NCBI RefSeq assembly: GCF_005405885.1
Contig: NZ_BJFL01000004.1
Location: 124,001 to 188,000 of the forward strand
Direction of reading: 5' to 3'
Length of the DNA: 64,000 bases
Origin: Gandjariella thermophila
GTDB lineage: Bacteria > Actinomycetota > Actinomycetes > Mycobacteriales > Pseudonocardiaceae
The notes under the pieces were generated by a model. The model saw only the letters and a program-made list of their open reading frames with translations, was not told the DNA's origin and searched no databases. The translations under genes and the position numbers were made by a program. Shown here piece by piece: positions 1 to 64,000 of this stretch (the stretch's first letter is position 1; every line of letters begins with the position of its first letter).

Positions 1-2705
1 TCAAGGGTCTGTCCGTCGACATCCGCACCGACACCCGGTTCCAGACCAGCGCGACCGTGCTCAAGGACGTCGTGATGGTGCTGGCGTTCGTCGGCTTGGC
101 CGGCTGCGTGTGGATCCTGCACCGGCTCGATGTGCGGGCCGGTCGGCGCGCCCCGCGGCTGGCGCCGAAGGGGTGGTGGAAGCCCACCGGCCGGGACATC
201 GCCGTCTACGCCGTCCTGATCACCTGGACGCTGATCGGCGCGATCACCTCCGACGACGGCTACATCCTCACCATGGCGCGGGCCCGTGCGGCGTCCGGCT
301 ACGTCGGCAACTACTACCGGTGGTTCAGCGCCCCGGAAGCCCCGTTCGGGTGGTTCTACGAGCTGTACTCGGCGTGGGTGCAGGTCAGTACCGCGACGCC
401 GTGGGTGCGGCTGCCCGCCCTGCTGATGGGCATCGGAAGCTGGTTGCTGATCAGCCGGGAGACGCTGCCCCGGCTGGGCAAGGAGGTGCGGCGCAGCCGC
501 GCGGCGGGCTGGGCGGCGGCCGCGGTGTTCCTGTGCTTCTGGCTGCCGTTCAACAACGGGCTGCGCCCCGAGCCGGTGGTGGCGCTGTGCGCGCTGCTGG
601 CCATGTGCGCGGTGGAGCGGGCGGTCGCGGCCCGGCGGCTGGTCCCGCTCGCGCTGGGGCTCTTCGCCGCCACCCTGGCCATCGCGGCCACGCCCACCGG
701 AGTGATCGCGGTGCTGCCCTTCCTCGCCGCGGCGCGGCCGGTGACCAAGCTGCTGCGGGAGCGGATCCGGCCGTTCGGCTGGGCGGCCGTACTGCTGCCC
801 CTGGCGGCGTCCGCGACCGCGGTGCTGGCCATCGTCTTCCAGGACCAGACGCTGGTCGCCGAACTGCAGGCGAAGCGGATCGAGACCCAGATCGGCCCGG
901 CCGAGCAATGGTACGAGGAGTTCGACCGGTACCAGGCGCTGTTCAGCGGCACCGCGGACGGCTCGCTGGCCCGGCGGTTCCCGGTGCTGCTGGTGATCCT
1001 CTGCCTGGCCATCTGCCTGGTGGTGCTGCTGCGCCGGCGACGCATCCGGGGCGCCGCGCTCGGCCCGAGCAGCCGGCTGATCGGCATCACGATGATGTCG
1101 TTCGTCGTGCTGGCGCTCACCCCGACCAAGTGGACGCACCACTTCGGCGCGTTCGCCGCGCTGGGTAGCTCGCTGGCCGCACTCACCGCGCTGGCCAGCA
1201 GCGCGACCGTGCTGCGGTCCAAGCGCAACCGGGCGCTGGTGGTCGCCGGCCTGATGATCATTCTGGCCCTGGCCTTCCGTGGCCCGAACGCCTGGTGGTA
1301 CGTGTCCGCGTGGGGCGTGCCCTGGTACGACAAGCCGCCTTCGGTGGGCGGGCACCAGTTCAGCACGATCATCCTGATCGCGGCCGGCATCGCGCTGCTG
1401 ATCGCCGGCATCGAGCACCTGCGCATCCCCGACCACGGCGTGGTGGAGCACCCGCCGGAGACGCGCGGCAGGGCACTGCTGCTCGGCTCGGCGCCGCTGG
1501 CCATCGTGTGTGCCCTCCTGGTGCTGTTCGAGGTGCTGTCCTTCGTCAAGGTGCTGCAGAAGCAGTCGCACACCTACAGCCTCGGTGCGGACAACATCAC
1601 CCGGCTCACCCAGGACACCTGCGGCCTGTCCGACCACGTGCTGGTCGAGGCGGACCCGCTGCGGGACGTGCTCAAGCCGGCGGCGAACCAGGCGCCCAAG
1701 CCGGTGCCCACCACGCCGCCGCCCAACCAGCCGCCGAACCCCACGGGTACGACCCCGTCCCCGGAGGAGGCCCTGCAGCCGGCCATGACCGGATTCCGCA
1801 GGGGGCGGGACGGGTTGCCGCCCGGCAACGGGCAGGACCCGGCCCAGCCGGACTGGACCCCGCCCTACCGGCTGGGTGACGACAACGCCCCGGTGTGGGG
1901 GACCTACGCCCCGGGCGCCCCGCTCACCGGCGAACTGCGCACCCCCTGGTACACGCTGCCGGACAGCGCCCGCACGGGTCAGGCACCGATCGTGATCGCG
2001 CTGGCCGGGATGGAGGCCGGGCCGAACGCGGTGTTCCTCGAGTTCGGCAAGAACACCCCCAAGGGCTTCCAGGTCATCGACCGGCACCAGATCATCAAGG
2101 GGCCGGCCAACGTGTGGCGGGAGGCCAGCGTCACGCTCAGCGGGCCGGACGCGCAGGCGGACCAGGTGCGGATCGTCGCCGAGGCCAACGCGCTGGGCGT
2201 GGAGAACTGGATGGCGGTCAGCGCGCCCCGGGTGCCGACCTTCGTCCGGATGACCGACGTGATCTTCGGGCGGCCGGTGTTCCTGGAGTGGCCGGTGGGC
2301 CTCGCCCACCCGTGCGCCCGGCCGTTCAACACGCTGAACGGCGTGGCCGAGATGCCCGCCTACCGGATCACCGGGGACGCGGACTTCCGCCGCCAGGGGC
2401 AGGGCTGGTCCGCGCCGGACGCCGGGGGACCGTTCGGCTGGCTCAACGTCGACGCGACCGTGCGGAAGCTGCCCGCCTTCCTGGACGGCCAGATCGACCG
2501 CGACTGGGGCACGCTGTACGCGATCGACCCGTACGAGCCGAACGCGCTGCCGGCGTCCGCGGCGGAGCGAGTGACCCACGAGGTCCACTCCGGCCTGTGG
2601 TCGCCCGGCCCGATGCCGAACGTGATCTACCTGCCGGGCAACGCGCCGAAGTCGGACAACCGCACCAACGTGCCGAGCGGCGCGAACCCGGGCAGCAACC
2701 CGTAA
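1..2705 (+). CDS. emb: Emb-family arabinosyltransferase, 3' part (5' end outside window)
   Basis: The reading frame is open from base 3, so about 900 residues of a family usually near 1,050-1,100 residues are visible and the N-terminal region is missing. Emb proteins are multi-pass membrane GT-C enzymes that transfer D-arabinofuranose from decaprenyl-phosphoryl arabinose onto cell-wall arabinan. Diagnostic features are the DDGYI acidic motif near base 252, the conserved block FNNGLRPEP near base 550, about ten hydrophobic segments in the first 500 visible residues, a Pro-rich linker (PTTPPPNQPPNPTG) near base 1720, and the soluble carbohydrate-binding C-terminal domain. EmbA, EmbB and EmbC cannot be told apart here. 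A strong terminator follows 9 bases after the stop. Confidence 0.95.
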   Translation, partial: KGLSVDIRTDTRFQTSATVLKDVVMVLAFVGLAGCVWILHRLDVRAGRRAPRLAPKGWWKPTGRDIAVYAVLITWTLIGAITSDDGYILTMARARAASGYVGNYYRWFSAPEAPFGWFYELYSAWVQVSTATPWVRLPALLMGIGSWLLISRETLPRLGKEVRRSRAAGWAAAAVFLCFWLPFNNGLRPEPVVALCALLAMCAVERAVAARRLVPLALGLFAATLAIAATPTGVIAVLPFLAAARPVTKLLRERIRPFGWAAVLLPLAASATAVLAIVFQDQTLVAELQAKRIETQIGPAEQWYEEFDRYQALFSGTADGSLARRFPVLLVILCLAICLVVLLRRRRIRGAALGPSSRLIGITMMSFVVLALTPTKWTHHFGAFAALGSSLAALTALASSATVLRSKRNRALVVAGLMIILALAFRGPNAWWYVSAWGVPWYDKPPSVGGHQFSTIILIAAGIALLIAGIEHLRIPDHGVVEHPPETRGRALLLGSAPLAIVCALLVLFEVLSFVKVLQKQSHTYSLGADNITRLTQDTCGLSDHVLVEADPLRDVLKPAANQAPKPVPTTPPPNQPPNPTGTTPSPEEALQPAMTGFRRGRDGLPPGNGQDPAQPDWTPPYRLGDDNAPVWGTYAPGAPLTGELRTPWYTLPDSARTGQAPIVIALAGMEAGPNAVFLEFGKNTPKGFQVIDRHQIIKGPANVWREASVTLSGPDAQADQVRIVAEANALGVENWMAVSAPRVPTFVRMTDVIFGRPVFLEWPVGLAHPCARPFNTLNGVAEMPAYRITGDADFRRQGQGWSAPDAGGPFGWLNVDATVRKLPAFLDGQIDRDWGTLYAIDPYEPNALPASAAERVTHEVHSGLWSPGPMPNVIYLPGNAPKSDNRTNVPSGANPGSNP

Positions 2706-2713
2706 CCGGCGAC

Positions 2714-2750
2714 GCGAAAGGGGCCGGCCCCGCCGGCCGGCCCCTTTCGC
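2714..2750. terminator. Bidirectional terminator between emb and the GH172 gene
   Basis: A perfect 16-bp stem (2714-2729 with 2735-2750) and a 5-base loop lie between two convergent stop codons (2705 and 2761). The stem runs from GCGAAAGGGG outward-in, so each strand carries a short A/T-rich base (TTTCGC). Confidence 0.9.
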
Positions 2751-2760
2751 ATGCGCTGGC

Positions 2761-5352
2761 TCAGGCCGGACCGACCCGGGAGAGCACCCGGTACTGGGAC
2801 GCCGACCACGCCGGTGCCCCGCCGACCGGGTTGAGCCACACCTGCACCGAGCCCTTCCCCGCGGTGAGCGACGCCGGGATCTCGAAGGAGTCGTCCAGCC
2901 ACCGGGAGTGCTGGTTGCCCAGCGGTTCCAGCCAGGTGCCCGCCAGCCTGCCGTCCACGAAGACGTCCGCCGACTGGTAGGCCTGGTTCTGGTCGCCCGT
3001 CCTGGTCAGGCGCAGCCCGGAGTTACCCGGGTCCACGGTCACCGTGAAGCGGATCGGTCCGGTCGCCGCGGTCACCGCGCGGGTCACCGGCACGGCCCGG
3101 TCGTCGCCCTCATAGGTGGACGTGAGCTGCCCGGAGGTCTCCCCCTGCGCGCTGTACCCGTGCAGTGAGCGGCCCGCCGGGTCGGTCGGATCGACCAGAT
3201 CGGTCTGCCGCAGCGTGACCGCGGGCTGGCCGTACCAGTAGGCGGTGGAGCTGTAGTCGGCGGGCGCGTCGTCCACCGGGCCGTGCTCGATGCCGAACCG
3301 CAGGCCGGTGGCGAACGACACCGCGTCGCCGACCATCAACCGGTAGGCTCCGGTGCAGTCGTTGGCGCAGCCGTCCCCGTCCAACTCGTAGGCGGGGTTG
3401 CCGGCCAGCGGCATCTCGTACGTGGTGCCGTCCCGGAAGTACCAGCCGGACTCGTAGAAGTCCTCGGTGCCGGTGCCGTGCCAGGCGGGACTGGCCGCGC
3501 CGTCCACGAACACCCGCTCGTCGCCCTCCAGGTAGGCCCGCCGGTTGACCTCGGCCAGCGACTTGGGCTGGTTGTCGGCGACCGCCGAGTTGGCCGAGAT
3601 CAGCCCGCGCATGCTGTGCGTGACCCCGTAGAACACACCGGTGCCCGCGGTGTCCAGGAACGTGTAGTCGGAGCCGGTGGCCGGCACACCCCTGCGGTGG
3701 GTGGCGTTGAAGTAGCCGATCGTGCCGGTACGCAGGTCGGTGCCCACCGAAGAGTCGGCCGCGGAGGTCACCTCGACCACCGCACCGTTGACCGGCACGC
3801 CGCTGCCGTTGACCAGCTCGACGGTGGCGTGCGCCCCGTAGGGCATCGGCCACCAGGACGTGTACCAACCATCAGCCGCACCGTCCACGGAGGACATCAG
3901 GTTCATCACGTCGTACTTGCCCAGGCCGGTGCCGAAGAACTCGCCGATCGGCGCGTCCACGGTGGTTCGGCCGTCGAAGGTGATGCGAAGGTGGGCGCCG
4001 TCCAGGACCGCGTCCGAGCGGCTCACCGTGGCCGGGTCGATCCAGGAGTACCGGTAGACCCGGGAGCCCTGCCAGGTGGGCGCGGTGATGGTGTAGCCGT
4101 GCGCCTGCTCGGCTCCGGGGTGTCCCGGCCCGAGGTCCATCACGTCGGTGCGGGTCCACTCGCCGCCCACCCTGCTGTGCACGTCGTAGCGGAACTCGTT
4201 GACGTCCAGGTCGGAGGAGACGAACCGGTTCGCCACGTGCAGCACCGACTTGCCCGCGGTGAGCGACGCGGGCAGTTCCAGGGTCTGCACGTCCCAGCTC
4301 CCGCCCGGCTGGGCGGGCCCACCGCTCCAGGTGCCCACCGGCTGGCCGTCGACGAACACGGTGGCCCGCTGGTTGCCGATCATCGGGTCGAACCGCCGTA
4401 CCAGCCGAACACCGGTGTTGGCCGGGTCGATCCGGACGGTGAACGCGCTGCCGCCGCCCGCGCCGAACGCGCGCCCGTCGTCCCCGGCCCTCGGGCTGAC
4501 CGACACCTGCGGCAGTTGCAGCCGAATCTGGGTGATCCGCCCCGATCCGGTGATGTCGGCGACCCGGCGGGTGGCGCCGACCGGAACATCGGTCACCACC
4601 CGGCTGGTGCGCGCGCCCGCCGCGGCCGGCTTGGGGTCGCGCAGGCCGAAGGCGCGCAGCCGGTCCACCACGTCCTGCGCCCGGTCGCCCGGGTCGAAGG
4701 TGCTGACCCCGTCACCGCTGGCGAAGACGCGGTAGTCGACATGGTAAAAGTCCGGGTTGTGCTGCACGGTGACCCGCATGGAGTGCCGGTAGGGCATCGG
4801 CACCTTGATCACCGCGCCGCCCGCGGTGTCGTCCCCGTTGCCGACCAGCGGCCAGACGAACGGGGCGCCCAACCGGCCGTCCACGACGTCCTGTAACTGG
4901 GCGTTGAGCACGGTCTCGCCGTCCAGTTCGATCCTGATCCACCCGGTGGCGCGGACCACGCCGTAGTCCCGGGTGAACCAGATGGAGGAGATCTCCCCGG
5001 CGCCGGACCGCTCGGCGATCACGCAGCCGTCGGTGATCCGCAGGCAGGAGTAGGCGCCGTCGAACCCGTCGTCGTTGCCGCCGGTGCGGTCGAAGCTGGA
5101 GAACTGGCGGGTCTGCTCGCCGCTGCGCAGCTGGGCCAGCGCGTCCAGATGCCGGTAGCTGGCCCAGCCGGTGGGGCCGGGAGACAGCGTGACCGCGGCC
5201 GTGGTCACGGCGGGCGGTGCCGCGGCGCAGGCCGGGGCGGCCAGGGCGGTCGCCATGATCAACACGGCGACGCCGAGCATCGGTAAGAACCCGATGCCAC
5301 GTGTCACGCCGCGCCGGCGGGCGCGGTGACCAGATGTGTGTGTGCCGCGCAT
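2761..5352 (-). CDS. Secreted GH172 (DUF2961) glycoside hydrolase, candidate exo-D-arabinofuranosidase
   Basis: This 863-residue protein has a Sec signal peptide (basic start, hydrophobic core about residues 20-45, Ala-rich cleavage region). The DUF2961/GH172 signature SSFDRTGGNDDGFDG is at about residues 85-99 and the conserved acidic block TGTEDFYESGW at about 625-640; the Glu and Asp there are the likely catalytic or structural acids. GH172 includes difructose-anhydride enzymes and alpha-D-arabinofuranosidases. A beta-sandwich module of about 95 residues occurs twice, at about 302-400 and 767-863; both copies share the pattern VDPxNxGxRL then FVDG then ASLTAGK. The start is supported by GGGAG six bases upstream. 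It lies beside an arabinan synthase gene and co-directionally downstream of a sugar importer, which favours a role in arabinan turnover. Substrate specificity is inferred. Confidence 0.88.
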   Translation of the reverse strand: MRGTHTSGHRARRRGVTRGIGFLPMLGVAVLIMATALAAPACAAAPPAVTTAAVTLSPGPTGWASYRHLDALAQLRSGEQTRQFSSFDRTGGNDDGFDGAYSCLRITDGCVIAERSGAGEISSIWFTRDYGVVRATGWIRIELDGETVLNAQLQDVVDGRLGAPFVWPLVGNGDDTAGGAVIKVPMPYRHSMRVTVQHNPDFYHVDYRVFASGDGVSTFDPGDRAQDVVDRLRAFGLRDPKPAAAGARTSRVVTDVPVGATRRVADITGSGRITQIRLQLPQVSVSPRAGDDGRAFGAGGGSAFTVRIDPANTGVRLVRRFDPMIGNQRATVFVDGQPVGTWSGGPAQPGGSWDVQTLELPASLTAGKSVLHVANRFVSSDLDVNEFRYDVHSRVGGEWTRTDVMDLGPGHPGAEQAHGYTITAPTWQGSRVYRYSWIDPATVSRSDAVLDGAHLRITFDGRTTVDAPIGEFFGTGLGKYDVMNLMSSVDGAADGWYTSWWPMPYGAHATVELVNGSGVPVNGAVVEVTSAADSSVGTDLRTGTIGYFNATHRRGVPATGSDYTFLDTAGTGVFYGVTHSMRGLISANSAVADNQPKSLAEVNRRAYLEGDERVFVDGAASPAWHGTGTEDFYESGWYFRDGTTYEMPLAGNPAYELDGDGCANDCTGAYRLMVGDAVSFATGLRFGIEHGPVDDAPADYSSTAYWYGQPAVTLRQTDLVDPTDPAGRSLHGYSAQGETSGQLTSTYEGDDRAVPVTRAVTAATGPIRFTVTVDPGNSGLRLTRTGDQNQAYQSADVFVDGRLAGTWLEPLGNQHSRWLDDSFEIPASLTAGKGSVQVWLNPVGGAPAWSASQYRVLSRVGPA

Positions 5353-5665
5353 GGCGAGCTCCCTCGGTCGACGGACATCGGTGTCCGTTGTGGACGGTCA
5401 CATTGAGCCGGTCACCGCGGCGGTTTCCGGGTAGCGGTCACCGCGGTCGGTTTCCGGGGGAGGCGGAAATCGGCGTCGGGAATACGCGTGGACGGTTTCG
5501 ATGTAGACGGTTTCACCGCGGCGCGGACGGCGGCGGTTTCCCGAAGCCGTGCCGTGCCGCGGAGGCGGGCGGGGGTGGACGGAATCCCGTCCACGCCGCC
5601 GCGCCCGGTGACGAGCGCGGCGACGTGGACGGGTCCGGTGAGCGGGTTGCGGGTGGGAGGGCCGG
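5353..5665 (-). promoter_or_regulatory. 313-bp upstream region of the GH172 gene with dyad and tandem repeats
   Basis: No gene fits here. A dyad, ACGGACA-TCGG-TGTCCGT (5371-5388), sits 19 bases upstream of the GH172 start; its centre is CG, as in LacI-type operators. Further upstream a unit beginning GTCACCGCGG and containing GGTTTCCGGG is repeated in tandem (5411-5431 and 5437-5458), and the heptamer CGGTTTC occurs five times (5421, 5448, 5493, 5508, 5534). CGGTTTC equals part of one arm of the LacI-type operators at 9406 and 10673, but no full copy of that operator is present. Regulation is inferred. Confidence 0.5.
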
Positions 5666-6673
5666 TCAGCCCCCGTTGGCGGCGCGGTAGACCGCCTCGG
5701 CGTTGTCCTTGGTCACCAACTGGGTGGGCAGGGTCTGTTTCTTGGGCACCTGCTGGCAGTCGATCAGCAGCTTCTTCGCCGCCTCGACGGCCTCCTTGCC
5801 GCCGGTCGGGTAGACGAATGTGGCCGTCAGCCGGCCGTCCTCCACGGCCTTGATGCCGCCGGACGGGATGGGCAGGCCGTCGATACCGGTGAACCTGATG
5901 GAGTTCTCCCGGCCGACCGACTTCGCCGCCAGGTAGGCACCCTCGGCCATCGGGTCGTTCTCCGAGTAGACGACGTCGATCTGCGGCTGCGCCTTGAGGA
6001 TCGCGTCCATCTGCTGCTGGCCCTTGTCCCGCAGCCAGTCGCCCACGCCGGTGGCGACCACCTGGATGTTCTTGCCGGCGATCGCCTGCTGGAAGCCGGC
6101 GTCACGCTCCTGGGCCGGGGTTGAGCCGGGCAGGCCCTTGAGCTCGACCACCTTGCCGCCGTTCGGCAGCAGCTTCTGCGCGATGAACGTGCCGGCCTGC
6201 CGACCGATGTCGGTGTTGTCCGCGCCGATGAAGGTGGTGTAGGCGTCCCCGTCCACCTTGCGGTCCAGCACCACGACCGGGATGCCCTTGTCGTAGGCCT
6301 TCTTCACCACGCCGGTCAGCGGGGTCGACTCGTTCGGGCTGATGATCAGCAGGTCGATCTGCTGGGTGAGGTAGTTTTCCACGTCGGAGACCTGCTTGGC
6401 GTTGTCCTGGGCGGCGTCGGCGAACTTCACCTCGAACTGGGGCACGCTCGCCGCGGCGTTGCGGATGTCGTCGTTCATCCGCTGCCGGTACGGCTCGGCC
6501 ACGTTGGCCTGGCTCATCCCGATCACGTAGTGACCGTTCGGGCCCTTGCACTTGGTGTTGGTTCCGGCGTTCGGTGCCTGACCGGCGTTCTCGTGCGTGG
6601 TGCCGCACCCGGCGGACAACACGAGCACGGCGCACGCCGTGGCGGCGAGGGCGATGGGGACCGGACGTGCCAT
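5666..6673 (-). CDS. Sugar ABC transporter substrate-binding lipoprotein (RbsB-like)
   Basis: The protein is 335 residues with a lipoprotein signal ending LVLSAGC (Cys23). It has the type I periplasmic-binding fold of ribose/xylose-type binding proteins: YVIGMSQANVAEPYRQ at the N-terminal lobe, IISPNESTPL and VVVLDRKVDGD in the core, and the hinge-region YSENDPMAEGAYLA. The chosen start has AAGGAGA about ten bases upstream; an earlier in-frame ATG at 6709 also has a good ribosome site (GGAGGAAGGAG) but would add a basic leader before the lipobox. It is the last gene of a three-gene importer operon (ATPase, permease, binding protein), 63 bases after the permease. The sugar is not identifiable from sequence; pentose is suggested by the neighbouring isomerase and kinase. 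Confidence 0.9.
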   Translation of the reverse strand: MARPVPIALAATACAVLVLSAGCGTTHENAGQAPNAGTNTKCKGPNGHYVIGMSQANVAEPYRQRMNDDIRNAAASVPQFEVKFADAAQDNAKQVSDVENYLTQQIDLLIISPNESTPLTGVVKKAYDKGIPVVVLDRKVDGDAYTTFIGADNTDIGRQAGTFIAQKLLPNGGKVVELKGLPGSTPAQERDAGFQQAIAGKNIQVVATGVGDWLRDKGQQQMDAILKAQPQIDVVYSENDPMAEGAYLAAKSVGRENSIRFTGIDGLPIPSGGIKAVEDGRLTATFVYPTGGKEAVEAAKKLLIDCQQVPKKQTLPTQLVTKDNAEAVYRAANGG

Positions 6674-6736
6674 GGTGCTCTCTCTCCTTCGGAGTCTGCG
6701 CGCGATCATGGAGACTCCTTCCTCCGTCACCCGGAA

Positions 6737-7780
6737 TCACAGCGCCGGGCGAAGCCGTTGCAGCCCCGCTGCCGCAACGATGACCAGACCTTTGATCAAC
6801 AGCTGGATGTTGGCGTCGATGTTGTTCAGCGCGAGCACGTTGTTCAGCACGCCGAGCAGCAGGGCGCCGGCCACGGTGCCGACCACCGAGCCGCGCCCGC
6901 CGGCCAGGCTGGTGCCACCGATGACCACCGCGGCGATGGCGTCCAGTTCGTAGCCGGCTCCGTCGTTCGGGCTGCCCTGGTTGAGCTGGCCGGCGTGCAC
7001 GATGCCGGCCAGCGCGGCCAGCGCGCCGGAGATGCCGAAGACGGCGATCTTCACCCGGTTCACCGGCACGCCGGACAGCCGGGCCGCCTTCTGGTTGCCG
7101 CCCACCGCGTACAGGTGCCTGGCGAACACGCTGACCCGCAGGAAGGCGATGGCCGCGGCGGCGACCACCACGAAGATCAGCGCCGGAATGGGCACCAGGC
7201 CGTTGAACGTTCGCTCGCCGAGCAGGGAGAACGCCACCGGCGCCTCACCCGGCCCGTCGCCGTAGGCGATGGCCACGCCCTGCCCGCCGGACCAGATCCG
7301 GGCCAGCCCCCTGGCGACCTGCAGGCCGGCCAGCGTGACGATGAACGACTGGATGCCGAACCTCGCCGAGGCGATGCCCTGCAGCAGCCCGAACACCAGG
7401 CCGATCAGCAGCACCAGCAGCACGGTGGGCACGACGCCCATGCCGTTCTCCACCATGAGCACGGCCGAGCCGACCGCGGCCAGGCCGAGCACGGCGCCCA
7501 CCGACAGGTCGATCCCGCCGATCAGGATGACGAAGGTCATGCCCACCGCGATGATCCCGATCTCGGCGACCGCGCGGACCACGTTGAACAGGTTCTCGCT
7601 GGTGAGGAACAGGATCTGGGCGCCGCGGTGGGGGGAGAACAGCACGGCGGCGATGAACACCGCGACCAGTCCCAGCATGCTCTGGAACCGGAACAGCACG
7701 CTCACCACGTCGAGCCGCCGCTCGGCGGGCGGTGCGGCCGCGCCGTCGGACTCCCGCTGGATGGTCTCCCGCTGGGTCAT
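6737..7780 (-). CDS. Sugar ABC transporter permease (RbsC/AraH-like)
   Basis: A 347-residue BPD_transp_2-type integral membrane protein with about nine to ten hydrophobic segments. The block FVILIGGIDLSVGAVLGL (near residue 95) and the Gly-rich GGTSLAGGRGSVVGTVAGAL near residue 295 are typical of ribose-family permeases. It overlaps the ATPase gene by 4 bp (ATGA), indicating translational coupling. It would form the membrane channel for the adjacent binding protein. Confidence 0.92.
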   Translation of the reverse strand: MTQRETIQRESDGAAAPPAERRLDVVSVLFRFQSMLGLVAVFIAAVLFSPHRGAQILFLTSENLFNVVRAVAEIGIIAVGMTFVILIGGIDLSVGAVLGLAAVGSAVLMVENGMGVVPTVLLVLLIGLVFGLLQGIASARFGIQSFIVTLAGLQVARGLARIWSGGQGVAIAYGDGPGEAPVAFSLLGERTFNGLVPIPALIFVVVAAAAIAFLRVSVFARHLYAVGGNQKAARLSGVPVNRVKIAVFGISGALAALAGIVHAGQLNQGSPNDGAGYELDAIAAVVIGGTSLAGGRGSVVGTVAGALLLGVLNNVLALNNIDANIQLLIKGLVIVAAAGLQRLRPAL

Positions 7781-9363
7781 GTGCCGCCTCCCACCCGCGA
7801 CGCGGGCCGCTCACCCGGCGGCGCGGCACCCGCCTCCCCGCCGTCACCCATCACCGCGGCGAGCAGTTCCGCCGCGCGTGCCTCGCCGGTGCCGAACTCC
7901 CGCACGCTGCGCCCGTCGCGCAGCACGATCACCCGGTCGCACACGCCGACCAGCTCGTCCAGCTCGGAGGAGGCCAGCAGGATGCCGACCCCCTCCCGGG
8001 CCACCTCGCCGAGCAGCCGGTAGATCTCCGCCTTGGCGCCCACGTCCACGCCCCGGGTCGGGTCGTCCAGCAGCAGCAGGTCCGGCCGCAGCAGCAGCAT
8101 CCGGCCGAAGACCACCTTCTGCTGGTTGCCGCCGGAGAGCGTGCCCACCGGCTGCCCCAGGCCGGCCAGCTTGACCCGCAGCCGCCGCACCGCGTCCGCC
8201 GCGGCGTCCGTCTCGGTGCGCCGGCGCAGCAACCCGAACCGCGCGATTCGGTCCACAATGGACAGCGCGGTGTTGGCCAGCACCGAGTGCTCCAGCACCA
8301 GCCCGGAGATCCGCCGGTCCTCCGGGACGAAGGCCAACCCCAGCCGCACCGCGTGCCGGGGCCCGCGCGGCCGCACCGGCCGGCCGCGCAGCAGCACCTC
8401 ACCGGTCCACTGGCCCGGCGTGCCGGCGCCGTACAGCGTCTCCAGCAGCTCGGTGCGGCCCGAGCCGAGCAGCCCGGCGACACCGACGATCTCGCCGCGG
8501 CGCACGGACAGCGTGATGCCGGCCGGCTCCCGGCGGCCGGGGCGCGGGCGGCGCGGCCGGACCGCGAGCTCGCGCACCCGCAGCACCTCCTCCCCCGGCT
8601 CGCCGCTGGTGGTGCGGAACATGGCGGACAGCGGCCGGCCGACCATGGCCTCGGCGGCCTGGCTGGCGGTCATCGACCGGGCGGCGAACTCGGCGACCAC
8701 GCGGCCGTTGCGCAGCACCGTGGCCCGGTCGGCCACCGCGCCGATCTCCTCCATCCGGTGCGAGATGTAGACCACGCCGGCGCCGGCCGCGCGCAGCTCG
8801 GCGATCACCTGGAACAGCCGCTGCACCTCGGCCGCGGACAGCGCGGAGGTGGGCTCGTCCATGATCAGCACGCGGGCGTCCAGGGACAGCGCCTTGCCGA
8901 TGGTGACCAGTTGCTGCTCGCCGGTGCGCAGCTCCTCGACCGGCTGGCGCGGGTCGAGCCGGATGCCGACCTGGCGCAGCAGCCGCCCGGTCTCCCGCTC
9001 CATCCGCCGCCGGTCCACGCCACCCCACCGGCTGCGCGGCTCGCGGCCCAGGAAGATGTTGTCCGCCACGGACAGCGCCGGCACCAGGTCGAGTTCCTGG
9101 GGGATCATCGCGATGCCGGCCCGCTGCGCGTCCGCCGGGCCGCGGAACCGCACCGGCGCACCGTCGATCTCGATGCTGCCCTCGTAGTCGGTGATGTCCC
9201 CGGACAGCACCCGCATCAGCGTCGACTTACCGGCGCCGTTCTCGCCGAGCAGCGCGTGCACCTCGCCGGAGCGCACCGCGAAGTCGACGTCCCGGCAGGC
9301 CTGGACGCCGCCGTAGCGCTTGCCGATGCCCGTCATCGCGACCAGCGGGGGAGTACTGCCCAT
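7777..9363 (-). CDS. Sugar ABC transporter ATP-binding protein with two ABC domains (RbsA-like)
   Basis: At 528 residues this has the duplicated ABC layout of ribose/xylose/galactofuranose importers. Domain 1 has Walker A GENGAGKST (residues 40-48) and Walker B VLIMDEPTSAL. Domain 2 has the usual degenerate Walker A (GLLGSGRTELLE), an intact signature LSGGNQQKVVFGRML and Walker B LLLLDDPTRGVD, as normal for this family. It is the first gene of the importer operon; a LacI-type operator lies 43 bases upstream of its start. Confidence 0.93.
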   Translation of the reverse strand: MGSTPPLVAMTGIGKRYGGVQACRDVDFAVRSGEVHALLGENGAGKSTLMRVLSGDITDYEGSIEIDGAPVRFRGPADAQRAGIAMIPQELDLVPALSVADNIFLGREPRSRWGGVDRRRMERETGRLLRQVGIRLDPRQPVEELRTGEQQLVTIGKALSLDARVLIMDEPTSALSAAEVQRLFQVIAELRAAGAGVVYISHRMEEIGAVADRATVLRNGRVVAEFAARSMTASQAAEAMVGRPLSAMFRTTSGEPGEEVLRVRELAVRPRRPRPGRREPAGITLSVRRGEIVGVAGLLGSGRTELLETLYGAGTPGQWTGEVLLRGRPVRPRGPRHAVRLGLAFVPEDRRISGLVLEHSVLANTALSIVDRIARFGLLRRRTETDAAADAVRRLRVKLAGLGQPVGTLSGGNQQKVVFGRMLLLRPDLLLLDDPTRGVDVGAKAEIYRLLGEVAREGVGILLASSELDELVGVCDRVIVLRDGRSVREFGTGEARAAELLAAVMGDGGEAGAAPPGERPASRVGGGT

Positions 9364-9405
9364 GACACCCCCTCATCCGCCGCACCTCGACTCCGAGCTG
9401 CACCG

Positions 9406-9425
9406 TCGAGAAATCGATTCCTGGA
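9406..9425. promoter_or_regulatory. LacI-type operator upstream of the sugar importer operon
   Basis: The imperfect palindrome AGAAATCG-ATTCCT is centred on CG at 9415/9416 and lies between the importer start (9363) and the 3' end of the LacI gene. Its left arm (GTCGAGAAATCG) is identical to the corresponding arm of the second site at 10673-10692, so one regulator probably binds both. Confidence 0.75.
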
Positions 9426-9526
9426 GTGTGGAGAAGGGCCGAAGGGTGTGGGAAGTGCTTCCGCCAGGTTTCACCCGGCTGTCGTAAGGGCGGTTGCGCG
9501 CCGCGGGTTCCGGCGCGCTCGATCGA

Positions 9527-10522
9527 TCAGCCGCGGCGGGAGCTGTCCCGCTCGATCAGCTGGGCGCTCAGCGTGGTGGTGGTCGGCTCGCGGCTGCCGT
9601 CCGCGATCCGCGCGAGCAGCAACTGGGCGGCCACCATGCCCATCTCGTACGCCGGCTGGGAGACCACGGTGAGCGAGGGAACCACCAGCGGCGCCCACGG
9701 CGCGTCGTCGAAGGACACCACGCCCACCTCGGTGCCGGGACGCAGGCCCAGCTCCGCCAGTGCCTGCAGCGCGCCGATCGCCATGGCGTTGTTCGCCACC
9801 AGCAGCGCGTCCGGCCGCTCCGGCCGGTCGAACAGGTCCCGCGTGGCCCGCTGAGCCCCGGCGGCCCGGTAGTCGGCCCGCCGGACCAGCGCCGCCGAGC
9901 TGCGCCGCTTGGCCGCGCGCAACCCGTCCCGGTAACCGGCGAGCCGGTCGTCCGCGGTGCGCACCCCGCTCGGGCCGGTGACGCAGGCGATCCGGTGGTA
10001 GCCCGCCTCCACCAGGTGCAGCGTGGCCTGCCGGGCGGCGAGCCGGGTGTCCACCAGGACGGTGTCGCCGGCCGGCGCGGCCAGCGGCCGGTCCACCGCC
10101 ACCACCGGGATCGACTGCTCCAGCAGCGCGCCGACGTCGGTCTGCACGCCGGCCGGCGAGATGATCACGCCGGCGGCCCGCTCGGCCAGCGCGACGTCGA
10201 CGTACCGGCGCTCCTTGGCCGGGTCGTCGTCGGCGTTGCACAGCACCACGGAGTAGCCGGACGCCTGCGCCACGTCCTCCACGCCGCGGGCGATCGCGGT
10301 GAAGAACGGGTTCTCCACATCCGCGATGATCAGCGCGAGTACGGTGCTGGCCTGCCTGCGCAGGTTGCGGGCGAAGGCGTTCGGCCGGTAGTCCAGCTCC
10401 CTGGCCGCGGCGACCACCCGTTCGGCCAGCCCGGGGTCTACTGTGGACTTCCCGTTGAGCACTCTGGACACGGTCGCCGGGGAGACACCGGCCCGCGCGG
10501 CCACGTCGCTGATGGTTGCCAT
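9527..10522 (-). CDS. LacI-family transcriptional regulator of the sugar locus
   Basis: This 331-residue protein begins with the classical LacI headpiece (ATISDVAARAGVSPATVSRV, hinge helix YRPNAFARNLRR), followed by a periplasmic-binding-protein-like effector domain (LALIIADVENPFFTAIARG; VVSFDDAPWA near residue 270). ATG 10522 is chosen because the headpiece begins there and GGGAGG stands 7 bases upstream; the frame stays open for 43 more codons upstream without a headpiece-like sequence. It sits between the importer operon it follows in the same direction and the divergent isomerase-kinase operon, and both have the same operator sequence, so it probably represses both until a sugar ligand is bound. 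Confidence 0.92.
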   Translation of the reverse strand: MATISDVAARAGVSPATVSRVLNGKSTVDPGLAERVVAAARELDYRPNAFARNLRRQASTVLALIIADVENPFFTAIARGVEDVAQASGYSVVLCNADDDPAKERRYVDVALAERAAGVIISPAGVQTDVGALLEQSIPVVAVDRPLAAPAGDTVLVDTRLAARQATLHLVEAGYHRIACVTGPSGVRTADDRLAGYRDGLRAAKRRSSAALVRRADYRAAGAQRATRDLFDRPERPDALLVANNAMAIGALQALAELGLRPGTEVGVVSFDDAPWAPLVVPSLTVVSQPAYEMGMVAAQLLLARIADGSREPTTTTLSAQLIERDSSRRG

Positions 10523-10644
10523 CCGGCCCCTCCCTTCCTCCCCACCCGCGCGCCGCCATCGTGCCGGCAGGGCGGGCCGCGGGTTGCGTGGGTCGCGGGG
10601 TCCGGCGGGGGTCGACCGGACGGTGGCTGGCCGCGATCGGCCTC

Positions 10645-10673
10645 TTGACACGCTGGTATGCCCAGAATAGCGT
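10645..10673 (+). promoter_or_regulatory. Promoter of the isomerase-kinase operon
   Basis: A perfect -35 hexamer TTGACA (10645-10650) is followed after 17 bp by TAGCGT (10668-10673), which fits the actinobacterial TAnnnT -10. The start point would fall inside the LacI operator at 10673-10692, giving simple steric repression. Confidence 0.7.
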
Positions 10674-10692
10674 CAAGAAACCGATTTCTCGA
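10673..10692. promoter_or_regulatory. LacI-type operator over the isomerase-kinase start point
   Basis: TCAAGAAACCGATTTCTCGA is a near-perfect 20-bp palindrome centred on CG. It abuts the -10 hexamer and matches the operator at 9406-9425 when read on the other strand. Confidence 0.82.
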
Positions 10693-10769
10693 CATACTCC
10701 GGGCGCGCGCGACGACGGCGCTGGCTGCCGGCCCTCGACGAGTCCGGCCTTGCCAAGGGAGGTATCGGC

Positions 10770-12182
10770 GTGGCTCGCATCGGCGTGATCAGCTTCTCCG
10801 ACGGCCGGGACTACGTGCACGACGGCATCGTCGACTTCATCCGGCGCACCGAGGACACGCTGGTGGCCCGGCTCGCCGACGCCGGGCACGAGGTGGTCCG
10901 GGGCAAGCAGGTGGTCAGCTCGAACACGCTGGCCACGTCGGTGGCGCGGGAGGTGGCCGCGGCGGGCGTGGACCTCACCGTCTTCCACTACGCGGTGTGG
11001 GCCTTCCCGCACTTCACCATGCTCGCCGCGGGCGCGACCCCGGGCCCGCTGCTGCTGCTGTCCAACATCGACCCGGTGCAGCCCGGCATGGTCGGCATGC
11101 TTGCCGCGGGCGGCGCGCTGGACCAGATCGGCCGCGCGCACACCCGGCTCTGGGGCGACCCGGAGCAGCGCGACCTGGTCGACGCGATCACCGCGCGGGC
11201 CACCGCGGCCGCGGCCGTCGCCCGGCTGCGCGGCGCCACCTTCGGCCGGTTCGGCGGCCGGCCGATGGGCATGAACACCGCGGTGGCCAACACCGACCAG
11301 TGGCAGCGACTGTTCGGCGTGGACGTGGAGGAGATCGACCAGTGGGAGATCGTCCGCCGCGCCGACCTCGCCGACGCCGCCGAGGTGCGGCTCGCCCGGG
11401 AGTGGCTGGAGCGGCACGCCACCGTGCACTACGACGGTAAGAAGCTCACCCCCGAACTGCTGGAGCGGCAGATCCGCTCGTACCTGGCGGTGCGCGAGCT
11501 GATCGACGAGTGGCACCTGGACTTCTCCGGGATCAAGGGCCAGCCGGAGCTCACCCAGTACTTCGCCACCATGGACATCACCGAGGCGTTCCTCAACGAC
11601 CCGTACGACTGGCACGGGCCGAAGGAGACGCACGTGTGCGCCACCGAGGCGGACATGGACGGCGCGCTGACCATGCAGCTGCTCAAGCACATCGCCGGCA
11701 CGCCGGTGCTGTTCGCCGACGTCCGGCACTACCACGCCGACCGGGACATCTGGGACCTGTGCAACTCCGGGCAGCACGCCACCTGGTACGCGGCGCGCAG
11801 CGACGACCCGGCGGAGAACCTGCGCCGCGTGCACCTCTACCCCGAGGTGTTCTTCTTCCCCGCAGGCGGCGCCTCCGTGCATCACCTCGCCGCGCCCGGC
11901 CAGATGACCCTGGCCCGGCTGACCCGCCGGGACGGGGCGTACCGGATGCAGCTCATGCTCGGCGAGTTCGAGAACTACGACGACGCCACCAACGAGACGC
12001 TGATGCGGCAGTCCACCTTCGAGTGGCCGCACGCCTTCGCCCGGCTGGACGCGCCGGCCGACGACTTCCTGTCCCGGTTCGGCGCCAACCACATCCACGC
12101 CGTGCCCGGTGACCGGCGCGCGGAGGTCCGGGCGGCCTGCGAGCTGCTCGGCGTCACCGTCGACGAGTTCACGCGGGGCTGA
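10770..12182 (+). CDS. L-fucose/L-arabinose isomerase-family protein, candidate D-arabinose isomerase
   Basis: A 470-residue protein of the FucI/AraA structural class, which interconverts aldoses and ketoses using a divalent metal. Recognisable blocks are KGQPELTQYFATMD, the acidic metal-site region CATEADMDGALTMQLL and GQHATWYAARS toward the C-terminal domain. L-fucose isomerases also accept D-arabinose, yielding D-ribulose. Start GTG 10770 has GGGAGG 8 bases upstream. The following kinase gene begins 2 bases after the stop. The family is clear; the exact sugar is inference from the GH172 and emb neighbours. Confidence 0.85.
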   Translation: MARIGVISFSDGRDYVHDGIVDFIRRTEDTLVARLADAGHEVVRGKQVVSSNTLATSVAREVAAAGVDLTVFHYAVWAFPHFTMLAAGATPGPLLLLSNIDPVQPGMVGMLAAGGALDQIGRAHTRLWGDPEQRDLVDAITARATAAAAVARLRGATFGRFGGRPMGMNTAVANTDQWQRLFGVDVEEIDQWEIVRRADLADAAEVRLAREWLERHATVHYDGKKLTPELLERQIRSYLAVRELIDEWHLDFSGIKGQPELTQYFATMDITEAFLNDPYDWHGPKETHVCATEADMDGALTMQLLKHIAGTPVLFADVRHYHADRDIWDLCNSGQHATWYAARSDDPAENLRRVHLYPEVFFFPAGGASVHHLAAPGQMTLARLTRRDGAYRMQLMLGEFENYDDATNETLMRQSTFEWPHAFARLDAPADDFLSRFGANHIHAVPGDRRAEVRAACELLGVTVDEFTRG

Positions 12183-12184
12183 GC

Positions 12185-13675
12185 ATGGCCGGCGGGTTGC
12201 TGCTCGGGGTGGACATTGGCACGTCCAGCTCGAAGGGGGTGCTGGTCGAGCCGGACGGCACCATTGTGGCCAGGGCGCAGCGGCCGCACGAGGTGTCCAC
12301 GCCGCACCCGGGCTGGGTGGAACACGACGCGGAAACCGTGTGGTGGCAGGACTTCCTCGCGATCACGCGGGAGCTGGTGGCCGCCGCGAACGGCCGGCCG
12401 CTGGCCGGTCTGGGGCTCAGCGGGATCGGGCCGTGCCTGCTGCCCGCCGACGAGGCGGGCAAGCCGCTGCGCCCGGCGATCCTCTACGGCGTGGACACCC
12501 GCGCCACCGCGGAGATCGCCGAGCTGGACGCCGAACTCGGCGCGGCCGCCGTGCTCGAACGTGGCGGCTCGCCGCTGACCAGCCAGGCGGTCGGGCCGAA
12601 GGTGCGGTGGCTGGCCCGGCATGAGCCGGAGGTGTACCGGCGCACCCGCATGCTGCTGATGGCCAGCTCGTTCCTGGTGTACCGGCTCACCGGCCGGTAC
12701 GTGCTGGACCACCACTCGGCGAGCCAGTGCGACCCGATGTATGACCTGCCGGCCGAAGCGTGGTCGGCGGAGTGGGCGGAGCGGGTCGCGCCGGGCCTGC
12801 CCCTGCCCGAGTTGGCCTGGCCCACCGAGGTGGTCGGCCAGGTCGACGCCGCGGCCGCGCGGGAGACCGGGCTGCCCGCCGGGCTGCCGGTCACCGCGGG
12901 CACGGTGGACGCCTGGGCCGAGGCCACCAGCGTGGGCGTGCGGAGTCCGGGCGACGCGATGCTCATGTACGGCACCACGATGTTCCTGGTGCAGGTGCTG
13001 CGCGAACCCCGGCCGCACCCCGGGCTGTGGAGCACCTGCGGGGTGTTCCCGGGCACCCGCACGCTGGCCGCGGGCATGGCCACCTCGGGCGCGATCACCG
13101 ACTGGCTGCGCCGGCTGGTCGGCGGTGAGTTCGCCGAGCTGGTCCGGGAGGCGGGTGAGGTGCCGGCCGGCAGCCGGGGGCTGTTGCTGCTGCCGTACTT
13201 CGCCGGCGAGCGCACCCCGCTGTTCGACCCGGACGCCCGCGGCGTGCTGGCCGGGCTGACCATGCGGCACACCCGGGCCGAGATCTACCGCGCGGTCCTG
13301 GAGGGCACCGCGTTCGGCGTGCGGCACAACCTGGAGGCGATGCGCGAGGCCGGCGGTGCGGCGCGCCGGATCGTCGCGGTCGGCGGCGGCGCGCAGGGCG
13401 GCCTGTGGACCCGGATCGTTTCCGATGTGACCGGCACCGAACAGCAGGTGCCGGCCGAGACGGTGGGCGCAGCCTACGGCGACGCGCTGCTCGCCGCCGT
13501 GGCCACCGGGCAGGAGGTGGACCCGGAGCGGTGGAACCCGATCATCGAGGTGATCCGCCCCGACCCGGGCCGCGCCGAGCGCTACCAGGCGTACTACCGG
13601 CGCTACCGGGAGTTGTACAAGGCGACCAGGGAGATCGCCCACTTCCTGGCTGAGGAGCAGCGCGCCGCCGACTGA
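12185..13675 (+). CDS. FGGY-family carbohydrate kinase
   Basis: The 496-residue product has both halves of the FGGY fold: the N-terminal phosphate loop LLGVDIGTSSSKGVLVE, the catalytic-Asp region TAGTVDAWAEAT (about residue 240) and the C-terminal adenine-site VGGGAQGGLWTRIVSD. Length and layout match xylulokinase/ribulokinase-type enzymes. The 2-base gap and lack of a clear ribosome site imply translational coupling with the isomerase gene, whose ketose product it would phosphorylate. If that product is D-ribulose, the result is ribulose 5-phosphate. Confidence 0.92.
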   Translation: MAGGLLLGVDIGTSSSKGVLVEPDGTIVARAQRPHEVSTPHPGWVEHDAETVWWQDFLAITRELVAAANGRPLAGLGLSGIGPCLLPADEAGKPLRPAILYGVDTRATAEIAELDAELGAAAVLERGGSPLTSQAVGPKVRWLARHEPEVYRRTRMLLMASSFLVYRLTGRYVLDHHSASQCDPMYDLPAEAWSAEWAERVAPGLPLPELAWPTEVVGQVDAAAARETGLPAGLPVTAGTVDAWAEATSVGVRSPGDAMLMYGTTMFLVQVLREPRPHPGLWSTCGVFPGTRTLAAGMATSGAITDWLRRLVGGEFAELVREAGEVPAGSRGLLLLPYFAGERTPLFDPDARGVLAGLTMRHTRAEIYRAVLEGTAFGVRHNLEAMREAGGAARRIVAVGGGAQGGLWTRIVSDVTGTEQQVPAETVGAAYGDALLAAVATGQEVDPERWNPIIEVIRPDPGRAERYQAYYRRYRELYKATREIAHFLAEEQRAAD

Positions 13676-13680
13676 CGGGC

Positions 13681-13713
13681 TCAGCCGGGCCTGTTGCCGG
13701 CAGGCCCGGCTGA
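13681..13713 (+). terminator. Terminator after the isomerase-kinase operon
   Basis: A perfect 13-bp stem (TCAGCCGGGCCTG paired with its complement at 13701-13713) with a 7-base loop starts 5 bases after the kinase stop. There is no U tract, as is common in high-GC actinobacteria. Confidence 0.85.
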
Positions 13714-13756
13714 CGGCGCCGGTGGGCGCGGTCCCGGGCGCGCACTTGAGCGAACG

Positions 13757-13783
13757 GGTTTTGCCGCACATGGTGGGGGGTAC
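13757..13783 (+). promoter_or_regulatory. SigF/SigB-type stress promoter
   Basis: GGTTT (13757-13761), 16 bp, then GGGTAC (13778-13783) matches the mycobacterial SigF and streptomycete SigB consensus (GGTTT-N16-GGGTAY). It points toward the MEDS/HATPase regulator about 190 bases downstream. An inverted repeat, GTACCTCGC (13780-13788) with GCGAGGTAC (13807-13815), overlaps its -10 and could be an operator or leader hairpin. Confidence 0.6.
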
Positions 13784-13869
13784 CTCGCTGTCCAGGCCAC
13801 CGAGCGGCGAGGTACGGCCACCGGTGGCCGGAGCACGATGGTTACCGCGTGACGAGTGGGAGGGAGGCC

Positions 13870-13914
13870 ATGACGGGAGCGTTGAGCGCCGCGGCCGGTT
13901 TTCACGGCCCCTGA
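13870..13914 (+). CDS. Possible 14-codon leader ORF
   Basis: An ATG with a strong ribosome site (GGAGGGAGG ending about two bases before it) opens a 14-codon frame ending TGA inside the long leader of the next gene. It is in a different frame from the regulator at 13976. It may be a leader peptide or chance; nothing else supports it. Confidence 0.25.
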   Translation: MTGALSAAAGFHGP

Positions 13915-13975
13915 TCGCCTGGCCGGGCCGACCGGGACGTTCCTGCCAGCGGCGCTGCTCAGCACGTACGAGGCG

Positions 13976-14938
13976 ATGGCATTGACCACGGCTTCTCCCC
14001 CATCATCATCCGAAGACACGTTTCGCCACGAGGCCCTGCTGTACGCCGACCGGACCGAGTTCCTGCGCGGGGCCCTCGCGTTCATCCAGGGTGGGCTGGC
14101 CGGCGACGAGCCGATGCTGGTGGCGGTCCCCCCGGACAAGATCGACATGCTGCGTGCCGAGCTGGGCGCGGACGCGGACCGGGTCCGGTTCGAGGACATG
14201 ACGACGGTGGGCCGCAACCCGGCGCGGATCATCTCGGTCTGGCGGGACTTCGTCACCGAGCACTGCATGCCGGACCGGCGGGTGCGGGGCATCGGGGAGC
14301 CGATCTGGGCGGAACGCAGCCCGGCGGAACTGGTCGAGTGCGAGCGTCACGAGGCACTGCTCAACCTGGCGTTCGCGGACTTGCCGGCGTGGTCACTGCT
14401 GTGCCCCTATGACGTGACCGCGCTGGCCCCGGAGGTGATCGACCGGAGCTGCCGCCACCACCCGCTGGTGCGCGGCGACGGCGACCACCGAGCGAGCGAC
14501 CGCTACGCCGGTGCCCCGGCCGCGCTGGCCGGACTGGAACAGCCGCTGCCGGAGCCGCCGCCGGCCCGCGAGGAACTGGCCTTCACCGGCGCGGACCTCA
14601 GCGCGGTGCGCCGGGCCGTGGCCCGGATGGCGGAGCGGGCCGGGTTGACCGGCGACCGGTCGACCGAGCTGGTACTCGCGGTGGACGAGCTGGCCACGAA
14701 CAGTGTCCGGCACGGCGGCGGCGGGGGCGTGCTGCTGCTGTGGTGCGAGGGTGGCGCCCTGGTCTGCGAGGTGCGCGACCGTGGCCATATCGCCGACCCG
14801 CTGGTCGGCCGGCGGCGCCCGCTGCGGGACCAGCCGGACGGCCGGGGACTGTGGCTGGTGAACGAGCTGTGTGACCTCGTGCAGCTGCGGTCGTCGCAGG
14901 CCGGCACGGTGGTTCGGGTACGCGTCGCGGCCGGGTAA
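13976..14938 (+). CDS. MEDS-domain sensor with C-terminal anti-sigma-type ATPase domain
   Basis: The N-terminal half of this 320-residue protein is a MEDS (DcmR-like) sensory domain (HEALLYADRTEFLRGALAFI; PARIISVWRDF; ERHEALLNLAF). The C-terminal half is a HATPase_c_2 domain like RsbW/SpoIIAB anti-sigma kinases, with N box ELATNSVRHGGG, G1 RDRGHIADP and G2 DGRGLWLVNELCD. In actinobacteria such proteins act in partner-switching control of stress sigma factors or anti-sigma antagonists. A SigF/SigB-type promoter upstream fits an autoregulatory stress loop. The ATG start has only a weak GAGG, so the exact start is uncertain. The last 545 bp overlap a convergent gene. Confidence 0.88.
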   Translation: MALTTASPPSSSEDTFRHEALLYADRTEFLRGALAFIQGGLAGDEPMLVAVPPDKIDMLRAELGADADRVRFEDMTTVGRNPARIISVWRDFVTEHCMPDRRVRGIGEPIWAERSPAELVECERHEALLNLAFADLPAWSLLCPYDVTALAPEVIDRSCRHHPLVRGDGDHRASDRYAGAPAALAGLEQPLPEPPPAREELAFTGADLSAVRRAVARMAERAGLTGDRSTELVLAVDELATNSVRHGGGGGVLLLWCEGGALVCEVRDRGHIADPLVGRRRPLRDQPDGRGLWLVNELCDLVQLRSSQAGTVVRVRVAAG

Positions 14939-16168
14939 GTTGCCCACCGATCCGGCGGAGGCGGCACGGTCGGCCTCGCCGGCCACCCGGCGGTAGACGG
15001 CCGCGGCGTCCGCCGCGATCCGGTCCCACGAGTAGCGGGACTGCACCCGGTCGCGGCCGGCGACGCCGTACGCGAACCGCATGCCGACGTCCGCGAGCAG
15101 CCCGCGCACCGTGCGGGCGAGCAGGTCGGGCCGGCGCGGCGGCACGTGCAACCCGGTCACGCCGTCCACCACGATGTCCGCCAGCGCTCCCACCGCGGCG
15201 GCGATCACCGGCAGCCCGCAGGCCATCGCCTCCAGCGCCACTGTGCCGAACGGGTCGTACCACGGCACGCACACCACGGCGTCCGCGGAGCGCAGCAGCG
15301 CGGGCAGGCGCTCCGCCGGGACGGGATCGACCAGCCGCACCCGACCGGCGACCCCGGTCGCTCCGGCATGCCCGAGCAGCCGGCGCACCTCGGGATGCTC
15401 GGCGAGCCGGCCGGGTGGTGGCCCGCCGAGGATCAGCAACTCGGTCTCCGGCAGCCCACGTAGCGCGCTGACCACGGTGTCCAGCCCCGCGGCCGGCGCG
15501 GGGTCGCCGGCGGCGGCCACCAGCCGGTGGCCGGAGGGCCGCCGGGCGGCGGGACCGTGCGGGCTGAACCGGGTGAGGTCGACGCCGTCGGGGACCACCG
15601 TGATCCGGGTCCGCGGCACGCCCATCCGCAGCAGCACGGCGACCTCGTCCGAGCAGTTTGCCAGCACGTGCGCCACCCGGCGCCCGAGCATGCGTTCCCA
15701 GCGTGCCCGCGGCGCGGCACGGGAACCGTGCGCGGCCTCGCGGGCCCGCTGCCGGGGCGGGGGCACCGCGGCCAGCCCGTGGTAGCTCTGCACCACGGGA
15801 GCCTCGGCCACGGCGGCCGCCAGCACCGACGCCAGGCCCGCGGTCCAACCGTGCGCGTGCACCACGTCCGGCGGGTCCCGCCGCCACCGGCCGGCCAGCC
15901 CCTCGCTGAACCGGCCGAGGTGGCCGGGTGGCTCGCCGGCCACGGCCCCCTCCCCCGGCTCCACCGCGCCGACCGGAATGCCCACCACCTCGAACCCGTC
16001 CGCCAGCGACCGTTCCCGCTGCTCGCCGGCGACGTGGACGACGACCCGATGACCCTGCCGGGCCAGGGCCGCGGCGAGCTGGGCGACGTGCCCGCTCCGC
16101 CGCCCGGTCGCCCCCACCTGGTGCGGAGCGGGTGGGCCGGTGCGGTCGCACACCATCGCGATCCTCAT
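14393..16168 (-). CDS. GT4-type glycosyltransferase with long antisense 3' extension
   Basis: Residues 1-390 are a complete GT-B glycosyltransferase of family 4: N-terminal acceptor domain (MRIAMVCDRTG; DVVHAHGWTAGLASVL), hinge TVVPDGVDLTRFSP, and donor-site WYDPFGTVALEAMACGLPVI with the EX7E-type glutamates. A typical homologue would end near the helix RYSWDRIAADAAAVYRRV, at about base 14990. Here no stop codon follows until 14393, so the frame runs about 200 more codons antisense to the MEDS gene. Either the protein has a low-complexity tail or a sequencing or frame change hides the true stop. Substrate unknown. Confidence 0.85.
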   Translation of the reverse strand: MRIAMVCDRTGPPAPHQVGATGRRSGHVAQLAAALARQGHRVVVHVAGEQRERSLADGFEVVGIPVGAVEPGEGAVAGEPPGHLGRFSEGLAGRWRRDPPDVVHAHGWTAGLASVLAAAVAEAPVVQSYHGLAAVPPPRQRAREAAHGSRAAPRARWERMLGRRVAHVLANCSDEVAVLLRMGVPRTRITVVPDGVDLTRFSPHGPAARRPSGHRLVAAAGDPAPAAGLDTVVSALRGLPETELLILGGPPPGRLAEHPEVRRLLGHAGATGVAGRVRLVDPVPAERLPALLRSADAVVCVPWYDPFGTVALEAMACGLPVIAAAVGALADIVVDGVTGLHVPPRRPDLLARTVRGLLADVGMRFAYGVAGRDRVQSRYSWDRIAADAAAVYRRVAGEADRAASAGSVGNLPGRDAYPNHRAGLRRPQLHEVTQLVHQPQSPAVRLVPQRAPPADQRVGDMATVAHLADQGATLAPQQQHAPAAAVPDTVRGQLVHREYQLGRPVAGQPGPLRHPGHGPAHRAEVRAGEGQFLAGRRRLRQRLFQSGQRGRGTGVAVARSVVAVAAHQRVVAAAPVDHLRGQRGHVIGAQQ

Positions 16169-16344
16169 CCGGTGAACCCCACCCCCGGTTCATTGCCGGT
16201 GGTTCGCCGGGTAAACGCCCGGGGAAGGCCCACTACGCCGGGTGGTTCGCCGCCACCGCTGCCATATCGGCGCGCCCACCCGAGCGGCGGGTCCGTGCCG
16301 GGACCGGGATCATGGTGGCGGACCCGCGAACAGGAAGGAACGCG

Positions 16345-16593
16345 ATGAGCGTGTTGGACGACTGGACCCGGCGGGTCGCCGAGGAACTCGCGCTGGACCC
16401 GGCCGTGCTGGACCAGACCGCGGTGCTCGACGTGGCCAGGGACGTCGCGCACGCGGTGGCCCGGCCGGCCGCCCCGCTGACCGCCTACCTGCTGGGCGTG
16501 GCCGTCGGGCGCGGTGCCGACCCGGCCACGGCAGCGGCGGAGATCGGCCGGCTCGCGCGGGACTGGGCCGGCCGTGCCGAGAACAGCGGCTGA
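16345..16593 (+). CDS. DUF6457-type small protein
   Basis: An 82-residue protein starting MSVLDDWTRRVAEELALDP and containing LDVARDVAHAVARPAAPLTA and a short hydrophobic helix (YLLGVAVGRG). This pattern is that of a small actinobacterial family (DUF6457) often found beside or fused to molybdopterin-guanine dinucleotide genes; no such gene is adjacent here. The start has AGGAAGGA five bases upstream. Biochemical function is unknown. Confidence 0.75.
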   Translation: MSVLDDWTRRVAEELALDPAVLDQTAVLDVARDVAHAVARPAAPLTAYLLGVAVGRGADPATAAAEIGRLARDWAGRAENSG

Positions 16594-16779
16594 CCGGCCG
16601 GTACGCGAGGAGGGCTCGGCCGGCAGCGGCAACCGGCAGCGGGGTGCGCGGCAGGCCGACAGCGCGAAGCCGAACAGCTGGGCGGTACTGGCACAGTCCA
16701 CATAGCCGGTGTGGTCCCAGGGCCGCACCGCCGCCAGCACCGGCGCCCCGATCCGCTCGCTCGGCCCCACCCGGCCGGC

Positions 16780-16971
16780 GTCGCGGCGATCGGACCCGTG
16801 TGCGAGGAAGCACCCGGCTCCGCGGAGCAGAAGGCCCGCTGGCCGCCGAGATGGGGCGGGCTCGAGTGGATCGGCGCGTTCGCACTGTCCGAGCCGCACG
16901 GCGGGTCCGGTGTGGCTGGACACGGCGGCGCTGGCCAAGTCGTTCTGCACCACCAAGTTGCGCGGCGTGAG
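16780..16971 (+). pseudogene. Acyl-CoA dehydrogenase remnant (internally deleted and frameshifted)
   Basis: Two pieces of acyl-CoA dehydrogenase sequence adjoin in different frames. The first (about 16780-16914) reads GSAEQKARWPPRWGG and then IGAFALSEPHGGSG, the substrate/FAD-contact region near the middle of the family. The second (about 16912-16971) reads LDTAALAKSFCTTKLRG, from the C-terminal helical domain. More than 100 residues between them, and both ends of the protein, are gone. The surrounding 16594-17132 holds no intact gene. Confidence 0.65.
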
Positions 16972-17132
16972 GAGCGCTCGGCGAGGAGTCCTCTGTGGAC
17001 AGTGTGTTGGTATGCCGTTCCACCGCGCGAAATGCGCGCTGAGCAGGCCGGCGGCCGGGCCAGTCGAGCGCCCCGGGGACAACCTTCCGCGCGGGGGTTA
17101 GGTTTGGTCCTCTTAGCGGTTAGAGTTGCGTC

Positions 17133-17921
17133 ATGGGCAACACAGATGGCACAGGCCGGGGTTCGCCCGCCCTCGTTCAGTCGGTCGACCGAGCCGTCAG
17201 CGTGCTCGAGCTGTTGGCGACCCACGGCGAGTTGGGCATCACGGAACTGGCCAGAGAGATGGAGGTGCACAAGTCGACGGTGTCCCGCCTCGTCAGCGTG
17301 CTGGAGTCGCGCGGGCTGGTGGAGCAGCTCAGCGAGCGTGGCAAGTACGCCATCGGGTTCGGCGTGGTCCGACTGGCCGGGGCGGTGGCCGGCCGGATGG
17401 ACTTGGCCAAGCTCGGCCACCCGATCTGCCAGGAGCTTGCCGAGGAACTCGGCGAGACGGTGAACATCGCCGTCTCCGACGACGGCGCCGCCATCAACGT
17501 CAGCCAGGAGCGCGCGACCGCCGCCATCGCGGCAGAGAACTGGATCGGCCGGCGAACCCCGCTGCATGCCACATCCAGCGGCAAGATCCTGCTCACCGCG
17601 ATGTCGCCCGGCCAGCGGGAGAGGATCCTCAGCGATCCGCTGCCCAGCTACACGCCCTGCACGATCACCGACGTCGACGAGTTGCTGGCCACCATCGAGC
17701 GGGCGGCCAAGGACGGGTACGCCGTCTCCCTGGAGGAGCTGGAGGTCGGGCTGCACGCGGTGGCCGTGCCGGTGCGCGGCAGCCACGGCTCGGTGATCGC
17801 CGCGCTCAGCGCCAGCGGGCCGGCCTACCGCCTGTCCCGGCAGCGACTGCGGCAGATCGTGCCCACCATGAGCGCCGCCGCCGGGGAGCTCTCCGCGCAG
17901 CTCGGCTACTTCGCCGGCTGA
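17133..17921 (+). CDS. IclR-family transcriptional regulator
   Basis: A 262-residue regulator with an N-terminal winged helix (LVQSVDRAVSVLELLATHG; ITELAREMEVHKSTVSRLVS) and the IclR effector domain (ETVNIAVSDDGAAINVSQ; PLHATSSGKILLTAMSP; EVGLHAVAVPVRG). It stands at the edge of the glycine betaine island and is convergent with the binding-protein gene, so it is the best candidate for the island's regulator. No good ribosome site precedes the ATG; two TTAG-type hexamers just upstream (17114-17126) allow a short or absent leader. Confidence 0.9.
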   Translation: MGNTDGTGRGSPALVQSVDRAVSVLELLATHGELGITELAREMEVHKSTVSRLVSVLESRGLVEQLSERGKYAIGFGVVRLAGAVAGRMDLAKLGHPICQELAEELGETVNIAVSDDGAAINVSQERATAAIAAENWIGRRTPLHATSSGKILLTAMSPGQRERILSDPLPSYTPCTITDVDELLATIERAAKDGYAVSLEELEVGLHAVAVPVRGSHGSVIAALSASGPAYRLSRQRLRQIVPTMSAAAGELSAQLGYFAG

Positions 17922-17944
17922 CACCGCGCCGCCGGGCCGCCGGA

Positions 17945-18032
17945 GCGCGCCCGCCGGGACGTCCCGCATCGGAGGGGGCCCTTCGACCGGCGCCGGCGCG
18001 CCCGACCGGGCGGTGTAGCCCGGCGGGCGCGC
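17945..18032. terminator. Long-range inverted repeat between convergent genes
   Basis: A perfect 14-bp inverted repeat, GCGCGCCCGCCGGG (17945-17958) and its complement at 18019-18032, encloses about 60 bases between the IclR stop and the binding-protein stop. It is probably a bidirectional transcription terminator, with a larger loop than usual. Confidence 0.5.
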
Positions 18033-18084
18033 CGCGGCCGCCCCGGTGCGCATGCCTCGACGCCCGGCCGCCTCGCGCCGTTGC

Positions 18085-18993
18085 TCAGCCGGTGAAGCTG
18101 CTTGCCACCTGCGGGTTCTGGTTCAACCACTCCTTGGCGGCGTCCTGCTCGTGACCCTTGCCCTTCTGCTCGATGAGCTGTTCCAGGGTGCCGAGCTGGT
18201 GGTCGTCCAGGTGGAACTTCTTCAGCCAGCCCGTCACGTCGGGCTTGCTCTGGGCGAACTTCTGGCTGGTCACCGAGTGCAGCTCGTCCGGCTTACCCCA
18301 GGCGCCCTTCGGGTCCTGCAGCACCTTGATCGGGAACTTGGTGAACGCCAGGTGCGGGTGCCACAGCGTCACCACGATCGGCTTGTTCTCCTTGATGGCG
18401 CTGTCCAGCGAGGCCAGCATCGCCGGGGTGCTGCCCTCGGCGAGCTGGTACTCGCCGTTCAGCCCGTAGGCCGGCAGCACGTTGTTGCGCGCGATCCGCA
18501 TCTCGCCCGCGCCCGGCTCGATACCGACGATCTTGCCGTCGAACTGGCCGGCCTTGCCCTTCAGCTCGTCGATCGAGTTGATCTGCACGTAGTTGGGCAC
18601 GGCCAGCACCAGGTCCGCCGGGCTGTACCAGGACCCCACGTCGTTGAGCTTGCTGCCGAACTTCTCCCAGTAGGACTGGTGCGTGCTGGGCAGCCACGCG
18701 TCGAGGTAGGCGTCGACCTGGTTGTTCGCCAGCCCGGTGAACGTGCTGGCGATGTCCAGCTGCTGCAGGTTGACCTGGTAGCCCTTGCGCTCCAGCAACT
18801 CCTTCCACAGGTAGCTGGCCGCGATGTCCTCGTCCCAGCCCTGGACGACGGCGAGTGTCACGGACTTCGAGTTGCTGTCGCCCCCCGTGCCCCCCACGGT
18901 TGCCGACTTGCCGCTACAGCCCACCACCACCGCGAGCACGGCGGCGATGACGCCGGCCAGGACCATCCTCCCCCGTCGAGAGGTCACGAACAC
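18085..18993 (-). CDS. Glycine betaine/quaternary amine ABC transporter binding lipoprotein (ProX/OpuAC-type)
   Basis: A 302-residue lipoprotein (lipobox VVVGC, Cys26) with the OpuAC fold. Trp and Tyr residues that form the cation-binding aromatic box are visible in VVQGWDEDIA, DAYLDAWLPSTH and VTLWHPHLAF. I chose GTG 18993 because AAGGAG stands 9 bases upstream of it; the ATG at 19002 directly abuts that ribosome site and so is unlikely. Third gene of the ATPase-permease-binding protein operon. It supplies substrate to the downstream catabolic genes. Confidence 0.92.
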   Translation of the reverse strand: MFVTSRRGRMVLAGVIAAVLAVVVGCSGKSATVGGTGGDSNSKSVTLAVVQGWDEDIAASYLWKELLERKGYQVNLQQLDIASTFTGLANNQVDAYLDAWLPSTHQSYWEKFGSKLNDVGSWYSPADLVLAVPNYVQINSIDELKGKAGQFDGKIVGIEPGAGEMRIARNNVLPAYGLNGEYQLAEGSTPAMLASLDSAIKENKPIVVTLWHPHLAFTKFPIKVLQDPKGAWGKPDELHSVTSQKFAQSKPDVTGWLKKFHLDDHQLGTLEQLIEQKGKGHEQDAAKEWLNQNPQVASSFTG

Positions 18994-19060
18994 CAGATCC
19001 ATCTCCTTCGTATCGATAACAGCCGCCGCGGGAAAGAAGCATCGGCGGTGCTTGACTGCC

Positions 19061-19077
19061 GCTTCCGCGGGGGAAGC
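19061..19077 (-). other. Intercistronic hairpin in the betaine importer operon
   Basis: GCTTCC-GCGGG-GGAAGC forms a 6-bp stem with a 5-base loop in the 86-bp gap between permease and binding-protein genes. Such hairpins often set the relative amount of binding protein; function here is inferred. Confidence 0.35.
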
Positions 19078-19088
19078 TGCGTCGGCGG

Positions 19089-20021
19089 TCAGGACGAGAC
19101 GGCCCCGAGCGGCGCCCGCTGGGCACCCGCCTCGGACGGCCGCGTCTGGGGACCCTTCCTAGGCCGCCACGGCAGCCAGGAGCCGGCGGGCCGCCGTGCC
19201 GTGGCCAGCGAGTTGGTCACGCGGTCGAGGAAGATGGCGAGGAAGACAACGGCGAGGCCGCCCTTGAAGCCCACGCCGACGTCGAGGGTGCTGATGCCCT
19301 GCACCACCACGGCGCCCAGGCCGCCCGCGCCGACCATGCCGGCGATCACCACCATGGACAGCGCCAGCATGATCACCTGGTTGACGCCGGCCATGATAGA
19401 CGGCATGGCCAGCGGCATCTGCACGTCGCGAAGTAGCTGGCGCGGCTTGGTGCCGAAGGCCAGCGCGGCCTCGACGACCTCCTTGTCCACCTGGCGGATG
19501 CCCAACTCGGTGAGCCGCACGGCGGGCGGGATGGCGAACACCGTGGTGGCCATGACACCGGGAACCACCCCGATGCCGAACAGGAACACCGAGGGGATCA
19601 GGTAGACGAACACCGGCAGCGTCTGCATGAAGTCCAGGATCGGCCGCACCACGTTGCTCACCGTGGCGTTGCGGGCCGCCCAGATGCCCACCGGCACGCC
19701 GATCAGCACCGCGATCACCGAGGCGACGATGACCACGGCGAGCGTCTGCATCGCCTGGGTCCACAGCTGCATCTGCTGGATGAGCAGGAAGGCGATCAGG
19801 GTGAACACGGCGAAGCCCCACCGCCGGGCGAGGAACGCGAGCACGGTGAACACCGCGGTGACGACCATCGCGTGCGGCGCGGTCAGCACGAACAGCACCG
19901 CGTTGATCAGCTCCACCATCACCGCCGACACGGCGTCGAACAGCGGTCCCAGGTGGCTCTTCAGCCAGTCGATCGCGACGTTGACCGGCTGGCCGATGTC
20001 GAAGTTCAGCAGGTCAGACAT
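19089..20021 (-). CDS. Glycine betaine ABC transporter permease (ProW/OpuAB-type)
   Basis: This 310-residue permease has an N-terminal extension, five to seven membrane segments and the BPD_transp_1 coupling region, here EAALAFGTKPRQLLRDVQMP (EAA loop). The run PVFVYLIPSVFLFGIGVVPG is typical of ProW homologues. Its start overlaps the ATPase gene by 8 bp. The C-terminal tail after the last helix is basic and Pro-rich. Confidence 0.93.
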   Translation of the reverse strand: MSDLLNFDIGQPVNVAIDWLKSHLGPLFDAVSAVMVELINAVLFVLTAPHAMVVTAVFTVLAFLARRWGFAVFTLIAFLLIQQMQLWTQAMQTLAVVIVASVIAVLIGVPVGIWAARNATVSNVVRPILDFMQTLPVFVYLIPSVFLFGIGVVPGVMATTVFAIPPAVRLTELGIRQVDKEVVEAALAFGTKPRQLLRDVQMPLAMPSIMAGVNQVIMLALSMVVIAGMVGAGGLGAVVVQGISTLDVGVGFKGGLAVVFLAIFLDRVTNSLATARRPAGSWLPWRPRKGPQTRPSEAGAQRAPLGAVSS

Positions 20022-21264
20022 GTGCCGCCCTCTCCGGGTTCGCCAGCGCGCCCAGCACCGCGGCCCTGGTCACCACGCCGAGCAGCCGACCGCCGTCGTC
20101 GGTCACCGCCAGCGGCACGCGGTGCTTGCCCACCACCGGGAACAGGTCGATGAGCGGGGTCTCCGGCCCGACTCTGGCGAAGTCGTCGCTGGTGCACTCG
20201 CCGACCGACACGACGGAGCCGCGGGCCGCCTGCGCCAGCCGGTCCTCGTCGGCCACGCCGAGCACCCGGTCGCCGGCGTCCAGCACGTACATCGCGGACG
20301 CCTCGATGTTGCTCAGCCGGCCGAGCACCTCCTGCGGGCTGTCCTGCTCGCCGGCGGTGACCACCGGCTCCCGCATGATGGTGCCCGCGGTCAGCACCCG
20401 CGAACGATCCACATCGGACACGAAGTCGGAGACGTACTCGTCGGCCGGCGCGGAGAGAATCTCCTGCCCGGTGCCGAGCTGGACGACCTTGCCGCCGCGC
20501 ATCACCATGATCTGGTCACCGAGGCGCATGGCCTCGTTCAGGTCGTGCGTGACGAACACGACCGTGCGCCGCAGCTCGTGCTGCAGCTGCAGCAACAGGT
20601 CCTGCATATCCCGGCGGATCAGCGGGTCCAGCGCGCTGAACGGCTCGTCCATCAGCAGGATCTCCGCGTCGGTGGCCAGCGCGCGGGCCAGCCCGACCCG
20701 CTGCCGCATGCCGCCGGACAGCTCGTCCGGCCGGCTTTCCCCCCACTTCTCCAGGCCGACCTGGCGCAACGCCCACTCGGCGCGCTCGTTCTGCTCCGCC
20801 TCGGCGGCCCGGCGGACCCGCAGACCGTAGGACACGTTCTGCCGCACCGTGCGGTGCGGGAACAGCGCGAAGTGCTGGAAGACCATGCTCACCTTGCGGT
20901 TGCGCAGCTCGCGCAGTTCGGGGGGACTCATCGCGGCGACGTCGCGGCCCTCGATGAGCAACTCGCCGGCAGTCGGCTCGACCAACCGGTTGACCATGCG
21001 GAGCAGGGTGGACTTGCCGGAGCCGGACAGTCCCATCACCACGAACAGTTCGCCGCGGTTGACCGTGAAGCTCACCCCGTCGACGGCGACCACCCGCTGT
21101 CCGGCCTGCCCGGCGGCGCCGCGCGGGCGCCATCGCCTCCGTTGTCCAGAACGGTCATCCGAACCGAACACCTTGGTCAGCCCCCGACCTTCGATCACCG
21201 GATCCCCTGGGGAATCCGTTGGCCCGCTTGACACGGGCTCCGCGACCGCTGACCTGGTCGCCAC
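20014..21264 (-). CDS. Glycine betaine ABC transporter ATPase with CBS domains (ProV/OpuAA-type)
   Basis: A 416-residue ATPase with Walker A GLSGSGKST, Q loop VFQHFALFPHRTV, signature LSGGMRQRVGLARAL and Walker B ILLMDEPFSALD, followed by two CBS domains (from about residue 280; osmosensing modules in this family). I place the start at GTG 21264 because GGGAGG lies 9 bases upstream. An ATG at 21297 lacks a ribosome site and would sit inside a perfect palindrome. First gene of the importer operon. Confidence 0.93.
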   Translation of the reverse strand: MATRSAVAEPVSSGPTDSPGDPVIEGRGLTKVFGSDDRSGQRRRWRPRGAAGQAGQRVVAVDGVSFTVNRGELFVVMGLSGSGKSTLLRMVNRLVEPTAGELLIEGRDVAAMSPPELRELRNRKVSMVFQHFALFPHRTVRQNVSYGLRVRRAAEAEQNERAEWALRQVGLEKWGESRPDELSGGMRQRVGLARALATDAEILLMDEPFSALDPLIRRDMQDLLLQLQHELRRTVVFVTHDLNEAMRLGDQIMVMRGGKVVQLGTGQEILSAPADEYVSDFVSDVDRSRVLTAGTIMREPVVTAGEQDSPQEVLGRLSNIEASAMYVLDAGDRVLGVADEDRLAQAARGSVVSVGECTSDDFARVGPETPLIDLFPVVGKHRVPLAVTDDGGRLLGVVTRAAVLGALANPERAAHV

Positions 21265-21288
21265 CGTCTGCCACCTCCCGAAGCCGCC

Positions 21289-21305
21289 GTTTCGCATAGC
21301 GAAAC
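21289..21305. promoter_or_regulatory. Perfect 17-bp operator-like dyad upstream of the betaine importer
   Basis: GTTTCGC-ATA-GCGAAAC is a perfect 7+3+7 palindrome starting 25 bases upstream of the chosen ATPase start. Size and position suit a dimeric repressor or activator; the IclR protein at 17133 is the nearest candidate. No second exact copy was found in the window. Confidence 0.7.
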
Positions 21306-21458
21306 AATCTTCTAATGTGGACAACCATGCGCCGCCCGTGACACAGCCGTCAAGTGTTCGAGCTTTCTCGTTTGAGATGCGTCACTCTCGGCAGAAGATT
21401 GCCTCACACAGCGCGTGGTGCCTGTGGCAGACGGTGTATCGGGTGTGTGCCGATCGGT

Positions 21459-22649
21459 CTACCGCGCGTGGATCGCGGCCAATTGGCGGCGAAGTTTGGT
21501 GAACAGTCGCGGACTGTCGAAGGCAAGCACACCAACCACTGCGCCGTCGCGGTGATACGTTGCCACGAAACGACGATCCGCCGGCGCACCGTCGACGAAC
21601 CGCACCTCGCCGGTCGGATCGACCTGGCCGGCGAACTGGATACGCACCCCGTACTGCTCGGACCAGACATAGCCGTCGGCCGCGTGGCGGGCCACGGTGC
21701 GCCCGGCGAGCAGGTTGCGCACCGCGGTCGCCGGCGTCGCCGCGGCGTTCGACCAGTGCTCGTGGCGCACCCGGCGCCCGGTGGCGTCCGCCTGGTAGCG
21801 CGCCACGTCGCCGGCGGCGACCACGTTGGGCAGCCGCGTCACGCAACCGGCGTCGCAGAGCACCCCGTCGTCCACGGCGATGCCGGAACCGGCGAGCCAC
21901 TCCGTGGCCGGACGCATCCCCACGCCGACCACCACGACGTCGGCGTCGACGCGCCCGCCGTCACTCAACTCGACCGCGGTGACCCGGCGGCCACCGGCAC
22001 CGTCCGGGACGCTGACCAGCCCGGCGACCGACACGCCGCAGCGCAGGTCCACGCCGTGGTCGGTGTGCAGGTCCGCGCACACCGCGCCGATCCGCTCGCC
22101 GAGCACCCGGGACAGCGGCACCGGCAGCGCCTCGATCACCGTGACCGGCACGCCGAGCGCGTGGCAGGAGGACGCCACCTCGGCGCCGACGAAACCGCCG
22201 CCGACCACCGCCACCCGGGTCGCGCCGGCGAGCAGGTCCGCGCGCAGCGCCAGCGCGTCGTCCAGGGTACGCAGCACGTGCACGCCGCGGATCCCGCGCG
22301 CGCCGGGAAGCCGCCGCGCCACCCCGCCGGTGGCGATCACCACGCCGTCCACCGGCAGTTCCGACCCGGTGGACAGGACCAGGGCGCCAGCCGGCGGCAC
22401 CAACCGCTCGGCCCGCACGCCCAGCCACATCTCGGCGGACAGCCGCGCCACCTCGCCGTCGTCCAGCAGCGCGATCTCCGCCCGAGTCGCCTTGCCCAGC
22501 AACACGTCCTTGGACAGCGGCGGCCGGTCGTACGGCTGATGTGCCTCCGCGCCGACGACGACCAGCCGCCCCGCGTAGCCCTGGGCGCGCAGTTCCTGGG
22601 CCGCGCGCACGCCGGCCAGCGACGCGCCGACCACGGCGATCGTTCTCAC
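21459..22649 (-). CDS. FAD/NAD(P)-dependent ferredoxin reductase
   Basis: A 396-residue pyridine-nucleotide-disulfide-type oxidoreductase of the kind that serves Rieske and P450 systems. It has the FAD loop VVGASLAGVRAAQEL at the N-terminus, YDRPPLSKDVLL, an NAD(P) loop VAVVGGGFVGAEVASSC in the middle and the late FAD-binding VVAAGDVARY; a reductase_C domain follows. GTG 22649 is the start because AAGGGGG lies 7 bases upstream and the FAD motif follows directly. It would pass electrons from NAD(P)H to the Rieske ferredoxin encoded just upstream. Confidence 0.92.
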   Translation of the reverse strand: MRTIAVVGASLAGVRAAQELRAQGYAGRLVVVGAEAHQPYDRPPLSKDVLLGKATRAEIALLDDGEVARLSAEMWLGVRAERLVPPAGALVLSTGSELPVDGVVIATGGVARRLPGARGIRGVHVLRTLDDALALRADLLAGATRVAVVGGGFVGAEVASSCHALGVPVTVIEALPVPLSRVLGERIGAVCADLHTDHGVDLRCGVSVAGLVSVPDGAGGRRVTAVELSDGGRVDADVVVVGVGMRPATEWLAGSGIAVDDGVLCDAGCVTRLPNVVAAGDVARYQADATGRRVRHEHWSNAAATPATAVRNLLAGRTVARHAADGYVWSEQYGVRIQFAGQVDPTGEVRFVDGAPADRRFVATYHRDGAVVGVLAFDSPRLFTKLRRQLAAIHAR

Positions 22650-22740
22650 GCGACGCCCCCTTCTTCGCGAGGTCGCGCGCGGCCCTGCGGCCCGGGCGCG
22701 CGCGTGGTGTGCTTGCCGGCTGCCGCGCTCGGCACCGGCG

Positions 22741-23058
22741 TCACGCGACACCCTCGGTCGGCGGGGTGTCCACGTAGACCACGCCGTCGTACACGTGCAC
22801 CGGGTAGACGTTCACCGGCCGCTTGGCGGGCAGGCAGGTGGGCATCCCGGTGCGCAGGTCGAAGGACGCGGCGTGCAGCGGGCATTCCACGAAGCAGCCT
22901 TCCAGCCAGCCGTCCGCGAGGGACGCGTCCTGGTGGGTGCAGGTGTCGTCGATCGCGTACAGCGCACCGTCGACGTTGAACACCGCGATTGGCACGTGCG
23001 CGGAGACGCGCACCGACTCGCCGGGAGGCAGGTCGACCAGGCGACAGGCTTCGATCAT
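22741..23058 (-). CDS. Rieske-type [2Fe-2S] ferredoxin
   Basis: A 105-residue single-domain Rieske ferredoxin with both cluster motifs, CTHQDASL and CPLHAASFD, separated by 15 residues. The ATG at 23058 has GGAGGGGG upstream. It is transcribed with the reductase (91-base gap) and divergently from the dimethylglycine oxidase and oxygenase genes. It is the likely electron donor of the Rieske oxygenase at 27157, replacing the GbcB-type flavodoxin reductase used in other betaine systems. Confidence 0.93.
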   Translation of the reverse strand: MIEACRLVDLPPGESVRVSAHVPIAVFNVDGALYAIDDTCTHQDASLADGWLEGCFVECPLHAASFDLRTGMPTCLPAKRPVNVYPVHVYDGVVYVDTPPTEGVA

Positions 23059-23236
23059 GAGTGAAGTCCCCCTCCGTTGCGGCATCCAGAACGTGGCTTG
23101 AATGCTGCAACAGCGTGCTGGTTTGCCGCGGTCGCGTCAAGGGGCTCCGGCAGGCTACCCGGCGGTCACTTCCGCCCAGGCTTTCTTGCTGCTCGCAACG
23201 GTTTCCCGGGGCGGGAGACCGACCACGAATGACGTA

Positions 23237-23265
23237 TTGACACGGCCGCACGCGGCTCGCATCGT
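23237..23265 (+). promoter_or_regulatory. Candidate promoter of the betaine catabolic operon
   Basis: TTGACA (23237-23242), a 17-bp spacer and CATCGT (23260-23265) form a sigma-A-like promoter in the 450-bp divergent region 23059-23508. The start point would be about 240 bases before the dimethylglycine oxidase gene, leaving a long leader. I looked for a glycine riboswitch in it and saw none. Confidence 0.45.
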
Positions 23266-23392
23266 GTTGCATCACGCGAGTCGCGTCTCGCTTAACACAA
23301 CAAATACCGGACGTTCTGACCGCCGTAACACCGCGCACCGCCGCGCCGTCGCCGTGCCCGCCGTTCCGCACCGATCCCAGGAGGACGTGGCC

Positions 23393-23509
23393 GTGACCCA
23401 CCACACCGCCGCCCCGAGCCACCGCCGTACCCGTCGAAGAAGCGAGCGCCGACCGACATTCCACAGTGGACAAGTCCGCAGTGGACGGAGCGGGGAGGTG
23501 ATGCGCTGA
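23393..23509 (+). CDS. Small 38-codon ORF coupled to the dimethylglycine oxidase gene
   Basis: GTG 23393 is preceded by a strong ribosome site (AGGAGG, 8 bases) and opens a frame of 38 codons encoding a very basic peptide (RRTRRRSERRPTF). Its TGA overlaps the ATG of the next gene as TGATG, a classical coupling arrangement. It may be a leader peptide controlling the operon or a small basic protein; no family was recognised. Confidence 0.5.
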   Translation: MTHHTAAPSHRRTRRRSERRPTFHSGQVRSGRSGEVMR

Positions 23510-25959
23510 TGGGCGGCGGGCCGCGGGTGGTCGTCATCGGCGCCGGCATCGTCGGTTGCGCGCTGGCCGACGAGCTCACCGCGCGCGGCTGGACCGACGT
23601 CACCGTGCTGGAGCAGGGCGAGCTGTTCGCCACTGGCGGATCCAGCTCGCACGCGCCGGGTCTGGTGTTCCAGACGACCGGCTGCAAGACGCTGACCGAC
23701 CTGGCGCGCTACACCGTGGGCAAGTACCGCGAGCTGACCCTGGACGGCGCGTGGTGCTTCCGGCCGGTGGGCGGGCTGGAGGTGGCCACCACCCCGGAGC
23801 GCTGGGCCGACCTCAAGCGCCGGCACGGCTGGGCCACCTCCTGGGGCGTGCCGAGCCACCTGCGCACGCCGGAGGAGTGCGCCGCGCTGCACCCGCTGCT
23901 CGACCCGGACGCGATCCTGGGCGGCTTCCACATCCCCGGCGACGGCCTGGCCAAGCCGCTGCGCGCGGCCGAGGCACAGGCCCGGCGGGCGATGGCGCGC
24001 GGCGCGCGGTTCCTGGCCCGGCAGAAGGTGACCGCCATCCAGCGTTCCGCCGGCAAGGTCACCGGCGTGGTCACCGAGACCGACAGCTTCCGGGCCAACG
24101 TGGTGATCAGCTGTGCCGGCATGTGGGGCCCGCTGATCGGCCGGATGGTCGACCTGGTGGTGCCGCTGGTGCCGATGGCGCACCAGTACGCCAGGACCGG
24201 GCCGGTCGCGGCGATCGCCGGCGCCAACGACGAGCGCACCGAGGCGAGCCTGCCCATCCTCCGGCACCAGGACGCCGACCTGTACTTCCGCGAGCACGTG
24301 GACCGCATCGGCATCGGCGCGTACGGGCACCGGCCGATGCCGCTCGCCCCCGACGAGATCGGCGACCCGCGGGCGATGGCCGGGATGCCGTCGGAGCGGC
24401 CGTTCACCCCGCCCGACTTCGAGGAGTCCTGGCGGGCCGCGGTGGACCTGCTGCCCGCGCTCGGCGAGACCAAGGTCGAGGAGGGCATCAACGGCCTGTT
24501 CTCGTTCACCCCGGACGGCAATCCGCTGCTCGGGGAGCATCCCGACCTGGCCGGGTTCTGGGTCGCCGAGGCGGTGTGGATCACCCACTCCGCCGGCGCG
24601 GCCAGGGCGATGGCCGAGTGGCTGGTGGACGGCCAGCCCGGGGTGGACCTGCACGGCTGCGAGCTGTCCCGGTTCGAGCCGGCCCAGCTCTCCCCGGAGT
24701 ACGTGCACGCACGGAGCTGCCGCAGCTTCGTCGAGGTCTACGACATCGTGCACCCGTCGCAGCCCGCCGAGGTGCTGCGCCCGCTGCGCACCGGCCCGTT
24801 CCACGAGCGCCAGCAGCGGCTGGGCGCGGTGTTCAGCGAGGCCGCCGGATGGGAACGCCCACTGTGGTACGAGGCCAACGCGGACCTGCCGGAGGTGGCG
24901 CGGGTGCCGCCGCGCACCGGCTGGGCCGCCCGGTACTGGTCGCCGACCGCCGGCGCGGAGGCGCTGGTGGCCCGGCAGAGGGTGGCGATGTTCGACATGA
25001 CCCCGCTGAAGCGGCTGTCCGTCACCGGGCCCGGCGCGCTGGACTTCCTGCAGACCATGACCAGCAACCAGATCGCGAAGAAGCCGGGCACGGTGACCTA
25101 CACGCTGATGCTGGACGAGGCCGGCGGCATCCGCAGCGACCTCACCGTGGCCCGGCTTGGCGAGCAGCAGTTCCAGGTCGGCGCGAACGGCAACCTGGAC
25201 CTGGCCCGGCTGCGCCGCTGGCTGCCCCCGGATGGTTCGGTGCGGATCGACGACATCACCCCAGGCACTTGCTGCGTCGGCCTGTGGGGACCGCTTGCCA
25301 GGGCGGTACTGCGGCCGCTCACCCGGGAGGACGTCTCCGCCGAGGCGATGCGGTACTTCCAGGCCCGGCAGTTCTCCGTGGCCGGCGTCCCGGTCACCGC
25401 GCTGCGCCTGTCCTACGTGGGCGAGCTGGGCTGGGAGCTGTACACCACGGCGGACCTCGGCCGCGCGCTGTGGGACGCGCTGTGGGACGCCGGGCAGGAA
25501 CACGGGATCATCGCGGCCGGCCGCGCCGCGTTCACCAGCATGCGCCTGGAGAAGGGCTACCGGTCCTGGGGCACCGACATGACCGGCGAGCACGACCCGT
25601 ATGAGGCGGGGGTCGGTTTCGCGGTGCGGATGGACAAGGGCTACTTCGTCGGCCGGGACGCGCTGGCCGGCCGGTCCCCGGACACCGTGCGGCGCCGGCT
25701 GGTCCCGCTGGTCAGCGACGACCCGGGCGCGGTGGTGATGGGATCGGAGCCGGTGTTCGTGGCCGGCACGCCCGCCGGCTACGTCACCAGCGCCGCCTTC
25801 GGCCACACCGTCGGGCAGTGCATCGCGTACGCGTGGCTCCCCGCCGAGGCCGCGGTGCCCGGCCGGCCGGTGGACGTCGAGTACTTCGGCGACCGGCTGC
25901 CCTACCGGGTCGCCGAGGAACCGCTGTTCGACCCGCGGATGACCCGGCTCCGCGCCTGA
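23509..25959 (+). CDS. Dimethylglycine oxidase/dehydrogenase-like protein (DAO + GcvT)
   Basis: This 816-residue protein has an FAD-dependent DAO domain (VVVIGAGIVGCALADEL at residue 5, SSSHAPGLVFQT near 45, where the family usually carries its flavin-linked His), a middle FAO_M domain, and C-terminal GcvT and GcvT_C folate-binding domains (about residues 430-816; LSVTGPGALDFLQTMTSNQI, YVGELGWELY). It matches in size and layout the approximately 830-residue dimethylglycine oxidases, which demethylate dimethylglycine to sarcosine and pass the methyl carbon to tetrahydrofolate. Next gene begins 15 bases after its stop. Confidence 0.9.
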   Translation: MGGGPRVVVIGAGIVGCALADELTARGWTDVTVLEQGELFATGGSSSHAPGLVFQTTGCKTLTDLARYTVGKYRELTLDGAWCFRPVGGLEVATTPERWADLKRRHGWATSWGVPSHLRTPEECAALHPLLDPDAILGGFHIPGDGLAKPLRAAEAQARRAMARGARFLARQKVTAIQRSAGKVTGVVTETDSFRANVVISCAGMWGPLIGRMVDLVVPLVPMAHQYARTGPVAAIAGANDERTEASLPILRHQDADLYFREHVDRIGIGAYGHRPMPLAPDEIGDPRAMAGMPSERPFTPPDFEESWRAAVDLLPALGETKVEEGINGLFSFTPDGNPLLGEHPDLAGFWVAEAVWITHSAGAARAMAEWLVDGQPGVDLHGCELSRFEPAQLSPEYVHARSCRSFVEVYDIVHPSQPAEVLRPLRTGPFHERQQRLGAVFSEAAGWERPLWYEANADLPEVARVPPRTGWAARYWSPTAGAEALVARQRVAMFDMTPLKRLSVTGPGALDFLQTMTSNQIAKKPGTVTYTLMLDEAGGIRSDLTVARLGEQQFQVGANGNLDLARLRRWLPPDGSVRIDDITPGTCCVGLWGPLARAVLRPLTREDVSAEAMRYFQARQFSVAGVPVTALRLSYVGELGWELYTTADLGRALWDALWDAGQEHGIIAAGRAAFTSMRLEKGYRSWGTDMTGEHDPYEAGVGFAVRMDKGYFVGRDALAGRSPDTVRRRLVPLVSDDPGAVVMGSEPVFVAGTPAGYVTSAAFGHTVGQCIAYAWLPAEAAVPGRPVDVEYFGDRLPYRVAEEPLFDPRMTRLRA

Positions 25960-25974
25960 GGCCGAGGAGTTGCC

Positions 25975-27120
25975 ATGCCTCCCTACGACGTCATCGTGAT
26001 CGGGCTTGGCGGCATGGGCAGCGCCGCCGCCTACCGGCTGGCCCGGCGCGGCCGGCGGGTACTCGGCCTGGAGCGGTTCACCCCGGTGCACACCCACGGC
26101 TCCAGCCACGGCGGCTCGCGCATCACCCGCCAGGCCTACTTCGAGGACCCGGCCTACGTGCCGCTGCTGCTGCGCGCCCACGAGCTGTGGCTGGAGGTGG
26201 AGCGCGACTCGGGCCGGCACATCCTGCGCCTCACCGGCGGGCTGATGATCGGGTCGCCGGGCAGCCGCACCGTGGCGGGCAGCGTGGCCAGCGCGCGGCA
26301 GTGGGACCTGCCGCACGACCTGCTCGACGCCGGCGAGATCCGCCGCCGGTTCCCCACCATGCGGCCCGCCCCCGGCGAGGTCGCGCTGTACGAGCCGAAC
26401 GCCGGGCTGGTGGTGCCCGAGGAGAGCGTGGCCGCGCACCTCGACCTCGCCGCCCGCGCCGGCGCCGACCTGCGGTTCGGGCAGCGCGTGCGGTCCTGGT
26501 CGGCGCTCGGCGACGGCAGCGGCGTGCGGGTGGAAACCGCCGAGGCGGTGCACACCGCCGAGCGCCTGGTGGTCTGCCCGGGCGCCTGGGCGCCCGAGAT
26601 GCTCGCCGACATCGGCGTGCCGTTCACCGTGGAGCGGCAGGTGCAGTACTGGTTCGCGCCGCGCGGCGGTGTCGAACCGTTCCGCGCCGACCACCATCCC
26701 ATCTACGTCTGGGAGCGTGGTGGCCGCCAGTGCTACGGCTTCCCCGCGCTGGGCCGGCCGGAGGACGGCGTCAAGGTGGCGTTCTTCCGCGGCGGCCGCA
26801 CCTGCACCCCGGACACCATCGACCGCACCGTGCACCCGGAGGAGGTGGCCGCGATCGCCGAGTTCGCCGGCGCGGCAATCCCGGACCTACCCGGCACCTT
26901 CCTGCGCGCCGCCACCTGCATGTACACCAACACCCCCGACGAGCACTTCGTGATCGGCATCCACCCCGAGCACCACCAGGTGACCGTGGCCTGCGGGTTC
27001 TCCGGCCACGGCTTCAAGTTCGTCCCGGTGGTCGGCGAGATCCTGGCCGATCTCGCGCTCGACGGCGGCACCCGCCACCCCGTCGCGCTGTTCGACCCCA
27101 AACGTGCCTTCACCGGGTAA
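25975..27120 (+). CDS. soxA: Monomeric sarcosine oxidase (MSOX/SolA family)
   Basis: A 381-residue flavoprotein with the N-terminal dinucleotide motif [20 protein letters not shown] and the [15 protein letters not shown] block of the MSOX/N-methyltryptophan oxidase family. The covalent flavin-attachment region [11 protein letters not shown] places Cys at residue 315, the same number as in characterised MSOX. The reaction expected is oxidation of sarcosine to glycine, formaldehyde and peroxide. GAGGAG precedes the ATG. Neighbours supply its substrate from dimethylglycine. Confidence 0.9.
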
Positions 27121-27156
27121 CCCGACCCCGCCCCGAAGCCCGAGAGGCGACCCAGC

Positions 27157-28275
27157 ATGACCCAGACCGACCTGCCCGGCAGCCTCGTGCCCACGCTGCC
27201 CGGCCACTTCTACACCGACCCTGACCTGTTCGGCCGGGAGCAGCGGCGCATCTTCGAGTCGATGTGGTGCTGCGCGGTGCGCGCCGCGGACCTCCCCCGG
27301 CCCGGCGACTTCCGCACCGTCCAGATCGGACGCGAGAGCGTGATCGTGGTGCGCGGCCGGGACGGCACGCCGCGCGCGTTCCTGAACGTGTGCCGGCACC
27401 GCGGCGCACGGCTGTGCGTCGAGGAGTCCGGCACGGTGCGGCGCGCGTTCCAGTGCGCATACCACGCGTGGACCTACGGCACCGACGGGAAGCTCGTCGC
27501 CGCGCCGAACCTGACCTCGATGCCGGACGTGGACCGGGCCGGGTACGGGCTGGTGCCGGTGCACCTGCGCGAGTGGCTCGGCTACGCCTGGGTGTGCCTC
27601 GCCGACCCACCGCCGTCCTTTGTAGACACCGTAGCGGGCACGGTGGCCGAGCGGCTGGGCTCGGACACCGCGATCGACGCCTACGGCCTGCCCGGGCTGG
27701 AGCTGGGCAGGCGGATCCGCTACGACGTGGCGGCCAACTGGAAGCTCATCGTGGAGAACTTCATGGAGTGCTACCACTGCGCCACGATCCACCCGGAGCT
27801 CACCGAGGTGCTGCCCGAGTTCGCCGGCGGGTACGCGGCTCAGTACTACGTGGGCCACGGTGCCGCCTTCGGCCCGGAGGTCGACGGGTTCACCGTGGAC
27901 GGCGGCGCGGGCTTCGACCGGTTGCCCGGCGTCGGCGCCGACCAGGACCGCCGCTACTACGCGATCACGGTGCGGCCGCAGGTGTTCCTCAACCTGGTGC
28001 CGGACCACGTGATCCTGCACCGGATGTTCCCGGTCGCGGTGGACCGCACGATCGTGGAGTGCGACTGGCTGTACGCGCCGGAGGTGGTGGGTTCCGGCCG
28101 GGACCTCTCCCGCTCGGTCGAGCTGTTCCACCGGGTCAACCAGCAGGACTTCGCCGCCTGCGAGCGCTGCCAGCCGGCGATGGGTTCGCGCGCCTACGCC
28201 CGTGGCGGGGTGCTGGTCCCCTCGGAGCACCACATCGGCCGGTTTCACGAGTGGGTCCTCGCGGCGCTGGGTTGA
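27157..28275 (+). CDS. Rieske oxygenase large subunit, glycine betaine monooxygenase type (GbcA-like)
   Basis: A 372-residue ring-hydroxylating-type oxygenase. The Rieske cluster is bound by CRHRGARLC and CAYHAWTYG (residues about 78-108). The catalytic non-haem iron region reads NWKLIVENFMECYHCATIHPEL, giving the two His ligands. This motif and length are typical of quaternary-amine demethylases (GbcA, stachydrine demethylase) rather than aromatic dioxygenases. With dimethylglycine and sarcosine oxidases just upstream and a betaine importer in the island, glycine betaine demethylation is the best assignment; carnitine or another betaine cannot be excluded. Confidence 0.88.
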   Translation: MTQTDLPGSLVPTLPGHFYTDPDLFGREQRRIFESMWCCAVRAADLPRPGDFRTVQIGRESVIVVRGRDGTPRAFLNVCRHRGARLCVEESGTVRRAFQCAYHAWTYGTDGKLVAAPNLTSMPDVDRAGYGLVPVHLREWLGYAWVCLADPPPSFVDTVAGTVAERLGSDTAIDAYGLPGLELGRRIRYDVAANWKLIVENFMECYHCATIHPELTEVLPEFAGGYAAQYYVGHGAAFGPEVDGFTVDGGAGFDRLPGVGADQDRRYYAITVRPQVFLNLVPDHVILHRMFPVAVDRTIVECDWLYAPEVVGSGRDLSRSVELFHRVNQQDFAACERCQPAMGSRAYARGGVLVPSEHHIGRFHEWVLAALG

Positions 28276-28302
28276 GCCGGCGCCACCCTGCGCGGGCCGG
28301 CT
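28275..28302 (+). terminator. Candidate terminator after the betaine catabolic operon
   Basis: AGCCGGC (28275-28281) pairs with GCCGGCT (28296-28302) around a 14-base loop, beginning at the oxygenase stop codon. Confidence 0.45.
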
Positions 28303-28354
28303 TGTCGGGCTGTCCGCGTCCCACCGGGACCGCCGCGGGTGGCAGGCTGGCGGC

Positions 28355-28807
28355 ATGGCCGTATCCGACGAACCCGCCGCGCTGCCGCTGATGGTCGTGG
28401 ACGCCGCCAACGTGGTGGGCTCGGTGCCCGACGGGTGGTGGCGCGACCGGTTCGGGTCCGCCGAGCGGCTCCGCGACGCGCTGGTCGAGGTGGCGGCCCG
28501 CGGGCTGCCCGGGGATCGGCGCGGCACGGTGCCGGCGTGGGCGCGGCGGCCGCCGTTCGAGCTGGTCCTCGTGGTGGAGGGGGCCGCGCGGGGGCTCGGT
28601 TCGGCGCATGGAGTCCGGGTGGTCTCCGCGCCGGGCAGCGGCGACGACGCCATCGTCGACCTGCTGCGCGAGCGTGGCGCGGACCGTCCCTGCCTGGTGA
28701 TCACCGCAGACCGGGAGCTGCGCGGCCGGGTCACCGGGCTCGGCGCGTCCGTGGTGGGGCCCCGCGTGGTGTGGCCACCCCCGCCGGAGCGCGCCGAGAT
28801 CCCGTGA
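28355..28807 (+). CDS. Small NYN/PIN-like hypothetical protein
   Basis: A 150-residue protein with MVVDAANVVGSVPDGWW near the N-terminus and SGDDAIVDLLRERG and LVITADRELRGRV later. These resemble the Asp-rich core of PIN/NYN-type nuclease folds (an early xDxxN, a central DD and a late TADRELR). Relatives in actinobacteria are often labelled NTP pyrophosphohydrolase, without proof. The ATG was chosen from where the similarity begins; the frame is open earlier. Real activity unknown. Confidence 0.7.
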   Translation: MAVSDEPAALPLMVVDAANVVGSVPDGWWRDRFGSAERLRDALVEVAARGLPGDRRGTVPAWARRPPFELVLVVEGAARGLGSAHGVRVVSAPGSGDDAIVDLLRERGADRPCLVITADRELRGRVTGLGASVVGPRVVWPPPPERAEIP

Positions 28808-28810
28808 AGA

Positions 28811-29120
28811 TCACCGGCGGGGATCCGGCAGCCCGCGGCTGGCCACCGCGAACACCACCGGCACCGCGGCCTGCACCAGCAGCACGGCGACGAACGCTCC
28901 GCGCACCCCCACCCCGCCGGCGGCGAGAGACAGGAACAGCGAACCCAGCGTGGCCACGCCGAGGGCGAGCGAGGTCTGCTGCGTGGTGACGAACACGCCG
29001 CTGCCCACCCCGGCGCGGGCCGACGGCACGTCGGAGAGGACGATCCCGATCAGCGGGCTCATCACCATGCCCTGCCCGACGCCGGCGACGGCCATGCCGG
29101 GCAGCAGGTGGACCACCTCC
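28811..29120 (-). pseudogene. C-terminal remnant of an MFS drug-efflux transporter
   Basis: About 100 residues match the last two or three helices of 14-TM MFS efflux pumps: LLPGMAVAGVGQGMVMSPLI, then VPSARAGVGSGVFVTTQQ and LGVATLGSLFL. The first 300-350 residues are absent, and the sequence before the match (to 29176) is Cys/Arg-rich and not transporter-like. There is no room upstream for the rest, so the gene is truncated. Confidence 0.8.
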
Positions 29121-29213
29121 ACCCCGGTCGACGCGCAGAGCCGGCAGCGCCCGCACGCGCTGCACCGGATGGTCACCGGGGCCCCGGTCGGCGCGCCCGG
29201 CTGACCGGGCGGT

Positions 29214-29247
29214 CCGGTGGCGGCGACACTGCGGCCGCCGCCACCGG
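29214..29247 (-). terminator. Terminator after the large LGFP-repeat gene
   Basis: A perfect 11-bp stem, CCGGTGGCGGC with GCCGCCACCGG, and a 12-base loop sit 9 bases past the stop at 29256. Confidence 0.75.
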
Positions 29248-29255
29248 TTCTTTGA

Positions 29256-32200
29256 TCAGTAGTAGATCACCCGGGTGGCGCCGTTGGACGCGTACCACTC
29301 GATGGCGCCGTGCTGGAAGTTGTTGCGGCGGCCGCCGGTGATGCCGAACTCGTCGCTGGTCGGGTAACCGAGCCGGCCGCGTTCCCAGCCGAGCGCCGCC
29401 CACTGCTGGCGGATCGCGCCGTACACCGCCCACGCACCGGTGCCCGGCGTCCAGTAGATCGACGCACCACCACTGCCGCTGAAGTGGTTGTACCGGCCCA
29501 CGCCGTCCGGCGTGCCCCGCTCGTCGGTGACCGGGTAGCCCAGCGGGCCGCGCTCCCATCCCATGGCGGCCCAGTGCTGCCGGATCAGGCCATAGATCGC
29601 CCAGGCGCCGGTGCTCGGCGTCCAGTAGATCGACGCACCACCACTGCCGCTGAAGTGATTGAAGCGGCCGACCCCGTCCGGCGTGCCGGTCTCATCGGTG
29701 ACCGGGTAGCCCAGCGGTCCACGCTCCCATCCCATGGCGGCCCAGTGCTGCCGGATCGCCCCGTAGACGGCCCACGCGTGGGTGTTCGGCGTCCAGTAGA
29801 TCGACGCCCCGCCGGTGCCGTTGAAGTGGTTGTACCGGCCCACGCCGTCCGGCGTGCCGGTCTCGTCGGTGACCGGGTAGCCCAGCGGGCTGCCCGGACC
29901 GCCGATGGCCTTGTAGTGGGCGAGGATTTCGCCGTGCACCTCGTGCGCGCCGGTGCTGGGTGACCAGTAGATGGTTCCGGCCCGGTAGTCCTGGGCCATG
30001 CCGCCGCCCGGCGTGCTGTACACGGAGCCGACCGGGTCGGAGAGGAAGCCGCGGGACCCGCCCAGCTTCTCGTAGTAGTCCTCGATGGGATGGGTGTTCC
30101 CGGCGAGCTGGACCAGCGTCTCCGGGTTGCCGTCGTCGCCCTTCACCAGGTACGTGGCGGTCGCACCGAGCGTGTCGGTGGGGATGAAGGTGACGCTCTG
30201 GTGGATCACGTCGCCGGGCGCGATCACCTGGCCCTCGGCGATCGGGTCGGTGGTGGAGAACACGCCGGCGGGCGCCTTGGCCTTGGTGATGGTCAGCGGC
30301 ACGGTGCCGGTGTTGCCGATGTCGAAGGTCTTCGTCACCGACTGTCCAACCGGGACAGTGTTGAAGTCGAGCCCCTTCGGGGTCACGGTGAGCAGCGGCT
30401 GGCCGGTCAGCGCGGTCCCGGATAGCGGCACGGTGACCGAGCCGGCGTCGCCGTTGACCACGAGCTGGCCGCTGTCCGCGATGCCGGTGTCGCTGCCGGC
30501 GGTGGGCGTGTAGGTGACCGTGACGACGGTGCTGTTGCCGGGTGGCAGCACGGTCCCCGCGGACGGCAGGTTGGTCACGGTGAACGGGGCCGACGGCGCG
30601 GTGGCGCCGGTGATCGTCTCCGGCTGGGTGCCGGTGTTCACGATGCTCACGCCCAGTTCCTTGGCGGCGCCGGTGCGCACCTCCCCGAAGTCGAGGGTGG
30701 CCGGGCTGGCGCCGAGCCCGGGCTGGGTGCCGTTGCCGTGCAGGTCGACGCCCACGGTGCCGGCGTCGGTGGTGAACGACAGCGTGGCGGTGGCGGCACC
30801 CCAGGTGGACGGGGTGTAGCCGACCGAGACGTCCAGCGTCTGTCCCTTGAGGACGGTCGCTGGGAGTTGCGGTGGGCTGACCGAGAAGGGGGCGTCCGTG
30901 GTGATCTGCGAGACGGTGAGGTCGCGGCTGGCGGTCACGGTAACCGTGCCGGTCGCGGTGCTGCCCACCGCCACCGAGCCGAAGTCGTAGGGCTGCGCGG
31001 TGAGCACCGCGGTGCTGGGCCGGCCGAAGCCGAGCACCTTGCCGTCCCGGGTGCCCACGTACACCCGGCCGCCGTCGGTGCCGGGCACGGCGAACTTCGC
31101 CGCCACGCCGATCGGCGCGGAGTAGCGCAGGTGCATGACCCCGTTCTGCGGCACCGCGTCATAGGCGCGAAGCTGCGCGCCGGTGCCGCTCGGGCCGGTG
31201 CTGTAGACCACCCAGACCAGCGCGGAACCGGACGTGGTGCCCGAGGAGGTCACCACCGGGGAGCCGGAGGTGTAGCCGAAGGTGTCCACGCTGGTGCCCA
31301 CGGAGGTGAGCACCGGGTTGCCGCCCTGGACGCCGTACCGCAGCGCGCGCAGCGGACCGTTGCTCTCCACCGTGTAGACGTAGCCGCCGTCGCCGCCCCA
31401 CACCGCGGGGTGGCCCCACACGCCGTGGAACGGGCCGGTCATCCCCACCACGGCGTCGCCGCCGTTCGCGCCCTGGCCGCTGCCGCCGAGGTTGTCCCGG
31501 TCCAGCAGGTAGACCCGGCCGTCCTTGCCGACCTGCACGAGCAGGTGCGGGTGGCTGGTTCCGGCGCCGAAGGAGTCCGGCAGCGCCACCGGCCCGCCGG
31601 AACCGAGATCCGCGTCGTCCTGGTTGAGCTTGAGGTTGTCGTACGGGCTGAAGAAGCTCTGCGCGGCCAGCGTGCCGTCCGCGTTGACGCCGAGCCGCAC
31701 CACCGATTCGCCCAATGTGGACGGTGGCGGGCTGCCCGGCGCGGGCGCCGGGGCGATCCCGTTGCCGGTGGCGAAGAAGATCCGCCCGGAGTCGTCGGAG
31801 ACCAGCCCGCCGCCGGCCTGCCAGATGCCGCCCTCGGCGGAGGACTGCCCCGCCTCGGTGGTCCACATCGCGGTCTGCTTCCCGGTGGCGGCGTTGACCC
31901 CGACCACGTAACCCGCGTACGGGGTGCGGTCGCAGTGACCGCCGAACCCCGCGTAGACCACGCCGTCAAGGAGCAGCAGGCCAGGTCGCTGGTGCTGGGT
32001 CTTGGGATGGAACGGGGTGAGCGGGTCGTTGTCCGGCGAACCCTGAATGGTCACCGGGAAGTTGGTCTTCGTCGCGCCGGTGGCCGCGTCCAGCGCGAAC
32101 AGTTTCCAGTGCGGGTTGTCGACGTCGGGGCCGTCGTTGACCTTGGCCATCACGTACACCGCACCGGTGGCGGGGTTGTACACCGGGGTGGACGTCACGC

Positions 32201-32672
32201 CGATGTTCGGGGTGAGGTCACCGCAACTGACCGCGGACGCCGGCCAGGCGGGTCCGAGGTCCACCGTCCACTTCTGCGCGCCGGTGGCTGGGTTGAGCCC
32301 GTAGACCTTGTTGTTCTCGGTGGCCACCACCAGCGTCCCGGCCGCCACGATCGGTTGGGCGTACACCTGGCCGTCCACGGTGGCGGCGAACTGCTGGCCG
32401 AAGTCCGAGGAGGACACCGCGGACGGCGCGAGGTTCGGCTCGGCGGGGTCCCAGGCGGTGCGCTGGTTGTCGTGCGAGATCGTGACGGTGTCCGCGACCG
32501 CGCCGAACGGCGCCGCGAGCAGCGCCAGCCCGAACGCGGCGGCCGCGCCGAGCAGTAACCGGCGGGTGAGGCGGCGGGCTCCGCGTCTGCCGCCGGATTC
32601 CTCCTGCCCGGCAGTGCCGCGCGCTGAACGACTGGTTCGTCTGCTTTGCCTGCTACGGCGTGACGAGAACAC
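29256..32672 (-). CDS. Large secreted protein: beta-propeller, Ig-like (choice-of-anchor D) domains and LGFP repeats
   Basis: This 1,138-residue exoprotein begins with a very basic leader (SSRRSRQSRRTSRSARG) followed by a hydrophobic signal core ending near AVADTVT. Residues about 70-560 form a PQQ-type beta-propeller (repeats such as LVVATENNKVYGLNPATG). About 565-860 carry three ASH/choice-of-anchor-D Ig domains, each with a DFG or DFN core. The last 275 residues are LGFP repeats (GPLGYPVTDETGTPDGVG), modules that anchor proteins to the arabinogalactan layer in mycolata. GTG 32672 is preferred because GGGGAGGGA precedes it; an earlier GTG at 32702 is possible. Likely a wall-attached binding or scaffold protein; catalytic activity not evident. 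Confidence 0.85.
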   Translation of the reverse strand: MFSSRRSRQSRRTSRSARGTAGQEESGGRRGARRLTRRLLLGAAAAFGLALLAAPFGAVADTVTISHDNQRTAWDPAEPNLAPSAVSSSDFGQQFAATVDGQVYAQPIVAAGTLVVATENNKVYGLNPATGAQKWTVDLGPAWPASAVSCGDLTPNIGVTSTPVYNPATGAVYVMAKVNDGPDVDNPHWKLFALDAATGATKTNFPVTIQGSPDNDPLTPFHPKTQHQRPGLLLLDGVVYAGFGGHCDRTPYAGYVVGVNAATGKQTAMWTTEAGQSSAEGGIWQAGGGLVSDDSGRIFFATGNGIAPAPAPGSPPPSTLGESVVRLGVNADGTLAAQSFFSPYDNLKLNQDDADLGSGGPVALPDSFGAGTSHPHLLVQVGKDGRVYLLDRDNLGGSGQGANGGDAVVGMTGPFHGVWGHPAVWGGDGGYVYTVESNGPLRALRYGVQGGNPVLTSVGTSVDTFGYTSGSPVVTSSGTTSGSALVWVVYSTGPSGTGAQLRAYDAVPQNGVMHLRYSAPIGVAAKFAVPGTDGGRVYVGTRDGKVLGFGRPSTAVLTAQPYDFGSVAVGSTATGTVTVTASRDLTVSQITTDAPFSVSPPQLPATVLKGQTLDVSVGYTPSTWGAATATLSFTTDAGTVGVDLHGNGTQPGLGASPATLDFGEVRTGAAKELGVSIVNTGTQPETITGATAPSAPFTVTNLPSAGTVLPPGNSTVVTVTYTPTAGSDTGIADSGQLVVNGDAGSVTVPLSGTALTGQPLLTVTPKGLDFNTVPVGQSVTKTFDIGNTGTVPLTITKAKAPAGVFSTTDPIAEGQVIAPGDVIHQSVTFIPTDTLGATATYLVKGDDGNPETLVQLAGNTHPIEDYYEKLGGSRGFLSDPVGSVYSTPGGGMAQDYRAGTIYWSPSTGAHEVHGEILAHYKAIGGPGSPLGYPVTDETGTPDGVGRYNHFNGTGGASIYWTPNTHAWAVYGAIRQHWAAMGWERGPLGYPVTDETGTPDGVGRFNHFSGSGGASIYWTPSTGAWAIYGLIRQHWAAMGWERGPLGYPVTDERGTPDGVGRYNHFSGSGGASIYWTPGTGAWAVYGAIRQQWAALGWERGRLGYPTSDEFGITGGRRNNFQHGAIEWYASNGATRVIYY
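29327..29840 (-). repeat. Three near-identical 171-bp tandem units (LGFP repeats)
   Basis: The sequence CCAGTAGATCGACG recurs at 29451 and 29622, exactly 171 bp (57 codons) apart, and a third unit follows. Nucleotide identity is much higher than needed to keep the protein motif, pointing to recent duplication or gene conversion. Confidence 0.85.
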
Positions 32673-32862
32673 GGGTCCCTCCCCAGTGCCGACAGTGCGC
32701 ACGACCCTCGCCGCCCCGCCAACGAGCGCTCCGTGATCGCCGACGCGAGTCCGCCCTCGACGTCGTGGTCATGTGATCGCTCGACCCGGGGGCGGGCGTT
32801 ACGCAGTGCGAACCCGACCAAGGACGGGTTGACGGCCGCCCCGAGCCGGTCTACCGTCAACG

Positions 32863-32903
32863 GTGACTCGATGACCAGATTTCAAGATTGGTCACAGCGT
32901 CAC
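32863..32903. promoter_or_regulatory. Nested operator upstream of the TetR gene
   Basis: TGACCA (32872-32877) and TGGTCA (32889-32894) form an inverted repeat; GTGAC (32863-32867) and GTCAC (32899-32903) form a second one around exactly the same centre (32883). The 41-bp site ends 18 bases before the TetR start and is suited to two dimers. The divergent LGFP gene could share it. Confidence 0.65.
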
Positions 32904-32921
32904 GTCAGGCGGGAGGATCGG

Positions 32922-33653
32922 GTGACCGCGGACCGGGCGGAGACACGCCTCGACGAGGACGCGCGGTGGGCCAGGGCCGAGCGGATCCTCGACGCGGCCA
33001 CCGACCTGCTGCTGCGCTGGGGGTACAAGCGGGTCACCGTGGACGAGGTGGCCAAGCGCGCCTCGGTCGGCAAGGGCACCGTCTACCTGCACTGGAAAAC
33101 CCGGGACGCGCTGCTCTACGCCGCCGTGCTGCGCGAGTGGCTGGAGATGTTCGGTGCGCTCATCGACGGCATCCGACGGGACCCGGAGGAGTTGCGGCTG
33201 CACCGGCTGATCCGGGCGAGTTTCCTGGCCAGCATGGAGCGGCCGCTGATCCGGGCCACGCTCACCCAGGACCAGGAACTGCTCGGCCGGCTGACCGAGT
33301 ACGGCGCCGGTGGTGCGTTGCAGGCGGAGCAGACCGCGGCCCGCCGGGAGTACTACGCCATGCTGCGCGAGCACGGCCTGCTGCGCACCGACCTCGATCC
33401 GGACACCCAGGCGTACGCGCTGAGCGCCACCAGCACCGGGTTCTACCTGGCCACCCCACTGGTCATCGCGGAGCAGCGGCCCGACCTCTCGGCGCAGGCG
33501 GACGCGCTCGCATGGACGGTTCGCAACGCGTTCGAACCGGTGCCGCCGGCCGGTGCGGCCGCCGTCCGCGCGCTGGCACCCACGATCATCCGGCTCTTCG
33601 AGCGGCAGCGTGCGTTCGCGGAGCGGGAGCTGAGAGTTCAGCACCAGCCCTGA
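32922..33653 (+). CDS. TetR-family transcriptional regulator
   Basis: A 243-residue TetR protein with helix-turn-helix VTVDEVAKRASVGKGTVYLHW after a short N-terminal arm; the C-terminal ligand domain is family-variable. GTG 32922 has GGGAGG 5 bases upstream; the upstream in-frame ATG at 32871 lies in the operator. The P450 gene begins 28 bases after its stop, so TetR and P450 are likely co-transcribed and controlled by the operator above. Confidence 0.9.
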   Translation: MTADRAETRLDEDARWARAERILDAATDLLLRWGYKRVTVDEVAKRASVGKGTVYLHWKTRDALLYAAVLREWLEMFGALIDGIRRDPEELRLHRLIRASFLASMERPLIRATLTQDQELLGRLTEYGAGGALQAEQTAARREYYAMLREHGLLRTDLDPDTQAYALSATSTGFYLATPLVIAEQRPDLSAQADALAWTVRNAFEPVPPAGAAAVRALAPTIIRLFERQRAFAERELRVQHQP

Positions 33654-33681
33654 CCGGGCGCTCACCAAGGGGGTTTCCGCC

Positions 33682-34884
33682 ATGACCGCAACCGAGGGCG
33701 GCATCGGCCTCACCGCACCACCGGCCGACCCGGACGATCTGCTGGACTGGTTCGCCGACGCGCGCGCGAACCACCCGGTGGCCTGCGACGAGCACGGCGT
33801 GTGGCAGGTGTTCCGGTACGCCGACCTGTCGGAGGTGCTGGCGGATCCGGTTTCCTACTCCTCCGACCTGACCGGGCTGCTGCCGCCGCAGGAGGACTTC
33901 GAGCTGTTCCAGCGGGGCAACTTCGCGCGGATGGACCCGCCGCAGCACCGGAAGCTGCGCGGCCTGGTGAGCAAGGCGTTCACCCCGCGGTTGGTCGCCG
34001 GGCTGGAGCCACGGATCGCGAAGGTGACCACCGACCTGCTGGACGCGCTGGGCGGCGCCGACCGGTGGGACCTGGTCGACCGCCTCGCTTACCCGCTGCC
34101 GGTGACCGTGATCGCCGAGATGCTCGGCGTGCCGGCCGCGGACCAGCCGACGTTCCGCCGGTGGGCGGACGCGATGTTCGAGGACATCGACCAGCCGACG
34201 GTGCTGCCGGACGCGGAGTTCATGGAGTCCCGCGCGCGCCCGCTCCGCGAGATGAGCGCCTACCTGCTGGAGCACATCCGCGCCCGCCGCGCCGCCCCGC
34301 GGGACGACCTGATCAGCCACCTGGCACTCGCCGAGACGGACGGGGAACGGCTCACCGACGAGGAGATGATCGGCTTCGTCGGCCTGCTGCTGCTCGCCGG
34401 GCACATCACCACCACCCTGCTGCTCGGCAACGCGGTGACCTGCCTGCACGAGTTCCCGGAGGCCGCCGCCGCGCTGCGCGCCGACCGCGGGCTGATCCCG
34501 GCGGCGGTGGAGGAGGTGCTGCGGTTCCGCACGCCGTTCAGCCGGTTGGCCCGGCTGACCACCCGGGACGTGGTGCTGGGCGGGCAGGCGATCCCGGCGA
34601 AGCGGATGCTGCTGCTCTGGGTGACCTCGGCGAACCGGGACGGCGCGCACGTTCCCGAGCCGGACCGGTTCGACGTGCGCCGGCAGCCCAACACGCACCT
34701 CACCTTCGGGCACGGCATCCACTTCTGCCTCGGCGCCCCGCTGGCCCGGCTGGAGACGAGGGTGGCGCTCGGCATCCTGCTGGACCGGTTCGCGGAGATC
34801 GCCGTGGCCGGCGGGGCGGTGTGGCACGACCCGCGGATCATCGTCGGCCCCCGGAAGCTGCCCGTGGTCACCCGGCCGGTCTGA
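33682..34884 (+). CDS. Cytochrome P450
   Basis: A 400-residue soluble bacterial P450. The haem loop reads FGHGIHFCLGAPLARLE, the ExxR is EEVLR, and the PERF-like DRFDVRR is present. In the I helix the usual acid-Thr pair is replaced: AGHITTTLLLGN has Ile where most P450s have Glu or Asp, which may alter proton delivery. It is paired with a TetR regulator, no ferredoxin gene is nearby, and the substrate is unknown. Confidence 0.93.
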   Translation: MTATEGGIGLTAPPADPDDLLDWFADARANHPVACDEHGVWQVFRYADLSEVLADPVSYSSDLTGLLPPQEDFELFQRGNFARMDPPQHRKLRGLVSKAFTPRLVAGLEPRIAKVTTDLLDALGGADRWDLVDRLAYPLPVTVIAEMLGVPAADQPTFRRWADAMFEDIDQPTVLPDAEFMESRARPLREMSAYLLEHIRARRAAPRDDLISHLALAETDGERLTDEEMIGFVGLLLLAGHITTTLLLGNAVTCLHEFPEAAAALRADRGLIPAAVEEVLRFRTPFSRLARLTTRDVVLGGQAIPAKRMLLLWVTSANRDGAHVPEPDRFDVRRQPNTHLTFGHGIHFCLGAPLARLETRVALGILLDRFAEIAVAGGAVWHDPRIIVGPRKLPVVTRPV

Positions 34885-34973
34885 CAGCCTGTTCCGGAAC
34901 GGGACTGACCTGCGATGACGAGTATGGGAACGCGCCAGGGCGAACACCCGCGTTCCGGAACGAGCACTGAGCG
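34882..34973 (+). repeat. Dispersed 3'-end repeat, copy A (longest)
   Basis: Begins at the P450 stop codon (TGACAGCCTGTTCCGGAAC), contains the family core CCTGCGATGACGAGTATGGG and ends GAGCACTGAGCG. The palindrome GTTCCGGAAC occurs at both sides (34891-34900, 34952-34961). Confidence 0.8.
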
Positions 34974-35014
34974 ACCCCGGGGCGTGCCGGCGCGGCCGCA
35001 CGATCCCGGCGGCG

Positions 35015-35067
35015 CGGGCGGCGGGGTCCCCCGGCGGCCAGGGGGCGCCGGGGGACCCCGCCGCCCG
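35015..35067. terminator. Very strong bidirectional terminator between P450 and protease genes
   Basis: A perfect 22-bp stem (35015-35036 with 35046-35067) and a 9-base loop lie just before the protease stop codon at 35072, between convergent genes. Confidence 0.9.
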
Positions 35068-35071
35068 CCGA

Positions 35072-36190
35072 TCAGTTCAGGTTGACGCCGTACGCGCTCA
35101 GTGCGGCGGTGACGGGTTGGAAGTAGTCGGTCTGGCTGTCGCCGCCGGACACGGTGCCCAGCGCGGTGCCGCCGTCGAACAGCGCGCCGCCGCTGTCGCC
35201 GTGGTCGGAGTGCACGTCGGTCTGGATCAAGCCGTAGACCACGTCACCGTTGCCGTAATCGACGGTCTGGTCAAGCGCCTGCACCGTGCCGCAGGTGAGT
35301 CCGGTGGTGCGGCCGCTCTTGCAGACCTGCTCACCCACGGACGCGGAACCGGCCGAGGTGATCGGCTGGCTGGTGCCGTCGTAGAGGTCGACGGCGCCGG
35401 GCGCGTCCGAGGAGTCGTTGCGGATCAGGCCGTAGTCGGTGCTGGGGAAGCTGGAGTCCACCGAGGGCCCGATGCCCTGCCAGTCGGGCAGTCCCTGGGT
35501 GCAGTGGCCGGCGGTGATGATGTAGTTCTGGCCGTTCCTGTTCACGTTGAAGCCGGCCGAGCAGATGATCGCGCCGGTGGTGATCTCGTCGCCGTCGAGC
35601 ACCTGCCGGGTGATCGGCCGGCTGGTGTGTCGCACGCGGACCTGGTCGCCGAACCGCGCGGCGGCGGCGAGCAGCCGGGTGGCACCGTCGGCCGGGGCGG
35701 CGTCGGAGACGGTGAGCACGACCTGGTCGGTGGACGGGTCGATGCCCCATGCCGTGTTGGGCACGCCGGCCATCGCGTCGAACGCCCGCTTGGTGGCCTG
35801 GAGTTGGTCCATGCCGTAGCGGACTAGTTTCGCGGTGACGCCGGCGGCCCTCGCCCGCTCGGCGCTGGTCGAGTCGAGCACGTTGACCACGGGCGCGCCG
35901 GTGCCGGCGTCGAGGAAGGAGCCCGCCGCGCCGGCGCCCAGTTGGCCGGCGACCTCGGCGGCGCGGGCGGCCGCCGCCCGCTGGCCCGCCAGCCGGCGCA
36001 GCGCGTCCGGTGCGGCGATCCCGGTGGTGCTGGTGAGCGAGTCCACCGCGGCGCGTTGCACGCTGGCGGCGAGCCCGGTTCCGGCCGGCGCGGGCCCCGC
36101 CTGGGCCGCGGGCAGGGCGAACAGGGCGGCGAGTGGTAACGCGGCGACGGCGGCGAGCACGACCCGCCGGCGTTTCGGTAAGAACCTCAT
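35072..36190 (-). CDS. Secreted S1-family serine protease with propeptide (streptogrisin/alpha-lytic type)
   Basis: A 372-residue preproprotein with signal peptide (MRFLPKRRRVVLAAVAALPL), an Ala-rich propeptide to about residue 200, and a chymotrypsin-like catalytic domain. The triad is seen as His in ITAGHCTQG, Asp in STDYGLIRND and Ser in HGDSGGALFDG. Cys pairs fit the family's disulfides (CSAGF with AGHC; CKSGRTTGLTC). The propeptide would act as an intramolecular foldase. GGAGGGG precedes the ATG. Confidence 0.93.
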   Translation of the reverse strand: MRFLPKRRRVVLAAVAALPLAALFALPAAQAGPAPAGTGLAASVQRAAVDSLTSTTGIAAPDALRRLAGQRAAAARAAEVAGQLGAGAAGSFLDAGTGAPVVNVLDSTSAERARAAGVTAKLVRYGMDQLQATKRAFDAMAGVPNTAWGIDPSTDQVVLTVSDAAPADGATRLLAAAARFGDQVRVRHTSRPITRQVLDGDEITTGAIICSAGFNVNRNGQNYIITAGHCTQGLPDWQGIGPSVDSSFPSTDYGLIRNDSSDAPGAVDLYDGTSQPITSAGSASVGEQVCKSGRTTGLTCGTVQALDQTVDYGNGDVVYGLIQTDVHSDHGDSGGALFDGGTALGTVSGGDSQTDYFQPVTAALSAYGVNLN

Positions 36191-36329
36191 GTGCTGACCC
36201 CTCCGGTGCAGGGTGACGTGGGGACCAGCGCAGCTTGGCCCGATCAGCGGTGGATCATCAACCTACTGGGGGTGGTTAAAGGTTGACGTATTTCCGTCCC
36301 GCCGAGGCGGCCGACGGCACCGCCGAGGT

Positions 36330-36357
36330 GCTCCCTCCCGCCGAGGCGGCAGGGAGC
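36330..36357 (-). terminator. Terminator after the first acyl-CoA ligase gene
   Basis: GCTCCCT and AGGGAGC enclose CCGCC/GGCGG, giving a 12-bp stem with one C-C mismatch, 26 bases past the ligase stop. A related CCGCCGAGGCGG block occurs just beyond it near 36299. Confidence 0.65.
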
Positions 36358-36382
36358 ATCCTCCGGCCGGGTGCCCGGGCGT

Positions 36383-37897
36383 TCAGCGCACCGGTTGGCC
36401 CCACTGGGTGTCGCGGCGCAGCGGTCCCTTGAGGATCTTCCCGCCCGGGTTGCGGGGCAGCGGCTCGGTGCGCACCGCCACGTACTGCGGGACCTTGAAG
36501 TCCGCCAACCTTTCCCGCAGGTACTCCAGCATGGCGTGGACGTCGAAGCCGGTGCCCGGCGCCGGTACCACGACCGCGCCGACCTTCTCCCCCATCACCT
36601 CGTCCGGCACGCCGACCACCGCGGCCTCGAACACGCCGGGAGCGCCGGCCAGCGCGTTCTCCACCTCGACGCAGTACACGTTCTCGCCGCCGCGGTTGAT
36701 CATGTCCTTGGCCCGGTCCACGATGTAGACCAGCCCCTGCTCGTCGATCCTGGCCACGTCGCCGGTGTGCAGCCAACCGTCCACAAAGGTCACCGCGGTG
36801 GCCTCCGGCTTGTTCCAGTAGCCGCGCACCACGTGCGGGCCGCGGATGAGCAGTTCGCCCGCGCCGGTGGCGTCGTCGAGCACGTCCAGCCTCACGTCGC
36901 AGACCGGCACCGGGAAGCCGACCGAGTCGGCGTGGTCGGCGGCGTACTCGTGCGGCAGGTAGGTGGACAGGCTGGAGGTCTCGGTGAGGCCGAAGCCGTT
37001 GCCGACCCGGGCCGCCGGGAACGCCTTCTTGATTTTCGACACCAGTTCGGGCGCGATCGGCGCGCCCCCGTAGGAGAGCATCCGCACGCCGGACACGTCG
37101 ATGCGGGGGAAGTCAGGGTGGTTGATGGCCAGCCAGTGGATCGCCGGCACGCTGGTCAGCCAGTCGATCCGTTCCCGCTCGATGGTGCTGAGGAAGGATG
37201 TCACCTCGAACTGCGGCATGATCACGCTGGTACCGCCCAGGTAGGTGGCGGTGAGCATCTGGCTGTTGCAGCCGGTGACGTGGAACAGCGGCACGGAGAT
37301 CAGCGTGCGCGGGTGCGGATCGGTGTCGACGGGCCGGACCCGGTTGCAGCTCTCGCAGTTGGACAGGAAGTTGGCGTGCGTGGTCACCGCGCCCTTGGGG
37401 AAGCCGGTGGTGCCGCTGGTGTAGAAGATCGCCGCGACGTCCTCGACGGCGGCGTCCTCGACCGCGTACGGCGCGCCGTCCGGCAGCGGGGATTCCGGCT
37501 CGGCCACGTACGCCGCGCCGCTGTCCTCGATCACGTAGCGCGCCTCGGACTCGGTGAACCGGGTGTTCACGGGGACGGCGACCGCGCCGGCGAGTTGGGT
37601 GCCCCAGAACGCCAGGGCCCAGTTGATCCCGTTGGGCAGCCGGATGGCGACCCGGTCGCCGCGGCCCACGCCGGCGGCGCGCAGCCCGCCGGCGACCCGC
37701 GAGGCCCGGTCCCACACCTCGCGGTAGCTCAGCCGCTCACCGCCCACCTCGATCAGCGCCTCCCCGGTGCCGTTCTCGTCCACCTGGGCGCGCAGCATGT
37801 GCACCAGACTCTCGGGCAGCGTGTCGTACCGGGATACGCCGTCGGGTCCCCGGGTGACCCCGGCGGTGTCGAAGGGTGTGGGCGCCGTTGCCGTCAT
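36383..37897 (-). CDS. AMP-dependent acyl-CoA synthetase/ligase (class I, FadD-like)
   Basis: A 504-residue adenylate-forming enzyme that would activate a carboxylic acid to its CoA thioester. Core motifs: FYTSGTTGFPKGAV (P-loop, about residue 170), GNGFGLTETSS, HTGDVARIDEQG, DRAKDMINRGGENVY and the C-terminal catalytic Lys in NPGGKILKGPL. ATG 37897 is supported by GAGGAGGA upstream; the frame is open further but without similarity. Divergent from the acyl-CoA carboxylase gene with two operator sites between, so its product may feed that carboxylase. Confidence 0.92.
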   Translation of the reverse strand: MTATAPTPFDTAGVTRGPDGVSRYDTLPESLVHMLRAQVDENGTGEALIEVGGERLSYREVWDRASRVAGGLRAAGVGRGDRVAIRLPNGINWALAFWGTQLAGAVAVPVNTRFTESEARYVIEDSGAAYVAEPESPLPDGAPYAVEDAAVEDVAAIFYTSGTTGFPKGAVTTHANFLSNCESCNRVRPVDTDPHPRTLISVPLFHVTGCNSQMLTATYLGGTSVIMPQFEVTSFLSTIERERIDWLTSVPAIHWLAINHPDFPRIDVSGVRMLSYGGAPIAPELVSKIKKAFPAARVGNGFGLTETSSLSTYLPHEYAADHADSVGFPVPVCDVRLDVLDDATGAGELLIRGPHVVRGYWNKPEATAVTFVDGWLHTGDVARIDEQGLVYIVDRAKDMINRGGENVYCVEVENALAGAPGVFEAAVVGVPDEVMGEKVGAVVVPAPGTGFDVHAMLEYLRERLADFKVPQYVAVRTEPLPRNPGGKILKGPLRRDTQWGQPVR

Positions 37898-37971
37898 TCG
37901 GTCCTCCTCGTCCGCGAAGCCGCTGGAGCCATCCAGCACAACGCCCGGCCAGGCGACGCGCGCATCATCAG

Positions 37972-37985
37972 ACCGACCGGACGGT
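37972..37985. promoter_or_regulatory. TetR-type operator, site 1 (imperfect)
   Basis: ACCGACC-GGACGGT is a 14-bp palindrome with one mismatched pair, 75 bases upstream of the ligase start. It resembles site 2 at 38056. Confidence 0.55.
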
Positions 37986-38055
37986 ATGTCAGGGAAACTA
38001 AGTGGCGCGCACCACGCCGTCAACCGCCGGCCGGCGCCGCGACCCTTCCGGCTCA

Positions 38056-38071
38056 TACCGACTGGTCGGTA
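38056..38071. promoter_or_regulatory. TetR-type operator, site 2 (perfect)
   Basis: TACCGAC-TG-GTCGGTA is a perfect 7+2+7 palindrome ending 10 bases before the carboxylase ATG. This is the classic ACCGAC/GTCGGT class bound by many TetR regulators of acyl-CoA metabolism. No TetR gene is adjacent. Confidence 0.75.
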
Positions 38072-38081
38072 CAGTGCCGCC

Positions 38082-41000
38082 ATGGGCGAGCAGACGGTGC
38101 TGGTGGCCAACCGCGGGGAGATCGCCATCCGGGTCATCCGGGCCGCCGCCGAACTCGGCTGGCGCACCTGCGCCGTCTACTCCCCGGACGACGCCGACGC
38201 GCGGCACGTGCGGTACGCCGACGAGGCCCGGCCACTGACCGCTGCGGGCGCGGCCGGCTACCTGGACGCCGAGCGGCTGCTCGCGGTGGCCGCCGAGGTG
38301 GGCGCCGAGCTGGTGCACCCCGGCTACGGCTTCCTCAGCGAGAGCGCGGCGTTCGCCCGCGGCTGCGCCGAGCGCGGGCTGACCTTCGTCGGACCGCCGC
38401 CCGAGGTGCTGGAGCTGTTCGGGGACAAGGCGGCCGCCCGCCGGTTCGCCGCGGCGCACCGGGTTCCGGTGCCGGCCGGCACCGGCGGCCCCACCACGGT
38501 GGCGCAGGCCAGGGAGTTCCTCGCCTCGCTCGGCGCGGGCGCGGCGATCGTGGTCAAGGCGATCGCCGGCGGTGGCGGGCGCGGCATGCGGGTGGTGACC
38601 GACCCGGCCGAGCTGGACGAGGCGTTCCGGCGGTGCCGCTCCGAGGCGGTCGCCGCATTCGGCCGCGGCGAGCTGTACGTGGAGGAGCTGCGCGCCCGTG
38701 CCCGGCACGTCGAGGTCCAGGTGCTCGGCGACGACACCGGCGCCGTGACGCACCTGTGGGAACGGGATTGCAGCATCCAGCGACGGCACCAGAAGCTGAT
38801 CGAGGTGGCGCCCGCGCCCGGGCTGGGCGAACCGATCCGCCGGCGGCTGGTCGACGCGGCGCTGCGGCTCGCCCGCGCGGCCGGCCACCGCGGGCTGGGC
38901 ACCGCCGAGTTCCTGGTCGACGCCAACGGCGAGTTCGTCTTCCTCGAGGCCAACCCGCGGCTGCAGGTCGAGCACACGGTCACCGAGGAGGTGACCGGCG
39001 TGGACCTGGTGACCGCGCAGCTCCGGCTGGCCACCGGCACGACGCTGGCCGAGCTGGGCCTGGGCACCACCGACGTGCCGCCGCCGCGCGGCTGCGCGAT
39101 CCAGGCCAGGGTGAACGCGGAAACCCTCGCCCCGGATGGTTCCGCGGTGCCGTCCGGCGGCACGCTGACCGCGTTCGAGCCGCCCACCGGCCCCGGGGTG
39201 CGGGTGGACACCGCGGCGCACACCGGCTACCGCAGCCATCCCGCGTTCGACCCGCTGCTGGCCAAGGTGGTGGTGCGCGCGCCGGACCTGGCCGCGGCGG
39301 CGGCCAAGGCGGTGCGCGCGCTGGGCGAGTTCCGCGCCGACGGCGTCGCCACCAACCTCGGCCTGCTGCGCAACGTGCTGCGCCACCCGGACTTCGCCGC
39401 GCACCGGGTGCACACCCGGTTCCTCGAGGAGCAGCTGGCGGAGCTGCTCGGAGAACCCGGGCCGGAGACCGCGCTTGCGCCGGCAGGGCCGGACGGCACG
39501 GTGCCGGCCACCGCGCCGATGCCCGGCACCGTGCTGCGCGTCGACGTGGCCGAGGGCGACCGGGTCCGAGCCGGCGGCACGCTCGCCGTGCTCGAGGCGA
39601 TGAAGATGGAGCACGAGATCCGCGCCGGCACCGCCGGTGTGGTGCGCGGGATCGGCGTCGCCGCCGGAGACACCGTGCTCGCCGGGGAGCCGCTGGCGTT
39701 CCTGGAACCGTCCGATGTGGACGACGAGGGCGTGGCCGGCGAGGAGGTGGTGGACCCCGAGGCGATCCGTCCCGACCTGGCCGAGTTGCACGGCCGCAAG
39801 GAGCTGACCCGGGACGCGGCCCGCCCGGACGCGGTGGCCCGCCGGCGGCGCACCGGGCAGCGCACCGCCCGGGAGAACCTCGCCGACCTGTGCGACCCGG
39901 GCAGCTTCGTGGAGTACGGCGGGCTGGCCATCGCCGCGCAGCGCGGCCGGCGCGACGTCCGGGAACTCATCGAGAAGACCCCGGCGGACGGGCTGGTGTC
40001 CGGCATCGGCCGGGTCAACGGCGCGCTGTTCGGGGAAGACCGGGCCCGCTGTGCGGTGCTCAGCTACGACTACACGGTGCTGGCCGGCACCCAGGGCAAG
40101 CACAACCACGACAAGAAGGACCGGCTGTTCGAGATCGTGGAGCGGCTGCGGTTGCCGGTGGTGCTGTTCGCCGAGGGCGGCGGTGGCCGCCCCGGGGACA
40201 CCGACGCGCCCGGTGTGTCCGGTTTGGACTGTATGGCGTTCGCGCTGTTCGCCCGGCTGTCCGGGCTGGTGCCGACGGTGGGGATCGCCTCGGGGCGCTG
40301 CTTCGCAGGCAACGCCGCGCTGCTCGGCTGCTGCGACGTGATCATCGCGACCGAGGGCGCGAACATCGGGATGGGTGGTCCGGCGATGATCGAGGGCGGC
40401 GGGCTGGGCCGCTACCGCCCGGAGGACATCGGCCCGCTGCCGGTGCAGGCGGCGAACGGCGTGGTCGACCTGGTCGCCGCGAACGAGGCGGAGGCGGTCC
40501 GGCTGGCCAAACATTACCTGGGCTTCTTCCAGGGCGACCTGGCCGGGTGGGACTGCGCGGACCAGCGGCTGCTGCGCGCCGCGGTGCCGGAGAACCGCCG
40601 CCGCGCCTACGACGTGCGCGCCGTGCTGGGCATCCTCGCGGACACCGGCTCGGTGCTGGAGCTGCGGGCCCGGTTCGGCGCCGGCATGGTCACCGCGCTG
40701 GCCCGGATCGAGGGCCGGCCGGTGGGCGTGGTGGCGAACAACCCCGGGCACCTCGGCGGCGCGATCGACCGCGACGGCGCCGACAAGGCGGCCCGGTTCA
40801 TGCAGCTCTGCGACGCCTTCGACATCCCGATCCTGTTCCTCTGTGACACCCCGGGGTTCATGGTCGGCCCGGAGGCCGAGGAAACCGCGCAGGTCCGCCA
40901 CTTCGGTCGGATGTTCGTCACCGCGGCCAGCCTGTCCGTGCCGTTCTGCACCGTGGTGCTGCGCAAGGGCTACGGGCTGGGCGCGCAGGCCATGGCCGGC

Positions 41001-41321
41001 GGCAGCTTCCGCGCGCCGGTGCTCACCGTGTCCTGGCCCACCGGCGAGTTCGGCCCGATGAACCTGGAGGGCGCGGTGCGGCTGGGCTACCGGCGGGAGC
41101 TGGAGGCGATCGCCGACCCGGCCGAGCGGGCGGCGGAGTTCGACCGCATGGTCGCCGCCGCCTACCAGCACGGCAGGGCGCTCAACGTGGCCAGCTACTT
41201 CGAGATCGACGACGTGATCGACCCGGCGGACACCCGCGAGGTGGTGGCCGGTGTGCTGCGCGCAGCCCCGCCGCCGGCACCCCGGCAGGGCCGCGGGCGG
41301 CCCTGCGTGGACACCTGGTAG
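38082..41321 (+). CDS. Single-chain biotin-dependent long-chain acyl-CoA carboxylase (BC-BCCP-CT fusion)
   Basis: The 1,079-residue protein carries all carboxylase parts on one chain. Residues 1-450 are biotin carboxylase (VLVANRGEIAIRVIRAA; ATP-grasp AIAGGGGRGMRVV; EANPRLQVEHTVTE). The biotinyl domain has the lysine in LEAMKMEHEI at about 508. Residues about 580-1,079 are the carboxyltransferase (RENLADLCDPGSFVEYGG; GGGGRPGD; CDTPGFMVGPEAE). This order and length are those of the homohexameric LCC enzymes known from mycobacteria, which carboxylate short- to long-chain acyl-CoA. Substrate range here is inferred. Confidence 0.92.
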   Translation: MGEQTVLVANRGEIAIRVIRAAAELGWRTCAVYSPDDADARHVRYADEARPLTAAGAAGYLDAERLLAVAAEVGAELVHPGYGFLSESAAFARGCAERGLTFVGPPPEVLELFGDKAAARRFAAAHRVPVPAGTGGPTTVAQAREFLASLGAGAAIVVKAIAGGGGRGMRVVTDPAELDEAFRRCRSEAVAAFGRGELYVEELRARARHVEVQVLGDDTGAVTHLWERDCSIQRRHQKLIEVAPAPGLGEPIRRRLVDAALRLARAAGHRGLGTAEFLVDANGEFVFLEANPRLQVEHTVTEEVTGVDLVTAQLRLATGTTLAELGLGTTDVPPPRGCAIQARVNAETLAPDGSAVPSGGTLTAFEPPTGPGVRVDTAAHTGYRSHPAFDPLLAKVVVRAPDLAAAAAKAVRALGEFRADGVATNLGLLRNVLRHPDFAAHRVHTRFLEEQLAELLGEPGPETALAPAGPDGTVPATAPMPGTVLRVDVAEGDRVRAGGTLAVLEAMKMEHEIRAGTAGVVRGIGVAAGDTVLAGEPLAFLEPSDVDDEGVAGEEVVDPEAIRPDLAELHGRKELTRDAARPDAVARRRRTGQRTARENLADLCDPGSFVEYGGLAIAAQRGRRDVRELIEKTPADGLVSGIGRVNGALFGEDRARCAVLSYDYTVLAGTQGKHNHDKKDRLFEIVERLRLPVVLFAEGGGGRPGDTDAPGVSGLDCMAFALFARLSGLVPTVGIASGRCFAGNAALLGCCDVIIATEGANIGMGGPAMIEGGGLGRYRPEDIGPLPVQAANGVVDLVAANEAEAVRLAKHYLGFFQGDLAGWDCADQRLLRAAVPENRRRAYDVRAVLGILADTGSVLELRARFGAGMVTALARIEGRPVGVVANNPGHLGGAIDRDGADKAARFMQLCDAFDIPILFLCDTPGFMVGPEAEETAQVRHFGRMFVTAASLSVPFCTVVLRKGYGLGAQAMAGGSFRAPVLTVSWPTGEFGPMNLEGAVRLGYRRELEAIADPAERAAEFDRMVAAAYQHGRALNVASYFEIDDVIDPADTREVVAGVLRAAPPPAPRQGRGRPCVDTW

Positions 41322-41330
41322 GCCGCCGGC

Positions 41331-42167
41331 TCACCGCTCGGTGACCTGCGGCGGCGGTGGGATCTTGTAGCCGCCGCCACCCAGGTTGCGCTGCACGATG
41401 TCCCGCCACGCCCCGCTGGAGATCATCTTCTCGATGGCCGCGTTGATCGCGTCCCGGCTGGCGTTGTCCCCCTTCTTCAGCCCGATCCCGTAGCGTTCCT
41501 GGGTGAACGGCTTGCCCACGACGCGCAACAGTTCCGGGTTCTGCGCGGCGTAGCCGGCGAGGATGGTGTCATCGGTGGTCACCGCGTCCACGATGCTGGC
41601 GAGCAGCGCGGTGACGCAGTCGGAGAACCGGTTGTACTCCACCAGCTGGGTGCCCTTCGCGAACCGGTCCTTGACCGCCTGGGCCGAGGTGGTGCCCTTC
41701 ACCGAGCACAGCTTCTTGCCGTTGAGCGTCTCCGGGCCGGTGATGCTGTGGTCGTCCAGCCGTACCAGCAGGTCCTGGCCGGCGATGAAGTACGGCCCGG
41801 CGAAGGTGATGGTCTGTTTGCGCCCGTCGGTGATCGAGTACGCGTCGATGACGAAGTCCACCGCACCACTGGTGATCATCGTCCCGCGCTGCTCCATCTG
41901 GGTGTCTTTCCAGGTGATACCGCTTTCGTCGACACCAAGTTCCTTGGCCACGTAGCGGGCCACGTCCACGTCCAGGCCCCCGTAGTGGCCGTTGAGGTCG
42001 CGGAACCCGAGGCCGGGCTGGTCGCGTGCGACGCCGATGGTGAGCTTCCCGGAACGCGCGTGGCCCAGCGCCGAGTTGTCGTCCGTGGCTCCGCCGCCAC
42101 CACAGGCGCCGACCAGCGCGACCATGGCCGCCACCACACCGCAGCGCACCCACCGGCTCGCCCGCAT
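41331..42167 (-). CDS. Orphan family 3 solute-binding lipoprotein (glutamate/polar amino acid type)
   Basis: A 278-residue lipoprotein (lipobox VALVGAC) of the SBP_bac_3 family: KLTIGVARDQPGLGFRDLNG, YGGLDVDVARYVAKELG and the ligand-site VDFVIDAYSITDGR. No permease or ATPase gene is next to it; the carboxylase gene converges 9 bases away. It may serve a transporter encoded elsewhere or a receptor. Confidence 0.9.
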   Translation of the reverse strand: MRASRWVRCGVVAAMVALVGACGGGGATDDNSALGHARSGKLTIGVARDQPGLGFRDLNGHYGGLDVDVARYVAKELGVDESGITWKDTQMEQRGTMITSGAVDFVIDAYSITDGRKQTITFAGPYFIAGQDLLVRLDDHSITGPETLNGKKLCSVKGTTSAQAVKDRFAKGTQLVEYNRFSDCVTALLASIVDAVTTDDTILAGYAAQNPELLRVVGKPFTQERYGIGLKKGDNASRDAINAAIEKMISSGAWRDIVQRNLGGGGYKIPPPPQVTER

Positions 42168-42328
42168 GCCGCTCCCCTCCAGACGCCGGCCCTCGCACCG
42201 AGGGTCTCTCGCCGATCTCGGGGCAACCTAAGGTCGTTGGGCCATCCGAGTCCAGCCGGTGGGGGAAGGTATTACCGTCCGTGTCGAAACGCGGGGGTGT
42301 GCGGGCCTGGCTGCTCCGTCGGTGTCGG

Positions 42329-42397
42329 CGCCTGTTCCGGAAGGCGCGTTCCCATGCTCGTCGCCGCAGGTCCGCCCAGTTCCGGAACCGGCGGTCA
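42329..42397 (-). repeat. Dispersed 3'-end repeat, copy C
   Basis: Read on the minus strand it begins at the stop codon of the ligase gene (TGACCGCCGGTTCCGGAAC) and carries the core CCTGCGGCGACGAGCATGGG, then GAACGCGCCTTCCGGAACAG. TTCCGGAA occurs at both sides as in copy A. Confidence 0.8.
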
Positions 42398-43933
42398 GCG
42401 CAGTTCCCGCTTGAGGATCTTGCCGGTCGCGGTCATCGGCAGCGAGTCGCGGAACTCGACGAGGCGCGGGTACTTGTAGCCGGCCATGTTCTCCCGGCAC
42501 CAGGCGACCAGTTCCGCCTCGGTGATCTCCGCGCCCGGCTGGCGGACCACGTACGCCTTGATCTCCTCGCCGTGGCTGTCGTGCGGCACGCCGACGACCG
42601 CGGCCAGGCTCACCGCCGGATGGGTGAGCAGCACCTCCTCCAGTTCCCGGGGATACACGTTGAACCCGCCGCGGATGATCATGTCCTTGGCGCGGTCCAC
42701 GATGTAGTAGTAGCCGTCGGCGTCACGGCGGCCGATGTCGCCGGTGCGGAACCAGCCGTCGCGGAGCACCTCGGCGGTGGCCTCGGGCCTGCGGTAGTAG
42801 CCCTTCATCACGTTGTGGCCGCGAATGGCGATCTCGCCGACGCCCTCGCCGGTCACCTCGTCCCCCTGCGCGTCCAGCAGCTTCACCGCCACGCCCCAGA
42901 TCGGCAGGCCCACCGAGCCGACCCGCGGCTCGCGGTCGGGCCGGTTGAACGTGGCCACCGGCGAGGTCTCGGACAACCCGTAGCCCTCCAGGATCGACAC
43001 GCCGAACCGGTCGGCGAACCTCCTGTGGATCTCGACGGGCAGCGCGGAGCCCCCGGACACCGCGATCCGGAGGTTCCGCGCCGCGTCGGCCACGGCCGCG
43101 TCGCCGGTTCCGGCGCCGAGCAGGCCCCAGTACATCGTGGGCACGCCGGCGAAGAACGTCACCCGCTCCCGGACCATCGTGGCCAGCGCGGCCGCCGCGT
43201 CGAACCGGGGCAGCAGCACCAGCGTGGCCCGGGCGCTGAACCCGTAGTTCATCTGCACGGTCTGGCCGAACGTGTGGAACAGCGGCAGGGTCACCAGGTG
43301 CACGTCGTGCGGGTGGTCACCGAAGAGCCGGTGGCAGGTGAGCGCGTTGAGGACGAGGTTGGCGTGGCTGATCTCGGCGCCCTTGGGTTGGCCGGTCGTT
43401 CCGCTGGTGTAGAGGATCACCGCGGTGTCGGTGGGTTCGGTCAGCGCGGTGCCGAACGTGGTCGGCCGGTCCCGCACCGCCTCGGCGAACGTGCGGTCCA
43501 CCGCACCCGAAGGGGCGTGCGGATCGGCCGTCAGCAGGAAGAAATGCTCACACTTGGCGGCCTGCTCGAAACCGGCGCGGCCGTGCACGCCGACCGGAAG
43601 ATCGGGTGTGCCCTCGAAGCAGAAGTACACCTTCGCCTCGGAGTCGTCCAGGTGGTAGGCGATCTCCCGACCCTTCAGCAGGATGTTCAGCGGCACCACG
43701 ACCGCGCCCACCTTGAGGATTCCGTAGTAGATGATCGGGAAATACGGCAGGTTCGGGCAACTGATCGCCACCTTGTCCCCGGCGCCGACCCCGCATTCCA
43801 CCAGCAGGTTGGCCACCCGGTTCGCGGCCGCGTCCACCTCCGCGTAGCTCCACCGCTGGTCACCAAGCACAACGGCGTCCCGGTCCGGCACCTCGCGGGC
43901 GCTGTCCTCGAGCATGACGGCGAGATTGAGCAT
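42395..43933 (-). CDS. AMP-dependent acyl-CoA synthetase/ligase (long-chain fatty acid type)
   Basis: A 512-residue adenylate-forming enzyme: LYTSGTTGQPKGAEISH (P-loop), LEGYGLSETSPVATFN, RTGDIGRRDADGYYYIVDR, IRGGFNVYPRELEE and catalytic Lys in MTATGKILKREL at the C-terminus. ATG 43933 has GAGGAG 6 bases upstream; sequence before it lacks similarity. It resembles long-chain fatty-acid-CoA ligases of the FadD group. The divergent binding-protein gene shares its 307-bp upstream region. Confidence 0.92.
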   Translation of the reverse strand: MLNLAVMLEDSAREVPDRDAVVLGDQRWSYAEVDAAANRVANLLVECGVGAGDKVAISCPNLPYFPIIYYGILKVGAVVVPLNILLKGREIAYHLDDSEAKVYFCFEGTPDLPVGVHGRAGFEQAAKCEHFFLLTADPHAPSGAVDRTFAEAVRDRPTTFGTALTEPTDTAVILYTSGTTGQPKGAEISHANLVLNALTCHRLFGDHPHDVHLVTLPLFHTFGQTVQMNYGFSARATLVLLPRFDAAAALATMVRERVTFFAGVPTMYWGLLGAGTGDAAVADAARNLRIAVSGGSALPVEIHRRFADRFGVSILEGYGLSETSPVATFNRPDREPRVGSVGLPIWGVAVKLLDAQGDEVTGEGVGEIAIRGHNVMKGYYRRPEATAEVLRDGWFRTGDIGRRDADGYYYIVDRAKDMIIRGGFNVYPRELEEVLLTHPAVSLAAVVGVPHDSHGEEIKAYVVRQPGAEITEAELVAWCRENMAGYKYPRLVEFRDSLPMTATGKILKRELR

Positions 43934-44240
43934 TCCGGGCTCCTCGATGGGCGGTCGGCATCGGCGGCGCACGCGCGGCGCCACGGGTTGCGCACATCGT
44001 CCGGACGTCGGGCACACTTCGCCATGTGCCGCCGTCACCGTCTCGCTGTGCGCGCGCATAGCCATCCGTGGCTCCCTCGGTAGTTGACCCGAGGCCGTTC
44101 GGGCGGCACCGAATAGCCCGCGCGACGCATTTTCCGGGCGCCCCCCGGAATCCCGGCACGTGCGCATTTCATGCCGCTATCCTCGCGGTTACACAATCGG
44201 CGACCCCATCACCGCCGATGTGTCCAGAAGGGGTCCACGG
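43934..44240 (+). promoter_or_regulatory. 307-bp divergent intergenic region
   Basis: No gene is supported. A good -10 hexamer TATCCT lies at 44178-44183, 57 bases before the binding-protein gene; the matching -35 (GGCACG, 17 bp upstream) is poor. No clear ligase promoter was seen. Confidence 0.35.
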
Positions 44241-45476
44241 ATGCGCCTCTCCCTGCCGCGCGCGCTCGCCGCCGGAGTCATGGCCCTGGTCGCGCTGACC
44301 ACGGGTTGCGCCGGAACGGACGGCAACGTGCTCACCGGTCCGGGAGTCACCGCCGACACCATCTCGCTCGGCGTGCTGGGCGATCTCAGCGGCCCGTTCG
44401 CTCCGCTGGGCAAGAACCTGATGCAGGGCAACCAGCTCTACTTCGACAAGGTCAACGCGGCGGGCGGGATCTGCGGCCGGCAGGTGCGGCTGGTGGTCGC
44501 CGACCACGGGTACAACGCGCAGCGCGCCATCGACCTGTACTCCCAGGTGGAGCCGAAGGTGCTCGGCTTCGTCCAGCTGCTCGGCTCGCCGATGACCGAT
44601 GCGCTCAAGCAGGACATCCTGCAGGACCAGGTGCTCGCCGCGCCGGCGGGGTGGTCGTCGTGGCTGCTGCGGCACCCGTACCTGATGGTCACCGGCACCA
44701 CATACGACCTGGAGATGGTCAACGGGCTGGACTACCTGGTCAACCAGGGCGGCGTGACCCGGGGCGACGCGGTCGGCCACGTCTACCTGGACGGGGACTA
44801 CGGCGGCAACGCGTTGCAGGGCAGCACCTTCGCGGCCGGTCAACTCGGGCTCAGCCTGGTCCCGGTGAAGGTGGACGAGAAGACCCGGGACATGACCGCG
44901 CAGCTCGCCACGCTGAAGGCGCAGCGGGTGAAGGCGATCCTGGCGAGCGTGACCCCGGCGCAGACGGTCGCCATCGCCACCGCCGCCCGGGCCGCCGGGC
45001 TGGACGTGCCGATCCTGTCCGACAACCCCGGATTCGACCCGGCCATCCTGCGCACCCAGATGGCCCCGTGGCTGGAGCAGAAGCTGCTCATGGTGTCCTC
45101 CTACGCGCCGTTCGGCGCGGATATCCCGGCGGCCAGGGATCTCGCCGCCGCGTTCCGGGCGCGCTACCCGTCGGACGCGCCGAGCGCGGCGGTGGACTAC
45201 GGCTACGCGGTGGCCAACGCCTACGGCGAGATCCTCGCGACCGCCTGCGCCAACAAGGACCTGACCCGGGAGGGGGTGCACCGGGCCTTCCGCAGCCAGC
45301 ACACCATCGACACGGGAGGTCTGAACCCGCTGCTGCACTTCTCCGACGCCGGCAAGCCCTCCGCGGACGCGGTCTACGTGCTGCGCCCGGACAGTCACGT
45401 GCCCGGCGGCCTGGCCATCGTGAAGAACCTCTTCGTCAGCGCCCTGGCCAGCAGGTACGAGATCGCCGCGCTGTAG
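44241..45476 (+). CDS. Orphan branched-chain amino acid-type solute-binding lipoprotein (Peripla_BP_6)
   Basis: A 411-residue lipoprotein (lipobox LTTGC, Cys23) of the Leu/Ile/Val receptor class: ISLGVLGDLSGPFAPLGKNL, FDKVNAAGGICGRQV and DYGYAVANAYGEIL. AAGGGG precedes the ATG by 7 bases. As with the protein at 41331 there is no cognate transporter nearby. In related actinobacteria such proteins can bind aromatic acids, amides or fatty-acid-like ligands; the flanking acyl-CoA ligase may hint at that. Confidence 0.88.
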   Translation: MRLSLPRALAAGVMALVALTTGCAGTDGNVLTGPGVTADTISLGVLGDLSGPFAPLGKNLMQGNQLYFDKVNAAGGICGRQVRLVVADHGYNAQRAIDLYSQVEPKVLGFVQLLGSPMTDALKQDILQDQVLAAPAGWSSWLLRHPYLMVTGTTYDLEMVNGLDYLVNQGGVTRGDAVGHVYLDGDYGGNALQGSTFAAGQLGLSLVPVKVDEKTRDMTAQLATLKAQRVKAILASVTPAQTVAIATAARAAGLDVPILSDNPGFDPAILRTQMAPWLEQKLLMVSSYAPFGADIPAARDLAAAFRARYPSDAPSAAVDYGYAVANAYGEILATACANKDLTREGVHRAFRSQHTIDTGGLNPLLHFSDAGKPSADAVYVLRPDSHVPGGLAIVKNLFVSALASRYEIAAL

Positions 45477-45482
45477 CGGAGG

Positions 45483-46295
45483 TCAGCGGGTTCGGCCGAG
45501 CGCGGCATAGCCGGCGAAGCGCTCCGGGTGGCGGTCGGCGGACGCGTCCGGCTCCGGCCGCCACAGCGGTACCGGAACCACACCCGGTGGGACGAGTTCC
45601 AGGCCGGCGACGAGACCGGCGATCTCGGCCGGGGTGCGGAAGTTGAAGCGGGGCAACTCGTCGGGGTAGATGCGGGTGAACAGGGCCAGTCCCGCGCGGA
45701 TGCCCGGGTCCTCCCGAGCGGTGTGGGAGAGCGCCAGGTAGCTGCCGGGGCAGGCCGATGCTGTGTAGGCGGCGATCAGTCCCGCCGGGTCGTCGGCGTC
45801 CGGCACCAGGTGCAGGACGTCGATCATCAGCACGGCGACCGGTCTGCTGGGGTCCAGCAGGCCTTCGCCGGTGACGGCGCCGAGCACCGCGCCGGGGTCG
45901 CGCAGGTCCGCGCAGAGAAACGCGACGCCCGGCGTTCCGCTGAGCAGGCGGCGGGCGTGCGCGGCGACGCGGGGGTCGTTGTCCACGTACACCACCCGGC
46001 AGTCCGGGGCCAGGCTCTGCCCGATCTCGTGGACGTTGCCCGCGGTCGGCAGGCCGGACCCGAGGTCGAGGAACTGCCGTACCCCGGCGGCGACGAGGTA
46101 GCTGACCACCCGGCGCAGGAAATGCCGGTGCGTGCGTACCAGGTAGGGCAGGTGTGGCGCGCACACGACGAACTGGCTGGCCAGCCGGCGATCGGCGGCC
46201 ACGTGCTGGCTGCCGTCGAGCCAGTAGTCACGGATGCGGGCGAGGCTGGGCCTGCCCTTGTCGATCGTGCCGCAGACCGAGACCGCCTCGTTCAC
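45483..46295 (-). CDS. SAM-dependent methyltransferase (Methyltransf_19/DUF574)
   Basis: A 270-residue protein of a family very common in actinomycetes. Features are RPSLARIRDYWLDGSQHVAADR near the start, the SAM loop FLDLGSGLPTAGNVHEI, VVYVDNDPRVAAHARRLL and MIDVLHLVPD. GTG 46295 is chosen because GAAGGG lies 6 bases upstream; an ATG at 46316 lacks a ribosome site. Substrates of this family are generally unknown. Converges with the binding-protein gene only 6 bases away. Confidence 0.87.
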   Translation of the reverse strand: MNEAVSVCGTIDKGRPSLARIRDYWLDGSQHVAADRRLASQFVVCAPHLPYLVRTHRHFLRRVVSYLVAAGVRQFLDLGSGLPTAGNVHEIGQSLAPDCRVVYVDNDPRVAAHARRLLSGTPGVAFLCADLRDPGAVLGAVTGEGLLDPSRPVAVLMIDVLHLVPDADDPAGLIAAYTASACPGSYLALSHTAREDPGIRAGLALFTRIYPDELPRFNFRTPAEIAGLVAGLELVPPGVVPVPLWRPEPDASADRHPERFAGYAALGRTR

Positions 46296-46966
46296 GCTGC
46301 GCCCTTCCCCGATCATCCCGCGTAGTGGCGCACCCCAAGGTAATGGTACCGAGGCAGAGGGTAACAGATTAATCGGCCGGATGGAGCCGTCGCTGCTCGC
46401 GATGTCCGATCGGGCGGCAGCCGGCCGCGCGACCCGCCCCGGTCCGGGCGGCGGCGCCGGGACGCACCCGGATGCCATGGACGCCTGCGCCGACGGCCGG
46501 GGGCGGCCCGGGCGGCCGGGCCCGACCACGCCGGACGTCCGCACCAAGACGGCCAGGGAAAGCCGCGCCACCTGTCGCCGGCCGATTCCGCGGATCGCGC
46601 CCGTTGACCCGCCCGAAACATCGCACGCCGGCACGACCGATTTCCGGCCATACCGCAACACGCGAGTACGTCAACAGCTCTTCACGCGACTGTTGCGGAA
46701 CCGCGACACGGCAGCGACACAAAGATGCCGAACCTCCCCCGCCACAGTAACCCGTTCGAGTGATCAATTTGTGGCACCCATGGGCGACATGCCCGCTGAC
46801 CTGCCACTCTGCAGTGGACGCCCACTTGACCCCATGGACATACACCCGTTCGGATGTTGATGTTGGGACACACGGCCCAATACGCTACTCGGGGTAGCCG
46901 TTGGGATATCTGATCGTGTTGTCTCGTTAGTTACTTCGTGCGGACCTTGTCGGGGAAGGACGCGCT
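46296..46966. promoter_or_regulatory. 671-bp intergenic region before the diterpenoid cluster
   Basis: No gene is supported. It is less GC-rich toward its right end. A promoter for the cyclase is likely at TTGATG (46857-46862), 18 bp, TACGCT (46881-46886). The spacer holds an inverted repeat TTGGG/CCCAA (46863-46880), placed where a repressor or activator could act. Confidence 0.5.
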
Positions 46967-48628
46967 GTGGGGTCGTGGCATGCCCGCATCAAGAAGGAAG
47001 GCACAACACTTTTGACTGAAATGTGTTCCGATCCTTGGGGGAATACCTCCGTCTCCGTTTACGAAACTGCTCGGCTGGTCGCATTGGCACCCTGGCTGGC
47101 CGGACACCGGGCACGGACGGATTTCCTCCTACGGCAGCAGCATCCGAATGGCCGATGGGGCGGCCCGGACAGTTACGGACTGATTCCCACCCTGAGCGCG
47201 ACCCAGGCTCTGCTCGCCGGCCTGCGCCCGCGGAGTACCGGGCCCGAACCCGGCTCTGACCGCGCTGCACTGGTCGGCGCGGTGCGGCGCGGGCTGGCCG
47301 CGCTGTTCGAGTGGCTGCGCCGCGGGCACCGGGTGCCGGTGCCGGACACCGTCGCCGCGGAGTTCATCGTGCCGGCGCTGATCGACGAGATCAACGCCGC
47401 GCTGGCCGGGCTGATCCCGGAACGGGTCAGCGGGCTGGACGCCTTCCATGGCGCCCGCCTCCCGCTGCCACGCGGCATGCGCGCCGAGCCGCTGGCCAGG
47501 CTCCGCAAGGCGGTGGGCGGCGGGGCCGCACCGCCCACCAAGCTGTGGCACTCGCTCGAGGTCGTCGGCGTGCAAGCGCGGGAGGCGGCCGGCGTGCGCC
47601 CGGTGCTGGGTGCGGTGGCATGCTCGCCCGCCGCGACCGCGGCGTGGCTCGGAAACCCGCCGCCGGCCAAGTCGGACGCGACCGCGCGTTACCTGCTGGC
47701 GGTGCAGGGCCGTCATGGTGGGCCCGTGCCGGTGGGTACGCCGGTCGCCTTCTTCGAACGCGCCTGGGTGTGCGCCGCGCTGCTCGGTGCGGGGCTCACG
47801 GTTCCGGTGCCGCGCGCGGTGCTGGACGGCCTGCACGCCGGCTTCGGAAGGCTGGGGGCGCCGGCGGGACCCGGTCTTCCCCCGGACGCGGACGACACGG
47901 CCACCGCGCTGCTGGCGCTGGTGCAGGTGGGCAGTCCCCGCTCACCGGAATGCCTGTTCGCCTACCAGCAGCCGACGCACTTCGCCTGCTTCCCGGCCGA
48001 GCGGACCCCGTCGACCAGCACGAACGCGCACGTTCTCGAGGCGTTCGGCGCGACGCTGGGGCTGCGATCCCTGCCGGGCGGACAGCCCGTGCCACGCGAC
48101 CGCTACCGCGCCGCGATCGGCACGATCTCCGCCTGGTTGGCCGACCACCAGGAGCCCGAGGGACGGTGGCGCGACAAGTGGCACGCGTCGGCCTACTACG
48201 CCACCGTACGGTGCGCGACCGCGCTGGCCCGCTACGGCACTCCCGCATCGGCGGGCGCGGTGCGCAGGGCGGTCCGGTGGGTGCTGGACACCCAGCATCC
48301 GGACGGGTCCTGGGGGCAGTGGGGCGGCACATCCGAGGAGACCGCGTACGCCGTCCAGACCCTGCTGCTCGCCTGGCCACGCGCGCGGGACGCGGCATCC
48401 CGACAGGCCCTGGCGCACGCCGCGGCGCGCGGCTGCGCCTTCCTGCTGCGCGGCGCCGATCTTCGGGTGCATCCCGCGCTCTGGCACGACAAGGATCTCT
48501 ACCTGCCGGTGCGTGTGGTGCGTGCCGAGGTGCTGGCCGCGTTGTCCCTGGCGCGCACGAGGTCGCGGGTCAGGGCGATGGTCGACCGGGTACGCACCGA
48601 GCAGCCAGCGATCTCCGGGGAGCAGTGA
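46967..48628 (+). CDS. Class II diterpene cyclase (DxDD type, squalene-hopene-cyclase-like fold)
   Basis: A 553-residue protein with the catalytic acid motif DADDTATALL (Asp at about 307-310), as in ent-copalyl and halimadienyl diphosphate synthases, which protonate geranylgeranyl diphosphate to give bicyclic diphosphates. N-terminal SVSVYETARLVALAPWLAGH and QQHPNGRWGG and C-terminal QHPDGSWGQWGG are alpha-barrel QW-like repeats. No class I DDxxD motif is present. Size fits bacterial two-domain enzymes such as Rv3377c. Start GTG 46967 has GGAAGG 7 bases upstream. First gene of a three-gene cluster. Confidence 0.88.
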   Translation: MGSWHARIKKEGTTLLTEMCSDPWGNTSVSVYETARLVALAPWLAGHRARTDFLLRQQHPNGRWGGPDSYGLIPTLSATQALLAGLRPRSTGPEPGSDRAALVGAVRRGLAALFEWLRRGHRVPVPDTVAAEFIVPALIDEINAALAGLIPERVSGLDAFHGARLPLPRGMRAEPLARLRKAVGGGAAPPTKLWHSLEVVGVQAREAAGVRPVLGAVACSPAATAAWLGNPPPAKSDATARYLLAVQGRHGGPVPVGTPVAFFERAWVCAALLGAGLTVPVPRAVLDGLHAGFGRLGAPAGPGLPPDADDTATALLALVQVGSPRSPECLFAYQQPTHFACFPAERTPSTSTNAHVLEAFGATLGLRSLPGGQPVPRDRYRAAIGTISAWLADHQEPEGRWRDKWHASAYYATVRCATALARYGTPASAGAVRRAVRWVLDTQHPDGSWGQWGGTSEETAYAVQTLLLAWPRARDAASRQALAHAAARGCAFLLRGADLRVHPALWHDKDLYLPVRVVRAEVLAALSLARTRSRVRAMVDRVRTEQPAISGEQ

Positions 48629-48633
48629 TACCG

Positions 48634-49902
48634 ATGAACCGCGACGAGTTCCGCCTCGCCGTCCGCGCACCGTCCTTTCTGGACTCCCACGCCACCGCAC
48701 CGGGTGTGCTGGAGTTGCGCCCGCGGCCGCGGCCGCGGCTGCTGGTCTGGCACCCGGAGGCGGTGGCCTGGATCCACCGCAACGATCAGGACCTGCGCCA
48801 TGCGGGCAGCCGGTTGCTGACCCGCATGCTGGGCCAGCGTTCCCTGCTGTGGACCGACGGCCCCCGGCATCTCGCCTACCGCCGGGTGCTCGGCCCGGCG
48901 CTGACCGGCCGCCGACGGGAGGTCCACCGGCAGATCGTCTCGGACACCGCGCACTCCGCGATCGACGCGCTGGGCCCGGGAGACGTGATCAGGGTGCCCC
49001 GGTGGACCCGCGACCTCACGCTCCGGGTCATCTCGCGGATCGTCCTCGGCAGGGCGGACGGTGCACTGCTCGCCCCGTTCAGCGCGTGGATCGAGAACAC
49101 CCTGGGGGCGCCGCACCGCGCCCTGGCCAACCGGTTCCTGCGCACCCACGCGTGGTGGCCGATCGCGATGGCGCCACGCCCGATGTTCCGCCGCGACCTG
49201 GACCGCGCGCTGGTGCGCTCGGCGGAAGCCGCGGCGAGCACCCGGCCGGCCGGGCTGGCTGGCCTGCTGCGCGCCGGCGACGGGCCGCTGGGCCACCTCG
49301 ACGACGGTGAGCTGCGCGACCAGGTGGCCTCCCTGCTCTTCGCCGGGTACGAGACGACGGCCTCGTCGATCGCGTGGACGCTGTACTGGCTGGACCGGCA
49401 CGACGGCGTGCGCCGCGACATCCTCGCCGAACTGGCGGCCACCTCCGACGACGGTTCCGACGCCGCCCGGGTTCCGCTGCTGCACGCCGCCGTGCAGGAG
49501 GCGCTGCGGCTGACCCCGCCGGCGATCGTCACCGAGAAGCGGATCCTGCCCGCCGACGCCGACCTGCTCGGCAGGACGCTGCCGGCGGGAAGCGTCCTCA
49601 CCCCCTGCGTCTACCTCGCACACCGGCACCCCGACCGGTTCCCCCGACCACACCGCTACGATCCCGGCCGCTTCCTCGGCCGCCGTGTATCGGGTGCCCA
49701 CTACTTCCCGTTCGGCGGCGGGTCCCGGTACTGCCTCGGCCGCGACCTGGCACTGCTGGAGATCCGCATGATCGTCGCCGCTGTCCTCCGCCGCCGCGAG
49801 CTTCGCTGTGTCGACCCGGACGTGCCGCGGCCGGAACTCCGCGGGGCGGCGAGCGCCCCGCCGGCGAACCTGCGAATGGTCGTGACCGCGTGCCACCGTT
49901 GA
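48634..49902 (+). CDS. Cytochrome P450 of the diterpenoid cluster
   Basis: A 422-residue P450 with I-helix LLFAGYETTASSIAWTLYW (intact acid-Thr pair), ExxR EALRL, and haem loop FPFGGGSRYCLGRDLALLE. The form resembles CYP110/CYP120-like and eukaryote-type P450s more than the P450 at 33682. It starts 5 bases after the cyclase stop. Likely oxidises the diterpene skeleton; substrate inferred from context only. Confidence 0.93.
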   Translation: MNRDEFRLAVRAPSFLDSHATAPGVLELRPRPRPRLLVWHPEAVAWIHRNDQDLRHAGSRLLTRMLGQRSLLWTDGPRHLAYRRVLGPALTGRRREVHRQIVSDTAHSAIDALGPGDVIRVPRWTRDLTLRVISRIVLGRADGALLAPFSAWIENTLGAPHRALANRFLRTHAWWPIAMAPRPMFRRDLDRALVRSAEAAASTRPAGLAGLLRAGDGPLGHLDDGELRDQVASLLFAGYETTASSIAWTLYWLDRHDGVRRDILAELAATSDDGSDAARVPLLHAAVQEALRLTPPAIVTEKRILPADADLLGRTLPAGSVLTPCVYLAHRHPDRFPRPHRYDPGRFLGRRVSGAHYFPFGGGSRYCLGRDLALLEIRMIVAAVLRRRELRCVDPDVPRPELRGAASAPPANLRMVVTACHR

Positions 49903-49925
49903 ACGTCCCCAGCAAACCGGGCACC

Positions 49926-50828
49926 ATGTGGCGCGATCTTCGCCGCGTCCATCGCCTCGAGTACCCGTTTCCGGTCCGGTACCTGTGCTACGCGTGCTGT
50001 GGCGCCGCCTATGCCGCCGGTACGGCCCGGCAACTGGCCGGGCCGCCCGTGCTCACCGCGATCACCATCAGCTTCGTGCTCATCATCGCGCTGAACGCGC
50101 TCAACGCCGCCGCCGACGTGCGCACCGACGCGCTGGCCGGGGACAAGGGCCGCGTGGCGAGCGCGGTGCTGCGCATCGGCCGCGACCGTGTCGTGCTCCT
50201 GGCGGGGGCGGAGATGGCCTGGGCACTGGCCATGGCCGTCGCGGTGTCGCTGCGGACGCAGCACTGGCTGACCGCGGCCGCCGCCGCAGCGACCGTCGCG
50301 GTGAACCTGCTCTACAACCTCGAACCGGTGCGGCTGAAACGGCGGCCGCTCGCCAACCCGGTCGCCCTCGGACTGTCCGTCGGTCTGCTGCCGTGCCTGG
50401 TCTCGGCCGGCGCGGTCCAGCCCGACCCGGCGTGGTCGGCATGGCCGATCTTCCTCGGGCTGGGCCTCCTGGTCACCGGGCGCGCCTCCTGGTGGTCCAT
50501 ACCGGACCGGGCCAGCGACGCCGCGACCGGGATGACGACACCGGCCGTCCGGTTCGGTGCGGCACCCACCCTCGTGGCGGCGAGCGTGCTCGCCGCCACC
50601 GGGCTGGGCCTGCTGGGTTGGGGCCTGGTCCGGCAGTACGGGCTCGCCTGGGCATTGCTCGGCGTCGCGGTGAGCGCGGTCTTCCCGGTGGACGCTCTGG
50701 CGCTGCTCCGTCGCTCCGCGGCCGACCGCCTGGCCAGCTCGGTCGCTATGCGCCGGCGCGGCGCCAGCCTGGTGATGGTCGCCGACACGATCCTGGTGGC
50801 CATCCCGTTGATCGCCAACCAGCCGTGA
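49926..50828 (+). CDS. UbiA-family membrane prenyltransferase (or UbiA-type terpene cyclase)
   Basis: A 300-residue integral membrane protein with about eight to nine helices. The first Asp motif is NAAADVRTD (NxxxDxxxD) in LNALNAAADVRTDALAGDKG; the second is IPDRASDAATG (DxxxD), both expected to bind Mg-diphosphate. An earlier in-frame GTG at 49890 would overlap the P450 stop (coupling); neither start has a clear ribosome site. UbiA enzymes prenylate aromatic or other acceptors, but some act as membrane terpene cyclases. In this cluster, which lacks a class I synthase, it may process the class II cyclase product. Confidence 0.88.
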   Translation: MWRDLRRVHRLEYPFPVRYLCYACCGAAYAAGTARQLAGPPVLTAITISFVLIIALNALNAAADVRTDALAGDKGRVASAVLRIGRDRVVLLAGAEMAWALAMAVAVSLRTQHWLTAAAAAATVAVNLLYNLEPVRLKRRPLANPVALGLSVGLLPCLVSAGAVQPDPAWSAWPIFLGLGLLVTGRASWWSIPDRASDAATGMTTPAVRFGAAPTLVAASVLAATGLGLLGWGLVRQYGLAWALLGVAVSAVFPVDALALLRRSAADRLASSVAMRRRGASLVMVADTILVAIPLIANQP

Positions 50829-50849
50829 TCGGTCGGTAGGCCGAGTTCG

Positions 50850-50891
50850 CGCGGCGGAGACCCACGGGTGGCGCCGCGGGTTTCCGCCGCG
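50850..50891. terminator. Terminator closing the diterpenoid cluster
   Basis: A 14-bp stem with one G-U pair (50850-50863 with 50878-50891) and a 14-base loop, between the UbiA stop and the convergent small-gene stop at 50945. Confidence 0.75.
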
Positions 50892-50944
50892 TGGACGGCC
50901 GGTACCCAACACCGCGTTCCAGAAGATCCGGCCGCCCAGTCAGA

Positions 50945-51151
50945 TCAGCACCGAGGAAAGCACTCGACGCAGAGCACGCGCCCGCCGGGAAGCCTACTTG
51001 CCACCGGGACGCACACCGCTCCGCAGCGGGCGACGTGGAGACGGACGCCACGGAGATTGATGGAGTACGCGCCCGGCTCGACACGGTGCACCAGGCGGCG
51101 GAACACGCCACTGCCGTGTTGCTCCCCGGGCCTAAGCGGGGCGTCAGGCAC
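50945..51151 (-). CDS. Small Cys-rich protein B
   Basis: A 68-residue protein, VHRVEPGAYSINLRGVRLHV followed by four Cys in the pattern ARCGAVC and VLCVECF. Spacing suggests a zinc-ribbon-like fold. Its GTG overlaps the stop of the preceding small gene by 8 bp, so the two are translationally coupled. No known function; similar tiny proteins accompany XRE regulators in Pseudonocardiaceae, from memory rather than a search. Confidence 0.6.
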   Translation of the reverse strand: MPDAPLRPGEQHGSGVFRRLVHRVEPGAYSINLRGVRLHVARCGAVCVPVASRLPGGRVLCVECFPRC

Positions 51152-51392
51152 CGGCCGGCAGTTCGGAGGGCGGAGGCGGCAGCGGAGCGCGCCAAAGACA
51201 CAGGGTGCAGGGCATCCCGCACGGCTTCGTCAGTGCCTCGGCGGTGCCTCGGAGGATCAGTTCTCCGCAGTAGGCCGTCAGCGACTCGGGTATCTCCTCA
51301 CCGTCCGGAAACGCCACGATGTGCACGACCCGGCGCGACTCTCCCACGACGCCGCGCCGCAACCGGACGAGCAGCAGTCTCGGCGCCGTCAC
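51144..51392 (-). CDS. Small conserved-looking protein A
   Basis: An 82-residue protein: LLLVRLRRGVVGESRRVVHI, FPDGEEIPESLTAYCGE and GMPCTLCLW. Three Cys (YCGE, PCTLC) could bind metal. GTG 51392 is the best start in frame, although its ribosome site is weak. It precedes and overlaps small protein B, downstream of the XRE gene and a perfect 17-bp dyad. Confidence 0.6.
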   Translation of the reverse strand: MTAPRLLLVRLRRGVVGESRRVVHIVAFPDGEEIPESLTAYCGELILRGTAEALTKPCGMPCTLCLWRAPLPPPPSELPAGA

Positions 51393-51519
51393 CGCGGCCG
51401 CCCGCTGTGATGGTCGGCGGGCACCTGGCCGGGGAGCATCGGGCGCGGCGTGAGATCGACATGAACCCCTGCGATCACCTCCTGTCGGAGGCGACGCTAT
51501 GGATCTTCGAGTCCGCGGA

Positions 51520-51536
51520 AGGTACAGCGTGTACCT
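51520..51536. promoter_or_regulatory. Perfect 17-bp operator-like dyad
   Basis: AGGTACA-GCG-TGTACCT, 7+3+7, lies between the XRE stop (51550) and the start of the small-protein pair (51392). The neighbouring XRE protein is the obvious candidate to bind it. Confidence 0.65.
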
Positions 51537-51549
51537 CCACCCGGTCGGG

Positions 51550-52764
51550 TTACACCGCGAGGCCGACCCGCGCGCACAAGCTCCGTACCTCGTCCCGCGT
51601 TCCCGACGGGGGTCGCGCCGAGAGGTCGAGCAGCATCTCCCGCGCGAAGCCGTTGTAGCGGATGGTTTCCGACGCGGTGCGTTCCGCCTTGTCGAGCAGG
51701 GCCAGCGCCGCGTGTCGCTCATCGCGCTGGTGGTGAGCGCGGGCCACTTCGATCAGGTGCCGGCTTCGCCGCGCCAGTGACGGGATCGCGTCCGCGTCGA
51801 TGCTGCTGGCCGCCTGCAACGCCTCACCGGGCCGACGCAGCTCCACGCCGACCGTGGTCGCATGCGCGGCCATCACCGCCTGCGAGAACGAGGTCTGCAC
51901 GTGCCGGTACGCGGAGCCCAACCGACGTGCCACCGCGTCCGCCCGCTCAAGCGCCGCCCACGCTGCGCCGGGCCGACCTCGGCGCGCGTGCACATACGCG
52001 ATCTCCGCGTGGAGCGCCCCCGAAATGCCGCGCCAGTCCTCCGGGGCGCCCTCCAGGTGTGGTCGCAGGGCACGGTTGGCGTCCTCGGCAAGGATGATCG
52101 CCTCGGACCACCGGCCAGCATCCCGCAGCGCCTGCACCATCGCCCACGCGCCACCCGCGATCGCGTACGGATCATCTGCTTCCTGCGCTTCGTGTAGTGC
52201 CCGATCGGCGACCAGCCACACCAGCTCCGGTGCCGGCTGGTAGGCGACGTAGAAGTCGGCGAGACGGTACACACCGGCCAGCACCCGGCGGGCGTGCCGT
52301 CGCTCTTCACCGGAAGTGGCACGCACCGCCTGCTGCGCGTCACGAATCAACCCGGGCAGCAGTGCGCCGAGCTGGGTGCGGTGGTCGGGTGTGGAGTGAC
52401 GCACCTGCCAGGCTTGCCGCAGCCGCAGCGCCAGGTGCGTCACGTTCGGCGGCGTGGCCGGCTGGTTCACCCGGTACTCGGTGAGTGCCGCCTGTACCGC
52501 CGACAGCGCCGCGTGCCGTTCGCCTGCGAAGAGCTGAACCGGCACGGCGTGGCCATTGCCGGTCAGCTCGGCGAGGTCGGAGAGTTCGAGCGTCTGCGCG
52601 ATCTTCAGCAGCATGGACAACCGAGGCATCTGCAGCCTGCCGGTCTCGACCGCTTTGACCCACTCCGCGGAGCGTCCGACGAGTCCGCCGAGCACTGCCC
52701 GGGACATGCCGGTGCGGCGCCGATACTGCTGCAGTCGTCGACCAAAAGACGTGCTCGCGTCCAC
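51550..52764 (-). CDS. XRE-family regulator with TPR-like C-terminal domain
   Basis: A 404-residue protein with an N-terminal Cro/C1 helix-turn-helix (SFGRRLQQYRRRTGMSRAVL, VGRSAEWVKAVETGRLQMP) and a long helical region with TPR-like repeats (LADRALHEAQEADDP; EAIILAEDANRALRP; ALLDKAERTASE). This layout is typical of actinomycete regulators sensing small molecules or peptides. The two tiny Cys-rich genes follow in the same direction. Confidence 0.88.
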   Translation of the reverse strand: MDASTSFGRRLQQYRRRTGMSRAVLGGLVGRSAEWVKAVETGRLQMPRLSMLLKIAQTLELSDLAELTGNGHAVPVQLFAGERHAALSAVQAALTEYRVNQPATPPNVTHLALRLRQAWQVRHSTPDHRTQLGALLPGLIRDAQQAVRATSGEERRHARRVLAGVYRLADFYVAYQPAPELVWLVADRALHEAQEADDPYAIAGGAWAMVQALRDAGRWSEAIILAEDANRALRPHLEGAPEDWRGISGALHAEIAYVHARRGRPGAAWAALERADAVARRLGSAYRHVQTSFSQAVMAAHATTVGVELRRPGEALQAASSIDADAIPSLARRSRHLIEVARAHHQRDERHAALALLDKAERTASETIRYNGFAREMLLDLSARPPSGTRDEVRSLCARVGLAV

Positions 52765-53006
52765 GAGACCACCGTCCCCTTCGCGGAAGCCGTGCGGACC
52801 TCTTTCACCAAGCCCCGGTACCGTCCGGGCAACCGCGGGCTCCGGTGAAGAGGTGGATCAAGCGTACGCGGGACACCGCTGGCGGAACATGGTCGTGGGT
52901 CGGGGCGCGCCGAGACGTCGGCCGACCGGACAGTCGGCTTGGAACTATGCCGAGTTGGTCCCAGTATCGGCGGCACAACCCGTGGCCTGCGGCGATACTG
53001 AACGCC

Positions 53007-53291
53007 GTGACAGCAGGGCAGCCCCGCCTGGAGATCGAGTACTGCACGCGGTGCCGGTGGTTGCTGCGCGCCGGATGGACGGCGCAGGAACTGCTGACCA
53101 CGTTCACCACCGAGCTGGGCGAGGTCGCGTTGATCCCCGGGACCGGCGGCGTCTTCGACATCCGCATCGACGGCGAAACGGTGTGGTCGCGCGCGGAGCG
53201 GGGCGGGTTCCCCGAGCTCGCAACGCTGAAGCAGCTGGTACGGGACCGAATCGCGCCCGGCCGCGACCTCGGGCACACCGACCGTCGTTAG
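53007..53291 (+). CDS. Rdx/SelW-like thioredoxin-fold protein (Cys form)
   Basis: A 94-residue protein with the redox motif CTRC at the N-terminus (LEIEYCTRCRWLLRAGW) and the Rdx family tail GGVFDIRIDGETVW followed by GFPELATLKQLVRDRI. In selenoproteins W, T and H the second position is selenocysteine; here it is Cys. GTG 53007 gives the normal family length; a GATACT hexamer ends 7 bases before it, so the mRNA may be leaderless. Likely a small oxidoreductase. Confidence 0.85.
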   Translation: MTAGQPRLEIEYCTRCRWLLRAGWTAQELLTTFTTELGEVALIPGTGGVFDIRIDGETVWSRAERGGFPELATLKQLVRDRIAPGRDLGHTDRR

Positions 53292-53308
53292 CCGGGCGAG
53301 AGCCCGGC
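53291..53308. terminator. Terminator after the Rdx gene
   Basis: GCCGGGC-GAGA-GCCCGGC, a 7-bp perfect stem with a GNRA tetraloop, starts at the last base of the stop codon. Confidence 0.6.
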
Positions 53309-53406
53309 CGAACGGGTCCGGCGATCCGCCATCCACCGGATCTCGGTGGGCGACCGACGGTGGCGGTGGGCGGAAGGTACGGCGGCGACCCCGGGTCAGT
53401 GGGACG

Positions 53407-54729
53407 TCAGGAGGTCGCGAGCCGGGGTTGGTCGCCGGGTCCCGGTGCGGGGGCGGTGCGCGGCAGGGTACGTAAGGCGACCAGGGCCAGCCGGCAGGCG
53501 AGCTGGTGCCGGTCGTCCTCCAGGGACCGCCCAGTGAGCTTCTCGATGCGGCGGAGCCGGTTGAGCACGGTGTTGCGGTGGCAGTGCAGCGCCTGGGCGG
53601 CGCGGCTCGCGGACCGCTCGCAGCCGAACCACACCTCCAGGGTGTCCAGCAGCACGTCCCGCTCGGCGCGGTCCAGGTCGAGCACCCGGGCCAGGGTGCC
53701 GTGCGCGAGGCGCTGGGCGATCTGGGGGCTGGACACCACGAGCGCCTCGGGCAGGCGGTCGTCCAGCACGGCCACCGCCGCGGCGCCCTCGGGCAGGGTG
53801 CGCAGCGCGGTCTCCGCGAGCCGGTACCCGGTGCCGATCTCGGCGAGCCCGTCGACCTCGCTGGACACGCCGATCCGGCCGCGCGGGCCGGCCTGCAGCA
53901 GCGCGACCACCCGGCGCAGCGGTGCCCGGCCCAGGTACACCACGCCGATCTCCCGGTCGGCGCGCACCCGCCAACCGGAGGCGATGCCGTGCGCGGCGAG
54001 CGCGTCGCGGGGTGCGCGCGGCAGCCCGCCGGCCGCCGGGGCGGGCACCAGCGTGACCACGACGTACCGGCCGTGCGCGGGCAGGCCGAGCACCGCGCGC
54101 GCTTCGGCGGCGACCGCCGGCTCGGCGCCCCGGCCGTCCAGCAGCGCGTCCAGCACGGCGTCCCGGCGGCGCGCGTCGGACCGGCGCGTCTCCGCCTCGC
54201 GGGCCCGGTACCCGTCGGCGAACGCCACCGAGTACCGGTCCACCACCGACCACAGCTGGCTGGCCCGGTCGATCAGGTGGCCGAGCACCTCGGGCGGCCG
54301 GGACCGCGCCTCGGCGAGCAGCGCCTCCCACAGCAGCTGGGCACCCAGCCGGTAGACGTGCAGCACGCACTCCAGGGGCACCCCCTGCTCGGCGCGGCGC
54401 CGCCCGGTCTCCCGGGGCACCGCCGCCGCCTCCGGCCCGTCCGGCGTGGTGCCGGCGAACACGCGCAGCACCCCGGCCATGTTGTCGTGGAAGGAGCGCC
54501 GCATGTCCGCGTCCGGGATCGCGCCGCCGCGCCGGTAGGGGTGCTCCGCGCCCTGCACGATCTCCACGAGCTGGTCGACCAGCCGGGGCAGGTGGGTGAG
54601 GACGACGCCAACGACGTCGCGGATCAGCGCGGTGCCGTCCGCCCCGGGATCCGTCGCGGCGGCGCCGCGCGCCGGGGCGGCCATGCCGGCGCGGGTGGGC
54701 GAGCCCACGTCATCGGGTTCTCGCGGCAT
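53407..54729 (-). CDS. PucR/CdaR-family transcriptional regulator
   Basis: A 440-residue regulator. Residues about 30-190 form an RsbRD/PucR-like N-terminal domain (LPRLVDQLVEIVQG; ECVLHVYRLGAQLLWEALL), the middle a GGDEF-like domain, and the C-terminus the PucR helix-turn-helix (LDTLEVWFGCERSASRAAQAL, CHRNTVLNRLRRIEKLTG). Such regulators control purine, sugar-acid or amine catabolism. The target is not evident; it precedes no catabolic gene here. Confidence 0.9.
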   Translation of the reverse strand: MPREPDDVGSPTRAGMAAPARGAAATDPGADGTALIRDVVGVVLTHLPRLVDQLVEIVQGAEHPYRRGGAIPDADMRRSFHDNMAGVLRVFAGTTPDGPEAAAVPRETGRRRAEQGVPLECVLHVYRLGAQLLWEALLAEARSRPPEVLGHLIDRASQLWSVVDRYSVAFADGYRAREAETRRSDARRRDAVLDALLDGRGAEPAVAAEARAVLGLPAHGRYVVVTLVPAPAAGGLPRAPRDALAAHGIASGWRVRADREIGVVYLGRAPLRRVVALLQAGPRGRIGVSSEVDGLAEIGTGYRLAETALRTLPEGAAAVAVLDDRLPEALVVSSPQIAQRLAHGTLARVLDLDRAERDVLLDTLEVWFGCERSASRAAQALHCHRNTVLNRLRRIEKLTGRSLEDDRHQLACRLALVALRTLPRTAPAPGPGDQPRLATS

Positions 54730-54750
54730 GCGCCCACCCTAAGGCTTCGG

Positions 54751-57282
<2,532 letters not shown>

Positions 57283-57430
57283 CACGCTCCTCCACTCACC
57301 CCACCCGGGACCGGGTGTTGCGCTTGTTCCGAAACGCGTGCCCCGATCGCGTCGCCGGGGCGCGGCGATGGCATCGCACCCGCCGGTTGTGCCTGATGGG
57401 GCGCCCCGCCCCCGCGATCGTGGGGCTTCG

Positions 57431-57482
57431 CCCGGCGCGTTCCCGTGCTCGCCGTCGCAGGTCTGTCCGACTCCGGAGCACG
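57431..57482 (-). repeat. Dispersed 3'-end repeat, copy D (diverged)
   Basis: Minus-strand core CCTGCGACGGCGAGCACGGG followed by GAACGCGCC, preceded by a decayed CTCCGGAG palindrome. It lies about 70 bases downstream of the sigma factor stop. Confidence 0.7.
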
Positions 57483-57551
57483 CTGTTGCCCGTGCACTGG
57501 GGTTGCCGTGCCGATCGGCCGGCCAAACCCGGCGGGAGCCGGTGGGCCGGC

Positions 57552-58535
57552 TCAGCCGGCCCACTCAAGCAGCGGCGGCCGCCGGTCCGGGTTGCGCAGC
57601 TCGGCCGGCGCCGCCTTCTCCAGTTGCCGCACCCGTTCCCGGGTCAGCCCGACCTGCTCGGCCACCTCCTGCAGGGTCTGCGGCTGACCGCCGTGCAGCC
57701 CGTAACGCAGGGTGACAATCCGTGCCTCCCGCGGTGGCAGGGTGTTCACCACGGCCCGGATGTCCTCGCCCAGCGCCTGGTGCTCCAGCGCCTCGACGGC
57801 CTGCAGCGTCTCGGTGTCCTCGATCAGGTCGGCCACCCGGGTCTCGCCGTCCTCGCCGATCGGCGTGTCCAGGCTGATCGCCTCGCGGGCCGCGCGGCGC
57901 AGTTCCACCACGCGGTGTGCCGGGGTGCCGGTCTCCTCGGCGAGTTCCTGCACCGTGGGCTCCCGGCCCAGGCGCAGACTGAGCTGCCGGTCGATGCGAC
58001 CGATCCGGGACAGCTCCTCGACCACGTGCACCGGCAGCCGGATCACCCGGGTCTGCTCGGCCAGGCCACGCTCGATGGCCTGCCGGATCCACCACATCGC
58101 GTAGGTGGAGAACTTGTAGCCCTTGGCGTAGTCGAACTTCTCCACCGCGCGGATCAGGCCCAGGTTGCCCTCCTGAATGACGTCCAGGAACGGCAGCCCG
58201 CGGTGCGCGTGCTTCTTCGCCGCCGAGACCACCAGCCGGAGGTTGGCCCGGATCATGTGATCCTTGGCACGCCGACCGTCGGCGGCCACCGCGGCCAGCT
58301 CACGGCGCCGGTCCGGGGTGATCGGCGCCGCGGACAGCGGCTCCTCCCCCTCGGCGTCCCGGCGCAGCTGCTCGGCGGCGTACACGCCGGCCTCGATACG
58401 CTTGGCCAGATCCACCTCCTCTTCGGCGGTGAGCAGCGGGGTGGATCCGATATCCTTCAGGTAGTGGTGCGCCAGGTCGGGCTCGTCGTGGGTCGCCGCG
58501 TTGCGGCGCGGTGCCTCGGTGTTCCTCTCCAGCAC
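57552..58535 (-). CDS. Group 2 sigma-70 factor (HrdD/SigB-like)
   Basis: A 327-residue sigma factor with regions 1.2 to 4 and no region 1.1. Region 2: NLRLVVSAAKKHAHRGLPFL, DVIQEGNLGLIRAVEKFDY, KFSTYAMWWIRQAIER. Region 3 RLPVHVVEELSRIGR; region 4 helix-turn-helix TLQEVAEQVGLTRERVRQLE. This is the non-essential relative of the housekeeping sigma factor. GTG start has AAGGAG 5 bases upstream. A SigR/SigH-type promoter lies about 190 bases upstream, so it is probably induced by thiol-oxidative or heat stress. Confidence 0.93.
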   Translation of the reverse strand: MLERNTEAPRRNAATHDEPDLAHHYLKDIGSTPLLTAEEEVDLAKRIEAGVYAAEQLRRDAEGEEPLSAAPITPDRRRELAAVAADGRRAKDHMIRANLRLVVSAAKKHAHRGLPFLDVIQEGNLGLIRAVEKFDYAKGYKFSTYAMWWIRQAIERGLAEQTRVIRLPVHVVEELSRIGRIDRQLSLRLGREPTVQELAEETGTPAHRVVELRRAAREAISLDTPIGEDGETRVADLIEDTETLQAVEALEHQALGEDIRAVVNTLPPREARIVTLRYGLHGGQPQTLQEVAEQVGLTRERVRQLEKAAPAELRNPDRRPPLLEWAG

Positions 58536-58721
58536 GCAGTCTCCTTCTTGGTTGGCCGGACGCCGCCGGCCGGGCGCCGACGGTGACTGGTTCCCGCATG
58601 ACCGTGTGCGTCACCACGGGAAGCCCGGTGGCACGCGACGCCGGGGGATGTCGGGGAATCTCGGGACGTGGGTGCCGCGCCGGGGTGGTTGGGCCGCCGT
58701 ACGCGGGTCCGCAGGAGAGTC

Positions 58722-58747
58722 AACGGATAACCGGGCGGCAACATTCC
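58722..58747 (-). promoter_or_regulatory. SigR/SigH-type promoter of the group 2 sigma factor gene
   Basis: On the minus strand GGAAT (58747-58743), exactly 18 bp, then GTT (58724-58722), matching the SigR/SigH consensus GGAAT-N18-GTT. Transcription would run into the sigma factor gene. The 321-bp region 58536-58856 holds no gene otherwise. Confidence 0.7.
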
Positions 58748-58856
58748 TGGCCGGTGGCACCGTTCGGGCCGGCGAGTCGGCGGGGAGACGCCCCGCGTGG
58801 TTCCATGCGGGCATGGCGTGCTGTGTCCGGGAGAAGCACCACCCTGGAGCCGAGGT

Positions 58857-59696
58857 ATGAGGTTCGGTATCGCGACGTTCGTCACCGACGAGGGCATCCG
58901 CCCGGCCGAACTGGGCAGGGCCGTCGAGGAGCGCGGCTTCGACTCGCTGTTCCTGGCCGAGCACACGCACATTCCCACCAGCCGGGAAAGCCCTTACCCG
59001 GGCGGCGGCGAGTTGCCCCGCAGCTACTACCGCACGCTGGACCCGTTCGTCAGCCTCACCGCCGCGGCGGTGGTCACCGAGCGGCTGCTGCTGGGCACCG
59101 GCATCGTGCTGCTCTCCCAGCGTGACCCGATCATCACCGCCAAGGAGGTGGCCAGCCTCGACCTGGTGTCGAACGGCCGCGTGGTGTTCGGCGTGGGAGC
59201 CGGCTGGAACCGCGAGGAAATGCGCAACCACGGCACCGATCCGCGTACCCGGGGTGCCCTGGTCAACGAGCGGCTGGCGGCGATCAGGCGGATCTGGACC
59301 GAGGACGAGGCCGAGTTCCACGGCCGATTCGTCGACTTCGACCCGATCTTCTGCTGGCCGAAGCCGGTACGGCGGCCGCACCCGCCGATCTATGTGGGCG
59401 GAGACAGCCCCGCCGCGTACGCCAGGGTGGCCGAACACGGGTCGGCGTGGCTGCCCAACCCGCGGCCGAACCCGGCCGACCACGCCAGCGCGCTCAAGGA
59501 GATCCGCGAGCGGGCCGGGCGGGACGTGCCGTTCACCGTCTACGCCGCGCCGAACGACCCCGAGGTGATCAACGGGTACGCCGAGCTGGGGGCCGAGCGG
59601 ATCCTGCTGTACCTGCCGACCAGGCCGAGGGACGAGACGCTGCGGGAACTGGATGAGCTGGCGGCCACCGTCGCCGCGCATGCCGCTCGTTCCTGA
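58857..59696 (+). CDS. LLM-class F420-dependent oxidoreductase
   Basis: A 279-residue luciferase-like (beta/alpha)8 protein: MRFGIATFVTDEGIRPAELG, LFLAEHTHIP, GTGIVLLSQRDPIITAKEVASL in the flavin-binding core and GVGAGWNREEM. The family uses coenzyme F420 or FMN; actinobacterial members of this size are mostly F420-dependent. ATG 58857 follows GAGG. It converges with the PKS operon and carries repeat copy B at its stop. Substrate unknown. Confidence 0.9.
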   Translation: MRFGIATFVTDEGIRPAELGRAVEERGFDSLFLAEHTHIPTSRESPYPGGGELPRSYYRTLDPFVSLTAAAVVTERLLLGTGIVLLSQRDPIITAKEVASLDLVSNGRVVFGVGAGWNREEMRNHGTDPRTRGALVNERLAAIRRIWTEDEAEFHGRFVDFDPIFCWPKPVRRPHPPIYVGGDSPAAYARVAEHGSAWLPNPRPNPADHASALKEIRERAGRDVPFTVYAAPNDPEVINGYAELGAERILLYLPTRPRDETLRELDELAATVAAHAARS

Positions 59697-59754
59697 CCGC
59701 CTGTCCCGGAACCGGACCGACCGCGATGACGAGTACGGGAACGGGCACTGAGCG
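59694..59754 (+). repeat. Dispersed 3'-end repeat, copy B (deleted form)
   Basis: Begins at the LLM stop codon (TGACCGCCTGTCCCGGAAC), has core ACCGCGATGACGAGTACGGG and ends GGCACTGAGCG like copy A. Relative to A about 30 bp between GGGAACG and the end are missing. Confidence 0.8.
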
Positions 59755-59768
59755 TCCCGCGGTCACCG

Positions 59769-59795
59769 GGGCCGCACGCGCGTGGCGTGCGGCCC
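59769..59795. terminator. Bidirectional terminator between LLM and PKS operon
   Basis: A perfect 11-bp stem (GGGCCGCACGC with GCGTGCGGCCC) and a 5-base loop between convergent genes. Confidence 0.85.
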
Positions 59796-59820
59796 GGGAC
59801 GTCCGGCTCGACCCGGCGGC

Positions 59821-60150
59821 TCACCGCGGCGGGCGCTCCCACCGGTAGAACTCCACGCCCATGGCGTCGCGCGGGCCGCGCCACCGCTCCGGGTCGTAGG
59901 CCGAGACGTACTGGCGCAGCGCTTCGGACACGCGGCGGAACTCGGGATGCTCGCCGACCGCGGAGACGGCCTCCCCCACCGGGTTGTCGCCCTCGATGAA
60001 GTGCATGTACAGGTCGCCGAACTGGAACAGGCTGCGCGAGGACACGCCGACCAGGCTGGGCAGTTCGGTCTGGTCGGACTCGGCGAAGATCTCCGCGATG
60101 TCCGGCGCGGAACCCGGGCGCATGCGGGCCACGATCAACGTGCGGTACAT
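59821..60150 (-). CDS. TcmI-type polyketide cyclase (WhiE-ORFVII-like)
   Basis: A 109-residue alpha/beta-barrel cyclase of the TcmI family: YRTLIVARMRPGSAPDIAEI, TELPSLVGVSSRSLF, YMHFIEGDN and GVEFYRWERP. It guides late ring closure in aromatic polyketides. Last gene of the PKS operon, 21 bases after the aromatase/cyclase; GGGGGAG precedes the ATG. Confidence 0.92.
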   Translation of the reverse strand: MYRTLIVARMRPGSAPDIAEIFAESDQTELPSLVGVSSRSLFQFGDLYMHFIEGDNPVGEAVSAVGEHPEFRRVSEALRQYVSAYDPERWRGPRDAMGVEFYRWERPPR

Positions 60151-60171
60151 CTCTCCCCCAGGTGGTTCGGC

Positions 60172-60938
<767 letters not shown>

Positions 60939-60987
60939 CGGCTCTCCCTTCCTCGGTTTCCTCGTCCCGGGTACGCCCTGCGTGGTG

Positions 60988-62205
60988 TCAGCCGCTGGCC
61001 CGCCGCAGCAGCAGGGCCGAGTTGCTTCCGCCGAGGCCGCGGGCCAACACCAGTGCGCTGCGCGGTTCCACCCGGCGGGCCAGGTGGGTCACCACGTCCA
61101 GGTCGACCCGGGTGGCGGTGACGTTCGGGGTGGGCGGCACCACCCCGTGTTCCAGGCTGGCCAGCGCGGCCGCCACGTCGAGGGCGGCGGAGGCCGCGTA
61201 GCCCCGGCCGTAGCCGGTCTTCGGCGCGGTCACCGGCACGTTCGCGCCGAGCACGGCGCGGATGGCGGCGGCCTCGGCGTCGTCGGCGGCGCGGGTGCCG
61301 ACGGCGTCGGCGAACACCACGTCCACCTCCTCGGGCGCGCACCCGGCCTCGGCCAGCGCGGCCCGGATCGCCGCGACCAGGCCCTCGCCGCCGGGGTCGA
61401 AGCGGTTCAGCCCGCTGAAGGTGGTGCCGTGCCCGGCGACCACGCCCCACACCTCCCCGCCCCGCGCCTCGGCCGCGCGCCGGTCCTCCAGCACGAACAG
61501 CGCGCCACCCTCGGCCGGCACATACCCGGCGGCCGCGTCGGTGAACGGCAGGTAGGCCGTGTACGGATCGTCCGATGCGGACAGCAGGCCGGTGCCGAAC
61601 TGACAGGCCAGCGCGAACGGCGAGGACAGCGGCGCCTCGGTGCCGCCGACCAGCATGGCCCGCGCGCCGCGGCGGATCGCCCGCCCGGCGTGCGCGATGG
61701 CGTCCAGGCCGCCGGCCTCGTCGGTGACCAGCACGCCGCACGGTCCCTTCAACCCGCGCCGGATGGAGATCTGCCCGGTGCTGGCCGCGTAGAACCAGGC
61801 GATCGACTGGTAGGGGCCGACGTGGTCAGGCCCGTCCCGCCACAGCGCCTGGATCTCCCGCTGGCCGAACTCCACGCCGCCGGAGTAGCTCGCGGTGACC
61901 ACGCCCACCTCGAAGGGGTCCAGTGTGGACGGATCGAGGCCGGCGTCGGTCAGCGCCAGGTCGGCAGCGGCCAGGGCGAACTGGGTGAACAGGTCGGTCT
62001 GCACGATGATCCGGCCTTCCAGGGCCTCGGCGGGGTCGAAGCCGCGGACCTCGCCGGCGACCCGCACCGGATAGCCGGTGCCAGCCAGCCGGTCCACCCG
62101 GTCCAGCACGCAGTTGCCCTGCTCGGCGGCCTTCCAGAAGGCGTCCAGCCCGATGCCGGTGGGCGCGATCACGCCGATGCCGGTGACGGCCAGTTCGCTC
62201 ACCAT
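60988..62205 (-). CDS. Chain-length factor (KS-beta) of the type II PKS (WhiE-ORFIV-like)
   Basis: A 405-residue thiolase-fold protein similar to KS-alpha but with the nucleophile lost: the active-site position reads [10 protein letters not shown], without Cys. [20 protein letters not shown] starts the protein; [15 protein letters not shown] stands where KS has the second His motif. It pairs with KS-alpha to set chain length. Overlaps the KS-alpha gene by 7 bp. Confidence 0.94.
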
Positions 62206-63473
62206 CGGCGCCCTCCCGCCCGTGCCAGCACGACGGCGGACTGGAACCCGCCGAACCCGCTGCCGACCGAGAGCACCGCGCGCAGCTCGCGCTCCCGCGC
62301 CGTCCCGGGCACGTAGTCCAGGTCGCACTCCGGGTCGGGGTGCGTCAGGTTCGCGGTGGGCGGCACCACGCCGTGCGCCATGGCGAGCGCGCACGCGGCC
62401 AGTTCGATCGCGCCGATCGCGCCCAGCGAGTGGCCGATCATGGACTTGATCGAACTCATCGGGGTGGCGTAGGCGTGCGCGCCGAGCGCCCGCTTCACCG
62501 CGTTGGTCTCGTGCCGGTCGTTCTGCCTGGTGCCGGAACCGTGCGCGTTGACGTAGTCGACGTCCTCGGGCGCCATCCGGGCGTGGTCGAGCGCCCTGGT
62601 GATCGCCTCGGCCATCTCCAGACCCTCCCTGGTCAACCCGGTCATGTGGTAGGCGTTGCCGAAGGTGGCGAAGCCGGCGAGCCGGCAGTACACGTGCGCG
62701 CCGCGGGCCAGGGCACGGTCCAGTTCCTCCAGCACCAGCACGGCGGCGCCCTCGCCCATGACGAAGCCGTCGCGGTCCCGGTCGAACGGTCGGGACGCGT
62801 GTTCCGGGTCGTCGTTGCGCACCGAGGTGGCCTGGATGGCGTCGAAGCAGGACATGGCGATCGGCGAGATGGGCGACTCGGCGGCGCCGGCCACCATCAC
62901 GTCCGCCCGGCCCTCCTCGACGAGCTGGGCGGCGTAGCCGACCGCGTCCAAGCCGGCGGTGCAGCCGGTGGACACGGTCTGCACCGGGCCGCGCGCGCCC
63001 ACCTGCTCGGCGATCTCCGCGGCCAGCACGCTCGGCGTCAGCGCCAGGTGCAGGAACGGGCTGATCCGGTGGTGGTCGACCACCCACCGCCGGCCGGTGT
63101 CGCTGGTGACCACGTAGTCCTGCTCGAGCCGGGTGGTGCCGCCGACCGCGGACCCCATCGAGGTGCCGACCCGCCACGGGTCCTCCCGATCGAGGTCGAG
63201 CCCGGCGTCGGCGACCGCCTCGGCCGCGGCGACGGCGGCGAACTGCACGTACCGGTCCATCCGCCGGGCCCGGTCGGCGGAAAGGCCGTGCGCCGCCGGG
63301 TCCCAGTCGCACTCGGCCGCCACCTTGGACCGGAACCGGGTGGCGTCGAACAGGGTGGCCAGCCGGGTGGCGGTGCGGCCGGCGGTGAGCATGTCCCAGA
63401 ACGCCGGCACGCCGATCCCGCCGGGGGCGACCACGCCGACCCCGGTGACCGCGACCTGCCGGCCGGTTGTCAT
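62199..63473 (-). CDS. Ketosynthase alpha of the type II PKS (WhiE-ORFIII-like)
   Basis: A 424-residue beta-ketoacyl synthase with Cys in [13 protein letters not shown], His in [11 protein letters not shown] and His in [13 protein letters not shown]. It catalyses the decarboxylative condensations on ACP. ATG 63473 follows GGAG by 8 bases and overlaps the cupin gene by 4 bp. Order and lengths match spore-pigment clusters. Confidence 0.95.
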
Positions 63474-63859
63474 GTGGTTTGCTCCGTGTCCACGTGGCCG
63501 AGTTCCGGTCGCGGCGCGAGCGGGCACAGGTGGAAGACCGCCCGCGCCTCGACGTCGCCGGTGTTGCGCAGCCGGTGCCGCACCTCTTTCGGCACCAGCA
63601 GGCCCTGACCGGCGGCGAGGTGGTGGGGCACGCCGTCCAGGTCGACGGTCAGCTCGCCGTCCGTGACGTAGAGGAACTCCTCCGAGTACGGGTGGTAGTG
63701 CTCGGCGATCCGCTCGCCGGGCTGGATGATCGCGACGCCCAGGAACCCGGTGGTGGCGCCCACCGTGGCCGGGCCGAGCAGGACGCGGATGTCGCCGCCG
63801 CGCCTGGTGTTCGGCGTGATCTCGGCGACCGAGACGACACGGATCGTCTGCGCGGTCAT
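63470..63859 (-). CDS. Cupin-domain polyketide protein (WhiE-ORFII-like)
   Basis: A 129-residue single-cupin protein with metal-site residues in [17 protein letters not shown] and [11 protein letters not shown]. Cupins stand directly upstream of KS-alpha in whiE-type clusters, where they are thought to help folding, cyclisation or oxidation. Overlaps genes on both sides by 4 bp (ATGA). Confidence 0.9.
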
Positions 63860-64000
63860 GACGTGGCACTCCCCTCGGGTTGCGGATGGGATCGCGGCGC
63901 CGCCGCCCGGCGGTCGGTGAGCAGCCGCATCGCGCCGGCGCGGAACAGCTCCCGCCAGCCGTCCGGGCCGCGCAGGTCGGCGTCCAGCGCGAGCGCCCCG
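63856..64000 (-). CDS. C-terminal fragment of the gene upstream of the cupin (window edge)
   Basis: The last 47 residues of a protein are visible ([20 protein letters not shown] near the end). The stop TGA overlaps the cupin ATG. By order it occupies the WhiE-ORFI position, but too little is visible to recognise the family. Confidence 0.7.

Follow-up and report, generated by a model that had tools for sequence, protein, structure and literature searches.

The window analysed here, a 64,000-nucleotide stretch of the Gandjariella thermophila genome, carries three tightly packed forward-strand genes in the order class II cyclase, cytochrome P450 and UbiA. Namely, a PtmT2-like class II (type II) diterpene cyclase, predicted to be an (ent-)copalyl diphosphate synthase, is encoded at 46967..48628 (+; GTG start, 553 aa; Pfam SQHop_cyclase_C, 49.4 bits with a cut-off of 26.1). 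It is followed after a gap of 5 bp by a P450 gene (48634..49902, +; 422 aa; PF00067, 160 bits, E 1e-46), the end of which overlaps by 13 bp the start of a gene for a UbiA-superfamily membrane protein, a predicted class I-like diterpene cyclase (49890..50828, +; 312 aa; PF01040, 73.5 bits with a cut-off of 34.2, E 2e-20; GTG start at 49890 picked from orthologues). The three Pfam matches and the tight co-directional order confirm the trio named in a preliminary description of this DNA. The unit is larger than the 46857-50891 given there, which missed a fourth member, a SAM-dependent methyltransferase of the Methyltransf_19/DUF574 family that here lies upstream and divergent (45483..46316, -; PF04672, E 2e-76), as well as a second, diverged, intact-looking copy of all four genes elsewhere in the same genome. 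All cassette genes in the window are intact, with their catalytic motifs present.

The divergent intergenic region of 650 bp (46317..46966) is the expected site of the promoter or promoters. That said, the promoter of its own with which the cluster had been credited was not borne out by a consensus scan for sites of the sigma-70-like type only, which gave none in 44000-53500 (shuffle mean 0.4). The terminator claimed at the other end held up in part. Directly after the UbiA stop there is a real and very strong hairpin (50845..50896, +; 19-bp outer stem), with -56 kcal/mol for an 80-nt stretch, a z of -5.1 and 0 of 200 shuffles as good, and it is likely the end of the cassette transcript; however, it has no U-tract and is for this reason missing from the terminator-scan list.

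The solved structure nearest to the cyclase is PtmT2 (5bp8; E 5e-131, 47.9% identity, far beyond chance), the ent-copalyl diphosphate (ent-CPP) synthase of platensimycin and platencin. The DxDD motif noted earlier is indeed in place (D307-A-D309-D310), along with DxxxxE (D127/E132), H195, H355, K404, D508 and Y512. All of these mapped residues, among them DxDD, DxxxxE, the activating His and the diphosphate-binding Lys, which together mark the PtmT2 subfamily, are found in all 34 cyclases of the group, including two unlinked ones. All 34 also keep the Asp of the labdane/clerodane switch (D508 here, in WHDKD), a position at which Tpn2 has G485 and PtmT2 has D502 (PMC9814783). The enzyme is predicted to convert GGPP to copalyl diphosphate, most likely ent-CPP.

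For the membrane protein, structure prediction supports a UbiA fold: the model (pLDDT 93.3) matches the UbiA homolog 4tq4 with a Z of 25.6 (271 residues, rmsd 2.8). Both Asp motifs described earlier were recovered (N72xxxD76xxxD80 and D206xxxD210), and the fold and the two motifs together place the protein in the UbiA superfamily. A Pyr4-like membrane cyclase was rejected, since both Pfam and the fold identify the protein as UbiA. The descriptions of the solved UbiA-fold matches name prenyltransferases or UbiA homologs, and UbiA prenyltransferases have the same fold and the same motifs as UbiA cyclases. The suggestion that the protein might turn out to be an enzyme of menaquinone or chlorophyll type, unrelated to the cyclase product, is weakened. 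Namely, no NCBIfam model is reached at E<=1e-10, with only sub-cut-off matches at E<=0.01, and on this ground a standard enzyme of that kind was rejected. In a tree, the cassette UbiA also stands apart from this genome's four other UbiA proteins, with weak branch support (36; one row with a branch length of 5 was not used).

The preliminary description had proposed looking for the same trio in other genomes, and it is readily found. An alignment-based UbiA scan of genome contigs gave 35 loci, of which one from an archaeal MAG (26% identity, E 5e-4) was dropped from all counts; a protein-only scan of the contigs gave no match. The remaining 34 named actinobacterial loci come from a single peptide pattern and are neither exhaustive nor unbiased; Saccharomonospora iraqiensis is represented by two strains, and six of the genomes recur in a 60-genome search. 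The P450 adjoins UbiA at every one of the 34 loci, and the cyclase is next to the P450, closely linking all three genes, in 30. The cassette thus defined occurs in 12 named genera, 10 of them with the cyclase at the locus. When all or nearly all candidates were scored, UbiA relatives appeared in 8 of 60 genomes, this one included, and consequently a class-wide UbiA search that matched this genome alone, scoring at most 6 candidates per genome, is no evidence of rarity; another UbiA search, with matches in 2 of 341 genomes, was limited in the same way. Over the 21 loci with all four genes at full length, the divergence of the cyclase and that of UbiA covary (rho 0.58 as compared with a permutation maximum of 0.29, the species tree being ignored).

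Exceptions to linkage take several forms. Two genomes, G407 and G410, have UbiA apart from the cyclase (by about 1.3 Mb in G407), yet carry a close full-length cyclase elsewhere. Among the genomes of the four loci without a cyclase, two show cyclase fragments only and a third has a cyclase of 38% identity that is interrupted by an internal stop. Cyclase fragments are what Saccharomonospora iraqiensis has, and in Saccharomonospora piscinae the methyltransferase is split over two frames. On the Rhodococcus plasmid pRWAY04, a UbiA at 33% has no annotated cyclase as a neighbour.

The stated lack of a class I partner stands: there is none in the cassette, and PF19086, the one Pfam family searched, has no match in the whole genome, in spite of its two PtmT2-like cyclases. 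Genetic pairing of a CPP-synthase-type cyclase with UbiA is seen at the 30 linked loci. The arrangement is different in most of the 21 genomes with a cyclase match in the class-wide set, where positions were compared by eye: in 19, the cyclase has a class I synthase as its neighbour and no UbiA lies within 10 kb of it, the other two being this genome and one with a 31% cyclase match and no PF19086 match. What is more, in 18 of the 19 class I-linked cyclases DxDD ends in T instead of Asp and the diphosphate-binding K is R, as opposed to none of the 34 cyclases in the UbiA-linked group. On the cyclase tree, separating UbiA-linked from class I-linked members takes 2 changes (15.6 in shuffles; a single change in 15% of bootstraps); PtmT2 is left unplaced.

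As for isoprenoid supply, it is correct that the cassette in the window lacks a GGPP synthase, but three related loci have a gene of that type upstream. Streptosporangium canum has the order polyprenyl synthase-ispH-dxs-ispG-cyclase-P450-UbiA, with the MEP genes in the same operon, and Streptosporangium minutum has polyprenyl synthase, dxs and ispG homologues at the same places; in Streptomyces jumonjinensis, a ferredoxin gene and a polyprenyl synthase gene lie directly upstream of the cassette. For these linked synthases no NCBIfam model reaches its cut-off, so that chain length is not fixed by profile. One genome is identical to S. canum over 18 kb and another to S. minutum over 19.8 kb, for which reason their family is taken as Streptosporangiaceae; a PtmT2-like cyclase occurs in 205 of its 341 genomes, the best identity among the matches listed being 53%. 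Over 36 loci, no flanking ORF family besides the four genes recurs in more than two genera, while synteny within a single genus extends to as many as 9 Amycolatopsis loci.

We consider it fairly probable that the locus is a minimal diterpenoid cassette, in which the class II cyclase is followed by UbiA acting as a class I-like cyclase, by P450 oxidation and by probable methylation. GGPP, the presumed substrate, would be supplied from elsewhere in the genome and bicyclised to copalyl diphosphate, most likely ent-CPP. UbiA, with Mg2+ bound between the two Asp motifs, would then ionise the allylic diphosphate and may close further rings in the manner of the UbiA-type ent-atiserene synthase of platencin, taking the place of a soluble class I synthase. 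The P450 would oxidise the UbiA product, presumably in that order, and the Methyltransf_19 enzyme would probably add a methyl group to the hydroxyl or carboxyl so formed. For none of these cassettes did we find a reported enzyme activity or product.

The preliminary description had left the choice between a class II plus UbiA pathway and a meroterpenoid one. The former is well supported by context: the genes are closely linked, the genome has no PF19086 class I synthase, related operons include GGPP-synthase-type and MEP genes, and platencin sets a precedent. In the latter, which we regard as unlikely though worth weighing, UbiA would be a prenyltransferase that loads the cyclised labdanyl group of CPP onto an acceptor, supplied by primary metabolism or from elsewhere in the genome, and the P450 and the methyltransferase would decorate the conjugate. 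Prenyl transfer is the canonical UbiA activity, the Asp motifs and fold are intact, and the distant profile matches of the protein are DGGGP synthase, 4-hydroxybenzoate octaprenyltransferase and chlorophyll synthase. Bacteria are known to have a meroditerpenoid cluster that combines P450s and methyltransferases with a UbiA-like prenyltransferase, but its cyclase is Pyr4-like (PMC13307353). Yet no acceptor-making gene is common to more than two genera over the 36 loci, the S. canum operon shows isoprenoid-supply genes and no recognisable acceptor-making gene in the stretch read, and prenyl transfer would leave this genome without a second cyclase of the PF19086 family.

It is also conceivable, if very improbable, that the cyclase product is finished by an unlinked enzyme, be it a phosphatase or one of Rv3378c type, with UbiA in a different isoprenoid role. 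The separation seen in G407 would fit such a scheme, as would a survey in which 67 of 342 ent-CPPS clusters lacked a second cyclase, except where a noncanonical enzyme might serve (PMC9814783). It is difficult to reconcile, however, with linkage of cyclase, P450 and UbiA across ten named genera, with the correlated divergence of cyclase and UbiA and with two complete cassette copies in this genome. We give equally little credence to a decaying or silent cassette, real genes from which this organism makes no product now: the two Saccharomonospora species do look broken, but the genes in the window are all intact and have a second intact-looking copy.

Returning to the minimal diterpenoid cassette, the pairing of a class II cyclase with UbiA is itself already known, from platencin and from the above survey (PMC9814783), and the cassette may be seen as a variant of it. 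The survey found a likely UbiA cyclase in 14% of its 342 actinobacterial ent-CPPS clusters, and that number may well include our loci; it counts the same pairing, whereas the cassette composition, the methyltransferase link and the duplication come from the present loci. The ent-atiserene synthase of platencin is UbiA-type and acts on ent-CPP (PMC10301674, PMC10847714). The cassette thus resembles PtmT2 and PtmT1 in the catalytic residues of its cyclase and in having a UbiA-family partner, the latter likened to PtmT1 by family and cyclase pairing and not by sequence. However, the platensimycin and platencin clusters are reported to include at least 14 tailoring enzymes (PMC10847714), as compared with the 3-4 genes of the cassette, and they have the class I enzyme PtmT3, absent from this genome as judged by PF19086, while the cassette adds Methyltransf_19.

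Few UbiA proteins are, to our knowledge, terpene cyclases, and PtmT1 is the sole characterised one we know of that acts on CPP. EriG, a fungal UbiA-type diterpene cyclase, leads to a cyathane, and both it and StlTC act directly on GGPP. StlTC is the UbiA-type cyclase for lydicene in Streptomyces lydicus, and both are UbiA-family diterpene cyclases of the kind proposed here; the passage on StlTC in PMC10301674 mentions no class II partner. Conversely, natT1/natT2 and spgT1/spgT2 (PMC10055836) share the cyclase family with the cassette, and such class II plus class I pairs, including the 19 sampled here, have P450 neighbours as well, but in them a soluble PF19086 enzyme serves as the second cyclase. 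More tentatively, and with somewhat less than even confidence, we suggest that the cassette UbiAs form a separate lineage of CPP-acting membrane cyclases and are not simply PtmT1 orthologues. Together with the P450 and Methyltransf_19, they would produce, across Pseudonocardiaceae, a methylated diterpenoid of an uncharacterised kind, in two different versions in this genome and in unmethylated or otherwise finished form in Streptosporangium.

The many divergent cassette copies in 12 named genera are a ready test set for what makes a UbiA protein a cyclase as opposed to a prenyltransferase, in that members can be swapped on one CPP donor, the products read and the residues mapped. Among the cassette P450s, the FxxGxxxCxG haem motif is found in 36 of 36 and an AGx[ED]TT-type I-helix motif in 34. 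The cassette also puts Methyltransf_19/DUF574 enzymes into the context of a pathway; their two solved relatives are labelled as being uncharacterised or of unknown function. In 25 of the 34 loci, a methyltransferase lies convergent beside UbiA; the other nine lack one in that position, and one of them ends there. The gene at 45483-46316 groups with the cassette methyltransferases in a tree that leaves out four cassette rows below 240 aa, and in which one row labelled a paralogue is the S. piscinae cassette gene. As 14 paralogues nest among the cassette rows, the grouping is distinct without being a strict clade; the family itself is sizeable, with 6 to 17 matches per genome in six genomes.

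The class II diterpene cyclase (46967-48628), the cytochrome P450 (48634-49902) and the UbiA-family membrane protein (49890-50828) follow one another on the plus strand of the window as a three-gene run spanning 46967-50828, and a methyltransferase gene, assigned by family match to Methyltransf_19 (45483-46316), lies divergently upstream of the cyclase. The UbiA start, a GTG at 49890 picked from orthologue comparison, overlaps the 3' end of the P450 gene. Directly 3' of UbiA, folding against shuffled sequences gives a very stable hairpin without a U-tract (50845-50896; -56 kcal/mol over an 80-nt stretch, z -5.1), and a consensus scan around the cassette in the window gave no sigma-70-like promoter. 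Downstream of the cassette, at 52845-53288, is a gene for a SelT/SelW/SelH-family (Rdx) protein.

Scanning genome contigs with the UbiA alignment yielded 35 loci, of which one archaeal locus was left out; the remaining 34 are actinobacterial and represent 12 named genera and, in addition, an unplaced MAG. They are chiefly from Pseudonocardiaceae (Amycolatopsis, Prauserella, Lentzea, Saccharomonospora and others); further ones occur in Streptosporangium, in Streptomyces jumonjinensis and on a contig that bears the label Rhodococcus rhodnii. In all 34 the P450 adjoins UbiA; the cyclase adjoins the P450 in 30, and a convergent Methyltransf_19 gene follows UbiA within 500 bp in 25. In five genomes no cyclase stands beside UbiA (G407, G410 and those of loci L116, L117 and L118): a close cyclase of full length is found at another site in two of them, a third has one that is 38% identical and interrupted by an internal stop, and the last two show fragments only. 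With the four genes masked in 36 loci, no further ORF family was common to more than two genera; within Amycolatopsis, flanking genes are common to up to 9 loci, as expected from vertical descent. Signs of decay are seen among the Saccharomonospora loci (L072 / L114 and L116 / L118). Namely, the cassette methyltransferase of S. piscinae is split over two frames, and S. iraqiensis has cyclase fragments on other contigs and only an apparent remnant before the P450. Separately, the cassette region is about 98% identical in L088:6670-13255 and L089:6668-13141, whose contigs bear the labels Rhodococcus rhodnii and Kibdelosporangium aridum, respectively. Their flanks are mostly unrelated, and either one of the assemblies is contaminated or the region was transferred recently; in L088, insertion-element-like frames, judged by eye, flank the cassette on both sides.

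The closest solved structure to the window cyclase is PtmT2 (5bp8; E 5e-131), the ent-CPP synthase of platensimycin/platencin biosynthesis, followed by Tpn2 (1e-79). The window cyclase keeps the DxDD and DxxxxE motifs, two His and the diphosphate-binding Lys, and has Asp at the position of PtmT2 D502, which is occupied by Gly in the clerodane synthase Tpn2 (residue roles as given in PMC9814783). The catalytic residues, including this Asp, are identical in all 34 cyclases of the UbiA-linked group (those of 30 named loci, both from this genome, and one each from G407 and G410, where the cyclase is not linked to UbiA), and this conservation predicts a labdane product of CPP type, the ent form being suggested by the analogy with PtmT2 only. 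In 18 of 19 class I-linked cyclases (L038-L056), T replaces the last Asp of DxDD and R the diphosphate-binding Lys, a combination found in none of the 34 UbiA-linked enzymes; PtmT2 has D and K. Since the two sets are largely separate lineages, this difference may reflect ancestry, not function.

What, then, would act on such a product? The window UbiA matches PF01040 (73.5 bits) and no NCBIfam model at E<=1e-10, its NxxxDxxxD and DxxxD motifs are invariant in alignments of 9 and of 24 rows, and its predicted structure (pLDDT 93.3) superimposes on an Archaeoglobus UbiA homolog (Z 25.6, rmsd 2.8, 271 residues aligned). That said, cyclases and prenyltransferases of the UbiA family cannot be told apart by motif or by fold. 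The preliminary description's alternative of a meroterpenoid route stays the main rival, one we hold to be rather improbable. The genomic context bears on the same question. A cyclase match at E<=1e-20 occurs in 21 of 394 genomes of the class; when coordinates were compared by eye, 19 of these had a class I synthase within about 2.1 kb of the cyclase and no UbiA within 10 kb, the other two being the present genome and G082 (31% cyclase match, no PF19086 hit). PF19086, which according to a published test (PMC10055836) covers bacterial type I synthases well without hits on UbiA-related ones, has no match in the present genome, despite its two class II cyclases. Among eight cassette-UbiA genomes searched, six hold PF19086 enzymes (the present genome and G403 do not), on contigs other than that of UbiA except in G407 (about 2 Mb away). 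The pairing of a class II cyclase with UbiA is already known: the ent-atiserene synthase of platencin is a UbiA-type enzyme acting on ent-CPP (PMC10301674; PMC10847714), and of 342 actinobacterial ent-CPPS clusters in a survey, 14% contain a gene for a likely UbiA cyclase (PMC9814783). We rate the cassette as a variant of that pairing. In a literature search that most subscription journals lay outside, no description was seen of a cassette of these four genes, of the attached methyltransferase or of what the cassette makes, which is a weak negative. The chemistry we infer, and consider reasonably probable as a whole, is one in which the class II enzyme would convert GGPP to (ent-)CPP, UbiA would ionise the latter and close further rings, the P450 would oxidise the UbiA product, and methylation would probably follow oxidation.

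As the preliminary description had claimed, the window's cassette indeed lacks a GGPP synthase; the genome's three polyprenyl synthases all lie outside it. In Streptosporangium canum, a polyprenyl synthase, ispH, dxs and ispG precede the cassette in one gene run, S. minutum of the same genus has polyprenyl synthase, dxs and ispG homologues at matching positions, and in Streptomyces jumonjinensis one open frame directly upstream of the cyclase (L093:5668-6978) encodes a fusion protein with a ferredoxin and a polyprenyl synthetase domain. The linked synthases are closest to a copy in the present genome (G000:C1:321764; 57-63%) and score below cut-off with the NCBIfam models for GGPP synthase IdsB and the family 2 encapsulin-cargo prenyl synthase. 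Such polyprenyl synthase and MEP genes beside related cassettes connect the cassette with prenyl diphosphates, most probably GGPP.

That the methyltransferase lies there by chance is unlikely, judging from its family tree: with 6 to 17 Methyltransf_19 matches per genome (six genomes), the cassette methyltransferases, including that of the window, nevertheless cluster together, although not as a strict clade, 14 paralogues being nested among them (four cassette rows shorter than 240 aa were left out). In G407 some 1.3 Mb separate UbiA from the cyclase, yet the cyclase keeps its convergent methyltransferase neighbour. The present genome carries a second copy of the cassette (contig C15, locus L036) with the common gene order and a convergent methyltransferase, its four proteins being 52-59% identical to their window counterparts. 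About 1.8 kb past the second-copy methyltransferase lies a HalD-family halogenase gene (L036:6823-7692; PF23169, E 2e-15).
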